Assembly: GCA_947165145.1 (NCBI GenBank)
Contig: CAMUZG010000020.1
Coordinates: forward strand, 1 to 44,940
Reading direction: 5' to 3'
DNA: 44,940 nt
From: an uncultured Selenomonadales bacterium
GTDB lineage: Bacteria; Bacillota; Negativicutes; Selenomonadales; Selenomonadaceae
In this document: piece after piece, positions 1 through 44,940 of the stretch
How positions within the stretch are numbered: the stretch's first letter is position 1
Layout of the letters: the number at the start of each line of letters is the position of its first letter
Translations under genes and position numbers: made by a program
The notes under the pieces: model-generated
Database searches by the model: none
Seen by the model: only the letters and a program-made list of their open reading frames with translations
Told to the model about the DNA's origin: nothing

Positions 1-88
1 ACACCTTGCGGATTACAAGGTTGATAGGTCGGGAGTGTAAGTGCGGTAACGCATTTAGCTGACCGATACTAATATGTCGTTTGCTTTT
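1..88 (+). rRNA. 23S ribosomal RNA, 3' end (partial)
   Basis: The first bases match the conserved terminal domain of bacterial 23S rRNA: the GTTGATAGG..GGG..GTAAG..GC stretch followed by AGCTGACCGATACTAAT. The gene enters from the left edge, so only its last ~90 bases are here. The exact 3' end is approximate. It is followed by 5S rRNA and two tRNAs in the usual rRNA operon order. Confidence 0.93.
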
Positions 89-143
89 CTTTACTCAATC
101 CTACGTGTTGTGTCCTGTGCGATTTTCAGGGAACTTTTCCCTA

Positions 144-260
144 ACCGGTGAAGATAGCTGAGTGGTTCCACCCGTTCCCATTCCGAACACGGCAGTTAAG
201 CACTCACACGCCGAAGGTACTTGGGTGGCGACGCCCTGGGAGATTAGGTATTTGCCGGTA
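144..260 (+). rRNA. 5S ribosomal RNA
   Basis: A ~117-base segment carries the 5S hallmarks: CCCGTTCCCATTCCGAACAC in the loop B/C region, a central CGCCGAAGGTACTTGG, and complementary ends (ACCGGTG at 144-150 pairing with TGCCGGT near 253-259). It lies about 55 bases after the 23S end. A small hairpin (270-276 with 291-297) sits between it and tRNA-His. Confidence 0.93.
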
Positions 261-309
261 AAAAAAATCAGCCTTGGGTCTGAAAAGATTCAAGGCTTAA
301 TTTGAAGAT

Positions 310-386
310 GGCGGCTCTGGTGAAGTGGTTAACACGTCGGATTGTGGCTCCGATATGCGTGGGTTCGATTCCCACGAGTCGCCCCA
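310..386 (+). tRNA. tRNA-His (GTG)
   Basis: A full cloverleaf can be folded. The anticodon loop TTGTGGC gives anticodon GTG, the T loop is TTCGATT, and the CCA end is encoded (384-386). The extra 5' G (310) opposite C73 (383) is the histidine identity feature. It lies in the tail of the rRNA operon, one base before tRNA-Trp. Confidence 0.95.
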
Positions 387-387
387 C

Positions 388-463
<76 letters not shown>

Positions 464-475
464 CAATGAATTTCC

Positions 476-506
476 GAGCCGTTGTCGACACCGACGCGGC
501 TCTTTT
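476..506 (+). terminator. Rho-independent terminator of the rRNA-tRNA operon
   Basis: Stem GAGCCG (476-481) with CGGCTC (497-502), an inner GTCG/CGAC extension, then TTTT. It directly follows tRNA-Trp. The bases from 507 to 641 hold no gene I can support. Confidence 0.8.
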
Positions 507-641
507 GATTGTCGGAGGTGGTTGTCTTGAAGTTGTTGCGTTGGGGAATTCGCGCGATATTCGTGGTCGTAGCGGCGCATCTGCTCTTCCTGCTGTTCAT
601 GTTCGTCAAAGTCCTGTGCGGTTGACTTCCAAAAATTTTTC

Positions 642-670
642 TTGACAACGGGCGGCAAATGATTTAGTAT
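642..670 (+). promoter_or_regulatory. Sigma-70-type promoter for tRNA-Ala
   Basis: TTGACA at 642-647, a 17-base spacer, TAGTAT at 665-670; tRNA-Ala begins 12 bases later. The tRNA-Glu promoter at the right end of the window has almost the same design. Confidence 0.85.
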
Positions 671-681
671 AGCGACGTTGC

Positions 682-757
<76 letters not shown>

Positions 758-786
758 AGAACGAAAATTCAATACAGACATAAAGA

Positions 787-818
787 AAACACCGAGACGA
801 TTGAGTCGCGGTGTTTTT
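787..818 (+). terminator. Terminator after tRNA-Ala
   Basis: ACACCG (789-794) pairs with CGGTGT (809-814), followed by a T run to about 818. It separates tRNA-Ala from recF. A TACAAT box at 826-831 just beyond may be the recF -10 element, but no well-spaced -35 was found. Confidence 0.75.
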
Positions 819-885
819 CGTTGCGTACAATGTCACGACTGCAACTTGCAGGAAAACTTTAAGGACGCGTTGAACTGTCGAAGCC

Positions 886-2010
886 ATGAACGTTACAGAA
901 ATTTTTTTTAAGGACTGGCGCAATCTTGCCGACGTGCACTTTCGCCCCGACGCCGCGATAAATATTTTCCTTGGACTCAACGCGCAGGGCAAAACCAATA
1001 TCCTTGAGGCGATTAACTTCGCGTCGCTACTACGGTCACGTGCCGGCAAGGAGCTTGAACTGATTCGTTGGGGACAAAGCGTCGCGTTCGTCCGAATCAA
1101 GTACATCAAAGCGGACATTTCGCACGAACTGGCGATAGAAATTTCAACGGAACGTCGGCGCAGAATTTTACTCGACGCCAATCCAATCAGACCGCGTGAA
1201 CTCCTCGGAAAGCTGAATTCGGTGTTCTTCTCGCCGGAAGATTTATTCATGTTCAAAAGTTCGCCGTCGACACGCAGAAAATTTTTGGACGCGCAAATTT
1301 CTCAAGCCGTGCCGATTTACTTCCTGGAGCTGTCGAAGTACACAAAGCTTGTCGAAATGCGGAACGCGTTGCTGAAAAAAATTCGTGAAGGTTCGGCGCG
1401 AATCAACGACCTTGAGCTTTGGGACGAACAGCTTGCCGACGCGTGCGCACGTGTCACGGCAAAGCGCGTTTCAGCCGTCAACAAAATCAACTTGCTGGCG
1501 AATCTCATGCAACGGAAAATTTCGGCGCAGGCGGAAAATTTGTCCGTCGTATACGAAATTCACGGGCTTGACGTTGCGGCGACAAAAAATTTTTCGGCGG
1601 AAGATTTTTCGGCTCAATTCTTGCGAACGCTCAAGGCTCGACGTTCGGAAGATGTTCGGCGCGGTTCAACGAGTTTGGGCGCACATTTGGACGACTTGAA
1701 ATTTTTCGTCAATGGTCGGGAGCTGAAACTCTTCGGCTCGCAAGGACAACTGCGGACGGTCGCGTTGGCTTTGAAGTTGTCAGAACTGCAGTTTTTGAAG
1801 ACGGAGACGGGCGAATATCCGTTGCTGTTGCTCGACGACGTGATGAGCGAATTGGACGCCGCACGCCGCGAATTGCTGTTGGATTTCCTGTGCCGCGAAA
1901 AAATTCAAACGCTGATAACCGCGACTGACCGCACGTATTTTCCGACGCACAGTTTCGGGAAAATTTTTTTCGTTAAAGCCGGCACACTCGTCGACGATTC
2001 AACGCAATAA
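886..2010 (+). CDS. recF: DNA replication and repair protein RecF
   Basis: RecF is a cytoplasmic SMC-like ATPase that helps load RecA at single-strand gaps. The 374-residue length is normal for the family. Visible motifs: Walker A GLNAQGKT at residues 30-37, the signature-like segment GSQGQLRT in the C-terminal half, and Walker B LLLLDDVMSELD near residues 313-324. The ATG start is chosen because NVTEIFFKDWRNL fits the usual RecF opening strand; the Shine-Dalgarno is weak and distant (AAGGA about 20 bases upstream). recF is usually found beside dnaN and gyrB near the origin. Here it stands alone between tRNA-Ala and a convergent glycosyltransferase gene, with a terminator immediately after it. 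Confidence 0.95.
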   Translation: MNVTEIFFKDWRNLADVHFRPDAAINIFLGLNAQGKTNILEAINFASLLRSRAGKELELIRWGQSVAFVRIKYIKADISHELAIEISTERRRRILLDANPIRPRELLGKLNSVFFSPEDLFMFKSSPSTRRKFLDAQISQAVPIYFLELSKYTKLVEMRNALLKKIREGSARINDLELWDEQLADACARVTAKRVSAVNKINLLANLMQRKISAQAENLSVVYEIHGLDVAATKNFSAEDFSAQFLRTLKARRSEDVRRGSTSLGAHLDDLKFFVNGRELKLFGSQGQLRTVALALKLSELQFLKTETGEYPLLLLDDVMSELDAARRELLLDFLCREKIQTLITATDRTYFPTHSFGKIFFVKAGTLVDDSTQ

Positions 2011-2014
2011 AAAA

Positions 2015-2052
2015 TCTCCGAAGGTTTCGTTGCCTTCGGAGAAATTTTTTTT
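2015..2052. terminator. Bidirectional terminator between recF and the glycosyltransferase
   Basis: A near-perfect 10-bp stem, TCTCCGAAGG (2015-2024) with CCTTCGGAGA (2033-2042), is flanked by A-rich sequence on the left and a T run on the right, so it can stop transcription from either side. Confidence 0.88.
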
Positions 2053-3229
2053 ATTTGGATTTCTTCAGCGCGGCAATTTCCTGCTGAAGTTTCATAATCT
2101 GCAAACGGTAGATGTTGACCGTGTTGAACAGGTACGCGGCAAGCGGCGCGTCGTCGGGATGAAATTCTTTCTTGACGAGTTCATTGAGCTTGAACGCGGG
2201 AATTTGTGCGTATAGTGACTGCATTTGCCAGGCATATCTCAGAGAATGATCAAAGAAAAACTGTAACACAGCGTAGGCATAGTCTTTGTGCTTGTCAAAA
2301 AAAGCTATCTCGCGCATAAATTTTTCGAATTCGTTTAAGCCTTCCTTGATAGAGCTGAGACGTTGGTGAAAAAATTTGGGAATATCAAGCGACAAATCGT
2401 CTTCCCTGCTTACAGAACCTGCATGCGGTACGACAACATACGTTACATTTGGGACACGTAAGAATTTCTTTGCTAAGCATAAAGAATAAAAAGTAATGAG
2501 CATATCTTCTGCATTTACAAAATTCGGATAGCGAATCTGATTTTCAATAAAAAAGTCACGTTTAACAAACAAAAGACAATTAGCCCAATTATATTTCCAA
2601 CTTATCCAAGAGTGAACGCGTTCGAGAATATCTTCGGACTCAAACGTTGGCTTATCAAAAGATGGAACATTTTTCCCAGGTTGCCTAATCGTATAATTTT
2701 GTGGATTCATGAGCTCGTTAATATCTGTCAACGCAGGGTCGTTATCATACTTTTTTTGATTATTCCAAAGAACGAACCAATTATCACAGTGGACAACATC
2801 CGCCTGATATTCTTCGGCAAGCGAGGAAAGTTCCTCAAGGGCAGTCTTCGTGAAAAGGTCGTCGCTGTCGAGGAAGGCAATGTATTTTCCGCGAGCAAAT
2901 TGAATGCCTACGTTGCGCGGAAGACCAGGCGTTCCGGTGTTCTTCGGTAGCTTGACGACGTGCAGTCTTCCGCCGAAACGTTCCGCAAAACTCTCGACGA
3001 CTTCAACGCTGTTGTCGGTTGAGCAATCGTCCACTACGACAACTTCAAAATCCGTCATCGTCTGATAAAGCAAACTCTCCAACGTCTGCGGAATGAATTT
3101 CGCGGAATTGTACATCGGGATAATCACGCTGACGAGCGGGATTTTATCCGTGACAGTCACGACGTTTTGCGCGGCTTGAACAGATTGAACTTGCGCGGGC
3201 TCGCGACGTGTCTTTTTATTCTTTGCCAT
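2051..3229 (-). CDS. Family 2 glycosyltransferase (GT-A fold)
   Basis: A 392-residue protein with a charged, alanine-rich N-terminus (about 30 residues), then a GT2 catalytic domain: VSVIIPMYNS nucleotide-binding strand, VVVDDCSTD, and the metal-binding LDSDD motif. It ends with a predicted helical coiled tail (QIMKLQQEIAALKKSK). The donor and acceptor sugars cannot be told. Family knowledge suggests surface polysaccharide or glycan (possibly flagellin) assembly at the inner face of the membrane. It lies 11 bases downstream of a paralogous glycosyltransferase with the same domain order and a similar tail, so the two form one operon. The middle third (roughly 2220-2800) is visibly richer in A+T than the ends, hinting at recombination in the variable acceptor part. 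Confidence 0.85.
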   Translation of the reverse strand: MAKNKKTRREPAQVQSVQAAQNVVTVTDKIPLVSVIIPMYNSAKFIPQTLESLLYQTMTDFEVVVVDDCSTDNSVEVVESFAERFGGRLHVVKLPKNTGTPGLPRNVGIQFARGKYIAFLDSDDLFTKTALEELSSLAEEYQADVVHCDNWFVLWNNQKKYDNDPALTDINELMNPQNYTIRQPGKNVPSFDKPTFESEDILERVHSWISWKYNWANCLLFVKRDFFIENQIRYPNFVNAEDMLITFYSLCLAKKFLRVPNVTYVVVPHAGSVSREDDLSLDIPKFFHQRLSSIKEGLNEFEKFMREIAFFDKHKDYAYAVLQFFFDHSLRYAWQMQSLYAQIPAFKLNELVKKEFHPDDAPLAAYLFNTVNIYRLQIMKLQQEIAALKKSK

Positions 3230-3240
3230 ACGAATCTCCT

Positions 3241-4386
3241 TTATTTGGCGGCGGGAAGTTTTGCCTTCAGCTCGCGAACTTCTTTGTCATAATTGATGAG
3301 CCGCTGACGATACGAGTGAATCGCGCTGTAGATGTACGCGAAGAACGGCACGAACTCACCGCAATACTTGTTGAGCTCCTTGCGAACAAGTCCGTCAAGC
3401 TGCGCGGGTGTGTACTTGTCGTAAAATCTCTGCGTCCAAATCAAATGTTGCTGAATGATGTAATCAATCGGCAACTGACGATAACCGGGGTTTTTCACGA
3501 AGAATTCAAACTGTTTCATGAAGTCGTCGAGAACCTTTGAACCTTCAATCATCAGATGTGTCAGAGCGTGCAGTGACGCTTCAATCGAAACCATTTTGCG
3601 CGTGATTGAGTTCGGGTTGTGGCGGTAGATGTAGATGATGTTCGGTACGCGGACGATACGCGGCGCAGTGCACACGACCTTAAAGTAAAAGACGATGTCC
3701 TCGGAAGTCAGCAAGTTGTCGAAGTGCAAATTCTTCTCCATGATGTAATCGCGGCGATAAATTTTATTGTGCACCCAACCGAAGAATCGACCTTGATAGA
3801 ACATCTGCACGCGTTTGGCAAGATTGTCGGTCTCAAGCATCGGCTCCTTGCAGAAACCGCCTTTCTCCTTGCTGAAGGTCGTGAACTTCGTTTGCGGCGT
3901 CACGTCGATAACTTGATTTTCGGGGAAATAAACTTGCTCGGTGTGAACAACGTCCGCTTGCCACTTCTCGCCGATTTCAACGAGTTCGGCAAGAGCCGTG
4001 GGCGTATACATGTCGTCGCTGTCGAGGAAGCCGATGTATTTGCCGCGGCTCATTCTGATACCCGTATTGCGCGGCTCGCTGGCAGCACCAGAGTTTTTAG
4101 CGTGACGAACGAGTTTGACGCGCGGATCCTTCTTTGCCATCTCTGTGACGATTTTAACTGTGTCGTCGGTTGAACCGTCGTCGACGCAAATAATTTCAAA
4201 GTCGCGGAACGTCTGATTGAGCACGCTCCCCACGCAAGATTGAATGTAGCGTTGGGAATTGTACATCGGGATAATCACCGACACGCCAGGCAAACGCGGA
4301 ATATTTACGGCAGGCGCAGCGGGAGTTGCTGTAGCGGCATTTTTCGCCGCCAATTTTTTTTGAATCTTGTTTTTCTGATTGGACAT
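3241..4386 (-). CDS. Family 2 glycosyltransferase (GT-A fold)
   Basis: A 381-residue protein, first gene of a two-gene operon. After an Ala/Lys/Pro-rich N-terminal stretch (about 35 residues) comes the GT2 domain with VSVIIPMYNS, CVDDGSTDD and LDSDD, and RNTGI/RGKYI typical of the family. The C-terminal half is helical and ends with a lysine-rich coiled segment. It aligns along its whole length with the next gene (2051-3229), so they are tandem paralogues. The ATG is preceded by GGAGAG, and a strong promoter lies at 4428-4456. The substrate is unknown; the role is inferred as glycan synthesis. The neighbouring glf gene provides UDP-galactofuranose, which could be one donor, although it is a separate transcript. 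Confidence 0.86.
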   Translation of the reverse strand: MSNQKNKIQKKLAAKNAATATPAAPAVNIPRLPGVSVIIPMYNSQRYIQSCVGSVLNQTFRDFEIICVDDGSTDDTVKIVTEMAKKDPRVKLVRHAKNSGAASEPRNTGIRMSRGKYIGFLDSDDMYTPTALAELVEIGEKWQADVVHTEQVYFPENQVIDVTPQTKFTTFSKEKGGFCKEPMLETDNLAKRVQMFYQGRFFGWVHNKIYRRDYIMEKNLHFDNLLTSEDIVFYFKVVCTAPRIVRVPNIIYIYRHNPNSITRKMVSIEASLHALTHLMIEGSKVLDDFMKQFEFFVKNPGYRQLPIDYIIQQHLIWTQRFYDKYTPAQLDGLVRKELNKYCGEFVPFFAYIYSAIHSYRQRLINYDKEVRELKAKLPAAK

Positions 4387-4427
4387 TTATGACTCTCCAT
4401 ATCATAAAAAAATTTTTTTGCGGCAAG

Positions 4428-4456
4428 ACTATAGCACAGTGTCTTTGAAGTTGCAA
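4428..4456 (-). promoter_or_regulatory. Promoter for the two-glycosyltransferase operon
   Basis: On the minus strand: TTGCAA (4456-4451), a 17-base spacer, TATAGT (4433-4428), about 40 bases before the start codon at 4386. Confidence 0.75.
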
Positions 4457-4486
4457 ATTTTTCGCGGGAAAATTACACGTCACGAA

Positions 4487-4521
4487 AATAATTAAGCCCC
4501 TTCTCGCGCTTGAGAAAGGGC
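4487..4521 (-). terminator. Terminator of the cheR-glf operon
   Basis: On the minus strand, AGCCC-TTTCTC pairs with GAGAA-GGGGCT (4521-4494) around a short GC loop, followed by TTAATTATTTT. It lies about 85 bases after the glf stop codon and upstream of the glycosyltransferase promoter. Confidence 0.75.
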
Positions 4522-4606
4522 TTGCAACGTGACGTTGCATCCAGTTGTCGCGCCGTGATGTTGTAACCAATCGAACGTTATCACCGCGGTCAAACCGTTC
4601 TACTGC

Positions 4607-5746
4607 TTAGTCGTTCAAATCATTGAAAACGTCCAGTGCACGCCTTACAACGTCGTCAATGTCGTAGTAGCGATATTCCGCCAGACGTCCGACTGCCGTG
4701 ATGTTTTGGAAGTTCGCAAGCTCATCGGCATATTTTTTGTACATGGCGACGGCGTCCTCCGTGAAAATCGGATAATACGGCTCGTTGCGCCCCATAACAT
4801 ATTCCTGCGGATATTCGCGCAAAATCGTCGTGCACGGCGTCGCGGCGGGGTGAATCTGCTTGAACTCGGTGATTCGCGTGAAGTCGTAGTTGTTCGGATA
4901 ATTCACGACGGGCGCGGACTGAAATTTTTCCGTGGCGATTGTCTCGAACTTCATGTCAACGCTACGATATGGGAGCTTGCCGAATTTTTTGTCGAAGAGC
5001 TCATCAAGTTGTCCCGTGTAAATCAGCCGACCTTTGAATTTCCGTCTGAACAGATAAATTTTCTCGCCGCGCAGTTCCATGACATCGTGAAAGTCGGTGT
5101 TAAGCAGGAGCTTGATATTTTTGTGGTCAATCAGATTTTTCACGAGAACATTGTAACCGCGTTTGGGCACAGCTTGAAAGCGATCGTAAAAATATCTGTC
5201 GTCGCGACCGATTAGGACGGGCACGCGGGCAGTCACGGCACCGGAAATTTTGTCGGGCGTAAGTCCCCATTGCTTCTCGGTGTAGTGCAGGAAAATTTTT
5301 TCGTAGACAAAATCCGCCAAGAACTGTAAATCCTTGTTCGACGACTGCTTGAGCTCAAGAATCGAAATTTTTTTGCCGTACTCATAATTTTCCAAGAGCG
5401 CGTCTTCCAACTTGTTCGCCAAACTGCGCGGCAAAACTTCCTGCAAAGTGTTGAGGTTGAACGGAATCGGAACGGGCTTGCCGTCGATGAACGCCTTGAC
5501 GCGATGATGATAGACGTGCCAATCCGTGAAGCGTGAAAGATATTCCCAAATTTGCGCGTCGTCGGTGTGGAAAAGGTGCGGACCGTACTTGTGAATCAAA
5601 ATGCCGTTGTCGTCAAGCTCGTCGTAACAATTCCCCGCAACGTGCTGCCGACGCTCAATCACCAAAACTTTTTTGCCGTGCGCCGCGAATCGTTCAGCGA
5701 GAACTGCTCCCGCCATGCCCGCGCCGATTATAACAATGTCAAACAT
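4607..5746 (-). CDS. glf: UDP-galactopyranose mutase
   Basis: Flavoenzyme that converts UDP-galactopyranose to UDP-galactofuranose, the donor for galactofuranose in surface glycans. The start is the ATG at 5746, giving MFDIVIIGAGMAG (FAD-binding GxGxxG at once) and 379 residues, normal for Glf; the open frame extends further upstream but only as non-homologous sequence. Other family marks: YGPHLFHT around residues 60-70, YTEKQWG, RVPVLIGRDDRYF, and a C-terminal GRLAEYRYYDIDDVV. AGGTGA precedes the start. It is the last gene of an operon with cheR and a PaaK-like gene, 26 bases after the latter. Confidence 0.95.
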   Translation of the reverse strand: MFDIVIIGAGMAGAVLAERFAAHGKKVLVIERRQHVAGNCYDELDDNGILIHKYGPHLFHTDDAQIWEYLSRFTDWHVYHHRVKAFIDGKPVPIPFNLNTLQEVLPRSLANKLEDALLENYEYGKKISILELKQSSNKDLQFLADFVYEKIFLHYTEKQWGLTPDKISGAVTARVPVLIGRDDRYFYDRFQAVPKRGYNVLVKNLIDHKNIKLLLNTDFHDVMELRGEKIYLFRRKFKGRLIYTGQLDELFDKKFGKLPYRSVDMKFETIATEKFQSAPVVNYPNNYDFTRITEFKQIHPAATPCTTILREYPQEYVMGRNEPYYPIFTEDAVAMYKKYADELANFQNITAVGRLAEYRYYDIDDVVRRALDVFNDLND

Positions 5747-5772
5747 TTTATCACCTGCCGAAAATTTCAAAG

Positions 5773-6660
5773 TCAATCGTTCGTGTGAGGCGTGGCGAGT
5801 CTCGTGAACGTTCGCCCGCAACAACACGGCTCTTTTACACGCTGAACAATTTGCCCCGTGCGATAACGAATCAGCGGAAGTGCTTGAGCCGTCAGCGTTG
5901 TGATAATGAGTTCGCCGCATTCTGACAGCTCAATCAGGAAGTGATCTTCTTGAACGTGTTGACCTGCCGAATCTGTGCATTGATACAGTAGCCCCGCGTG
6001 ACCAAGTTCAGGCGGCGCGAACAGGTTAAAAATTTTTGTCGCCGTGAATTGTAGCGTGTCGAAGATGTTCGCCGTGTTGAGGCAAAAAATTTTCGTGAAC
6101 GGGCAATCGCTGAGGTTTTGTATCAGTCGCGTGACGAATTGCGGTGTGCCGATTAGCGTGTTGATACCGAATCGTTCCGTGAGCTCAAGTTGTTGCCGAT
6201 AATCCGTGCCGAGCGGGATAATCGTTGCGCCGATTGATTCGAGAGCGTAGAGCACGTCAAGAAATTTGCTGTCTGCGAAATCGCCTTGTATGCCGACGAC
6301 GGAGCCACGCAGGACGTCCGCCGCCATAAACGCGCGAATCATCATCTCGACGTTGTTGCGAATGTCGCCCTTCGTGTAAAGCTTGGTGATGTCGCCGCGA
6401 TTTATCCGCACGATGTTTGACAATGGCAACGTCAGAAAATCCAGCGCGTCAATTCGGTGTAGGTCGTCACGCGTCAATAACGGTAGCTTGTGCACGTCGT
6501 CGAGGCTTTGAACGTCTTCGGGCGTGATTCCGTGAGATCGGAACGTTCGCTGATAAAACGCACTTTTGTCGTAAGCCCACTCGACAATTTTTTTCAACCG
6601 TTCAAGCTGAAGAATTTTCAGTTCTTCGCGGCGAATCTGTTCGATTTTGTCCGCCAACAT
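5773..6660 (-). CDS. PaaK-like (phenylacetate-CoA ligase family) adenylate-forming protein, truncated and degenerate
   Basis: The 295 residues align from the start with PaaK/coenzyme F390 synthetase-type proteins: the REELKILQLERLKKIVE opening, SAFYQRTF, KLPLLTRDDL, SIGATIIPLG, and near the end RYRTGQIV and CGRTFTRL. Family members are usually about 430 residues. This one stops immediately after CGRT, where the mobile C-terminal lid domain should begin. The ATP-binding loop (normally SSGTTGKPT) is replaced by NRGDITKLYTKGD near residues 87-99. It therefore probably cannot adenylate a substrate in the usual way. It may be a decayed gene or a repurposed binding protein. It starts 3 bases after the cheR stop and is followed by glf, so it is in one operon. 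Confidence 0.72.
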   Translation of the reverse strand: MLADKIEQIRREELKILQLERLKKIVEWAYDKSAFYQRTFRSHGITPEDVQSLDDVHKLPLLTRDDLHRIDALDFLTLPLSNIVRINRGDITKLYTKGDIRNNVEMMIRAFMAADVLRGSVVGIQGDFADSKFLDVLYALESIGATIIPLGTDYRQQLELTERFGINTLIGTPQFVTRLIQNLSDCPFTKIFCLNTANIFDTLQFTATKIFNLFAPPELGHAGLLYQCTDSAGQHVQEDHFLIELSECGELIITTLTAQALPLIRYRTGQIVQRVKEPCCCGRTFTRLATPHTND

Positions 6661-6663
6661 TTT

Positions 6664-7461
6664 TTATTTGTCGAACGGTCTCTGATAGAAGAACGGCTTG
6701 TACGTCGCGTAACCAATCTGCCGCGCGTTCAAAATTGATTCGGTGCCGCCGACGAAGAGAATCCCGCCAGGTTTGAGTGCCTTGAAGAAATTCGCGTAAA
6801 GCTCCGCCTTCGCCTCTTCGGTGAAGTAGATGACAACGTTGCGGCAGAGAATCAGGTCGAAATTTTTCTCGAAGCTGTCTTTAAGCAGATTGTGACGTCT
6901 GAACTCGACGGGCATTTTCACTTCAGGCTTGATGGCGAATTTGCCGTCGGGCGTCTTCGTGAAGTATTTCGTCTTGCGGTCGGGACGCATTGCGCGAATC
7001 TCGTCGGCGGTGTAAATGCCTTTCTTCGCCTTGCCGATGATTTCGATGTCGAGGTCGGTCGCAAGAATTCTGTGACGTTTGCCAGGCGTAAGTTCTTTCA
7101 TGATGATCGACAGAGTGTAAGGCTCCGCGCCGATTGAACAGCCTGCGCTCCAGATGTTGAGCGAATCGTTGCGCTTGAGCAGGTAGGGGATGACGTCATT
7201 TTCAACCACGTCGAACTTGTCGGGGTTGCGGAAGAATTCCGAGACGTTGATTGTAAGGTACTCGATGAAGTCCGCGAATTTCTGCTTGTCCTTGACCACT
7301 TCGTTGAAAAAGGTTGTGTAGGATTTGTGTTCCGTCTTTTGAATGAGATTGTTGATACGGCGGCGCATTTGCTGTTCTTTGTACAACTGCAAGTCGATGC
7401 CTGTCTTTTTGTTTAGCTTGTCTTTAAAAAGTTCCCAATCCTTGTCGTCCATGTTGCTCAT
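6664..7461 (-). CDS. cheR: Chemotaxis protein methyltransferase CheR
   Basis: CheR transfers methyl groups from S-adenosylmethionine to glutamates of chemoreceptors in the cytoplasm. The 265-residue length is typical. An N-terminal helical domain (residues 1-75, with the receptor-binding basic region QQMRRRINNL) is followed by the methyltransferase domain: NVSEFFRNP, the SAM motif WSAGCSIGAEPYTL, ILATDLD, and LILCRNVVIYF. GAGGAGG precedes the ATG at 7461, and a promoter lies at 7495-7523. It heads an operon with a PaaK-like gene and glf rather than sitting with other che genes, which is unusual; cheY and fliY are in a separate operon at 14-16 kb. Confidence 0.94.
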   Translation of the reverse strand: MSNMDDKDWELFKDKLNKKTGIDLQLYKEQQMRRRINNLIQKTEHKSYTTFFNEVVKDKQKFADFIEYLTINVSEFFRNPDKFDVVENDVIPYLLKRNDSLNIWSAGCSIGAEPYTLSIIMKELTPGKRHRILATDLDIEIIGKAKKGIYTADEIRAMRPDRKTKYFTKTPDGKFAIKPEVKMPVEFRRHNLLKDSFEKNFDLILCRNVVIYFTEEAKAELYANFFKALKPGGILFVGGTESILNARQIGYATYKPFFYQRPFDK

Positions 7462-7494
7462 ATGGCGTCCTCCTCAAAAAAAATTTTCTTCGGC

Positions 7495-7523
7495 ATTGTA
7501 TCAAAGGCGGCAGATAATTTCAA
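7495..7523 (-). promoter_or_regulatory. Promoter for cheR operon
   Basis: On the minus strand: TTGAAA (7523-7518), 17-base spacer, TACAAT (7500-7495), 33 bases before the cheR start codon. It begins just after the tRNA-Pro terminator. Confidence 0.78.
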
Positions 7524-7526
7524 CAT

Positions 7527-7551
7527 AAAAGCCCCCGCGTTAACGGAGGCT
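7527..7551 (-). terminator. Terminator of tRNA-Pro
   Basis: Minus-strand stem AGCCTCCG (7551-7544) with CGGGGGCT (7537-7530), loop TTAACG, then TTTTA. It follows the tRNA-Pro 3' end. Confidence 0.75.
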
Positions 7552-7566
7552 GTGAAATTTCGTTTT

Positions 7567-7643
7567 TGGTCGGGACAACAGGATTTGAACCTGCGCCCCT
7601 CTGCTCCCAAAGCAGATGTTCTACCAAGCTGAACTATGTCCCG
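7567..7643 (-). tRNA. tRNA-Pro (TGG)
   Basis: On the minus strand the 77-base cloverleaf has acceptor CGGGACA/TGTCCCG, anticodon stem CTGCT/AGCAG with loop TTTGGGA (anticodon TGG), T loop TTCAAAT and encoded CCA. It is a single-gene unit with its own promoter and terminator. Confidence 0.95.
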
Positions 7644-7652
7644 ACGCGACGT

Positions 7653-7681
7653 ATTTTAGTCAATCGTCGACGTGATGTCAA
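7653..7681 (-). promoter_or_regulatory. Promoter for tRNA-Pro
   Basis: Minus strand: perfect TTGACA (7681-7676), 17-base spacer, TAAAAT (7658-7653), ten bases before the tRNA. Confidence 0.85.
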
Positions 7682-7714
7682 GTATTGGTGTGTTGTGCGT
7701 CCGAAGCGTTGAAA

Positions 7715-8197
7715 TTATTTTTCGTTCAAAAGCGATTTATCCAAGACAGACAGCATAACGTCAAGGTCGTGTTCGGCAAGAAAGTCGTTGATTGCACGCA
7801 CGGCAACGTTGAGCGCGTCGCGTGGCGGATAGCCGTAAATGCCACTCGATATTAGCGGGAAGGCGATACTTTTCAAATTGTTGTCAACGGCGAGTTGCAA
7901 GCTGTTGATGTAGCACGAACGCAGAAGATTTTCTTCGCCGTGATTGCCGCCGTTCCAAATAGGTCCCGCCGTGTGAATGATGAACTTCGCTGGAAGGTTG
8001 AATCCTGGCGTGATGACAGCCGCGCCCGTGTTAATCGGTGCAAGTTGGTTGCAAGCCGCTTGAAGTTCGTGATGACCAGCCGCACGGAAAATTGCTCCGC
8101 AGACGCCGCCGCCCGCTAAAAGTCTGGTGTTCGCCGCGTTGACAATCGCATCAACTTCAAGTCGCGTGATGTCTTCGCTCAAAATTTTCAACGGCAT
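7715..8197 (-). CDS. Macrodomain protein (ADP-ribose / O-acetyl-ADP-ribose binding)
   Basis: A 160-residue single-domain protein of the macro (Appr-1-p processing) family, which binds ADP-ribose and in many members hydrolyses O-acetyl-ADP-ribose or removes ADP-ribose from proteins. Visible motifs: DAIVNAANT near residues 16-24, GGGVCGAIFRAAG (phosphate-binding loop), IIHTAGPIW, and the second loop PLISSGIYGYP. The length is usual for stand-alone TymD/YmdB-like proteins. GAAGGAG precedes the ATG. It lies 82 bases after the M48 protease gene on the same strand, separated by short degenerate repeats; cotranscription is possible but not shown. The biological substrate cannot be read from sequence. 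Confidence 0.9.
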   Translation of the reverse strand: MPLKILSEDITRLEVDAIVNAANTRLLAGGGVCGAIFRAAGHHELQAACNQLAPINTGAAVITPGFNLPAKFIIHTAGPIWNGGNHGEENLLRSCYINSLQLAVDNNLKSIAFPLISSGIYGYPPRDALNVAVRAINDFLAEHDLDVMLSVLDKSLLNEK

Positions 8198-8218
8198 GAA
8201 AAATTTCTCCTTCCGATG

Positions 8219-8280
8219 TGAGCTGTCAGCTATCAGCTTTCAGATTGATAATTCCACATTCCTAATTCCTAATTCCAAAT
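8219..8280. repeat. Intergenic degenerate tandem words (AGCTATC-like, then TAATTCC-like)
   Basis: The gap between the macrodomain and M48 genes begins with imperfect copies of TCAGCTATCAGC and ends with imperfect 7-base copies of TAATTCC (attcc-acattcc-taattcc-taattcc). The same TAATTCC word recurs in at least six other intergenic spots in the window. Confidence 0.7.
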
Positions 8281-9407
8281 TACTTTATGGCGTTGAGTTT
8301 GTCAGCAATTTCCTGCGCGGACTCATCGCCGTCAACAGGCGCGATAATCGGTTGATTGCCGAGCATGACGATACCGTTCTGAACAGTCGCTTCACTTTTA
8401 TTTTGTCCGTTGTGATAAGCCGCAGCCAAATTCCCCAGCACGAAATATGAACGTTCGGCAGAAGACATATCGGCAGTTGCGGCAACTTTCAAGAAAGTTT
8501 TCTTGTTGATGGTGATGACGCCGTCCTTTGCCGTGACGTGTTTGCCGCTGTACTCGAAAAGTTTCTTGACGTAAGCATCGCGGCGTTTATCGCTGTCGGG
8601 GTGGTCTGAAGGATTGAAGAATGCCATAACCGCCGACTTCTTTGCACCGTTTGACATCTCAACGAATTTTTGCATGACAGCCGCGCAGGCACCAGGATTG
8701 TAATTCGTATGAATCATGTAGTCAAAGCCAACGAGGTCAGCCTCAGTTTCAAACTTGCGGTCGCCGTGAGCAACGGATTGATTCAACGCAACGTTCGTGA
8801 TTAATGAAGTCACCGCGCTGTTGCCGACGGTCGAACCGATTGCGGCACTCACAACGCTTGCGGTAACTGCCTTCTGCAGATATTTCCTGTTATTCTTGGC
8901 GACGTGATCTCTTTGCCCGTGAGCCAACTCGTGCGCGACGATTGCGGCAATTTCGTCTTCGTTAGTGATTTTCTTGAAAGTGCCGGCGTTAACCATCATG
9001 ACGTGCCCCATTGAACAGGCGGCGTTAACGGAATCTTGCTCGGCGACGAAATAAAGATACGGCTTTTTGGTAATGGACGGGTCAATCCTTGCGACGCCCG
9101 TTGTCAAATTGCTCATGACTCGGTCAAGCGTGGCGTTGTACGTGGGATCTTCGTTGACGCCGTATTTTTTGCGGAAATCTTGGTAAAGTTCTTGTCGACC
9201 AGTCTCGCTCTCGTTGTAGTGTTTGATGTTGGCGTCGATTTGAGCTTTCGCCTGCGCGGCACCGATGAGAATGCCTATACCTGCACCGACGAGATCTCTT
9301 TTAGCGGCGTCGACGGTTGCGGGCGTACTTAACATCAACGTGGCACCCACGGCGACTGCGGTCGTCACCGACAAAAATTTTTTCTTCAAGCCTTGAAAGT
9401 TAAACAT
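8280..9407 (-). CDS. Secreted M48 family metalloprotease
   Basis: A 375-residue zinc peptidase. The N-terminus has basic residues, a hydrophobic core and an AxA-like site (ATVDAAKRD), so export is expected, with action in the periplasm. The zinc motif HELAH is at residues 159-163 within AAIVAHELAHGQRDH, and the third ligand glutamate is in KFETEADLVGFDYM, as in M48B/C (BepA/LoiP-like) proteases. The C-terminal ~100 residues (YFVLGNLAAAYHNGQNKSEATV) look helical, possibly TPR-like. AAGGAGG precedes the ATG and a promoter lies at 9438-9466. A role in outer-membrane protein quality control is plausible because the divergent neighbours are OmpH-like genes, but this is inference. Confidence 0.9.
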   Translation of the reverse strand: MFNFQGLKKKFLSVTTAVAVGATLMLSTPATVDAAKRDLVGAGIGILIGAAQAKAQIDANIKHYNESETGRQELYQDFRKKYGVNEDPTYNATLDRVMSNLTTGVARIDPSITKKPYLYFVAEQDSVNAACSMGHVMMVNAGTFKKITNEDEIAAIVAHELAHGQRDHVAKNNRKYLQKAVTASVVSAAIGSTVGNSAVTSLITNVALNQSVAHGDRKFETEADLVGFDYMIHTNYNPGACAAVMQKFVEMSNGAKKSAVMAFFNPSDHPDSDKRRDAYVKKLFEYSGKHVTAKDGVITINKKTFLKVAATADMSSAERSYFVLGNLAAAYHNGQNKSEATVQNGIVMLGNQPIIAPVDGDESAQEIADKLNAIK

Positions 9408-9437
9408 AACGACAATCCTCCTTGAATTTTTTCGACA

Positions 9438-9466
9438 ATGATAGCATAAAATTTCACGCGCCGCAA
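9438..9466 (-). promoter_or_regulatory. Promoter for the M48 protease
   Basis: Minus strand: TTGCGG (9466-9461), 17-base spacer, TATCAT (9443-9438), about 30 bases before the start codon. Confidence 0.6.
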
Positions 9467-9482
9467 AAATTTTTTCGATAGC

Positions 9483-9511
9483 TTGAACAGCTGAAATTTA
9501 TCTGGTAAGAT
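9483..9511 (+). promoter_or_regulatory. Promoter P1 upstream of the ompH cluster
   Basis: TTGAAC (9483-9488), 17-base spacer, TAAGAT (9506-9511). It would transcribe a short leader containing a 13-codon ORF and a GC hairpin before a second promoter at 9608. Confidence 0.65.
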
Positions 9512-9543
9512 AGGCGCAACACTTTTTGACTCGGAGGGATTTT

Positions 9544-9585
9544 ATGGCACAATGGCAATCGCGGGCAAGAGCGCGCCCGTTTTAA
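9544..9585 (+). CDS. Putative 13-residue leader peptide overlapping a hairpin
   Basis: GGAGGG at 9533-9538 precedes ATG at 9544 by five bases; the ORF encodes MAQWQSRARARPF and stops at TAA (9583-9585). Its second half lies in a hairpin, CGGGC (9562-9566) with GCCCG (9575-9579), followed by TTTT. Promoter P1, a ribosome site, a short ORF with four arginines and a tryptophan, and a terminator-like hairpin resemble an attenuator or a small independent transcript. The ORF is very short and may be chance. Confidence 0.35.
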   Translation: MAQWQSRARARPF

Positions 9586-9607
9586 AAGCGTCTCGACGAA
9601 ATTTTTG

Positions 9608-9636
9608 TTTACAAACAGCGACGGCGTTGATATAAT
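9608..9636 (+). promoter_or_regulatory. Promoter P2 for the ompH-lpxD cluster
   Basis: TTTACA (9608-9613), 17-base spacer, perfect TATAAT (9631-9636), 43 bases before the first OmpH-like start codon. Confidence 0.82.
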
Positions 9637-9679
9637 CGGCGGCGTTATTGGTCACCCGACTTTAAGGAGAGTATGTGTA

Positions 9680-10147
9680 ATGATCAAATTGGAAAAAAAG
9701 CAAGTCAAAATCGTCAGCATTCTTATTGCGGTAATTTTTATCGGCAGTGTGGTCGCGCTCGCATTGACGCAAACCGGCAACGTAGCCTCGGCGGCAAGTT
9801 CGTCATCCGTCGGCGTCATTAATGTAGAACAGGTAATGGCGTCCCATCCCGACCGTGAAAGCGCGAACAATCAAATGAAAACTTTGCAGGAAGAAATCGA
9901 AAAAGAATTCAACGAAAAATCCGCTGGCATGAGTGATCAAGAAAAAGCGGAATACGCTCAACAGTGTCAAGAAAGAGTCGGCACTAAATATGCTGAATTA
10001 ACAGAAGCACTCTTTGCCAAAATCGAAGCAGCAGTAAAAAAAGTTGCGGATAAAAAAGGTTTGTCTGTCGTTGTCAACAAAATGGCTGTCATTTACGGCG
10101 GACAGGACATCACCCAGGAAGTCATCGCGGAACTCGGCAAGAAATAA
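9680..10147 (+). CDS. OmpH/Skp-family periplasmic protein
   Basis: A 155-residue protein. After KKQVKIVS comes one hydrophobic segment (roughly residues 10-30) acting as a signal or anchor, then VGVINVEQVMASHP, the standard opening strand of OmpH/Skp proteins. A charged helical coiled-coil region follows (residues ~60-120), then the closing strand LSVVVNKMAVIYGGQDIT. Skp-family proteins are trimeric periplasmic chaperones that hold outer-membrane proteins. The ATG at 9680 is chosen because AAGGAG lies ten bases upstream; the open frame extends further but would start inside the promoter. It is the first of three OmpH-like genes ahead of lpxD, the usual outer-membrane biogenesis context. Confidence 0.85.
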   Translation: MIKLEKKQVKIVSILIAVIFIGSVVALALTQTGNVASAASSSSVGVINVEQVMASHPDRESANNQMKTLQEEIEKEFNEKSAGMSDQEKAEYAQQCQERVGTKYAELTEALFAKIEAAVKKVADKKGLSVVVNKMAVIYGGQDITQEVIAELGKK

Positions 10148-10166
10148 TTTCGGTACGTAATGATTG

Positions 10167-10233
10167 GTGGTTAGTGCTTAGCGGTTCGTGATTAATCTAA
10201 TCACCGAACACTAATCGCTAATCACTTTTTTTT
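10167..10233 (+). terminator. Long imperfect hairpin made of GATTAGTG-like words, followed by T8
   Basis: The gap after the first OmpH-like gene holds an imperfect inverted repeat with arms of about 28 bases (10167-10194 and 10198-10225), built from variants of GATTAGTG/CACTAATC, followed by eight Ts. It could terminate or attenuate read-through into the next gene, whose AGGAGG lies immediately after. It also belongs to the intergenic short-word repeats described in the findings. Confidence 0.65.
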
Positions 10234-10246
10234 AGGAGGCGGCGCG

Positions 10247-11308
10247 GTGAACTACAGGGCGTTGGCGGTGGCGGTCATCACGGCGATAATCGGCGGCGGT
10301 CTCTGGCTTTACGGGACGCCTAAATCGCCTGCCGACTCCACCGACAAAAAAATCGACAAGCCAGAAATTCGCGAAATTCACGGCGTCGGGCTCATTAACA
10401 TCGAAAAAATCCAGGCGGCTCATCCCGAAGGCGAACACCTTCAACAACTGCAAGCAACTGAACTTCGCCTGCGCCTTGAACTCAACGAGGCAATGAAAAT
10501 CGTCGAATTGCCACGACCGCAACCGCCCGAACAAGTCTTTGACGAGTCAACGTGGCAAAAGAACGCGCAGATTGTCATCAGTCAGCTTGCCGAACTCGAA
10601 AGTCGCAAGAAACTCGCGGCGGAAGAATATCAAAAAAAATCCGAGCCGCATTACCTTGAAGAACGCGACAAAATTCGAGAAAAGTTCATGAACGAGCAGC
10701 TGAACATTCAGCTCAAATTGCGGAACGAGGATCTTCTTGAACTGTCGCAGGAAGAAGTCGACAAGATGAATGAGCGTCTTGACCAAATCGAATTCGAGCG
10801 CAACAGTTTGCAAAGAGAGTTGTATGAACGTTGGCTTGCGGAAATTAAAGAGTACTCGAAAAATGCCTTTGCCGAGGACGAAGCCAAACTCAAAGCCGAA
10901 TACGAAAAATTGCAGGCAGTCATGGAAGAACAAACGCGTAAGAAAGAATCCGATGTCAATTTGCGCAACCGAAAGCTCATGGAAGACGCTTTGCACGACA
11001 TGGAACAACGACAAGTTCGGCGGCGGGAATTGCTCACCGAACTCAACGAAGTCAGTCGCGAACGTGCGGAGCTTGAGCAAAAAATTCTCGATTCGATTGT
11101 CGACAAGGCAACAATGCTCGCGGCGGTCAATCGGCTGGAAATGGTTCTGGTAAAGCGCAACGTTTCGCCCGACGAAAATTTTCTGTCGCGGCGCATCGAT
11201 TGGAGTTTTAATCTCAAGTCGCCCGAACATGTCGGAGCCGCCATTTTCCCTGGCAAAGACTCGCTCGACTTGACTGATCACCTTATCAAAGAAATGAACC
11301 GATTGTGA
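10247..11308 (+). CDS. Long coiled-coil periplasmic protein with OmpH-like N-terminal segment
   Basis: A 353-residue protein starting at GTG (AGGAGG nine bases upstream). One N-terminal hydrophobic segment (residues ~5-23) anchors or exports it. Residues ~45-65 (GVGLINIEKIQAAHPEG) match the OmpH opening strand. Residues ~65-280 are almost continuous charged helix (Glu/Lys/Gln/Arg-rich), so a long coiled coil is expected. The last ~70 residues (MLAAVNRLEMVLVKRNVSPDENFLS and on) may form a second globular element. It is more than twice the length of Skp. Set between two OmpH-like genes and lpxD, it is probably an envelope-spanning or envelope-organising relative. I do not recognise a named family for the full protein. 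Confidence 0.72.
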   Translation: MNYRALAVAVITAIIGGGLWLYGTPKSPADSTDKKIDKPEIREIHGVGLINIEKIQAAHPEGEHLQQLQATELRLRLELNEAMKIVELPRPQPPEQVFDESTWQKNAQIVISQLAELESRKKLAAEEYQKKSEPHYLEERDKIREKFMNEQLNIQLKLRNEDLLELSQEEVDKMNERLDQIEFERNSLQRELYERWLAEIKEYSKNAFAEDEAKLKAEYEKLQAVMEEQTRKKESDVNLRNRKLMEDALHDMEQRQVRRRELLTELNEVSRERAELEQKILDSIVDKATMLAAVNRLEMVLVKRNVSPDENFLSRRIDWSFNLKSPEHVGAAIFPGKDSLDLTDHLIKEMNRL

Positions 11309-11325
11309 GAGGACGTGTTACATAC

Positions 11326-11757
11326 ATGAAGTTTACAAGAAAATTGGCGGCGACTGCCCTACTTGCCGTGTCGCTCATGTTGACGGGTTGCGGTCAAGGG
11401 CAAATCGGCTGTGTGGACAAAGATAAAGTTATGTCCGAATCACCGCGCGCCAAAACCGCAACTGAAGAAGCTAAAGCCGAGATTGATAAAATACTTGAGG
11501 CATTCGACCAGAAATATCCCGACAAAGACAACATGTCCGAAGAAGATGCCGCGAAAGCTCAAGTAGAATTGCAACGCGACTTGCAGAAAGTCAATCAGAA
11601 ATATTCTGCGCAACTCGAAAATCGCTTTGGTGTTGTTGTCGCTGAAATTGCAAACGAAAAAAATATTGACGTGGTCATTTTAAATCCCGCCCAAGAAAAA
11701 TTTCTTTATCACGGCGGAATCGACATCACAAATGACGTTATCAGCAAAATGCAGTGA
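11326..11757 (+). CDS. OmpH/Skp-family lipoprotein
   Basis: A 143-residue protein with a lipoprotein signal: KFTRKLAATALLAVSLM then lipobox LTGC, so the mature protein starts at a lipidated cysteine near residue 22. It continues with an OmpH-like core (QIGCVDKDKVMSESP opening strand, helical Glu/Ala/Lys-rich middle, closing IDVVILNPAQEKFLYHGGIDIT). ATG 11326 is preferred over the in-frame GTG at 11305 because the lipoprotein signal begins there. It lies 17 bases after the coiled-coil gene and 12 bases before lpxD. A membrane-tethered Skp relative is the likely role. Confidence 0.83.
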   Translation: MKFTRKLAATALLAVSLMLTGCGQGQIGCVDKDKVMSESPRAKTATEEAKAEIDKILEAFDQKYPDKDNMSEEDAAKAQVELQRDLQKVNQKYSAQLENRFGVVVAEIANEKNIDVVILNPAQEKFLYHGGIDITNDVISKMQ

Positions 11758-11769
11758 GCGGGCGATACA

Positions 11770-12786
11770 ATGGAAAAAACTTTACGCGAAATAGCCGAAA
11801 TCCTCGGCGGTGAAGTCGCGGGCGACGACTCAATCAAAGTCAGCGGGCTATCAAATATTACAATGGCTCGTGCGGGCGATTTGATTTTCGCCGTGCCACC
11901 GCATCTTGACGAGGCAAAAATTTCTGCGGCGACTGCCGTTTTAATTCCGCTTGACACGTGCAACTTCCCGAAGCCAGCGATTAAAGTTGTCGACCCGCGT
12001 GCCGCCTTTGCCAAATTGCTTGAACTTTTCACGCCGAAAATTGAAATTCCCGTTGAAATCAGCGACAAAGCGTACATCGGCAAGGACGTGAAAATTTCCG
12101 ACGACGTGACGATTATGCCGTTTGCTGTCGTTGATGACGGCGCACAAATCGGACGCGGCGCAGTAATTTATCCGCACGTTTACATCGGGCAACACGTTTC
12201 AATCGGCGAAGACACCGTAATTTATTCAAGCGTGACCGTTCGCGAATTCTGCAAAATCGGCAAGCGGTGCGTCATTCACAGTTCAGCGGTTATCGGCTCG
12301 GACGGCTTCGGATTCACCACGGCGAACGGCGTGCACACGAAAGTTCCCCAGGTCGGCAACGTGATTGTTGAAGACGACGTTGAAATCGGCGCACACGTCG
12401 GCATTGATAGGGCGGCAATGGGCTCGACGATTATCGGGCACGGCACGAAGATTGATAACCTCGTTCACATTGCGCACAACTGCAAAATCGGCGCGAACTG
12501 CTTAATCGTGGCACAGACGGGAATTTCGGGCTCGACGATTGTCGGCGACAACGTGACTTTCGGCGGACAAGTCGGCACGGTCGGGCACATCACCATCGGT
12601 AGCAATTCGGTTTACGCGGCGCGTTCGGGTATCTCGAAAAACATGCCGGAAGGATTTTTCGGCGCAGGTTTCCCGATTCAATCTCACAACGATTGGCTTA
12701 GACATCAAGCGGCGTTGAAAAAAATTCCCGAGCTCTTGGAAAAAGTTCGTCGCCTTGAACGTGAGCTTGACGCTTTGAAAAGTTAA
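11770..12786 (+). CDS. lpxD: UDP-3-O-acylglucosamine N-acyltransferase LpxD
   Basis: Third enzyme of lipid A synthesis: adds a second hydroxyacyl chain from acyl carrier protein to the 2-amino group of UDP-3-O-acyl-glucosamine. The 338-residue length is normal. The N-terminal domain (1-95) is followed by a left-handed beta-helix of hexapeptide repeats (about 97-290, with many IGxxxxI units). The catalytic histidine lies in LVHIAHN (residues 231-237). The C-terminal helix (LEKVRRLERELDALKS) caps the trimer. Its presence shows that the organism makes lipopolysaccharide. It is the last gene of the OmpH cluster; no clear terminator follows before the promoter at 12791. Confidence 0.96.
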   Translation: MEKTLREIAEILGGEVAGDDSIKVSGLSNITMARAGDLIFAVPPHLDEAKISAATAVLIPLDTCNFPKPAIKVVDPRAAFAKLLELFTPKIEIPVEISDKAYIGKDVKISDDVTIMPFAVVDDGAQIGRGAVIYPHVYIGQHVSIGEDTVIYSSVTVREFCKIGKRCVIHSSAVIGSDGFGFTTANGVHTKVPQVGNVIVEDDVEIGAHVGIDRAAMGSTIIGHGTKIDNLVHIAHNCKIGANCLIVAQTGISGSTIVGDNVTFGGQVGTVGHITIGSNSVYAARSGISKNMPEGFFGAGFPIQSHNDWLRHQAALKKIPELLEKVRRLERELDALKS

Positions 12787-12790
12787 CGGC

Positions 12791-12819
12791 TTGATTTTTT
12801 TTGCCGCGACGATTATAAT
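12791..12819 (+). promoter_or_regulatory. Promoter for a plus-strand RNA antisense to a small ORF
   Basis: TTGATT (12791-12796), 17-base spacer, TATAAT (12814-12819). No plus-strand gene follows; the next strong plus-strand terminator is at 13109-13137. Confidence 0.72.
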
Positions 12820-12832
12820 TTTCTCGACAAAG

Positions 12833-12861
12833 AAAAAAGCGTCACCGCAAATGCAGGACGC
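12833..12861 (-). terminator. Terminator of the small hydrophobic peptide transcript
   Basis: Minus strand: GCGTC (12861-12857) pairs with GACGC (12843-12839), followed by six Ts (12838-12833). It closes the minus-strand unit that starts at the promoter at 13111-13084. Confidence 0.65.
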
Positions 12862-12940
12862 CGTGCTTGACTAAGCGGTTTAGCCCTCATTTATGTCTAT
12901 AAAAGAGCAAAGAATTTTAGGTCGTCTCAGCGTGTCAGGC

Positions 12941-13018
12941 TTAGGCGGCCGTTTCTGTGAGTATCAAGAGGATAATAATCGTCAAGATAACCACACGAAC
13001 GATGATTTTGAACATCAT
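12941..13018 (-). CDS. Putative type I toxin-like small membrane peptide (25 residues)
   Basis: The ORF encodes MMFKIIVRVVILTIIILLILTETAA: a short basic start, one hydrophobic membrane-spanning stretch rich in Ile/Leu/Val, and a short polar tail. This is the general form of type I toxin peptides. AAGGGGG lies seven bases before ATG 13018 and is partly buried in a hairpin (CGCCC at 13041-13037 with GGGCG at 13027-13023). The frame stays open upstream to another ATG (13066), which lacks a ribosome site. It has its own promoter (13084-13111) and terminator (12833-12861), and a predicted antisense RNA covers all of it. I do not recognise the peptide family; function is inferred from architecture. 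Confidence 0.5.
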   Translation of the reverse strand: MMFKIIVRVVILTIIILLILTETAA

Positions 13019-13083
13019 CTGTCGCCCCCTTTCTGAGGGCGTTGGTCTTAACCGCCTGCCGTTCATGGCGCAAGCACACGAAC

Positions 13084-13111
13084 ATTTTAGCACGAACGAA
13101 ATTTTTTTCAA
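13084..13111 (-). promoter_or_regulatory. Promoter for the small hydrophobic peptide gene
   Basis: Minus strand: TTGAAA (13111-13106), 16-base spacer, TAAAAT (13089-13084). The -35 box overlaps the terminator of the opposing RNA. The predicted leader is about 60 bases and contains the ribosome-site hairpin. Confidence 0.65.
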
Positions 13112-13137
13112 GCCGAGCGATTGGCTTGTTTTTTTTT
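13109..13137 (+). terminator. Strong Rho-independent terminator of the antisense RNA
   Basis: CAAGCC (13109-13114) pairs with GGCTTG (13123-13128) around an 8-base loop, followed by nine Ts (13129-13137). There is no plus-strand coding gene directly before it, which points to a non-coding transcript. Confidence 0.85.
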
Positions 13138-13176
13138 GCCGTCGGTATTGAATCAGTTTGAATGCAACGCGGCGTA

Positions 13177-13204
13177 TTGACAAAGTATCTTTCGGGTGTA
13201 GAAT
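13177..13204 (+). promoter_or_regulatory. Promoter of the flagellar operon
   Basis: TTGACA (13177-13182), 16-base spacer, TAGAAT (13199-13204), about 97 bases before flbD. It has the housekeeping type of boxes; no sigma-28 or sigma-54 boxes were seen. Confidence 0.72.
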
Positions 13205-13300
13205 AATCGTGCGAAAATTTTTGATTTGCCACTGAAAGGGATTTGAAAGTTTGCGGCGAAAAATTTCACAGCAAAACGCACTGATACAGGAGGTCAACTC

Positions 13301-13501
13301 ATGATTAAGCTTACGAAGTTCAACTCGGACTCGAACAAGCGCGGCGAATTCATTCTCAACGCGGAACTGATTCAAACAATCGAGTCGACGCCGGACACCG
13401 TCATCACGCTGGTGAACGAGAAGAAGTTCATCGTCGAAGAAGCCGCTGAAGAGGTCGTGCGTCGCGTGATGAAATATCGCCGCGCCCTGAAACAACTGTA
13501 A
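13301..13501 (+). CDS. flbD: Flagellar FlbD family protein
   Basis: A 66-residue protein of the small FlbD (SwrD) family found at the head of Firmicutes-type fla/che operons; in Bacillus the homologue raises flagellar power. Typical features: MIKLTKFNS opening, LNAELIQTIESTPDTVITLVNEKKFIV core, and a helical C-terminus (VVRRVMKYRRAL). AGGAGG lies eight bases before ATG. It is the first gene of the flagellar operon, 18 bases before fliL. Confidence 0.88.
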   Translation: MIKLTKFNSDSNKRGEFILNAELIQTIESTPDTVITLVNEKKFIVEEAAEEVVRRVMKYRRALKQL

Positions 13502-13519
13502 TCACGGAGGAGATTAATT

Positions 13520-14065
13520 ATGCCTGATGAAGAAAAGGACGCTGAAGTCGTTGCCGCAGAAAATCCGCCTGCCGTGACATCGAAGATAAAGCAATACCTA
13601 CCCATCATCGGATTGGTGATAGTCGGCTTGGCGTTGGCGGCGGGCGTTTCGCTTTTCGTTGTGACAAAATTTATGGGCGACATCCCCAACGGCGGCGGTT
13701 ACGAAGAAGGCTTCGAACCGCGTTATCACGATTCGGGCGTTTTCGTCAAGCTCGGTGACCCCAAAGAAGGTATGCTCGTCAATGTCGGCGGTCCGCGCAG
13801 TGGCAAATATCTTAAAGCAAGCATCATCGTCGAATACAACCCTAGCAAAAAGTCCGTCGTGAACGAAGATACCCATTCGTTGCAACCCGACGCCGAAGTC
13901 AAAGCCAACGACGTTGCTACACAATTCCTGCGTGCAACTACGCTTGAAGATTTCGACGCCGACAAGCAGGAAGAATTCAAAAAGCAACTCAAAGACGCGC
14001 TCAATGCCGCGCTCGGTGGCGGTTCTGTCTACGACGTTTATATCACGAGTTTCCTCTTGCAGTAA
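13520..14065 (+). CDS. fliL: Flagellar basal body-associated protein FliL
   Basis: A single-pass membrane protein near the stator ring that supports torque generation. Length 181 residues. A cytoplasmic N-terminus of about 25 residues, one transmembrane helix (YLPIIGLVIVGLALAAGVSLFVV, roughly 26-48), a Gly-rich linker, then a periplasmic stomatin-like domain (YLKASIIVEYNP, residues ~105-116) ending in VYITSFLLQ as in FliL. GGAGG precedes ATG. Position between flbD and fliM is the family norm. Confidence 0.9.
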   Translation: MPDEEKDAEVVAAENPPAVTSKIKQYLPIIGLVIVGLALAAGVSLFVVTKFMGDIPNGGGYEEGFEPRYHDSGVFVKLGDPKEGMLVNVGGPRSGKYLKASIIVEYNPSKKSVVNEDTHSLQPDAEVKANDVATQFLRATTLEDFDADKQEEFKKQLKDALNAALGGGSVYDVYITSFLLQ

Positions 14066-14100
14066 TTGTTCGCTTTTAGGGTTAAAACGGAGGGAGAAAC

Positions 14101-15114
14101 TTGTCTGTCGATGTACTTACTCAAGAACAAATAGACGCGCTACTTGCCGCCGCTAACGAAGGCGAAACTTCCCTTGAAGAACTCAAGCAGGAAGAAACCG
14201 CCAAGAAAATCAAAGTCTACGACTTCAGGCGACCGGATAAATTTTCCAAAGACCAAATCCGAACGCTGTACATGCTCCACGAAAGCTTCGCGCGTCTGCT
14301 GAATACCTACATGAGTTCGCACCTTCGCACGCTCGTCAATGTCGACGTGGCGTCCGTCGAACAGCTCACTTACCAGGAATTCGTTCAATCGCTGGCGAAT
14401 CCCAGCGTCATATCGATACTTGGCGTCCCGCCGCTCAAAGGCAACATCATTTTCGAGATAAGCTCGGAAATAGCGTTCGCCTACCTTGACCGCGTTTTCG
14501 GCGGCGACGGTACAACATCAATGAAAACCCGCGTCTTGACGGAAATTGAAGATGCTGTCATGCGACGTTTCGTCAACTCGGCAATGGAACGTTTCAAAGA
14601 ATCCTGGTCGAACGTCACGCCTATGAACCCGACGCTTGAGGCAACGGAGTCAAATCCGCAGTTCACGCAGATTGTCCCGCCGAACGACATGGTTGTTATC
14701 GTCACGCTACACACGAAGCTCGGCGAAGTCGAAAGTATGATGAATATCTGCATACCGTACCTGGTGCTTGAGCCGATTATGTCGAAGCTGACAACAACTT
14801 TCTGGGTTGCCGCGTCCGTTGCTAAAGACGAAAATAGCGGGCAAACAGATGTTATCCGTCGCAAGCTCAATCGGACAAAAGTCCCGTTCGTGGTCGAAGT
14901 CGGTCGTGTGCAGATTTCAATTCGTGAATTCCTAACGCTCGGTTTCGGCGACGTGCTACAACTCGATACCAAAGTCAAAGACGATTTCCCGTGCATGATT
15001 GGCACGAATCCAAAATTCTATTGCAGACCCGGCACCTTCGGCAAAAAGTTGGCGGTGCAAATAACGCAGGTCGTTCAAAAAGGAGAGGATGCTGCTGATG
15101 ACAATGATGTATGA
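14101..15114 (+). CDS. fliM: Flagellar motor switch protein FliM
   Basis: C-ring protein that binds phosphorylated CheY and sets rotation direction. 337 residues, usual length. The N-terminal CheY-binding segment appears as VLTQEQIDALLAA (residues 5-17). The CheC-like middle domain spans about 45-230, and the SpoA/FliN-like C-terminal domain about 250-320 (VEVGRVQISIREFLTLGFGDVLQLD). Start codon is TTG with GGAGGGAG just upstream. The end overlaps the start of fliY by about 17 bases, a sign of coupled translation. Confidence 0.95.
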   Translation: MSVDVLTQEQIDALLAAANEGETSLEELKQEETAKKIKVYDFRRPDKFSKDQIRTLYMLHESFARLLNTYMSSHLRTLVNVDVASVEQLTYQEFVQSLANPSVISILGVPPLKGNIIFEISSEIAFAYLDRVFGGDGTTSMKTRVLTEIEDAVMRRFVNSAMERFKESWSNVTPMNPTLEATESNPQFTQIVPPNDMVVIVTLHTKLGEVESMMNICIPYLVLEPIMSKLTTTFWVAASVAKDENSGQTDVIRRKLNRTKVPFVVEVGRVQISIREFLTLGFGDVLQLDTKVKDDFPCMIGTNPKFYCRPGTFGKKLAVQITQVVQKGEDAADDNDV

Positions 15115-16315
15115 TTTGTCGCAAGCTGAAATTGATGCGCTGTTGGCTGGAGCCAGCGGCGATTCCGACAATGATTCTTCGGGCGGCGACACCTCTTCAG
15201 GTGACGACAACAATTACGAAGATCTTCTGTCGGATATAGAAAAAGACGCTCTCGGCGAGATCGGCAATATTTCTATGGGTAGCGCGGCAACCACAATGTC
15301 GACGTTGCTCGGTCATAAGGTCAACATCACGACGCCGACAGTTTTTGTCGCGCCGATGAATGTTATCCAACAACATTACCCGTTGCCTTATCTCGTCGTC
15401 GAAGTCGCTTACACCGTCGGCATTGACGGCAACAACGTTTTCGCAATTCAAGCCTCGGACGCCGCTATCATTGCTGATTTGATGATGGGCGGCGACGGCA
15501 CAAATCCCGATACCGAACTCAACGAAATTCACATGAGCGCGGTCGGCGAAGCAATGAATCAGATGATGGGCGCGGTTGCAACAAGCCTGTCGACGATGTT
15601 CAATAAGAAAATTGACATTTCGCCGCCGAAAGTTAATCTCGTCGATTTTGGAAAAGAAGACGTCGTTAACGAACTTGCCAACAATACCGATCCAATGGTG
15701 CGCGTTTCTTTCCGCATGGAAGTCGACGGCTTAATCGACAGCGAGATAATGCAAATTCTCACGCTCAAAGTTGCGCAGAATATGGTTGCGTCATTAATGG
15801 GCGAAGATGTCGACGAGCCTGCACCACCGCCACCACCACCAACGACACCGGCATCTTCAACGCCGCCACCACAACAAAGAACGGTTGCTCCTCCGCCGCA
15901 ACAACAAGCTCCGCCGCCACCACCACCTCAGCAAGGATACGCGCCGCCCGCTTACGGATATGGGGGTTCTCAAATGCAGCCGAACGTTGTAACAAATATG
16001 CCGGTCTCGCCCGCGCAGTTCACGCCACTTTCGGTTGAACCTGTGCAAATCAACGAGGCAAATATCGGACTGATTTTGGACGTGCCGCTTCAAGTCACTG
16101 TCGAACTTGGACGCACGAAAAAGACAATCAAAGAAATTCTGGATTTGTCGACCGGTTCAATCGTCGAACTGGATAAACTTGCCGGTGAACCTGTCGAAAT
16201 ACAAGTCAACGGTCATTTCCTGGCAAAGGGCGAAGTCGTCGTCATTGACGAAAACTTCGGCGTGAGGATAACCGAAATCGCCACGCCAGCTGAACGTGCC
16301 GCTCACCTTTCATGA
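15098..16315 (+). CDS. fliY: Flagellar motor switch phosphatase FliY (CheC-FliN fusion)
   Basis: C-ring component that also dephosphorylates CheY-P, found in Firmicutes. From ATG 15098 the protein has 405 residues; ATG 15089 is in frame but only three bases from AGGAG, so 15098 is preferred. The order is a CheY-binding-like start (LSQAEIDALLAG), a CheC domain with both phosphatase helices (EIGNISMGSA... and EAMNQMMGAV..., each with the E..N pattern), a long Pro/Gln-rich linker (about residues 243-300), and a FliN/SpoA domain (LDVPLQVTVELGRTKK onward). Both catalytic E/N pairs are intact. It sits directly upstream of cheY, its presumed substrate gene. Confidence 0.94.
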   Translation: MTMMYDLSQAEIDALLAGASGDSDNDSSGGDTSSGDDNNYEDLLSDIEKDALGEIGNISMGSAATTMSTLLGHKVNITTPTVFVAPMNVIQQHYPLPYLVVEVAYTVGIDGNNVFAIQASDAAIIADLMMGGDGTNPDTELNEIHMSAVGEAMNQMMGAVATSLSTMFNKKIDISPPKVNLVDFGKEDVVNELANNTDPMVRVSFRMEVDGLIDSEIMQILTLKVAQNMVASLMGEDVDEPAPPPPPPTTPASSTPPPQQRTVAPPPQQQAPPPPPPQQGYAPPAYGYGGSQMQPNVVTNMPVSPAQFTPLSVEPVQINEANIGLILDVPLQVTVELGRTKKTIKEILDLSTGSIVELDKLAGEPVEIQVNGHFLAKGEVVVIDENFGVRITEIATPAERAAHLS

Positions 16316-16324
16316 GGAGTTTAA

Positions 16325-16349
16325 CTCCTAATTCCAAATTCCTAATTGT
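16325..16349. repeat. TAATTCC-type intergenic repeat
   Basis: Three to four imperfect copies of the word TAATTCC/AAATTCC lie after fliY, in the only sizeable gap (135 bases) inside the flagellar operon. Confidence 0.65.
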
Positions 16350-16356
16350 TAGAAGC

Positions 16357-16385
16357 TTGCCGATTAGCTGATTATCGGTTATAAT
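16357..16385 (+). promoter_or_regulatory. Internal promoter upstream of cheY
   Basis: TTGCCG (16357-16362), 17-base spacer, perfect TATAAT (16380-16385), 65 bases before cheY. It could uncouple cheY-fliO-flhA expression from the operon start. Confidence 0.72.
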
Positions 16386-16450
16386 GTTTCGCACAAAATG
16401 TTAACGTTGTGATTGAAATTTACTAAATCTTTAAACGGGAGAGATGAATT

Positions 16451-16813
16451 ATGGCAGTACGAGTTTTGGTCGTCGACGACGCGGCTTTCATGCGAATGAT
16501 GGTTAAGGACATTCTTTCCAAGAATGGCTACGAGGTTGTCGGCGAGGCCGAAAACGGCATGAAAGCAGTTGAAAAATACGCTGAACTGCGCCCCGATTTG
16601 ACGACAATGGACATCACTATGCCCGAAATGGACGGCATCTCGGCAGTCAAAGCGATCAAAAAAATCGACCCGAAAGCGAAAATCGTCATGTGTAGCGCAA
16701 TGGGACAACAGGCGATGGTTATAGAGGCAATCCAGGCAGGCGCGCGCGACTTCATCGTTAAACCCTTCCAAGCCGACCGTGTACTTGAAGCAGTACGCAA
16801 AGCCGTCGGCTGA
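16451..16813 (+). CDS. cheY: Chemotaxis response regulator CheY
   Basis: A single receiver domain (120 residues) that carries the signal from CheA to the motor switch. The acidic pair D9/D10, phosphoacceptor D54 (TTMDITMPEMDG), S82 and K104 (IVKPF) are all present. CGGGAGAG precedes the ATG. Its location between fliY and fliO is the standard Firmicutes arrangement. Its stop codon overlaps the fliO start (TGATG), suggesting translational coupling. Confidence 0.95.
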   Translation: MAVRVLVVDDAAFMRMMVKDILSKNGYEVVGEAENGMKAVEKYAELRPDLTTMDITMPEMDGISAVKAIKKIDPKAKIVMCSAMGQQAMVIEAIQAGARDFIVKPFQADRVLEAVRKAVG

Positions 16814-17325
16814 TGTTTGACAAGATAAAATTTTATCTCCCGACTGCGCTGGTGCTTTTTTGCTTGATATATTTCGACGGCTCTGCTGCGGAGGCGGCCG
16901 GCGGGTATCTGGCAGGTTACGAAGAACCCGACCCCAGACCCACCGGCGTCTCGTGGTGGTCGACGCTTGCATATCTTTTGAGTTTGTTCGCCGTGTTCGC
17001 CGTGGTGCTGGTTATGGCGTATTTCGCCGCAAGATTCATCGGCGGACGTTTCAACGCGGCACGTTTGTCGGCAAGCGGCGGCAGAGTTCTGGAAAATCTA
17101 CCGTTGGGACCCAATCGCTCTGTCTGCACTGTTGAAATGGCCGGCAGAGTCTTTTTGTTAGGCGTAACCGACCACAACATCAGCCTCCTCGGCGAGATAA
17201 CCGACAAAAATCTGATTGAGCACCTTCACGCGCAGGCAATCAATTCGGGCGACATGTTTTCGCAGGAATTCGGCACGCTGTCGGGCTTGATACAAAAAAT
17301 CCCGCTCTTTAAGAAAAAGGATTAG
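16813..17325 (+). CDS. fliO: Flagellar biosynthetic protein FliO
   Basis: FliO is a small membrane protein that helps assemble the FliP ring of the export gate. 170 residues: an N-terminal signal-like segment (FYLPTALVLFCLIYF, roughly 6-20, followed by AEAAGG), a short periplasmic loop, a main transmembrane helix (LLSLFAVFAVVLVMAYFAA, about 54-72), and a cytoplasmic domain with LENLPLGPNRSVCTVEMAG, typical of FliO. The start overlaps the cheY stop. Sequence conservation in this family is low, but position directly before fliP supports the call. Confidence 0.87.
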   Translation: MFDKIKFYLPTALVLFCLIYFDGSAAEAAGGYLAGYEEPDPRPTGVSWWSTLAYLLSLFAVFAVVLVMAYFAARFIGGRFNAARLSASGGRVLENLPLGPNRSVCTVEMAGRVFLLGVTDHNISLLGEITDKNLIEHLHAQAINSGDMFSQEFGTLSGLIQKIPLFKKKD

Positions 17326-17366
17326 GTTAAAACGTTGCGGACAATCGTCACGCACCAAACATCAAC

Positions 17367-18113
17367 ATGAGAACGATAAAATTTTTATTAATCTGCGCGG
17401 GAATCATGCTGTTCGCGTCAAACGTCGAAGCGGCACCGATAATCCCGAACGTTAATGTTGAAGTCGGCACGGCAGAAAATCCCGAACAAGTCGCCTCGAC
17501 GCTACAAGTTATCGCCGTCTTGACATTAGCGACGCTCGCGCCGGGAATATTGATGATGACGACTTCCTTTGTGCGAATCGTCGTGATAATCGGCTTCCTC
17601 AGAAACGCCCTTGCAACACAGAACGTCCCGCCGAACCAAGTTATCGTCTCGCTGGCACTGTTCATGACGTTCTACATCATGGCACCTTATTGGTCGCAGG
17701 CGAACGATAACGGCTTGCAACCGTACTTGGCGGGACAAATCACGCAGGAAGAGGCGATAACCAACGTCCTCGAACCAATACGCGAATTCATGTTCCGCCA
17801 GACACGCGAATCGGATTTGGCACTGTTCGTGAATCTTTCAGACGCCGAACGACCCGAATCGCAGGAAGACGTTTCAACGTTCGTGCTGATGCCCGCATTC
17901 ATAATCAGCGAACTCAAGACGGCGTTCCAAATCGGCTTTATGCTGTACGTCCCGTTCATCGTCATTGATATGATTGTCGCGACGACGCTGATGTCAATGG
18001 GTATGATGATGTTGCCGCCCGTCATGATTTCCCTGCCGTTCAAAATTTTGCTCTTCGTGATGATCGACGGCTGGCATTTGCTCGTTCGTTCGATAATCGT
18101 GAGTTTTCGTTAG
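17367..18113 (+). CDS. fliP: Flagellar type III secretion export gate protein FliP
   Basis: Core export-gate membrane protein that forms the FliPQR channel. 248 residues, normal. It has a cleavable signal (IKFLLICAGIMLFASNVEAA, about residues 4-23). Family signatures follow: LAPGILMMTTSFVRIVVI, LRNALATQNVPPNQVI, LALFMTFYIM, and near the end DMIVATTLMSMGMMMLPP. Four transmembrane segments are visible. No clear Shine-Dalgarno precedes the ATG, which lies 41 bases after fliO, so expression may depend on coupling. Confidence 0.95.
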   Translation: MRTIKFLLICAGIMLFASNVEAAPIIPNVNVEVGTAENPEQVASTLQVIAVLTLATLAPGILMMTTSFVRIVVIIGFLRNALATQNVPPNQVIVSLALFMTFYIMAPYWSQANDNGLQPYLAGQITQEEAITNVLEPIREFMFRQTRESDLALFVNLSDAERPESQEDVSTFVLMPAFIISELKTAFQIGFMLYVPFIVIDMIVATTLMSMGMMMLPPVMISLPFKILLFVMIDGWHLLVRSIIVSFR

Positions 18114-18125
18114 CGGAGGTGCATC

Positions 18126-18395
18126 ATGTCCGGTGATTTGGTTATTCAAATCGGTCAAGAAGCATTGATGGTCGTCTTAATCATCTGTGCGCCGATGTTG
18201 GGCTTAGGCTTGGCGGTCGGCTTGGCGGTCAGCGTCTTTCAGGCAACAACTTCCATTCAAGAACAGACGCTTGCGTTTATCCCGAAGATTATTGCGGTCT
18301 TTGTGGCGATTTTGATTTTCGGACCGTGGATGCTCAGAATCATGGTTGAATTCTTTTCGGGAATATTTACGGGCTTGCCGTCGCGTATCGGATAA
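18126..18395 (+). CDS. fliQ: Flagellar export gate protein FliQ
   Basis: An 89-residue protein with two transmembrane helices (roughly 14-38 and 55-77), part of the FliPQR export channel. The motif GLAVGLAVSVFQATTSIQEQTLAFIPKI is the family core (residues ~27-55). GGAGGTG precedes the ATG, 12 bases after fliP. Confidence 0.95.
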   Translation: MSGDLVIQIGQEALMVVLIICAPMLGLGLAVGLAVSVFQATTSIQEQTLAFIPKIIAVFVAILIFGPWMLRIMVEFFSGIFTGLPSRIG

Positions 18396-18425
18396 GCACG
18401 CTCACTTTGCCGGGAGGTCGAAGCT

Positions 18426-19220
18426 TTGACGGAGATTGACTTCTATGACGTTTTTGAAGGGCAAGTGGCGGCTTTTTTGTTTGTGCTCACGCGAACGAGC
18501 GGCATTTTTTTTATTTCGCCGTTTTTGGGCAGCATGAACGTTTCAGCACGCGTCAGAGGCGTTGCGGCGGTTGCGTTGGCGATAATCCTTTTCCCCGTCG
18601 TCGTGAAAGAATCCGTCGTTCAAGCTCCCGCAACGGTTATCATGTTCGCGTTCACCGTCGCAAAGGAATTGTTCGTCGGCTGGCTTATCGGGCTCGTCGG
18701 CTACATCACACTTTCTGCAGTAAACATGGCGGGCAAAATTATGGATATGCAGGTCGGCTTCGCAATGGTTAACATGATGGATCCGACGACGCAACAACAA
18801 ACCGGTCTTATCGGCACGTTTCTTTACAACTTGACGGTGATTTATTTCGTCGTGACGAACGGACACCACGTAATCATTTCCGCGCTGGCAGAAAGTTTTC
18901 GCGTTATTCCGATTGACGCAATGGTTTGGAATACGTCGTTGCCGCAATTTATGATTGACTTGACGGCGGGCATTTTCCTTAACGGCATGAAAATCGCAAT
19001 GCCCGTGACCTTCGCGATACTGCTGACGAACGTCGGATTGGGCATTCTCGCCCGCACAATGCCGCAGATGAATATTTTCGTTGTCGGCATCCCGATGCAA
19101 CTGATGATCGGTATAACAATGGTCTCGATGGTCTTGCCGTTCTACATTCTCTTCTTGGACGTGATATTTAATGAAATGTACGCCAACATATCAATCGCGC
19201 TCAAATCTCTTGCCCCGTGA
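18426..19220 (+). CDS. fliR: Flagellar export gate protein FliR
   Basis: A 264-residue membrane protein with about six transmembrane segments that completes the FliPQR gate. Family marks: RTSGIFFISPFLGS (early), MQVGFAMVNMMDPTTQQQ in the middle, and MPQMNIFVVGIPMQL near the end. Start codon is TTG, with GGGAGG upstream. The 3' end overlaps the flhB start by 50 bases in another frame. Confidence 0.94.
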   Translation: MTEIDFYDVFEGQVAAFLFVLTRTSGIFFISPFLGSMNVSARVRGVAAVALAIILFPVVVKESVVQAPATVIMFAFTVAKELFVGWLIGLVGYITLSAVNMAGKIMDMQVGFAMVNMMDPTTQQQTGLIGTFLYNLTVIYFVVTNGHHVIISALAESFRVIPIDAMVWNTSLPQFMIDLTAGIFLNGMKIAMPVTFAILLTNVGLGILARTMPQMNIFVVGIPMQLMIGITMVSMVLPFYILFLDVIFNEMYANISIALKSLAP

Positions 19221-20310
19221 CGACGAGCCGAAAATTTTTGTATTTGACTTACAGCGTTTCGACGGCGAGAAAACCGAGGAACCTACTCAAAAGAAACGGC
19301 AAGACGCTCGCAAGAAAGGTACAATCGCACGCAGCCAAGAACTCAACACGGCGTTCGTCCTGCTTATCGGCTTTTTAATCCTGCGCATTCTCTGGGAATT
19401 CATTTACGGCAACATCGCCGAATACACGATTTACCTTTATTCGCACCTGACGCACAGCTTGTCGACGGAAGATATTTCCGAACTTTTTATCGGCATAATG
19501 ATTCTGTTGGCGAAAACCGTTATGCCCGTGATGTTCGCGATTTTAATAGTAGGACTCGGCATAAATTTTTTCCAAGTTGGCTTGATGATTTCGACGGAGA
19601 AACTTGAACCGAAACTTGAAAACCTCAACCCAATCAACGGCTTCGGACGAATTTTTTCCAAACGCTCACTCGTTGAGCTGTTCAAGTCGCTGTTTAAAAT
19701 AATCGTCATCGGCTATTTTCTGTACCTGTACTTGAAAGACCAAATCCCGCTCCTGCCGCAGTTTATCTTCTTCGACTTGCCGCACTCTTTGGCGACGGCG
19801 GCGGATATAATCTTCACAATGGCGTTTCAAGTCGTCGGCGTGATAATGGTCATGGCGTTTGCGGACTACGCTTATCAGTGCTGGCAGACAACGCAGGATT
19901 TGAAAATGTCCAAACAGGAAGTCAAAGACGAGTATAAGCAAATGGAAGGCGACCCGCAAATCAAAGGCAAAATCAAGCAGAAACAACGTCAAATGGCAAT
20001 GCAACGCATGATGAGCGAAGTCCCGAAAGCTGACGTTATCGTCACGAACCCGACGCACTTAGCGGTTGCTCTGCAATACAAAAAAGGCATGATTGCGCCG
20101 GTTGTTCTCGCCAAAGGTCAAGATCTCGTCGCCGAACGTATAAAGCAGATTGCCCGCGAACATCGAATTTTAATCGTTGAGAATAAACCAGTTGCCCGCG
20201 CGCTGTATGAAGCTGTTGACATTGGCGGAATTGTCCCTTCCGAACTTTATCAAGCCGTGGCGGAAATTCTCGCCTACGTCTATCGAATCAAACATCGTCG
20301 CACCAGTTAA
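19171..20310 (+). CDS. flhB: Flagellar export switch protein FlhB
   Basis: Membrane protein that switches export from rod/hook to filament subunits. 379 residues. The N-terminus holds the Firmicutes-type FDLQRFDGEKTEEPTQKK (about residues 25-42), then four transmembrane helices to about residue 230. The cytoplasmic domain contains the self-cleaving NPTH motif (near 290), intact. ATG 19171 lies inside fliR; the alternative TTG at 19210 in the same frame would still keep the conserved start. Overlap with fliR suggests coupling. Confidence 0.94.
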   Translation: MKCTPTYQSRSNLLPRDDEPKIFVFDLQRFDGEKTEEPTQKKRQDARKKGTIARSQELNTAFVLLIGFLILRILWEFIYGNIAEYTIYLYSHLTHSLSTEDISELFIGIMILLAKTVMPVMFAILIVGLGINFFQVGLMISTEKLEPKLENLNPINGFGRIFSKRSLVELFKSLFKIIVIGYFLYLYLKDQIPLLPQFIFFDLPHSLATAADIIFTMAFQVVGVIMVMAFADYAYQCWQTTQDLKMSKQEVKDEYKQMEGDPQIKGKIKQKQRQMAMQRMMSEVPKADVIVTNPTHLAVALQYKKGMIAPVVLAKGQDLVAERIKQIAREHRILIVENKPVARALYEAVDIGGIVPSELYQAVAEILAYVYRIKHRRTS

Positions 20311-20322
20311 GGAGGAGAATTT

Positions 20323-21021
20323 ATGAGAGCACTGAAAATTTTTCTGGCAGTCGTTTTCGCGTGGACGTTTATTTTCGTGCCCGCGCAGGTTTCGGCGGAA
20401 AAAACAACCGTTATTCTCGTGCGCCACGGTGAAACTGTCTACAACGCACAAAAACGCGTTCAAGGATTTTTGGACATCGCGCTGAACGAAAACGGCATTA
20501 AGCAGGCAAAACTTTTGGCGAAGAGCTTGAAAAATTATCCAATCGACGTGTTCATTGCAAGCCCGCTGAGCCGCGCGTACGTGACGACGAAGACTGTTGC
20601 CAAGTTGCACAACATGAAAATTGCCTACACTGACGACCGACTCAAGGAAATCAATTTCGGCGACTTTGCGGGACTCAATCCCGATGAGCAAATGGAAAAC
20701 TTCCCGAAAGAAACGCAGCAGTTTTATTCTACGCCGTGGCTTGTGACTTTCCCGAACGGTGAAAATTTCCGTGACTTGCAATATCGCGCTCGTGCGGCTT
20801 TGGAAGATGCTGTGGCCAAATATCACGGCAAAACGATTTTTATCGGTGCGCACAGTTTCGTTAACAAGGTCATAATCTGTAGCGTTCTCGGTATCGACTT
20901 GGAACATTTCTGGCATATTGAGCAAAGCAACACGTGCGTCAACGTCCTCGAATGCAATGACGGCGTCTGGAGCCTTATGACGATGAATTCCGTTGCGCAC
21001 CTCGGCAAGTTGGTAAATTAA
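20323..21021 (+). CDS. Exported histidine phosphatase family protein
   Basis: A 232-residue phosphoglycerate-mutase-like phosphatase. Residues 1-25 form a signal peptide (basic start, hydrophobic core, VSA site). The mature protein begins with VILVRHGETVYN, with catalytic His35 in RHGE. It also has SPLSRAYVTT, RLKEINFGDFAG, and the second histidine in IGAHS (near residue 177; the usual form is SHG). All four pocket residues appear to be present, so activity is likely. The substrate is unknown. GGAGGAG precedes ATG. It lies 12 bases after flhB and 21 before flhA, inside the flagellar operon, where such a gene is not standard. Confidence 0.88.
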   Translation: MRALKIFLAVVFAWTFIFVPAQVSAEKTTVILVRHGETVYNAQKRVQGFLDIALNENGIKQAKLLAKSLKNYPIDVFIASPLSRAYVTTKTVAKLHNMKIAYTDDRLKEINFGDFAGLNPDEQMENFPKETQQFYSTPWLVTFPNGENFRDLQYRARAALEDAVAKYHGKTIFIGAHSFVNKVIICSVLGIDLEHFWHIEQSNTCVNVLECNDGVWSLMTMNSVAHLGKLVN

Positions 21022-21042
21022 AAAATTCAGAGGAGTAATTTT

Positions 21043-23130
21043 ATGGCCGCACCCGACGATGCTTTGAACGAATCCAGCTCGCTGGGCTCGTTTATCCAAA
21101 AGTACAGCGACGTTATAATCGCGGTGACGCTCGTCATGATCGTCATCATGATGATTATCCCGCTGCCCACGCCGCTTTTGGATTTGCTTATCTGTTTGAA
21201 CATCACAATCGCCCTTATCGTCATCATGAGTGCGATTTACAACGAGGAGGCACTTGACCTGTCGGTCTTCCCGTCGTTGCTTTTGGTGACGACGTTGTTC
21301 CGATTGGCGTTGAATATCTCGTCGACGCGGCTAATTTTGATTAACGGTTACGCCGGCGAAGTTATCACCGCTTTCGGCAATTTCGTTGTCGGCGGCAATC
21401 CCGTCGTCGGCTTCATCATGTTCATAATCTTGGTTATCATCAACTTTATCGTCATCACCAAAGGCTCCGAACGTGTCGCGGAAGTCAGTGCGCGTTTCAC
21501 GTTGGACGCAATGCCTGGTAAGCAAATGGCTATCGACGCCGACTTGAATCAGGGCGCGATCACCGACGAAGAAGCTAAAGTTCGCCGCACGAAGATTCAA
21601 CGCGAAGCAGACTTTTTCGGCGCGATGGACGGTGCGTCTAAGTTCGTCAAAGGCGACGCGATTGCCGCGATTATCATCATGCTGATTAATATCGGTGGCG
21701 GTTTCGTTATCGGTATGGCTCAGCGTGACATGGCGGCAGTTGAGGCTCTTCAAACGTACACGCTCCTAACCGTCGGTGAAGGTCTCGTCAGTCAAATTCC
21801 CGCACTGTTGATTTCGACTGCAACCGGTATCATCGTCACACGCGCCGCGTCGGAAGGCAATCTCGGTAACGACCTTGTCAAGCAACTTTTCAACAATGAG
21901 CGCGTCTTCTTCATCAATGCTGGCGTCCTCGTGATGCTGTCGATTGTACCGGGTCTGCCTGGCTTGCCGTTCGCGTCGTTAGCAGTCGTCTGCGCATTCA
22001 TCGGCTACAACCTGCGCAAAAAAGCAATCGTCCCCGAAGAAGTCAAAGTTGAACAGGAGCAGGCTAAAGAGAAACACGAGGCGACGCGTCCCGAAAACAT
22101 CATCTCGCTGTTGCAGGTCGACCCAATGGAATTGGAAATCGGCTATTCATTGATACCGCTCGTCGACACGGGACAAGGCGGCGATTTGCTTGACCGTATC
22201 GTCATGATTCGGCGACAATGCGCGCTTGAACTCGGTTTAGTCGTGCCGACGCTCCGTATCCGCGACAACATTCAAATCAAGCCGAACGCGTATATCATCA
22301 AGCTCAAGGGCATGGAAATTGCTCGCGGCGAACTCATGCTTGACCACTTCCTCGCAATGAATTCGGGCACGGTCTTTGAAGAAATTCCAGGCATTGAAAC
22401 GGTTGAACCTGCATTTGGACTGCCGGCATTGTGGATTCCCGAAAGTCAGCGCGAACAGGCGGAACTCAACGGTTACACGGTCGTCGACGCAGTTTCAGTG
22501 CTCGCAACGCATTTAACGGAAGTCATCAAACGCCACGCTTCGGAAATTCTCGGTCGTCAGGAAACTCAAAACCTTGTCGACAATCTCGCGAAGACACATC
22601 AAAGCCTTGTCGACGAAGTTGTCCCCGAATTGCTCGGCGTCGGCGAAATTCAAAAGGTCTTGGCGAATTTGCTCAACGAACGCATTTCAATCCGCGACAT
22701 GGCGACGATTATGGAAGTGCTTGCCGATTATGCTCGCGCCACGAAGGATCCCGAAATTTTGACGGAGTACGTGCGCCACGCAATGGGCAGACAAATTACA
22801 CAGCAGGTCGTGCAGGGAAATGTTCTGCCGTGCGTCACGCTCGACCCTGCGTTGGAAAATCGGATTGTCGGCGGAATTCAGCGCACAGACCACGGTTCTT
22901 ACGTCAGTCTCGATCCGGATTCAATGCGCCGCATGATAAATTCGCTGTCGAACGAAATAGACAAGCTCGCAAACCAAGGTTATCCCGCCGTTGTGTTGAC
23001 AAGTCCCGCCGTGCGTCTCTATTTCCGCAAACTTGTCGAACGTTCGGTGCAAGGGCTCATCATCGTTTCGCACGCGGAAATTGATCAGTCTGTCGAAATT
23101 CAAATTATCGGCGTCGTCAGAATCAACTGA
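21043..23130 (+). CDS. flhA: Flagellar export apparatus protein FlhA
   Basis: The largest export-gate protein, forming the nonameric cytoplasmic docking ring and proton-driven gate. 695 residues, usual length. The N-terminal half has about eight transmembrane helices, with the conserved FHIPEP-type region (SVFPSLLLVTTLFRLALN, GSERVAEVSARFTLDAMPGKQMAIDADL). The C-terminal half (about 350-695) is the soluble domain that binds chaperone-substrate complexes. GGAGTAA precedes the ATG. It is the last gene of this operon. flhF, flhG and sigma-28, which often follow, are absent, so the flagellar regulon is split. Confidence 0.96.
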   Translation: MAAPDDALNESSSLGSFIQKYSDVIIAVTLVMIVIMMIIPLPTPLLDLLICLNITIALIVIMSAIYNEEALDLSVFPSLLLVTTLFRLALNISSTRLILINGYAGEVITAFGNFVVGGNPVVGFIMFIILVIINFIVITKGSERVAEVSARFTLDAMPGKQMAIDADLNQGAITDEEAKVRRTKIQREADFFGAMDGASKFVKGDAIAAIIIMLINIGGGFVIGMAQRDMAAVEALQTYTLLTVGEGLVSQIPALLISTATGIIVTRAASEGNLGNDLVKQLFNNERVFFINAGVLVMLSIVPGLPGLPFASLAVVCAFIGYNLRKKAIVPEEVKVEQEQAKEKHEATRPENIISLLQVDPMELEIGYSLIPLVDTGQGGDLLDRIVMIRRQCALELGLVVPTLRIRDNIQIKPNAYIIKLKGMEIARGELMLDHFLAMNSGTVFEEIPGIETVEPAFGLPALWIPESQREQAELNGYTVVDAVSVLATHLTEVIKRHASEILGRQETQNLVDNLAKTHQSLVDEVVPELLGVGEIQKVLANLLNERISIRDMATIMEVLADYARATKDPEILTEYVRHAMGRQITQQVVQGNVLPCVTLDPALENRIVGGIQRTDHGSYVSLDPDSMRRMINSLSNEIDKLANQGYPAVVLTSPAVRLYFRKLVERSVQGLIIVSHAEIDQSVEIQIIGVVRIN

Positions 23131-23191
23131 GCTTTTAGCTTTTAGCTTTTAGGTTTTTAATTCCTAATTCCAAATTCCTAACTCCTAATTA
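23131..23191. repeat. AGCTTTT and TAATTCC tandem words after flhA
   Basis: Three near-perfect copies of the 7-base word AGCTTTT (from 23132) are followed by four imperfect copies of TAATTCC. This directly follows the flhA stop codon and precedes a terminator. Confidence 0.7.
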
Positions 23192-23194
23192 ACG

Positions 23195-23229
23195 AAAAAA
23201 CCCCCGACGATTTATCGAGGGCTTTTTTG
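23195..23229. terminator. Bidirectional terminator between flhA and ptsI
   Basis: CCCCCGA (23201-23207) pairs with TCGAGGG (23215-23221) with one mismatch; A6 lies on the left and T6 on the right, so it can serve both converging genes. Confidence 0.8.
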
Positions 23230-23246
23230 TGAGCGGATGATGAAAT

Positions 23247-24968
23247 TTACGCGAGAGTTGCGAGATAATCTCTGATCTTGTCGCCGTCTTCCATCTCCAT
23301 GACTTTGTCGAGAATTTCTTTTGCTTTGGCGAACGTGATGTTGCGAATGCGTTCTTTGACGCGCGGAATGGACGGTGCGCTCATTGACAGTTCCTTGATA
23401 CCCATTGCCATGAGGATAATCGCCGCATTCGGATCGGACGCCATTTCGCCGCACATGCCAGCCCATTTGCCTTCCTTGTTAGCGGATTCAATCGTGCGTT
23501 TGATGAGGCGGAGAACTGCAGGATTGAAGTGGTTGTAGAGGTAGGAAATTTGAGCGTTGCCGCGGTCGACAGCCAACGTGTATTGAACAAGATCGTTCGT
23601 GCCGATTGAGAAGAAGTCGACGTATTTGGCGAGAACGGGAGTCATAACGGCAGCCGCAGGAGTTTCGACCATGATACCGACTTGAACGCTGTCGGAGTAC
23701 TTTTTACCTTCGGCAGCAAGTTCTCTCTTAGCCTCTTCGACGAATTCTTTCGCCGCGAGGAATTCTTGAACGTTGATGACCATTGGGAACATGATAGCGG
23801 CTTTACCGTAGACACCAGCGCGAAGAATTGCCTTCAACTGCGGCAGGAACAAATCTTTGCGTTGGAGACTGATACGGATTGCACGATAGCCGAGGAACGG
23901 ATTTTCTTCGACGCCGACTTGAATGTAAGGCAACGGTTTATCGCCGCCGATGTCCATTGTGCGGATAACGCAGAGACCTTCGCCGTGAGTGACGGTGGCG
24001 CAGTGTTCGACAGCTGCTTTGTATTCTTTGAACTGATCTTCTTCCTTTGGAACATCGGTTTTGCCCATGAAGACGAATTCGGAACGGAAGAGACCGACGC
24101 CCGTTGCGCCGAAGTTTTTGACAGCCGCTTCAGCATCTTTAGGCGAGCCGATATTTGCCACGAGCTCAACTTCTTTGCCGTCGAGCGTGATAGCAGGTTT
24201 GTCTTTGAGCTGTGCGTAATACGCTCTGAGTTCTTCCTGTTTCTTAATCTTTACGTCGTAGCTTTCACGCTCTTCGTCGGAGGGACGAATCAAAATTTCG
24301 CCAGTTTCGCCGTCGAGGATAACGGGATCGCCGTCCGCGATTTTAGCAATGCCGTCACCGACGCCGACAACGGTCGGGATTGCGCGCGTTTTTGCGATGA
24401 TAACGGCATGAGCTGTTGTGGAGCCGACGCCGAGGATAACGCCCGCGATTTTGTCGGTGGGAAGTCCCGCGATAACGGAAGGCTCAATGTCTTTGCCCGC
24501 GACGATAACTTTACCGGCGATTTCGGGTTCTTTAATGCCGAGGAGGTATTTGGCAATGCGTTTGCCGACGTCGCGCATGTCGACTGCACGACCGCGGAAG
24601 TATTCATCTTCCATGGCCTCGAAGATTTGCGCCTGGGATTCATAAGCGTCGATGACAGCCTTGGGAGCCGAGCCGCTCACGTCGATTTGTTCGTCGATTG
24701 CGCCGCTCATTGCGGGGTCTTCGACCATCATGCGGTGTGCTTCAAGAATGCCTGCCTGTTCTTTGAGACCTTGTTCGTTGAAGCTGTCGATACTCTTTTT
24801 GAGATTTTCGGCGACCGCGACGAGAGCGTCCGCTGCTTTTTTCTTTTCTGCTGCGGGTTTTGCCGGCTGATATTTTGCAAGGTATCCGTCAAGGTTTTGA
24901 CCTGCGAGAAGAATGTTGCCGACTGCGATACCGGCTATTACGCCTTTGCCTTTAATTTTCTCTGCCAT
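23247..24968 (-). CDS. ptsI: Phosphoenolpyruvate-protein phosphotransferase (PTS enzyme I)
   Basis: Enzyme I takes phosphate from phosphoenolpyruvate and passes it to HPr, starting sugar import by the PTS. 573 residues, normal length. Phospho-histidine H187 is in GSTTAHAVIIAKTRAIP. The C-terminal PEP-binding barrel shows LFRSEFVFM, MDIGGDKPLPY, and the catalytic cysteine in MCGEMASDP. GGAGG precedes the ATG. It follows ptsH on the same strand, with an 81-base gap containing a hairpin. Confidence 0.96.
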   Translation of the reverse strand: MAEKIKGKGVIAGIAVGNILLAGQNLDGYLAKYQPAKPAAEKKKAADALVAVAENLKKSIDSFNEQGLKEQAGILEAHRMMVEDPAMSGAIDEQIDVSGSAPKAVIDAYESQAQIFEAMEDEYFRGRAVDMRDVGKRIAKYLLGIKEPEIAGKVIVAGKDIEPSVIAGLPTDKIAGVILGVGSTTAHAVIIAKTRAIPTVVGVGDGIAKIADGDPVILDGETGEILIRPSDEERESYDVKIKKQEELRAYYAQLKDKPAITLDGKEVELVANIGSPKDAEAAVKNFGATGVGLFRSEFVFMGKTDVPKEEDQFKEYKAAVEHCATVTHGEGLCVIRTMDIGGDKPLPYIQVGVEENPFLGYRAIRISLQRKDLFLPQLKAILRAGVYGKAAIMFPMVINVQEFLAAKEFVEEAKRELAAEGKKYSDSVQVGIMVETPAAAVMTPVLAKYVDFFSIGTNDLVQYTLAVDRGNAQISYLYNHFNPAVLRLIKRTIESANKEGKWAGMCGEMASDPNAAIILMAMGIKELSMSAPSIPRVKERIRNITFAKAKEILDKVMEMEDGDKIRDYLATLA

Positions 24969-24986
24969 AATTTTTCCTCCGAAAAG

Positions 24987-25029
24987 TTACACAAAAAGGG
25001 AGGCGGAAAAAAATTTTAACCATCCTCCC
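24987..25029 (-). terminator. Hairpin with T tail between ptsH and ptsI
   Basis: Minus strand: GGGAGG (25029-25024) pairs with CCTCCC (25003-24998), followed by TTTTTGTG. The loop is 20 bases, so it is a weak terminator or attenuator that could make HPr more abundant than enzyme I. Confidence 0.45.
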
Positions 25030-25049
25030 CAAATTGAAAAGCGTAAAGA

Positions 25050-25316
25050 TTAATCTTCGCCAAATTTCGCGTCAACGAGAGCTTTGAGTTCAGCAACTGC
25101 GTCTGCTTCGTCGGGACCGTCAGCGCAAATCGTGATCTCGGTGCCTTTGACCAAGCCCATGCTCATGATCATGAGGATGCTTTTTGCGTCGACAGTTTTG
25201 CCTTTAGCTTTGAGTTGGACTTTGGATTTGAATGAGGACGCCTTCTGCACGAAGACGGACGCGGGGCGCGCATGGATACCAGTTTTGTTTTCGATGGTGG
25301 TTGTTGCTTCAGTCAT
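25050..25316 (-). CDS. ptsH: Phosphocarrier protein HPr
   Basis: An 88-residue PTS carrier protein. Phospho-histidine H15 lies in KTGIHARPAS; S46 in AKSILMIMSMG is the regulatory serine phosphorylated by HPr kinase in Firmicutes. AGGAGAGGG precedes the ATG at 25316. It is the first gene of the ptsHI pair. I found no convincing promoter in the 187 bases upstream, which lie after the FtsA-like gene. Confidence 0.96.
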   Translation of the reverse strand: MTEATTTIENKTGIHARPASVFVQKASSFKSKVQLKAKGKTVDAKSILMIMSMGLVKGTEITICADGPDEADAVAELKALVDAKFGED

Positions 25317-25480
25317 TAGAAACCCTCTCCTATCTCTGTACGAAAAATTACCAACGGTCGTCGCCTGCGTGGGGCAACTGTTCGATTTGTGCTATTCGCC
25401 GCCTGATATGATGTTCCTGCTTGCCGATAAAAAATTTTCAAAAAATTTTCGTGATGAGCAGTCAACTGCGGAATGAAAAA

Positions 25481-25501
25481 TAATTCCAAATTCCTAATTG
25501 A
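25481..25501. repeat. TAATTCC-type intergenic repeat
   Basis: Three imperfect copies (taattcc-aaattcc-taatt) sit exactly at the 3' end of the FtsA-like gene. Confidence 0.6.
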
Positions 25502-25503
25502 AA

Positions 25504-27885
25504 TCAGTCGGTGCGGATAAAATCGCTCAACGAAAATTTTTTCGTCGGGTCAACCTGCGCGGGTGTCGTCGGCTCATTGCGGACAGGCGTTTCTAAATCG
25601 TCAAGCGGCTTGAATTCCAGACCGTCGGGCGTCTTCAAGATAATTTCCAAAGTGTCGCCACTCTTTATCGGTGAGGCAAAGTCGACAGGCACGCCGTTAA
25701 CCTTGATTGTAAAACTCATGCGGCTTTTGGCGGGTGGCGGTTTGAAGTTCACGGCAAGCAACGCGTCGCTCACAATGACGAAATTTTTGACTTCACGTTC
25801 AAAGACAATGTCCGCGCCGTCCTCGATGATTGTATTTTCGTTCGACACGCGCCCATTGACGCTAATCATGACGGTCGTCGCGGTCGGAATGGAATATTCT
25901 TTGCCGTTGTAGAAAATTTTAACGGCGGTGGTTCGGTTCTCGTCCTTGACGATTGCGCTAACTTTAATCGCGTCGTTGGCAACGTATTCGATAGCGTCGC
26001 CCGCCTGCGGAATGTCGGTGATTTCCGCGCGATTGCCGTTGCAGTAAACGTCGGGCGTGCAGATGTAATGCGCCTTGTTGCCGTTGAGCGTGTAGTGAAT
26101 TTTTTTCCCCATCGGCGGACAACCAGCTAATCTCAACAGGTCACCGATTGATCTGCGTGTCTTCGTGTCGAGTTCATCGCCGTCGTGAAGAATTCGTGTC
26201 GGCAAGCTGACTTCGTCATTGACCAAAAGTTTCGGCGTGACGGAAAGTTCTTTGCCGTTGACCGTGACGACAAAATTCGGCTCAATTGCAACGATGTCGT
26301 CAATCTTAACCTGTGCGCTGATTCCGTCTTCGCCAGGCTCAATCACAATGCGGCAATTATTTTCCAGCGGCGTATCCAATGTTGCGGGCTCATCGTTGAC
26401 GAAAATTTTCGCGTAAGTGCCCATTGTGCCAGGGAAAGATTTTTTCTCGCCGTCGACCGTCACGACTAAGCCGAGACCAGGTTTGCCGTTGAATTTTTTG
26501 TAATCGATGCCTGCGCTCAAAATCGCGTCAACAACCGTGAGTTCGCGGAAGTGGAACAAGTTGACCTCCTCGCCGTTAATCGTGACGTTGAAGAAATGGA
26601 ACGTGTCACTTGACGCGACTTTCAAAATGCCGAGCGGCGTGGCGGCGTCAGGACTTTGCAAAGCGGGTGGAATGTTTTTGATACCTTCGACGTTTTCGGG
26701 CTTGCGAACAGCAACGCGGTCAAGCGGCATGTTCAACGCTTCGGCGACAAGTTTGTTCAAGTTCGGACTGAGAGCACCGCCTCCGACCAACAGCAAAGCT
26801 TGCGGCGGTTCGTTGCCGTTGAGTTCGAGAATCGTTTTGGCAATGGCGTTTGCAATCATGCCGACGTTTTCGCTTATCGGCATGAGAATTTCTTCCGCCG
26901 TGAGATTGTAACTGCGTCCCAAAATGTCGCTGAAGGTCGCGCCCTCGCCGTTGGTTGCCTTACGTTTGATTTCCTCGGCAACGTTGAAGTCGAGCAGGAA
27001 ACGTTGAGAAATTGCCTCGGTGACTTCGTCGCCCGCAAGCGGAACCATGCCGTAAGCGATGACGGAGCCGTTCTTTGTGATTGCAACGTCGGAAGTTCCC
27101 GCGCCTATGTCGACGAGCACGATATTTAAATGGCGCATTGACGGCGGCACAAGCACGTTGATTGCGGCAATCGGTTCAAGCGTCAAAGCTCTAACGTCGA
27201 GCCCCGAATAATTCAACGCGGTCTGCATTGAGTCGACGACTTGTCGCGGCAGGAACGTCGCAATAACTTTCGTCTTAGCAATCTTGCCACGCTGCCCGAT
27301 TAAACTTTTCAATCTGATTCCGTCGAGTTCGTAACTGATTATGCTGAAGCCGACGCAGTAGTAAACGCGCAAATCGATTTTCTTTTCCGTTGTGAGTTGG
27401 GACTGTGCAAGCTGAATCGCGGTAAAATTCAAGCTGCTTTGAATCTCGTCGGTAATGACGCCGTTGATTTCGACCGTTGCCTCGGCAGTCATTGTGTACA
27501 GTGCACGACCAGCCGCCGCGATTGCCGCGTTTTTGAGTTCGCCGACTTTGGACGCCAAAAAATTTTTAACGCGAATGATAACTTCAGCGACTTGCGGCAC
27601 GTCGTGAATCTGCCCGTCAAGCATGGCTCGGCTAGTATGTTCCATGCGGTGCGTCGCGATGATGTTAAGCTTGCCGTCGTCGTCTTCCTCAGCAACAATG
27701 CCGATAACGGAGCGTGTGCCGATATCCAGCGCGAAAATTTTTTCTTTGCCGTCGTCCTTATAATTTTTCCTGCGAGTGTGATGAATCTTTTCGGCGGTGT
27801 CGCTGACCGAAAATTTTTTTTGCCGACCGCGCTTGCGAATTTTCATTTCAGCGGCAGGCGGCGTGTCGATGATTTGTTCGCTCAT
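25504..27885 (-). CDS. FtsA-like actin-family ATPase with long C-terminal extension
   Basis: A 793-residue protein. After a basic N-terminal tail (1-45) comes an FtsA/PilM-type actin fold: FALDIGTRSVIGIV (phosphate 1), an SHS2-like insert with IAAAGRALYTM, LVDIGAGTSDVAI (phosphate 2), and LLLVGGGALSPNL (adenosine motif, near 360). Classical FtsA ends at about 420 residues. Here another ~360 residues follow, containing several short segments of the form VxVNGxE...IxxGD that look like repeated small beta domains. No terminal amphipathic membrane helix is obvious. Such large FtsA-related proteins occur in Clostridia and Negativicutes; a role in division or envelope organisation is likely but not shown. 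AAGGAG precedes the ATG at 27885. It is divergent from the FakA-like gene. Confidence 0.78.
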   Translation of the reverse strand: MSEQIIDTPPAAEMKIRKRGRQKKFSVSDTAEKIHHTRRKNYKDDGKEKIFALDIGTRSVIGIVAEEDDDGKLNIIATHRMEHTSRAMLDGQIHDVPQVAEVIIRVKNFLASKVGELKNAAIAAAGRALYTMTAEATVEINGVITDEIQSSLNFTAIQLAQSQLTTEKKIDLRVYYCVGFSIISYELDGIRLKSLIGQRGKIAKTKVIATFLPRQVVDSMQTALNYSGLDVRALTLEPIAAINVLVPPSMRHLNIVLVDIGAGTSDVAITKNGSVIAYGMVPLAGDEVTEAISQRFLLDFNVAEEIKRKATNGEGATFSDILGRSYNLTAEEILMPISENVGMIANAIAKTILELNGNEPPQALLLVGGGALSPNLNKLVAEALNMPLDRVAVRKPENVEGIKNIPPALQSPDAATPLGILKVASSDTFHFFNVTINGEEVNLFHFRELTVVDAILSAGIDYKKFNGKPGLGLVVTVDGEKKSFPGTMGTYAKIFVNDEPATLDTPLENNCRIVIEPGEDGISAQVKIDDIVAIEPNFVVTVNGKELSVTPKLLVNDEVSLPTRILHDGDELDTKTRRSIGDLLRLAGCPPMGKKIHYTLNGNKAHYICTPDVYCNGNRAEITDIPQAGDAIEYVANDAIKVSAIVKDENRTTAVKIFYNGKEYSIPTATTVMISVNGRVSNENTIIEDGADIVFEREVKNFVIVSDALLAVNFKPPPAKSRMSFTIKVNGVPVDFASPIKSGDTLEIILKTPDGLEFKPLDDLETPVRNEPTTPAQVDPTKKFSLSDFIRTD

Positions 27886-27986
27886 AAAGTTTTCTCCTTG
27901 TCGATAAAGGTTATTGCGCTTATTTCGCGAATCAACATGATATTCCTTTCAAGACGATAAAAATCACAAGCAAAGGCGGTGCGGCT

Positions 27987-29225
27987 ATGACGGGTAACAG
28001 AGAAGTCATCACCGGCGGAGATTTTAAACGCATGGTCTCCGGCGCATACAGCGAATTTCTTTTGGAATACGAGAATATCAACGCGCTTAGTGGTGCGGGA
28101 ACGTTGGCGGGCACTCATATTCTGCGGACGATGGGCGCGGCGGTCATGCCGTTAGCTGACGCAAAAGACGATTCAATCGGCGGACTTAGTCGGCGTGTGT
28201 CGACTGCGGCTGTCTTCGGTGCGCGCGGCAATGCAGGTGTCGTTTTGGCGCAAATGTTTCGCGGGATAAGCGCAGGACTTGCTGGCAAATACGACGCGAC
28301 GGGCTCCGAGTTCGGCAAAGCTTTTCAATATGGAATTCTCTATGCTCAACGTCTCATTCCCGAAGAACCCGAACGTCCGTTTATTTTCGTGGCGAAGGCT
28401 GTTGCAAAAGGCGCATATCACGCTGTCCGCGACGGCATGCCGATTGTCGAAATTCTGTTGAAGGCAATTCAAGCGGGCGAGACTGCTGTTGCGGAAATCG
28501 GTCACCCTGAAGCGGGCGCGAACATCATGTTGAGTTTCTTGAAAGGTTGCTTAAAAGGTCTTGACGGCAATTTTGTTTCGCCCGCAGTAAGTTTGTCGTT
28601 AGGCTTGGGAACTCATAAAAATATGCCTGACCCGCGAAATGATCTCGTGCGACCGTATTGCGTCCGATTGCGCGTGAAAAATTCCAAAGCCAATCAATAC
28701 GAGCTTGAACGCCAAATGAAAGACTTCAGTAGCTTTTCGTTCGTCGAAAGAGCGCACGGCGGTTTTGAAATTCATCTGCACACGGATCACGTTGGCAAAA
28801 CTTTGGAACAGGCAATCGGTTGGGGACCGCTCACCGAAATCAAAATCACCAACATGAGCGAAGCACACGTTCTGCCCGCACATGAAGCGTTGATGAAAGT
28901 TGCGGCGTTGGCTGTGGCGAAAGACTCCGACGAAGCGCAACGACTTCAAGACGCAGGCGCGTCAATTTTAGTTTCGGGCAGTGAAGAATCATCGCCGTCG
29001 TTGGCGGAAATAATCGGTGCGGCTCATTCGGATTTGGCGTCGAGTTACGTTTTGGTAGCGTCGAGCCCCGATTATCGGCTTGTGTTCCGTCAAGCAAAAA
29101 GATTGTTGGGCGGGCGCGTCGAATTGGTTTTGGCGGACACATTCGAGAACACGTTAACCGCGTTGAAAAAATTTTCGCCGAGCTTGTCCGCCATCGAGAA
29201 TGCAAAAATCATGTCACAATTTTAG
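27987..29225 (+). CDS. DAK2/FakA-like protein lacking the catalytic motifs
   Basis: The 412 residues align with fatty acid kinase FakA/YloV at both ends: FKRMVSGAYSEFLLEYENINAL at the start, ARGNAGVVLAQMFRGI (79-94; usual form ARGNSGVILSQ), and a C-terminal domain like that of FakA (QRLQDAGASILVSGSEESSPSL onward). The ATP/Mg loop, normally DGDTGTN, reads SGAGTLAGTH near residues 35-44. The C-terminal motifs GGQTMNPST and NNKN are replaced by SGSEESSPS and SSPD. The family is usually about 550 residues, so this member is also shorter. It is probably not an active kinase and may act as a binding or regulatory paralogue. It stands alone, divergent from the FtsA-like gene. Confidence 0.78.
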   Translation: MTGNREVITGGDFKRMVSGAYSEFLLEYENINALSGAGTLAGTHILRTMGAAVMPLADAKDDSIGGLSRRVSTAAVFGARGNAGVVLAQMFRGISAGLAGKYDATGSEFGKAFQYGILYAQRLIPEEPERPFIFVAKAVAKGAYHAVRDGMPIVEILLKAIQAGETAVAEIGHPEAGANIMLSFLKGCLKGLDGNFVSPAVSLSLGLGTHKNMPDPRNDLVRPYCVRLRVKNSKANQYELERQMKDFSSFSFVERAHGGFEIHLHTDHVGKTLEQAIGWGPLTEIKITNMSEAHVLPAHEALMKVAALAVAKDSDEAQRLQDAGASILVSGSEESSPSLAEIIGAAHSDLASSYVLVASSPDYRLVFRQAKRLLGGRVELVLADTFENTLTALKKFSPSLSAIENAKIMSQF

Positions 29226-29242
29226 AGCTTAGGAGTTTGCTT

Positions 29243-29536
29243 ATGACAAATTTAGAATATCTTTACAATCCCGACGCCGCGCAGAAATATTTTGTCGGTA
29301 AGAAATTGACATTTAGAGTTATCGAACACGGCGTTATCCTTCCGCATAAAGATGTTTATGTGGACGGAAAATGGACATGGGGCAAAGGCGGCATTGTCGA
29401 CAGTAACGGCAATTTCGTCAAAGGCACTCATGTTAGATCTGATCTCGATAGTATCTACCCCCCCCCAGATCAGTTCAATACCGCGCCGAAACGGTCGTTT
29501 ATCTCGGTCTGTGGTTCGCTGTTTGGGGACATGTAA
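29243..29536 (+). CDS. N-terminal part of a GT61 (DUF563) glycosyltransferase, cut off by a frameshift at a C9 tract
   Basis: AGGAG seven bases upstream supports ATG 29243. The first 72 or so residues (YNPDAAQKYFVGKKLTF..., GGIVDSNGNFVKGTH...) resemble the start of GT61/DUF563 proteins. After a run of nine Cs (29458-29466) this frame gives an unrelated tail and a stop at 29534-29536. The other frame continues from the C run as VVYLGLWFAVWGHVITDN without a stop, into the 29566-30414 ORF. A gain of one C (C10), loss of two (C7), or a -1 ribosomal slip would join the two into one protein of about 390 residues. As sequenced the gene is off or recoded. Confidence 0.75.
   Translation: MTNLEYLYNPDAAQKYFVGKKLTFRVIEHGVILPHKDVYVDGKWTWGKGGIVDSNGNFVKGTHVRSDLDSIYPPPDQFNTAPKRSFISVCGSLFGDM
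29458..29466. repeat. Poly-C tract (C9), probable phase-variation site
   Basis: Nine consecutive Cs at exactly the point where the reading frame of the GT61 gene changes. I noticed no other C or G run of this length in the window. Confidence 0.85.
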
Positions 29537-29565
29537 TCACAGATAATATTCGCCGCTTATGGTTT

Positions 29566-30414
29566 TTGAAGAGTGCCGAATTTAATCATGATTTCAAAAA
29601 TCGTCCGCTCGTTTACATTCCGTTTGAAGGACAGCCGCTTGAACAGCAAAAAAATTTCAGACGTCTGTTGGAGATTTTGGAAGTTGATATTTACAGGCTT
29701 CAACCGATTACACAACCGACGCGGTTTGAAAACATCATTTTGCCCGATGAATCATTTTTCGTTATAAACGGCAGACATAACTTTACCGACGAGTACCGCG
29801 AAACAATTGAAAACATCAGGAGCTTCGCGTTGAGAAATAAAAAAATAACCTCACTCAATAAAATTTACTATTTCTACGGTCGCCATCAATTTGGCGAAGA
29901 GAGGCTCGCGAAATATTTTCAATCGAAGGGATTCACGCCGATTCTTCCCGAAAAACTGACCGTCGACGAACAACTTAATCTGCTGATAAACGCGGAAGTT
30001 TTCGCCTCGACCGTAGGATCATGTGCTCACAATTCGCTTTTTCTTCGCGACAATGCGGAAGCGATTTTTATTCCGCGTTTTGCCAATTCTATTTATCTCC
30101 AGCCACTACTTGATCAAGTTCATCCGATTAACGCCAATTACGTTGATTCGTCGATGTCGATTTTCAACGTAAACCACGATTCATTTTGTTTCTTAATCAG
30201 TCGACAGCTTAAGCAATTTTTCGGCGATAAGTTTGACGGCTACGAAGAAGATGATTTTAAGATTTTTCTGCAATACATCGCATATTCCATTAGAACAGGT
30301 CGCACAATTAATCCTAAGCAGGTAAACGGTTATGGCGCGATTTACAAGGATTTTCTTGAGCAACTCAGTCGTCGCAAAGATCTGTTGAATGCTTACGGCG
30401 TAGTTTTTAACTGA
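29566..30414 (+). CDS. GT61 (DUF563) family glycosyltransferase, C-terminal part
   Basis: An open frame runs from the C9 tract (29464) to 30414; the TTG at 29566 is only the first possible start codon within it and has no ribosome site, so it is unlikely to be a real start. Residues encoded just upstream (GLWFAVWGHVITDNIRRLWFL) and within (LVYIPFEG, NKIYYFYGRHQFGEERLAKYFQSKGFTPILPE, FASTVGSCAHNSLFLRD) match the DUF563/GT61 family, which transfers sugars in capsule, LPS or flagellar glycans. The region is richer in A+T than the neighbours, suggesting transfer. See the N-terminal entry for the frame break. Confidence 0.75.
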   Translation: MKSAEFNHDFKNRPLVYIPFEGQPLEQQKNFRRLLEILEVDIYRLQPITQPTRFENIILPDESFFVINGRHNFTDEYRETIENIRSFALRNKKITSLNKIYYFYGRHQFGEERLAKYFQSKGFTPILPEKLTVDEQLNLLINAEVFASTVGSCAHNSLFLRDNAEAIFIPRFANSIYLQPLLDQVHPINANYVDSSMSIFNVNHDSFCFLISRQLKQFFGDKFDGYEEDDFKIFLQYIAYSIRTGRTINPKQVNGYGAIYKDFLEQLSRRKDLLNAYGVVFN

Positions 30415-30440
30415 CAGTCAACAACGGAGGATAATTCTAC

Positions 30441-31451
30441 ATGAAAAAATTTCTGTCGTTCCTGCTGATAATTTTTTGTTTAACGTTGCAATCCACGGCT
30501 GACTGCGCAACACGTCGAATCATAATCGATACCGACATGGGCGGCGACGATGCGGCGGCAATTATCCTCGCGGCGAAAAGTCCCTCAGTCCAAATCGAAG
30601 GAATCACAGTTGTCGCGGGCAATGTCGACTTGGAGCAGGCAGCGAACAATGCGTTGGCAACCTTGGAACTTGTCGGCTCAAATGCTCAAGTCTACAAGGG
30701 AGCGGACAAATCTTTTGCAGGTGTCGAGACCAAAACTTTCAGCGTTTTCGGCAAAGACGGCATGGGCGAATCCGATTTGATTCACCCGAAACGCTTGGCA
30801 AATTCAAAATCCGCAGTCGATTTTATTTTGGAGACCGTCAAAGAAAATCCCGACGAGATTGAAATTGTCCTGCTCGGTCCCGCAACGAATATCGCGCTTG
30901 CTATTGACAAAGATCCCGTCACGATGAGCCGCGTAAAAAAATATTGGTCGATGGGCACGGCCGGTTTCGGCGCAGGTAACGCTACACCCGTCGCAGAATT
31001 CAACGTTTACAAGGACGCGGAGGCTTACAAAATTTTGCTTGATTCTGGCGTGCCGACGACGATTGTCGGATTTGACATGATGACGCCCGACACCTCCATT
31101 GATGAAAAAATGCTTCGTGCCATGAAAAAAATTTCGCCCGTTCATGAATTCGTCGTTCTCAGTAACCGAAAATTTTTGGAGTTCCGCAGACAATATCTCA
31201 ATCAGAACAACATAATTCTTTGCGACCCTATGTTGATGGCGGCTGTTGTCTGGAATGATTTTGTTGTTGAAACGGAAACTTGTCACGCGAGTTGCATGAT
31301 TGACAAAAACGAGACTTACGGACAAGTTATTTTCTACCGCAAAAATTACACCTACGACACCATGCCGACTTTTGACAATTACAACGTCGAAGTCGTCACG
31401 AAGACAAAATCCGCGACGTTCGTTTCGCGCTACATTAGAGCGTGTCGTTAA
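30441..31451 (+). CDS. Exported nucleoside hydrolase (IUNH family)
   Basis: Hydrolyses the N-glycosidic bond of ribonucleosides. 336 residues. Residues 1-23 are a signal peptide (KKFLSFLLIIFCLTLQST, ending near ADCA), so the enzyme acts in the periplasm, which is less common than the cytoplasmic forms. The calcium/ribose-binding start is IIIDTDMGGDDAAAI (the family norm is DTDPGxDDA; both acidic pairs are kept, Pro is Met). Also seen are ITVVAGNVD, VLLGPATNIALAI, and EFNVYKDAEA. GGAGG precedes the ATG. It lies 26 bases after the GT61 gene. Confidence 0.88.
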   Translation: MKKFLSFLLIIFCLTLQSTADCATRRIIIDTDMGGDDAAAIILAAKSPSVQIEGITVVAGNVDLEQAANNALATLELVGSNAQVYKGADKSFAGVETKTFSVFGKDGMGESDLIHPKRLANSKSAVDFILETVKENPDEIEIVLLGPATNIALAIDKDPVTMSRVKKYWSMGTAGFGAGNATPVAEFNVYKDAEAYKILLDSGVPTTIVGFDMMTPDTSIDEKMLRAMKKISPVHEFVVLSNRKFLEFRRQYLNQNNIILCDPMLMAAVVWNDFVVETETCHASCMIDKNETYGQVIFYRKNYTYDTMPTFDNYNVEVVTKTKSATFVSRYIRACR

Positions 31452-31486
31452 AATTGGAAACATCATGTGACGCGGAATTTTTTCGG

Positions 31487-31542
31487 CTGACAAGACTTAA
31501 CGTCAGACGGAAAAAGAACCGTCACTGTTGGATTGTGCCAAC
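31487..31542 (+). other. Three adjacent small hairpins upstream of prfB
   Basis: CTGAC/GTCAG (31487-31506), GACGG/CCGTC (31506-31523) and GTTGG/CCAAC (31527-31542) follow one another in the 119-base gap before prfB, with no T tail. A structured leader is possible; I see no known riboswitch. Confidence 0.4.
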
Positions 31543-31570
31543 AAAATCTAAGCTTTAAGGGGATGATTCA

Positions 31571-32675
31571 GTGCTTGAAGACAGAAAAGTAGAGCTCACC
31601 GCTCTGCGCGACAAATTGAACGAAATGGGGAATTCACTTTGACATTGCCCGCAAAGAAGAGAAAATCGCCGAGCTTGAATACAAAATGGGCGAGCCGACT
31701 TTTTGGGACAACCCCGACGCCGCGCAGAAGATAACTCAAGAACTCAACGACGTTAAATCGGGCATCGAGACTTACAAAAATCTTTTGGCGAAATTCGACG
31801 ACGCGCAAGTTTTGCTTGAACTCGCAATGGAAGAACAAGACGATTCGCAGGAAGCCGACATTGCCGCAGAAATTTCCGCAATCGAAGCTGGCTTGGAAAA
31901 TTTGCGGCTTGAAGTCATGCTCAGCGAACCCTACGACGCCAACAACGCAATCTTGACATTGCACGCGGGCGCGGGCGGCACCGAGGCTCAAGACTGGACG
32001 CAAATGCTCCTGCGCATGTATGTTCGTTGGGCGGAACGTCACGGCTTCACCGTTGAAACTGTCGACATGTTGCCTGGCGATGAGGCGGGCATTAAATCCG
32101 TTTCGCTGTTCATCAAAGGTCACAACGCTTACGGCTTTCTCAAATCCGAGAAGGGTATTCATCGGCTCGTGAGAATTTCGCCGTTCGATTCAAATGCCCG
32201 ACGCCACACATCTTTCAGCGCGTGCGACATCATGCCCGAAATTGATGACGCCGTCGAAGTCGACATCAATATGGCGGACGTTCGCGTTGATACGTATCGT
32301 GCATCGGGCGCGGGCGGTCAGCACATCAACAAAACTTCTTCCGCCGTTCGTATGACGCACATTCCAACGGGAATTGTCGTGCAATGTCAAAATGAGCGTT
32401 CGCAAATCCAAAACCGTGAACGTTGCTTGAAAATGTTGCGTGCCAAACTTTTTGAACTTGAGCTTGAGAAAAAAGAAGCGGAGATTGCCGGCTTGGAAGG
32501 CGACCTCAAAAAAATCGAGTGGGGCAGCCAAATTCGTTCCTACGTCTTTCAACCTTACAAGCTCGTCAAAGATTTGCGCACGGGCGAAGAGACCGGCAAC
32601 GTGCAAGCCGTTATGGACGGCGATATTGATTCGTTCATTCGCGCTTACCTCGCCGCTAAAGCCAATTTAGGTTAA
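31571..32675 (+). CDS. prfB: Peptide chain release factor 2, with programmed +1 frameshift
   Basis: RF2 recognises UGA and UAA and releases the finished peptide. The first 23 codons run from GTG 31571 (AAGGGG eight bases upstream) to CTT at 31637, then an in-frame TGA (31640-31642). A +1 slip (CTT TGA C to CTTT GAC) continues in the next frame to 32675, giving about 367 residues, the normal RF2 length. The body has the stop-codon anticodon SPF (RISPFDSNA) and the catalytic GGQ (GAGGQHINKTSSAV). This is the classic RF2 autoregulation: low RF2 lets the slip occur. An automatic call would miss the first 38 codons or so. Confidence 0.95.
31623..31643 (+). promoter_or_regulatory. RF2 recoding site (+1 frameshift at CTTTGAC)
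   Basis: GGGG (31627-31630) acts as the internal Shine-Dalgarno-like stimulator, followed by AATTCA, then CTT TGA C. The spacer between the G run and CTT is six bases, against three in the well-known E. coli site. Confidence 0.85.
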
Positions 32676-32757
32676 TAGGTTAATAGGTTAGTAGGTTAAT
32701 AGTAGCCGACTTTTCTAATAACCTAATAACCTAATTCCCTACTAACCTTAACAGGAG
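32672..32757. repeat. TTAATAGG tandem words forming a long imperfect hairpin
   Basis: Four imperfect copies of GGTTAATA (from 32672) face about four copies of its complement (CTAATAACC..., to 32757), giving an imperfect stem with arms of about 35 bases around GTAGCCGACTTTT. It fills nearly all of the gap between prfB and the DUF2993 gene. Confidence 0.7.
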
Positions 32758-32764
32758 ACTTGTC

Positions 32765-33490
32765 ATGAAAAAATTTTTTACGATAATCGGTATCCTGCTT
32801 GTCGTCGCGGTGATTGCGGTGATTGCCTGCGCTCAATTCGTCGTGCCGAACGCGCTGTCGAATTATCTGAAAAGCAAAGTCATCGACCTCACGCACGCGC
32901 AGGAAGTTACCTTGCAACTCAACGCTTTGCCCAGTGCAAAAATTTCGTTGGGCTACGTTGACAGCTTGTATTGCACGGCCGACGACGCAACTATCGGCGA
33001 CCTCAACTTGAAACGCGCAGTTCTCGACGGTTCGATGCTCAAAATCGACATCAAAGAAATTCTCTTCCCGACCGAAGGAATCAGCCGCGAAGAACATACT
33101 AACCGTTGCTTGACGTCGGCGGGCTCACTCGAATTGAGCGGCGTCATCACTGAAGATGCTTTGCGGAATTTTTTGGCGCAGAAGGTTGATCGTCTGCAAA
33201 ATCCGCAGGTCAACATGTCGCCCGAAGGAATCACTGCGTCCGCTAAAGTCAAAATTCTCGGCAGAGAAGCTGACGTTCAAATCGGCGGACAAATCATCGC
33301 TCGTGACGGCGATCTTTACTTCCAAATGCTCAATCTGAACGTCGAAAACGCAATTCTTCGCCGCGTCAATCTCGACAGATTTTTGGGCGACTTCAACTTA
33401 ACCGAAGCCGTCAAAATGCCGTTCGGACTGCAATTCCGCACTGTCGAAATGCGCCAAGGCGAGGCATTCGTCAAGGCAACGAGAAACTAA
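32765..33490 (+). CDS. DUF2993 (LmeA-like) lipid-binding envelope protein
   Basis: A 241-residue protein with one N-terminal membrane segment (FFTIIGILLVVAVIAVIAC, about 4-22) and an exported domain. The start (LSNYLKSKV..AQEVTLQLNALPSAKISLGYVDSL) and alternating LKI/LRNFLAQK...VNMSPEGITASAKVKILGREADVQIGG match the DUF2993/LmeA pattern, a curved beta fold that binds phospholipid in the one well-studied mycobacterial case. AGGAG precedes the ATG. The stop is three bases before the DUF5693 gene, so the two are coupled. The ligand and role here are unknown. Confidence 0.72.
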   Translation: MKKFFTIIGILLVVAVIAVIACAQFVVPNALSNYLKSKVIDLTHAQEVTLQLNALPSAKISLGYVDSLYCTADDATIGDLNLKRAVLDGSMLKIDIKEILFPTEGISREEHTNRCLTSAGSLELSGVITEDALRNFLAQKVDRLQNPQVNMSPEGITASAKVKILGREADVQIGGQIIARDGDLYFQMLNLNVENAILRRVNLDRFLGDFNLTEAVKMPFGLQFRTVEMRQGEAFVKATRN

Positions 33491-33493
33491 ATC

Positions 33494-35560
33494 ATGAAGA
33501 AATTCACTTACAACAGGACGCTTTTAATCGTCATTGCAATCGGTCTGTTCGCCGCGCTGATTATCGCGGGACAACGTTTTTTCGTCGAAAGTAACAACAT
33601 GCAGGTTGACATGGTGCTTGACTATCAAAACGCCGTCGAACTCGCTGAACGCGAAGGTCTTGAGCTTGACGACGTACTTCAACAGGTTAAAGCGGCGGGA
33701 ATCACGTCGCTTGCCGTGTACGATTCAAAATTGGAACGGCTCAACGCTCAAGGCAAAGTCTTCGCGATTGCGGGTAGCGAAATTCTCTCCAACTATCAAA
33801 GCGGCACATTGAACAACGATCTTTGGCGGCAAACGATTGAATTCGGGCACATCACGTCCGGTAGAGTCTACATCATCGCGGGCGAACTCGAAAGTTACTA
33901 CGACACCAAAGAGGCTCTTTTTCAGCGGCTCGGCGAAGAACGCATCAAAGTTTTTTCCGTCGGCGGCATTGAAGTTATCGAAGTCAAAGCCAAATACTCC
34001 GACTTGATGAAAATGCCGCTCGGTATGCCCCGCGACGAAATGAACAAGGCTCGCGCCGCAGGATTCAACATTCTCGCCCGACCGATGAATTTTACCAATT
34101 GTTCAGCCGCCAACGTTCAATTTTTTTTCGACAGAATTGAAAATTATCCGATTTCAGCTGTTGCCTTCGATGGTCCCGAAGTCCTCGGCGCGTCAAATTA
34201 TCTCGACCTCACCGCAGATAACATGATTCGCCGCAAATTGACTCTCGGAGTGATTGAGCATTTCACGCAACTGCAATTTTATCCGCAAACAGGCATGTAT
34301 TATCTTGCGCAGAAAATCGGCGAAGATCATGTCGCGCGACTGTATGCAATCATCAAAGATGAACAGCCAAAACTTGAAATGTCTACGGCAATCAATCGTT
34401 GGTCGACTACAGACAGGGAACGTAACATCAGAATCAATCTCCTGCGCATTTACGAGAAGCCTTTGCCCGAAATGACGTTGCTTGAAACGAACTTGAAATA
34501 TTTCCGCGAAGTCCGCGCAGTTCTCGAACGTGACGGCTTCACTTTCGGCAAGGCGGGCACCTTTGAAAACTATTATCCGAACATTATCCTGCGTGCGCTC
34601 GTCATCATCGGCACTGTTGCGGCGGGCGTGCTGTATTTGTCATTAATTTCGCGGCGAATCAATCGCAATCGCAAATTTCAACTGCAACTGTTCGCTGTAT
34701 TGGCAATTTTGGCGGCGATTCCGATTTTAATCGGCTCCGGCGGCAAAATCAGACTGTTCGCGGCGTTTATCAGCGCAAGTTTGTTCCCCGCATTGGCAAT
34801 TATCTGGCAACTCGACTTGTTGCGCGTAATTCAGTACAAAGTTCGCCTTCAAAATCGCGCGGCACGTCTGAAAGAAAATTTATCGACGTTCCAACTGGTC
34901 TGGACTTCGGCTTTCGCGCTGATAATCACGGGAATTTTGTCTTTGACGGGCGCGGCATACCTTTCGGGCGCATTATCCGACGTTTCCTACTTCTTGGAGT
35001 TTGAAATCTTCCGTGGAATCAAATTGACGTTCATTTTGCCGCTGATTTTGGTCGCAATCGCCTTTTTGCAACGTTTTAACATCGTCGACGAGCTTAGAAA
35101 GTCCGTTCCTGCAACTCAACAAATCAAAGAGATTCTCGACAAGTCCGTAAGCGTCAAAATGTTGTTGGCTTTAATCGTCGTGGCAGGTGCGTTCGTGATT
35201 TTGATTGCGAGAAGCGGTCATACGTCGGGAATGCCGGTTTCGGGCTTTGAAATAAAAATTCGCGCTCTGCTTGAGCAAATTTTCTACGCTCGTCCACGCT
35301 CAAAAGAAATTTTCTTTGGACATCCCGCATTTATGCTTGCGTTCGCCGCGTTCCTAAAACGTTTCCCGAAATCGATTTGTTTCGCGCTGGTTATGGCTGC
35401 GACAATCGGTCAAGGCTCAATGGTCGAGACATTTGCTCACATGCGCACACCAATTTTTATGTCGTTCATGCGCGGAATTGACGGCTTAATCCCTGGCGCG
35501 ATTATCGGCGCGGTGCTGATTATCTTCCTGCAATTTTGTTCGCGACAACTCAAAAAATAA
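33494..35560 (+). CDS. DUF5693 family multi-pass membrane protein
   Basis: 688 residues. One N-terminal transmembrane helix ([18 protein letters not shown], about 9-26), then a large extracytoplasmic domain (about 30-370) with segments like [37 protein letters not shown] and a barrel-like alternation. A C-terminal membrane domain with seven or more helices follows (about 372-688), ending in a basic tail. I place it in DUF5693, a Firmicutes envelope family often near polysaccharide pyruvyl transferase csaB genes; csaB is not seen here. Cotranscribed with the DUF2993 gene. Function unknown. Confidence 0.72.
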
Positions 35561-35645
35561 CCACCACGTCCACCGTTTACAATCTGCGCGTCGTCTGATA
35601 AAATTCGTCTTGCGTATGCAAAATATTTTCGGAGAGGTGACTTTA

Positions 35646-36812
35646 ATGGACAGCAAAGTTCTTTTCAACGTTCAGTACGGCTTATTTGTGCTCAGCGCGA
35701 ACGACGGAACCAAGGATAACGCTTGTATTATCAATACAGTGACGCAAGTGACCGCCGCGCCTATCACGAAGGACAGAATTTCAATCGCCGTCAACAAATC
35801 GAACTTCACGCACGACATCATCGCCAAAACAAAAAAATTTACCGCGTCAATCATCAGCGAGGCGGCAAATTTCGACCTTTTTAAACGTTTCGGCTTCCAA
35901 AGTGGTCGCAACGTCGATAAATTCGCAGGATTCGACAAAATTCAACGCACTGTCAATGGAACGCTCGCTATAACCGAAGGAACGAACTCTTACATCAGCG
36001 CGAACGTAATTCAACAAGTCGAACTCGACACGCACAGCATTTTCATCGCCGAAGTCGTCGAAATGGAGAAATTTAACGATATTCCGTCCACGACATACAA
36101 TTTCTATCAAGCGCACATCAAACCGAAACCCGCAGTCAAAGCTTCCGGCAAAACTAAATGGATTTGCAGAATTTGCGGCTACGTTCACGAAGGCGACGAA
36201 CCTCCGATTGAGTGTCCGCTTTGCAAACACCCCTCCACCGATTTTGAAAAGGTCGTTGAAGAAGTTTCCGCTCCGAAAAATAAATATGCAGGCACAAAAA
36301 CCGAAAAAAATCTTCAAGAGGCGTTCGCGGGCGAATCTCAAGCTCGAAACAAATACACTTACTTCGCTTCGGTCGCAAAAAAGAACGGTTACGAACAAAT
36401 TGCCGCACTTTTCCTCAAAACAGCCGAAAACGAGAAAGAACACGCTAAACTTTGGTTTAAAGCTCTCGGCGAACTCGGAACTGTCGAAGAAAATCTTTTG
36501 CACGCGGCGGAAGGCGAAAATTACGAGTGGACCGACATGTATGCGCGTATGGCACGCGAGGCTGACGAAGAAGGATTCCACGAACTCGCAGAACAATTCC
36601 GTGGCGTCGCTGCAATCGAAAAACATCACGAAGAACGTTATCGCAAGCTTTTGAAGAACGTTGAGGCTCAAGAAGTCTTCAAAAAAGCCGGTGTCACGTT
36701 GTGGGAGTGCAGAAATTGCGGACATTTGGTTTTGGGAACGACTGCTCCTGTCGAATGCCCCGTTTGCAATCATCCGCAATCTTTCTTTGAAGTCAACGCT
36801 GAAAATTATTGA
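35646..36812 (+). CDS. Flavin reductase-rubredoxin-rubrerythrin-rubredoxin fusion
   Basis: A 388-residue oxidative-stress protein with four parts. Residues 1-155 form a flavin reductase-like FMN domain ([41 protein letters not shown]). Residues 170-200 form a rubredoxin with C174, C177, C190 and C193. Residues 222-350 form a rubrerythrin four-helix di-iron domain ([45 protein letters not shown]). The C-terminus is a second rubredoxin with C355, C358, C371 and C374. By analogy with high-molecular-weight rubredoxin and rubrerythrin, electrons would pass from NAD(P)H via FMN and rubredoxin iron to the di-iron site, reducing hydrogen peroxide. ATG 35646 is chosen because GGAGAGGTGA lies just upstream. 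It is a single gene with a terminator after it. Confidence 0.9.
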
Positions 36813-36847
36813 GTTTAACGTGACAGATAGGGTCTAAATAAAAAAAA

Positions 36848-36878
36848 AGCACCTTCCGACAATCGGCGGGTGCTTTTT
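36848..36878 (+). terminator. Terminator after the rubrerythrin fusion gene
   Basis: AGCACC (36848-36853) pairs with GGTGCT (36869-36874), with an inner CCG/CGG stem, preceded by eight As and followed by TTTTT. Confidence 0.88.
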
Positions 36879-36879
36879 C

Positions 36880-36914
36880 AATTTGGAATTAGGAATTTGG
36901 AATTTGGAATTGAA
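36880..36914. repeat. GGAATTA/GGAATTT tandem words
   Basis: Four to five imperfect copies of the 7-base word GGAATTT/GGAATTA, the reverse complement orientation of the TAATTCC words seen elsewhere. Directly after the terminator. Confidence 0.7.
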
Positions 36915-37023
36915 AAGCTAAAACTACATCAGCAAAGTTTAAAAGATATTTGAAGGAAATTTTCTTTGACGACAGAATATGCAATCTCACTTAGTTTTTT
37001 TTGATTTTGACGGAGGAATCGAC

Positions 37024-38481
37024 ATGTCGCAGTTCGATAAAAGAAATTTGACCATGATGATGGATTTTTACGAGATGACAATGGCGAACGGCTATTTTGT
37101 GAATGGAAGTAGCAATCGCGTAGTTTTTGACGTGTTTTATCGCCGAAATCCCGACGCGGGCGGTTTTGCGGTCTTCGCAGGTCTCGAACAGGTCATTGAT
37201 TACGTTGAAAACATGAAATTCGACGCGAACGACATTGATTATCTGCGCGGACAAAAAATTTTCAATGATGACTTCCTTGAGAGCCTGAAAAACTTCAAAT
37301 TTCGCGGAGACATTTACGCTTTTCCCGAAGGAACGATTATGTACCCGAACGAGCCGTGTATTACGATTGTTGCCGATTTAATTGACGCTCAACTTGTCGA
37401 AACGGCGATTTTGGCGCAGATTAATCATCAATCTTTGATTGCGACCAAGGCTAGACGCATAGTTCGTTCGGCTGAAGGCAGATTTGTTTCGGATTTCGGA
37501 GCCAGACGCGCTCACAACATGGACGCTGCGACTTACGGGGCACGAGCGGCATTTATCGGCGGCGTGAACGGAACTGCAACGGTTTCTGCGGGTCAACTCT
37601 TCAAAATTCCTGTCAGCGGCACTATGGCGCACAGTTGGGTCATGTATTTTAAAAATGAGTTTGAAGCGTTCAAAAAATATGCGGAAGTTTATCCTGATTC
37701 GACAATGTTGCTCGTTGACACATACGATGTCGTTCACAGCGGTATTCCGAACGCAATTCGGATTGCAAAAGAGATTTTGGAGCCGCAAGGCAAGCGATTA
37801 CGTGCTGTGAGGATTGATTCGGGCGATTTGGCGTATCTCTCGAAGAAAATTCGCAAAATGTTGGACGATGCTGGCTTGAACGATTGCAAGATTATCGCGT
37901 CGAACAGCTTGGACGAATTTACGATAACTTCGCTACTCAAACAAGGCGCGGCGATTGATAGTTTTGGTGTCGGGGAACGTTTGATAACTGCAAAATCGGA
38001 GCCTGTCTTTGGTGCGGTTTATAAAATTGTTGCCGTCGAGGAGAACGGAAAATTTATTCCGCGAATTAAAGTCAGTGAGAACGTCGAAAAGATTACAAAT
38101 CCCGGCGTCAAGAGCATTTATCGCGTCTATAATGCTGAAGGTCAAGCCGTTGCCGATTTAATTGCGTTGTTTGACGAAAAAATTGACATGAGCCGACCTT
38201 TCCGCTACGTTGATCCCGTTAAACCATGGAAAAATCGCAGTTTTGTTGATTGCACAGTCAAAAAGTTGTCGCGACTGTATGTTAAGGACGGAAAACGTGT
38301 TGAAACTTTGCCAACGCTCCATGAAATTCGCGATTACGTCAAACACCAGCTTGCCGAGGAGATTTGGGACGAAGAACAGCGTTTTGAGAACCCGCACCGC
38401 CATTATTTGGACATGACGCCCGATTATTACGACATGAAGATGAGTCTTTTGGACAAAACACGTTCGGCTATGGATAACTGA
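37024..38481 (+). CDS. pncB: Nicotinate phosphoribosyltransferase
   Basis: Converts nicotinate and PRPP (with ATP) to nicotinate mononucleotide in NAD salvage. 485 residues from ATG 37024, which has GGAGG eight bases upstream; an in-frame ATG at 36979 would add 15 non-homologous residues. Family features: LTMMMDFYEMTMANGYF at the start, FDVFYRRNPDAGGFAVFAGLE, DFGARRAHN, the region SGTMAHSWVMYF with the phosphorylatable histidine, RIDSGDLAYLSKKIR, and IIASNSLDEF. The length is typical of the long bacterial form. It is a single gene between repeats and terminators. Confidence 0.94.
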   Translation: MSQFDKRNLTMMMDFYEMTMANGYFVNGSSNRVVFDVFYRRNPDAGGFAVFAGLEQVIDYVENMKFDANDIDYLRGQKIFNDDFLESLKNFKFRGDIYAFPEGTIMYPNEPCITIVADLIDAQLVETAILAQINHQSLIATKARRIVRSAEGRFVSDFGARRAHNMDAATYGARAAFIGGVNGTATVSAGQLFKIPVSGTMAHSWVMYFKNEFEAFKKYAEVYPDSTMLLVDTYDVVHSGIPNAIRIAKEILEPQGKRLRAVRIDSGDLAYLSKKIRKMLDDAGLNDCKIIASNSLDEFTITSLLKQGAAIDSFGVGERLITAKSEPVFGAVYKIVAVEENGKFIPRIKVSENVEKITNPGVKSIYRVYNAEGQAVADLIALFDEKIDMSRPFRYVDPVKPWKNRSFVDCTVKKLSRLYVKDGKRVETLPTLHEIRDYVKHQLAEEIWDEEQRFENPHRHYLDMTPDYYDMKMSLLDKTRSAMDN

Positions 38482-38516
38482 TGTCGCGGGTAAAAACTTT
38501 AAACATGCGTCATCAT

Positions 38517-38546
38517 TTCTAATTCCACATTCCAAATTACAAATTG
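38517..38546. repeat. TAATTCC-type intergenic repeat
   Basis: Imperfect copies of the 7-base word (taattcc-acattcc-aaattac-aaatt) just before the pncB terminator. A similar block (39349-39377) lies on the far side of the next gene. Confidence 0.65.
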
Positions 38547-38553
38547 TTTCGTC

Positions 38554-38573
38554 GCCCCTGCGCGGGGTTTTTT
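38554..38573 (+). terminator. Terminator after pncB
   Basis: CCCC (38555-38558) pairs with GGGG (38564-38567) around a 5-base loop, followed by six Ts. Confidence 0.75.
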
Positions 38574-38692
38574 GTTTTGGTACAAGTGCAACACGCTGTA
38601 AGTTAATCGGCCATTTTAAAATTTTTGGCGGCAGGAAAATTTCAGACTCAACCAGAATTAGGAATCGAAAAAATTTTCGGGAGGCTAATATT

Positions 38693-39346
38693 TTGATTCA
38701 CATAGTGATTGACTTGGAGATGAATCCCGTCAACAAGACGTTTAAAGACGTGCGCCGCTTCATGACGGACGAGGTTATAGAAATTGGCGCGGTCATGCTC
38801 GACGACAACTACAAACAGGTCGGCGATTTCCAATGCTACGTTCGCCCGCAATTCGGCGAGATAACTAAGCATATAACCAAATTGACCGGCATAACGCAGG
38901 AGACCGTCGCCGATAAGCCGCTGTTCCCCGAAGCCTTTCAAAACTTCATGGAGTGGATTGGTACTTGGGAGATGACGCTTTATTCGTGGAGCAATTCCGA
39001 TATAAATCAGCTCAAGGACGAGTGTTCATTCAAGATGCCCGATTACGATATTAATCGGCTGGAGCGGCAGTGGAAAGATTTGCAGAAGGCGTTCGACGAT
39101 AGAATCGGTTTGCATTCAAGCTTGGCGTTGAAACATGCAATCGGCGCGATGAACCGCGACTTTGAGGGCACACAACACACCGCGCTTGCCGACGCCGCAA
39201 ATACAGCCGCAATTCTCGCACTGTTGCAGGACGATGAAGAATTTTTCCGCGTGATGAAGCCTGTGATTGATTTGCTCCGTCCGCAACAATTATCGCAATC
39301 AATCGGCGACCTGTTCCCCGAACTCAGCAAGCTCAAATTCGACTAA
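38693..39346 (+). CDS. DEDDh 3'-5' exonuclease family protein (KapD/RNase T-like)
   Basis: 217 residues. The exonuclease motifs are IHIVIDLEMNPVN (first Asp-x-Glu), EIGAVMLDD, YVRPQFGEITKHITKLTGIT (ExoII region), LYSWSNSDINQL, and HTALADAANTAAIL (the ExoIII His and Asp). The catalytic D, E, D, H, D set seems complete. The closest remembered relatives are KapD-like proteins and ERI-1-type RNA 3' exonucleases in Firmicutes. Start is TTG with GGGAGG upstream. The nucleic acid substrate is not known. It is flanked by intergenic word repeats on both sides. Confidence 0.85.
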   Translation: MIHIVIDLEMNPVNKTFKDVRRFMTDEVIEIGAVMLDDNYKQVGDFQCYVRPQFGEITKHITKLTGITQETVADKPLFPEAFQNFMEWIGTWEMTLYSWSNSDINQLKDECSFKMPDYDINRLERQWKDLQKAFDDRIGLHSSLALKHAIGAMNRDFEGTQHTALADAANTAAILALLQDDEEFFRVMKPVIDLLRPQQLSQSIGDLFPELSKLKFD

Positions 39347-39348
39347 CA

Positions 39349-39377
39349 ACAATTCCAAATTCCTAATTCCACATTGT
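39349..39377. repeat. TAATTCC-type intergenic repeat
   Basis: Four imperfect copies (caattcc-aaattcc-taattcc-acattg) between the exonuclease gene and the TAXI gene; ends just before AAGGAGG. Confidence 0.7.
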
Positions 39378-39394
39378 TAAAAGGAGGCGTTATC

Positions 39395-40396
39395 ATGAAA
39401 TTTCTAAAGCTACTGTTGCTCCTGCCGATAATCGTAATGCTCGTCGGTTGCGGCGGTGAAAAATCTTCAGGCAAAGATATACGTTTAGGCACGGGCGGTA
39501 CCAAAGGCATGTATTATTCCTACGGTAACGAACTCGCTAAAGCGATTGAAGCTGACGGCAAAGGTCACAAAGTCGAAGTGAAGACAACATCAGGTTCCGC
39601 CGCGAACTTGCGACTTCTGCGCGAACGTTTTCTTGACGTTGCACTTGTTCAAAGCGACGCGCTTTCAAATGCTGTTGCGGGCACGGGAATTTTCACGAGC
39701 GTCGGACCTGGTATCGGCTACGCGGCTGTTGCGGGACTTTATACCGAAGCCTGTCAAATTGTCGTCGCTAAAGAATCGAACATCATGAGCGTCGCTGACC
39801 TTGCTGGCAAAAAAGTTTCCGTCGGCGAAAAAGAATCGGGCGTTCTGCAAAATGCTGAGCAAATTCTCATGGTTCACGGGCTGACTTTCGAGATGATTGA
39901 GCCTAGTTATCTTTCGTTCGCGGACGCCGCAATGGCATTGGAACGCGGACAAATTGACGCCTTCTTCATCACGGCGGGCGCACCGACTAACGCAATACTT
40001 GATCTCGCTAAAGACAAGGAAATTCGTCTGCTGTCAATCGCTCCCGAAATTCAAAACAACATGATGAAGCTTTACAAAGGTTACACACGTTGCACAATTC
40101 CCGCAGGCAGTTATCCCGATCAAGACGAAGAAATTTCGACAATCGGCGTGAAAGCTGTCCTTGTCGTGAGCACCGATTTATCCGACAACGTGGTCGCTTA
40201 TCTTACGGAATTCGTTACTAAGAACGCCAAAAATCTTCCGCACAACGCAAGCGATAAATTCACGGACGATTACGCTGTTCAAGACATTCCCGCAGCCTTC
40301 CACATCGGTGCCGCGAAATTTTACGAGTCGCAAGGCGTGAAAGTCAACGTCTACAGCGGCAAGCAAGGCGAGACCGTCAAAGGAAGCCAAGACTGA
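39395..40396 (+). CDS. TAXI family solute-binding lipoprotein
   Basis: A 333-residue extracytoplasmic binding protein of the TRAP-associated TAXI family. The lipobox LVGC gives a lipidated cysteine near residue 19. The mature start IRLGTGGTKGMYYSYGNELAKAI is the TAXI signature, followed by TTSGSAANLRLL, DVALVQSDAL, and GKKVSVGEKESGVLQNAEQIL. ATG 39395 has AAGGAGG just upstream. TAXI proteins normally serve a fused DctQM (TRAP) permease. None is here; the next gene, 12 bases on, is the sodium/glutamate symporter GltS. The natural ligand is therefore likely glutamate or a similar anion, by context. Confidence 0.9.
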   Translation: MKFLKLLLLLPIIVMLVGCGGEKSSGKDIRLGTGGTKGMYYSYGNELAKAIEADGKGHKVEVKTTSGSAANLRLLRERFLDVALVQSDALSNAVAGTGIFTSVGPGIGYAAVAGLYTEACQIVVAKESNIMSVADLAGKKVSVGEKESGVLQNAEQILMVHGLTFEMIEPSYLSFADAAMALERGQIDAFFITAGAPTNAILDLAKDKEIRLLSIAPEIQNNMMKLYKGYTRCTIPAGSYPDQDEEISTIGVKAVLVVSTDLSDNVVAYLTEFVTKNAKNLPHNASDKFTDDYAVQDIPAAFHIGAAKFYESQGVKVNVYSGKQGETVKGSQD

Positions 40397-40408
40397 AAGG
40401 AGACCGCC

Positions 40409-41599
40409 ATGTACACGATAGAATTCAACATGTATCAGACGCTGGCTGTGGCGGTCGTTATGCTTTACGTCGGCATGATTCTAAAACGTCACGTTCAATT
40501 CCTTGAAACGTTTTGCATACCGTCGCCAGTCGTCGGCGGTTTATTGTTTGCAATCATCAGCTGTATTCTTTACACGTCGGGCGTTGTCGGCTTTTCATTT
40601 GACGAGACGCTGAAAAATGTTTGCATGGTTGCATTCTTCACGTCGGTCGGCTTTCAAGCGAACATCAAAATCCTCAAAAGCGGCGGAATGGCTCTACTGA
40701 TATTTTTGGGCTGTGTATGCGGGCTTATCGTTGCGCAAAATTTCTTAGCTGTCGCGCTGTCGAATATGTTGGACATCAGCCCGTTTATCGGATTGTGCAC
40801 GGGTTCAATCTCAATGGTCGGCGGTCACGGCACAGCTGGCGCATTTGGTCCCGTCCTTGAAGATTTGGGACTTGTCGGCGCAACGACACTTTGCACGGCT
40901 GCCGCAACGTTCGGTTTAGTCACGGGCTCATTAATGGGCGGTCCGCTCGGTCGTCGATTGATTCTCGGCAAAGATTTGCTCAAGACTGCAATCAAAGCTG
41001 ACGAAACTCCGCTTGTCGAAGAAGAGAAAAAACACGTCCGATCCGTAAGCATGTACGCTCCCGCCGCATATCAGCTTGCAATCGCAATGGGCGTCGGTAC
41101 CGTCGTTTCAATGTTGCTGTCGAAGACTGGAATGACTTTCCCCGTGTATATCGGCGCAATGATTGTCGCGGCAGTCATGCGCAACTGGAGCGAGTTCACG
41201 GGCGCGTTCACGGTTCACATCGGCGAAATCAACGACATTGGCGGCATTTGCCTATCAATGTTCCTCGGTATCGCAATGATAACGCTAAAGCTGTGGCAGT
41301 TGGCATCATTGGCGTTGCCGCTGATCGTGTTGCTTCTCGGTCAAACGATACTGATGTTCCTGTTCGCGTACTTCATCATCTTCAACGTCCTCGGTCGCGA
41401 TTACGACGCGGCGATTTTATCGGCGGGTTCATGCGGCTTCGGTATGGGCGCAACTCCCAACGCTATGGCGAATATGCAGGTTTTGACGAGCAAGTTCGCG
41501 CCGTCAGTCAAAGCTTATATCCTCGTCCCGATTGTCGGCTCAATGTTCGCGGACTTCATCAACAGCTTGACGATTACATTTTTTATCAACTTCATTTGA
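40409..41599 (+). CDS. gltS: Sodium/glutamate symporter GltS
   Basis: A 396-residue inner-membrane carrier with about 10-12 hydrophobic helices. Family features: TLAVAVVMLYVGMILKRH, FCIPSPVVGGLLFAI, FFTSVGFQANIKIL, SMVGGHGTAGAFGPVLEDLG (re-entrant loop), and in the second half SAGSCGFGMGATPNAMANMQ, the matching inverted-repeat loop. AAGGAG precedes the ATG. Directly downstream of a TAXI binding protein, so the two probably form a binding-protein-dependent glutamate uptake system. Confidence 0.93.
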   Translation: MYTIEFNMYQTLAVAVVMLYVGMILKRHVQFLETFCIPSPVVGGLLFAIISCILYTSGVVGFSFDETLKNVCMVAFFTSVGFQANIKILKSGGMALLIFLGCVCGLIVAQNFLAVALSNMLDISPFIGLCTGSISMVGGHGTAGAFGPVLEDLGLVGATTLCTAAATFGLVTGSLMGGPLGRRLILGKDLLKTAIKADETPLVEEEKKHVRSVSMYAPAAYQLAIAMGVGTVVSMLLSKTGMTFPVYIGAMIVAAVMRNWSEFTGAFTVHIGEINDIGGICLSMFLGIAMITLKLWQLASLALPLIVLLLGQTILMFLFAYFIIFNVLGRDYDAAILSAGSCGFGMGATPNAMANMQVLTSKFAPSVKAYILVPIVGSMFADFINSLTITFFINFI

Positions 41600-41617
41600 G
41601 GAAGGAAGTCTTATAAA

Positions 41618-41833
41618 TTGTTTGACAGAGGCATGACTAACGAGCAATTCAATATGCACCTTGAGACGTTGGCGGTTTTGGTTGAGAAGATGGCAACTTC
41701 GGTTGAAGAAGCCGCGCAGATTATCCGTGACGCCAAACTCAACACCGCCAAAGAAGAACACATCAACGCCGCGTTGAACTTTGCCGCAGAAAATTTGGCG
41801 TTGCCGGAAGTTCACGTCGAGAAAGGCAATTAA
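41618..41833 (+). CDS. Small conserved-looking protein of unknown function
   Basis: 71 residues from TTG 41618 (GAGGAAGG upstream), or 66 from ATG 41633. The sequence is mostly helical and acidic (MTNEQFNMHLETLAVLVEKM, EEAAQIIRDAKL), with no signal peptide or membrane segment. I do not recognise a family. It ends one base before the pyrK start codon, so it is coupled to pyrK. It follows gltS by 18 bases and could belong to either unit. Confidence 0.65.
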   Translation: MFDRGMTNEQFNMHLETLAVLVEKMATSVEEAAQIIRDAKLNTAKEEHINAALNFAAENLALPEVHVEKGN

Positions 41834-41834
41834 C

Positions 41835-42602
41835 ATGGCAAAAAATTTTATCGCTGAAATCGTCGCGAACGAAGCGGTTGCCGAAAAAATTTTCAAGCTG
41901 ACCGTTGACGCGCCCGAACTTGCCGAATCTGCGCGGGCGGGACAATTCGTTCAAGTGAAAATTTCCGATAACTTCACGCTTCGCAGACCGTTCGGCATTG
42001 CGTCGACGGCTGGCGGTCGCGTGAAGATTTTTTATCGCGTCGTCGGGCACGGCACGGAAATTTTATCGCAACGTCAAGCGGGCGACTGTTTAAATATTCT
42101 CGGCGCACTCGGCAACGGCTTCACGTCCTGCGGCGAAAAAATTTTGTTAGTCGGCGGCGGCATGGGTTTAGCTCCATTGCTCTGCGCGGCTGAACAATTT
42201 TCTGCTGACGTTTTAATCGGCGGTCGTAATCGCGGCGAAGTCGTCTTTTGGCAAAAAGAATTCCTTCCGCACGCCGAAGAAATTTTCATCACCACGGACG
42301 ACGGCAGCTTTGGTCGACGCGGTTTTGTCACGGACTTTTTGCCCGAAATTTTGTCTGCGAAAAATTATTCCGCTGTCTTGACGTGTGGTCCCGAAATCAT
42401 GATGCGCGGCGTTGCTCGGCTTGCTCACGAAAAAAATTTGCCCTGCGAAGTCTCATTTGAAAAACGTATGGCTTGCGGACTCGGCGCGTGTTTGAGCTGT
42501 TCGATTGACACCGTCAACGGTCGCCGCAAAGTTTGCAAGGACGGACCCGTGTTCGACGCAAAAGAGGTTTTCGATTATGAACGCGACAATCAGACAAATT
42601 GA
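41835..42602 (+). CDS. pyrK: Dihydroorotate dehydrogenase B, electron transfer subunit PyrK
   Basis: Passes electrons from the PyrD FMN through FAD and a 2Fe-2S cluster to NAD+. 255 residues from ATG 41835. FAD-binding part: LRRPFGIAS (about 50-58) and YRVVGHGTEILS. NAD-binding part: ILLVGGGMGLAPL (103-115). Cluster cysteines C214, C219, C222 and C234 are in the MACGLGACLSC...KVC pattern. Its 3' end overlaps the radical SAM gene by 26 bases. pyrD follows after that gene. Confidence 0.95.
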   Translation: MAKNFIAEIVANEAVAEKIFKLTVDAPELAESARAGQFVQVKISDNFTLRRPFGIASTAGGRVKIFYRVVGHGTEILSQRQAGDCLNILGALGNGFTSCGEKILLVGGGMGLAPLLCAAEQFSADVLIGGRNRGEVVFWQKEFLPHAEEIFITTDDGSFGRRGFVTDFLPEILSAKNYSAVLTCGPEIMMRGVARLAHEKNLPCEVSFEKRMACGLGACLSCSIDTVNGRRKVCKDGPVFDAKEVFDYERDNQTN

Positions 42603-43458
42603 AGTCAAAAGCGTCATAAGCAAGACGAATTTGCCCGTGAGCGATTACGCCGTCAATCCTTACGTCGGTTGCACGCACGCCTGCAAATATTGTTACGCCT
42701 GCTTCATGAAAAAATTTACGGGTCACGCGGAGCCGTGGGGCACGTTCATTGACGTTAAGACTTGGCCGCCGATAAAAAATCCTCAACGATACGCGGGCAA
42801 AAGTTTTTTTATGAGCTCGGTCACCGATCCTTACAATCCGCAGGAAAAAATTTTCAAGCGCACGCGTGAATTCCTGCAGACGTTTCAAGGCGTCGACATC
42901 AATTTGAGCTTGCAGACGAAGTCCGATTTGATTTTGCGCGACCTTGACCTGATTAAGACGTTCAAAAATGTTCGCGTCGGCTTCAGCATAAACACGCTGG
43001 ACGAAAATTTTAAAGACGACATGGACGCCGCCGCCCCGATTGAGCGTCGATTGGCCGCAATGAAAATTTTGCACGCAGAGGGCATTCGCACGACGTGTTT
43101 TATCTCGCCGATATTCCCCGGTATCACGGACGTTGTCGCGATAATCGACGCCGCCAAAAATTTTTGCAACCTTGTTTGGCTTGAGAATTTAAATCTGCGC
43201 GGCAACTTCAAGCCGAAAATTTTTGACTACATCCGCGAAAAATATCCGACGCTGGAGCCGTTGTACGACTCAATTTATCGGCGGCGGGATTTGCGTTATT
43301 GGTTACAGCTTGACGGCGTTGTGCGCGATTATGCGGCGGCAAACGATTTTGAATACGTGCGCAACCGCGACGACCTGCAACGGGACTTTGACGCGCCGCC
43401 CGTCATTGTAAATTTTTTTTTCCATGAGCAAATAAAAAAAGGTTTGACCGCGAGGTGA
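42577..43458 (+). CDS. Radical SAM protein (SPL-like family)
   Basis: 293 residues from ATG 42577 (AGAGG upstream). The iron-sulfur motif C32-x3-C36-x2-C39 (CTHACKYCYA) and GHAEPWGTFIDVK, FFMSSVTDPYNPQE and INLSLQTKSDLILRD place it with the stand-alone SPL-like/Rv2578c-type radical SAM proteins. Members outside true spore photoproduct lyase have no known reaction. It lies between pyrK and pyrD and overlaps pyrK, which is unusual because these two are normally adjacent. A link to pyrimidine metabolism or DNA pyrimidine repair is tempting but unproven. Confidence 0.86.
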   Translation: MNATIRQIEVKSVISKTNLPVSDYAVNPYVGCTHACKYCYACFMKKFTGHAEPWGTFIDVKTWPPIKNPQRYAGKSFFMSSVTDPYNPQEKIFKRTREFLQTFQGVDINLSLQTKSDLILRDLDLIKTFKNVRVGFSINTLDENFKDDMDAAAPIERRLAAMKILHAEGIRTTCFISPIFPGITDVVAIIDAAKNFCNLVWLENLNLRGNFKPKIFDYIREKYPTLEPLYDSIYRRRDLRYWLQLDGVVRDYAAANDFEYVRNRDDLQRDFDAPPVIVNFFFHEQIKKGLTAR

Positions 43459-43464
43459 GGCGCA

Positions 43465-44775
43465 TTGAATAATTTTTCGTTCCTGTCGACACGCAAAGAG
43501 TATCGCTCATTTTCCAAAGACTGCACCGACGCCGAGGCCGCTTATCACACGTCATACGATTCCTGCGTCAAATTGGTTCGCACGGCCGTTGATGCCGCCG
43601 TCAAATGGATTTACGCCACCGAAAATAAATTGCCGCCCGAAAATCTTTCAGACATGATTGCAGGCGTGGGCTTGAATAAAAATTTGGCGGACAAGCTCCA
43701 CCATTGCCGCAAAGCCGGTAACGCCGCCATTCACAACGAAAAAGAATTTTCCGCTATCGAGGCGCAGGAGTGCTTGAAAAATCTTTTTGAGTTCGTGCAG
43801 TGGATTGATAGTCGTTACGGGAAAAATTTTTCGCCGCGAACTTTTAAAAGCTTGACGGGCGACGATGACCTTTTGCAAACGGAATTGCTCGGCATGAAAC
43901 TTCCGACGCCAATTTTCGCCGCAAGCGGGACTTTCGGGTTCGGCGAGGAGTTTGACAATTTCGTTGACCTCAAACGGCTCGGTGGCGTCATGGTCAAATG
44001 TATCACGCTCAAGCCGCGCAGAGGCAATGACGGCGTCCGAATCACTGAAACTCCGTCGGGCATGCTGAATTGTATCGGCTTGGAGAATCCTGGCGTCGAA
44101 ACGTTCCTGACAAAAATTTTGCCGCGAATCAAAGATAAGATGAATGTTATCGTCAACGTGAGCGGTTCCAGCATCGAAGATTACGGCGAACTTGCGCAAC
44201 TGCTTGACGTGGACGGCGTGGCGGCGATTGAGCTCAACATCAGTTGCCCGAACGTCAAGGACGGCGGAATTATTTTCGGCACCGACGAGCGTCAAGCGGC
44301 TTTAGTTACGGATTGGGCGAAATGTTCGACAAGCAAGCCCGTTATCGTCAAGCTTAGCCCGAACGTCACGGACATCACGAAAATCGCGCGAGCAGTCGAA
44401 TCGGCTGGTGCTGACGCCTTGTCGCTGATAAATACGCTCATGGGCATGGAAATAAATGTGCACACGTGGCGACCGACGCTCGGCAACATCACTGGCGGAT
44501 TGTCTGGCGGTGCGATTAAACCTGTCGCTGTGCGCATGGTCTGGCAAGTCGCGCAGGTCGTCAACGTCCCAATAATCGGTATGGGCGGCATCCGTTCTGC
44601 TGAAGACGCGGCGGAATTTTTCTTGGCGGGCGCATCGGCGATTGCTGTCGGCACGGCGAATTTTGCGGAACCGTCAATCACAATGAAAATCGCTGACGAC
44701 TTGAGCAAATATCTGCGCGGCTGTGGCTTGAAAAATATTCGCGAACTCATTGGAAAAATCAAGCGTGACGCTTGA
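43465..44775 (+). CDS. pyrD: Dihydroorotate dehydrogenase (class 1B) with N-terminal DUF4145-like domain
   Basis: 436 residues. About 135-436 is a complete class 1B PyrD: FMN-binding ASGTFGFG (153-160), [16 protein letters not shown] with the catalytic Cys261 typical of class 1, [12 protein letters not shown], and [28 protein letters not shown]. It oxidises dihydroorotate to orotate with PyrK. Residues 1-125 do not belong to PyrD. They are helical, with [15 protein letters not shown] and [16 protein letters not shown], the pattern of DUF4145 domains often attached to defence or restriction proteins. Start is TTG with GAGGTGAGG upstream; no good internal start with a ribosome site was seen before the PyrD core. 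The frame is unbroken, so the fusion appears genuine. Confidence 0.88.
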
Positions 44776-44852
44776 CCCAGCGGTCGCGATTCAACATTTC
44801 AACCGTCGAAGTCAATCACCGCGTTCAAGCAATTCGTCACCGAAAATTTCCC

Positions 44853-44881
44853 TTGACGAAAAATTTTATCTGTGATAGTAT
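44853..44881 (+). promoter_or_regulatory. Promoter for tRNA-Glu
   Basis: TTGACG (44853-44858), 17-base spacer, TAGTAT (44876-44881), 15 bases before the tRNA. It closely matches the tRNA-Ala promoter. Confidence 0.82.
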
Positions 44882-44896
44882 TCGGCGCAGTGATTC

Positions 44897-44940
44897 GGCG
44901 CCTTCGTCAAGTGGTTAAGACACCGCCCTCTCACGGCGGG
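44897..44940 (+). tRNA. tRNA-Glu (CTC), partial at window edge
   Basis: The acceptor 5' strand, D arm (GTCAAGTGGTTAAGAC) and anticodon arm CCGCC/GGCGG with loop CTCTCAC (anticodon CTC) are present. The T arm lies beyond the window. Confidence 0.88.

Follow-up and report, generated by a model that had tools for sequence, protein, structure and literature searches.

A probable multicopy type I toxin-antitoxin-like family, apparently restricted to Quinella, with covariation-supported pairing between the ends of its peptide mRNA

The ends of the hok mRNA pair with each other, and ibs/Sib modules occur in several copies per genome, with an antisense RNA that spans the ORF and with models in both the Pfam and the Rfam library. 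Toxin production in hok/Sok is described as being under the control of mRNA folding and an antisense RNA, with 3'-end processing and refolding of the transcript (PMC8309996, PMC6733600). Hok has 52 residues, HokB contains three cysteines, IbsC has 19 residues and the toxic AapA1 peptide ends at residue 30; known membrane-acting type I toxins are described as small and hydrophobic, with cationic C-terminal residues common among them (PMC8309996). For AapA3, long-distance pairing is reported to hide the Shine-Dalgarno sequence, which 3' trimming then exposes (PMC6733600). Type I modules are considered hard to predict, their discovery having leaned on likeness to those already known, and a recent module, msoT1/msoA1 of Microcystis, was proposed as novel (PMC12390103).

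The locus described herein (Table 1) lies in a window of 44,940 nucleotides (contig CAMUZG010000020.1) and is, in our judgement, probably one copy of a multicopy, genus-restricted Quinella family resembling type I toxin-antitoxin modules. A preliminary description had proposed a minus-strand ORF of 25 residues with its own promoter and terminator, faced by a plus-strand unit devoid of coding genes. Translation bears out the ORF, the product being short and hydrophobic with Lys and Arg near its N-terminus, and a scan of the window recovered both promoters and the plus-strand terminator where they had been placed. The minus-strand terminator was missed by both terminator scans (of the window stretch and of the family copies); despite a bulge in its stem, it does form in the predicted fold. 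Between 12500 and 13500 there are 3 promoter-like sites, versus 0.7 ± 1.1 in shuffled sequence, and 2 terminator-like sites, a number that does not exceed the shuffles (2.2 ± 1.5), such that the window by itself simply hints at two transcription units.

Table 1. Coordinates of the features of the locus in the window.
Feature	Position	Strand	Detail
Peptide ORF, 25 residues	12941..13018	minus	first ATG 13018, second ATG directly after; translation MMFKIIVRVVILTIIILLILTETAA
Peptide mRNA promoter (predicted)	13084..13111	minus	TTGAAA-16-TAAAAT, TG ahead of second hexamer
Peptide mRNA (predicted), ~245 nt	12833..13077	minus	ends inferred from promoter and terminator
Peptide mRNA intrinsic terminator (predicted)	12833..12861	minus	bulged stem and T-run
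5' arm A, long-distance pairing	13071..13077	minus	GUGCUUG
3' arm A	12863..12869	minus	CAAGCAC
5' arm B	13050..13057	minus	AGGCGGUU
3' arm B	12873..12880	minus	AACCGCUU
Anti-Shine-Dalgarno strand	13035..13040	minus	GCCCUC; alternative partners: ribosome site or 3' arm C
Ribosome-site strand, local hairpin	13024..13029	minus	GGGGGC; Shine-Dalgarno region AGAAAGGGGG
3' arm C	12883..12888	minus	GAGGGC, perfect complement of anti-Shine-Dalgarno strand
Stop-codon hairpin place	12920..12952	minus	last codons and stop ACRGCCGCCTAA nearly invariant, pair downstream
Antisense RNA promoter (predicted)	12791..12819	plus	TTGATT-17-TATAAT
Antisense RNA (predicted), ~310 nt	12826..13137	plus	covers whole peptide mRNA
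Antisense RNA terminator	13109..13137	plus	stem 13109-13128 and T-run; stem overlaps peptide-promoter -35 hexamer

The mRNA itself (13078-12830) is predicted to fold at -88.7 kcal/mol, compared to a shuffle mean of -65.1 (z -4.6), with 0 of 200 shuffles as stable. In this fold GGGGGC of the ribosome-site strand pairs with the GCCCUC just upstream, in keeping with the earlier proposal that the ribosome site sits inside a hairpin; arm C is not paired with the anti-Shine-Dalgarno strand, and the stop-codon hairpin is weaker in the window copy than in the family. The preceding gene is lpxD (TIGR01853, 352 bits), and beyond the locus lie fliM (TIGR01397, 340 bits) and a fliL-like gene (31 bits against a cut-off of 140), as well as a 66-residue ORF at 13301 that has no NCBIfam match. 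A strong promoter-like site on the plus strand (13177-13204, TTGACA-16-TAGAAT, 11 of 12 matches) precedes this ORF and the flagellar genes.

Copies of the locus are numerous. At the DNA level, positions 12770-13160 have matches in 16 out of 41 related genomes, each of them a member of the same genus; the window's own genome is among these and carries a second copy, matching at 68% over nearly the whole of that stretch. The peptide homologue search proposed in the preliminary description, run with a single peptide at a loose limit of E 1, returned 122 places in 43 of the 66 genomes of the genus; 119 were accepted by eye on the ORF and its surrounding sequence, and three were dropped as not being clean copies (G065:C14, G050:C100:9661 and G054:C191). 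Partial peptide matches at G054:C191:15822-15872 and G050:C100:9658-9717 resemble incomplete copies, such as decaying modules might leave. A profile built from 41 peptides matches 50 of the 66 genomes at E 0.1, leaving 16 with no match at that limit, and at each of 21 further profile places, inspected by eye, there is a family peptide with a G-rich ribosome site ahead of it. Accepted copies thus number at least 140 in 47 of the 66 Quinella genomes, at 1 to 8 per genome with copies, a lower bound given that weaker or partial profile matches were left out. A profile match at E 0.1 is present in only 8 of the 14 genomes with a completeness of 90% or more and a contamination of 5% or less. The window's own genome carries four copies (on C20, the window; C3; C7; and C21). 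By eye, subfamilies of FKII, MRVIKF, KR-x-W and TNTAS type can be told apart, with about three of them represented in the window's own genome (L039, L189, L190) and further subfamily loci noted at L173, L179, L181-L183, L185 and L186.

Outside the genus the same profile finds nothing, whether in 123 genomes of other genera of the order (E 0.1) or in 314 genomes from 101 other genera of the class (E 0.01). A DNA pattern scanned across one genome per species for 84,980 species returned 38 stretches, the titles of which name Selenomonadales or Selenomonadaceae bacteria and, in one case, Quinella sp. 2Q5; where a source is named, it is goat, sheep, roe deer, red deer or water buffalo. Since the pattern matches only 41 of the 119 copies, this list is far from complete. 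The pattern had 0 matches in viral contigs, and searches of plasmids and phages with one family peptide came back empty at E 1. We infer Quinella to be the host genus of the family.

As regards genomic arrangement, 36 copies are arranged in 20 neighbouring pairs on the same strand, at distances of 336-516 nt; no pair in opposite orientation occurs at such a distance among the accepted copies. The family has no fixed neighbour gene: the nearest flanking ORFs of at least 90 codons (n = 222) fall into 105 clusters, the largest having 14 members from 8 genomes, and lpxD or fliL is the nearest flanking ORF of the window copy only, among 119 copies. This multicopy and tandem nature, the restriction to one genus and the 5'-3' mRNA pairing detailed below are all new relative to the preliminary description.

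Comparison among copies indicates that the peptide is under purifying selection. Family peptides are hydrophobic and 24-28 residues long, with no conserved cysteine, their commonest residues being M-x-K-I-I-I-R-V-x-x-L-T-G-x-I-L-L-x-L-[ST]-K-T-A-A. Across 115 different sequences pN/pS is 0.36 in frame, versus 0.96 and 2.0 in the other two sense frames and 0.81, 0.44 and 1.84 in the antisense frames, the value of 0.44 probably being an echo of the coding frame on the opposite strand. The ratio is 0.32 over the first 17 of 22 codons and rises to 0.78 in the last five, a part in which the nucleotides ACAGCCGCCTAAGC are constrained also as RNA. Homologous peptides with synonymous-biased changes, on which the preliminary description had made its reading depend, are therefore what the genus contains. 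As in type I modules, there is a short hydrophobic peptide gene with a ribosome site, selected as protein; size and hydrophobicity are shared with membrane-acting type I toxins, but the window peptide is without cationic C-terminal residues, which counts against the toxin reading.

The preliminary description had recognised no known family here, and library searches agree. None of six peptides reached the Pfam cut-off (best E 0.49) or had any NCBIfam match. Out of 41 peptides, two match one PHROG (best E 0.011) and single ones match two others, one matches Pfam at E 0.069, and none matches PADLOC; none of these matches is convincing. With Rfam, all matches in the window stretch 12500-13400 fall far below the gathering score (best sau-41, E 0.29; sok at E 4.5, with 12.5 bits against 59), and none reached that score in 7 further loci out of 192.

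Across the family, the transcription signals stand out from chance. Among 115 of the first 119 copies (those with enough flank, duplicates dropped), a sense promoter with at least 10 of 12 matches is present in 97 (shuffles, 2.8%), an antisense promoter of the same quality in 100 (2.5%) and a sense terminator in 97 (2.7%). As both promoters and the sense terminator are conserved far above shuffles, the anatomy of the locus is beyond chance, and these facing promoters, with the homologous peptides and their in-frame pN/pS, argue at the sequence level for the type I-like reading put forward earlier. Only 39 of 115 copies yielded an antisense terminator (shuffles, 3.2%), meaning that a discrete antisense RNA is not assured in every copy; a second search, near the promoter and with one mismatch allowed, found it in 28 of 114. 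Where this terminator is lacking, the antisense RNA may continue past the unit or have a more distant end, and could then double as the 5' leader of a neighbouring gene, tying the antitoxin to that neighbour's expression. It had also been suggested that each unit's promoter touches the terminator of the other; this holds in the window for the antisense stem and the -35 box of the peptide promoter, and family-wide the same overlap was counted in 24 of 114 copies (window included), which means that part of the family has its two units interlocked. In a scan run without a control, 59 of 103 copies (e.g., L014, L015, L064) had a plausible gene start with a ribosome site no more than 300 nt away on the antisense strand; five of these starts lie inside the unit and are likely spurious.

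The predicted pairing between the two mRNA ends is well supported. An alignment of 71 of the 103 non-redundant mRNAs (118 before thinning; 32, mainly divergent, left out, as was G073:C126, for which the upstream end is missing) led RNAalifold to predict 5'-end/3'-end pairing unprompted. Helices A and B comprise 14 pairs, with 96.8% of cells formed and 66 double-changed cells; shuffles give 20, none of 500 reaching the observed number, and sliding the arms gives 1-20. By way of example, one pair is U-A in 55 copies and C-G in 12, another is A-U in 34, U-A in 20 and unpaired in 14, and a third is U-A in 52 and C-G in 18. Two of the five measures taken are not above shuffles, namely the number of pairs with any double change (179 of 500 as high) and that of further pair types (449 of 500). 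Read on the peptide strand, the helices contain 74 G-U cells versus 8 A-C or C-A cells, an excess that speaks for the peptide mRNA, rather than the antisense RNA, being the folded strand, subject to the caveat that structure prediction had used the peptide strand.

The third helix brings the 3' end into contact with the translation signals. In 50 of 71 copies arm C and the anti-Shine-Dalgarno strand are perfect six-base complements (permuted mean 31, maximum 39, 300 permutations), while that strand shows no such excess with the ribosome site (5 copies of 71; permuted mean 6.9). It reads GCCCUC in 10 copies, 8 of which, the window's among them, have GAGGGC at the 3' end; the ribosome side remains a G run in all but one of the 10. 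The leader hairpin that the preliminary description had marked for covariance analysis, i.e., the anti-Shine-Dalgarno strand with the ribosome site, gives only z -2.5; duplex-energy z values for A, B, C and the stop-codon hairpin are -9.4, -5.4, -9.1 and -9.1, respectively. A held-out set of 53 mRNAs was made up of the 32 unaligned ones and 21 newly found copies; 4 were unplaced, the 5' arm not being located, and in the other 49 each of helices A, B and C is stronger than in all 200 permutations. The 21 new copies alone again beat every permutation for all three helices. With the relatedness of copies uncorrected in these permutations and shuffles, the compensatory changes in three helices make end-to-end pairing of the mRNA a well-supported prediction of the sequence comparison.

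Other candidate pairings fared differently. The Shine-Dalgarno region and the ORF give no covariation (z +2.3), and the Shine-Dalgarno region with the stretch past the stop codon gives a weak signal (z -2.6) that is absent for a shorter region (z +0.1). A 5' GGCGGUU arm and AGCCGCC at the ORF end would form a strong duplex of about -14 kcal/mol; this candidate was set aside for want of covariation support, with matched pairs no better than permuted ones (z +3.3) and both arms nearly invariant. Positions 12941-12952 of the minus strand, together with their family equivalents, are complementary to both the GGCGGUU arm and the downstream strand. The nucleotides of the last codons and stop could possibly serve as a transient folding partner, one beyond the reach of a covariation test.

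From the gene anatomy, the selection on the peptide, the conservation of both promoters and the end-to-end covariation, a model of transcription, translation, toxicity, antisense repression and switching can be proposed. The minus strand would yield a short mRNA for a hydrophobic peptide of 24-28 residues, presumably a single membrane helix acting as a membrane-active self-toxin. From the plus strand would come an antisense RNA covering the mRNA over its full length and presumably silencing it by duplex formation. The mRNA would also gate itself: a local hairpin could shut the ribosome site as soon as the mRNA is made, and once the 3' end is present three helices would join the mRNA ends, the third competing with the ribosome site for the anti-Shine-Dalgarno strand.

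As to which state opens the ribosome site, either arm C or the ribosome hairpin was forced in the folding of 69 of the 71 rows; the hairpin ensembles are favoured by an average of 1.4 kcal/mol, with arm C the more stable in 21 of the 69 copies. Forcing arm C leaves the ribosome site unpaired at 26%, and forcing the hairpin at 3%. Predicted closure by the anti-Shine-Dalgarno strand is 0.65 in the full-length mRNA versus 0.92 without the 3' arms, and upon 3' trimming it rises by over 0.1 in 35 of 71 copies and falls in 1. For the window copy RNAfold predicts a closed ribosome hairpin whatever the state, which, like the low unpaired fraction given below, speaks against a strong opening. Such modelling suggests, weakly and tentatively, that 3' trimming closes the ribosome site and that the switch opens in the full-length mRNA, i.e., opposite to AapA. 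Taken further, the 3' end may be a mimic of the mRNA's own Shine-Dalgarno sequence, drawing the anti-Shine-Dalgarno strand into the end-to-end helix once transcription is complete and thereby freeing the ribosome site, such that only intact full-length transcripts would be translated whereas nascent, trimmed or antisense-bound ones would stay shut; we regard this as a doubtful possibility, which if true would reverse the hok/AapA logic and amount to a transcript-integrity check on a toxin gene. Within the same type I reading, the hok/AapA logic itself, with end-to-end pairing silencing the full-length mRNA and 3' trimming activating it, is quite possible by analogy, if short of an even chance: the same kind of pairing is conserved in the Quinella family, the mechanism is that described for aapA3 (PMC6733600) and the ribosome site is still predicted to be unpaired at only 10% in the full-length mRNA, with 4% in the trimmed form. 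Set against it are the rise in closure upon trimming and the choice of partner, since the 3' arm here pairs with the anti-Shine-Dalgarno strand and not with the Shine-Dalgarno sequence itself.

The same anatomy might instead serve a peptide that is no toxin, e.g., a small regulatory or stress membrane protein under antisense-RNA and mRNA-folding control. Purifying selection fits any functional peptide and toxicity is putative; nonetheless, copy number ranges from 1 to 8, tandem arrays occur and 16 of 66 genomes, some nearly complete, have no match. Variable copy number, tandem arrays and patchy absence are more usual in toxin-antitoxin modules than in housekeeping peptides, and we thus hold a non-toxin function to be unlikely, though to be kept in mind. 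A leader peptide or attenuator of the neighbouring operon would account for a short ORF with hairpins and a terminator directly downstream, and the antisense-strand gene starts from the uncontrolled scan would suit it as well; neighbours that vary from copy to copy, tandem copies and a unit's own terminator at the end of most copies speak against this reading, which was rejected on the first two counts and is very improbable. More improbable again is a dispersed repeat of REP-like or MITE-like character without gene function, for which the many copies and sites, the tandem repeats and the strong secondary structure might be cited. In-frame selection contradicts it, and the conserved promoters, the compensatory changes with G-U pairs on one strand and the reading frames accepted at 119 of the first 122 places all point away from it. 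A type I toxin-antitoxin-like module thus remains the reading that we prefer.

If so, the family would be a common small-gene family of an uncultured rumen bacterium, missed by the libraries searched despite at least 140 copies in one genus. As a natural alignment of a toxin-type mRNA carrying a long-distance switch it is unusually deep, and it makes the gating of toxin translation by mRNA ends directly testable. Quinella is described as a rumen bacterium without cultures (PMC9585023), and the main text of that paper contains the terms toxin, antisense and small RNA 0 times each. Literature searches on type I toxin-antitoxin systems in Negativicutes, Quinella or the rumen, and on Selenomonas antisense RNA, brought up nothing on a Quinella module, and the family is apparently undescribed.

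Ultimately, aapA/IsoA of Helicobacter pylori and its relatives is among the known systems closest to the Quinella family, a likeness of described architecture. Common to both are several chromosomal copies, a small peptide and a cis antisense unit (predicted here). We know of no covarying 5'-3' mRNA pairing in ibs of the kind seen in the Quinella family; ibs/Sib is similar in its very short peptide, yet the Quinella family has no Rfam match (window stretch and 7 loci) and no convincing Pfam match (6 and 41 peptides). The msoT1/msoA1 module belongs to another phylum and was tested in E. coli, and the main text of its report uses the term long-distance 0 times (PMC12390103). Likeness to hok/Sok lies in control by mRNA folding and antisense RNA, as proposed for the Quinella family, whereas the toxin of about 50 residues with cysteines has no counterpart among peptides of 24-28 residues lacking a conserved cysteine. 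With aapA the family further shares 5'-3' long-distance pairing of the mRNA and Shine-Dalgarno hairpins (PMC6733600), the former predicted and covarying in Quinella, the latter predicted. Differences lie in the antisense unit, predicted to run end to end over ~310 nt compared to 80 nt for IsoA3 (PMC6733600), and in the pairing, for which the Quinella 3' arm takes the anti-Shine-Dalgarno strand while that of aapA takes the Shine-Dalgarno sequence; by predicted thermodynamics, 3' trimming would not open the Shine-Dalgarno sequence in the Quinella family as it does in aapA. In outline, then, the family resembles hok and aapA, a likeness that falls short of membership in either.
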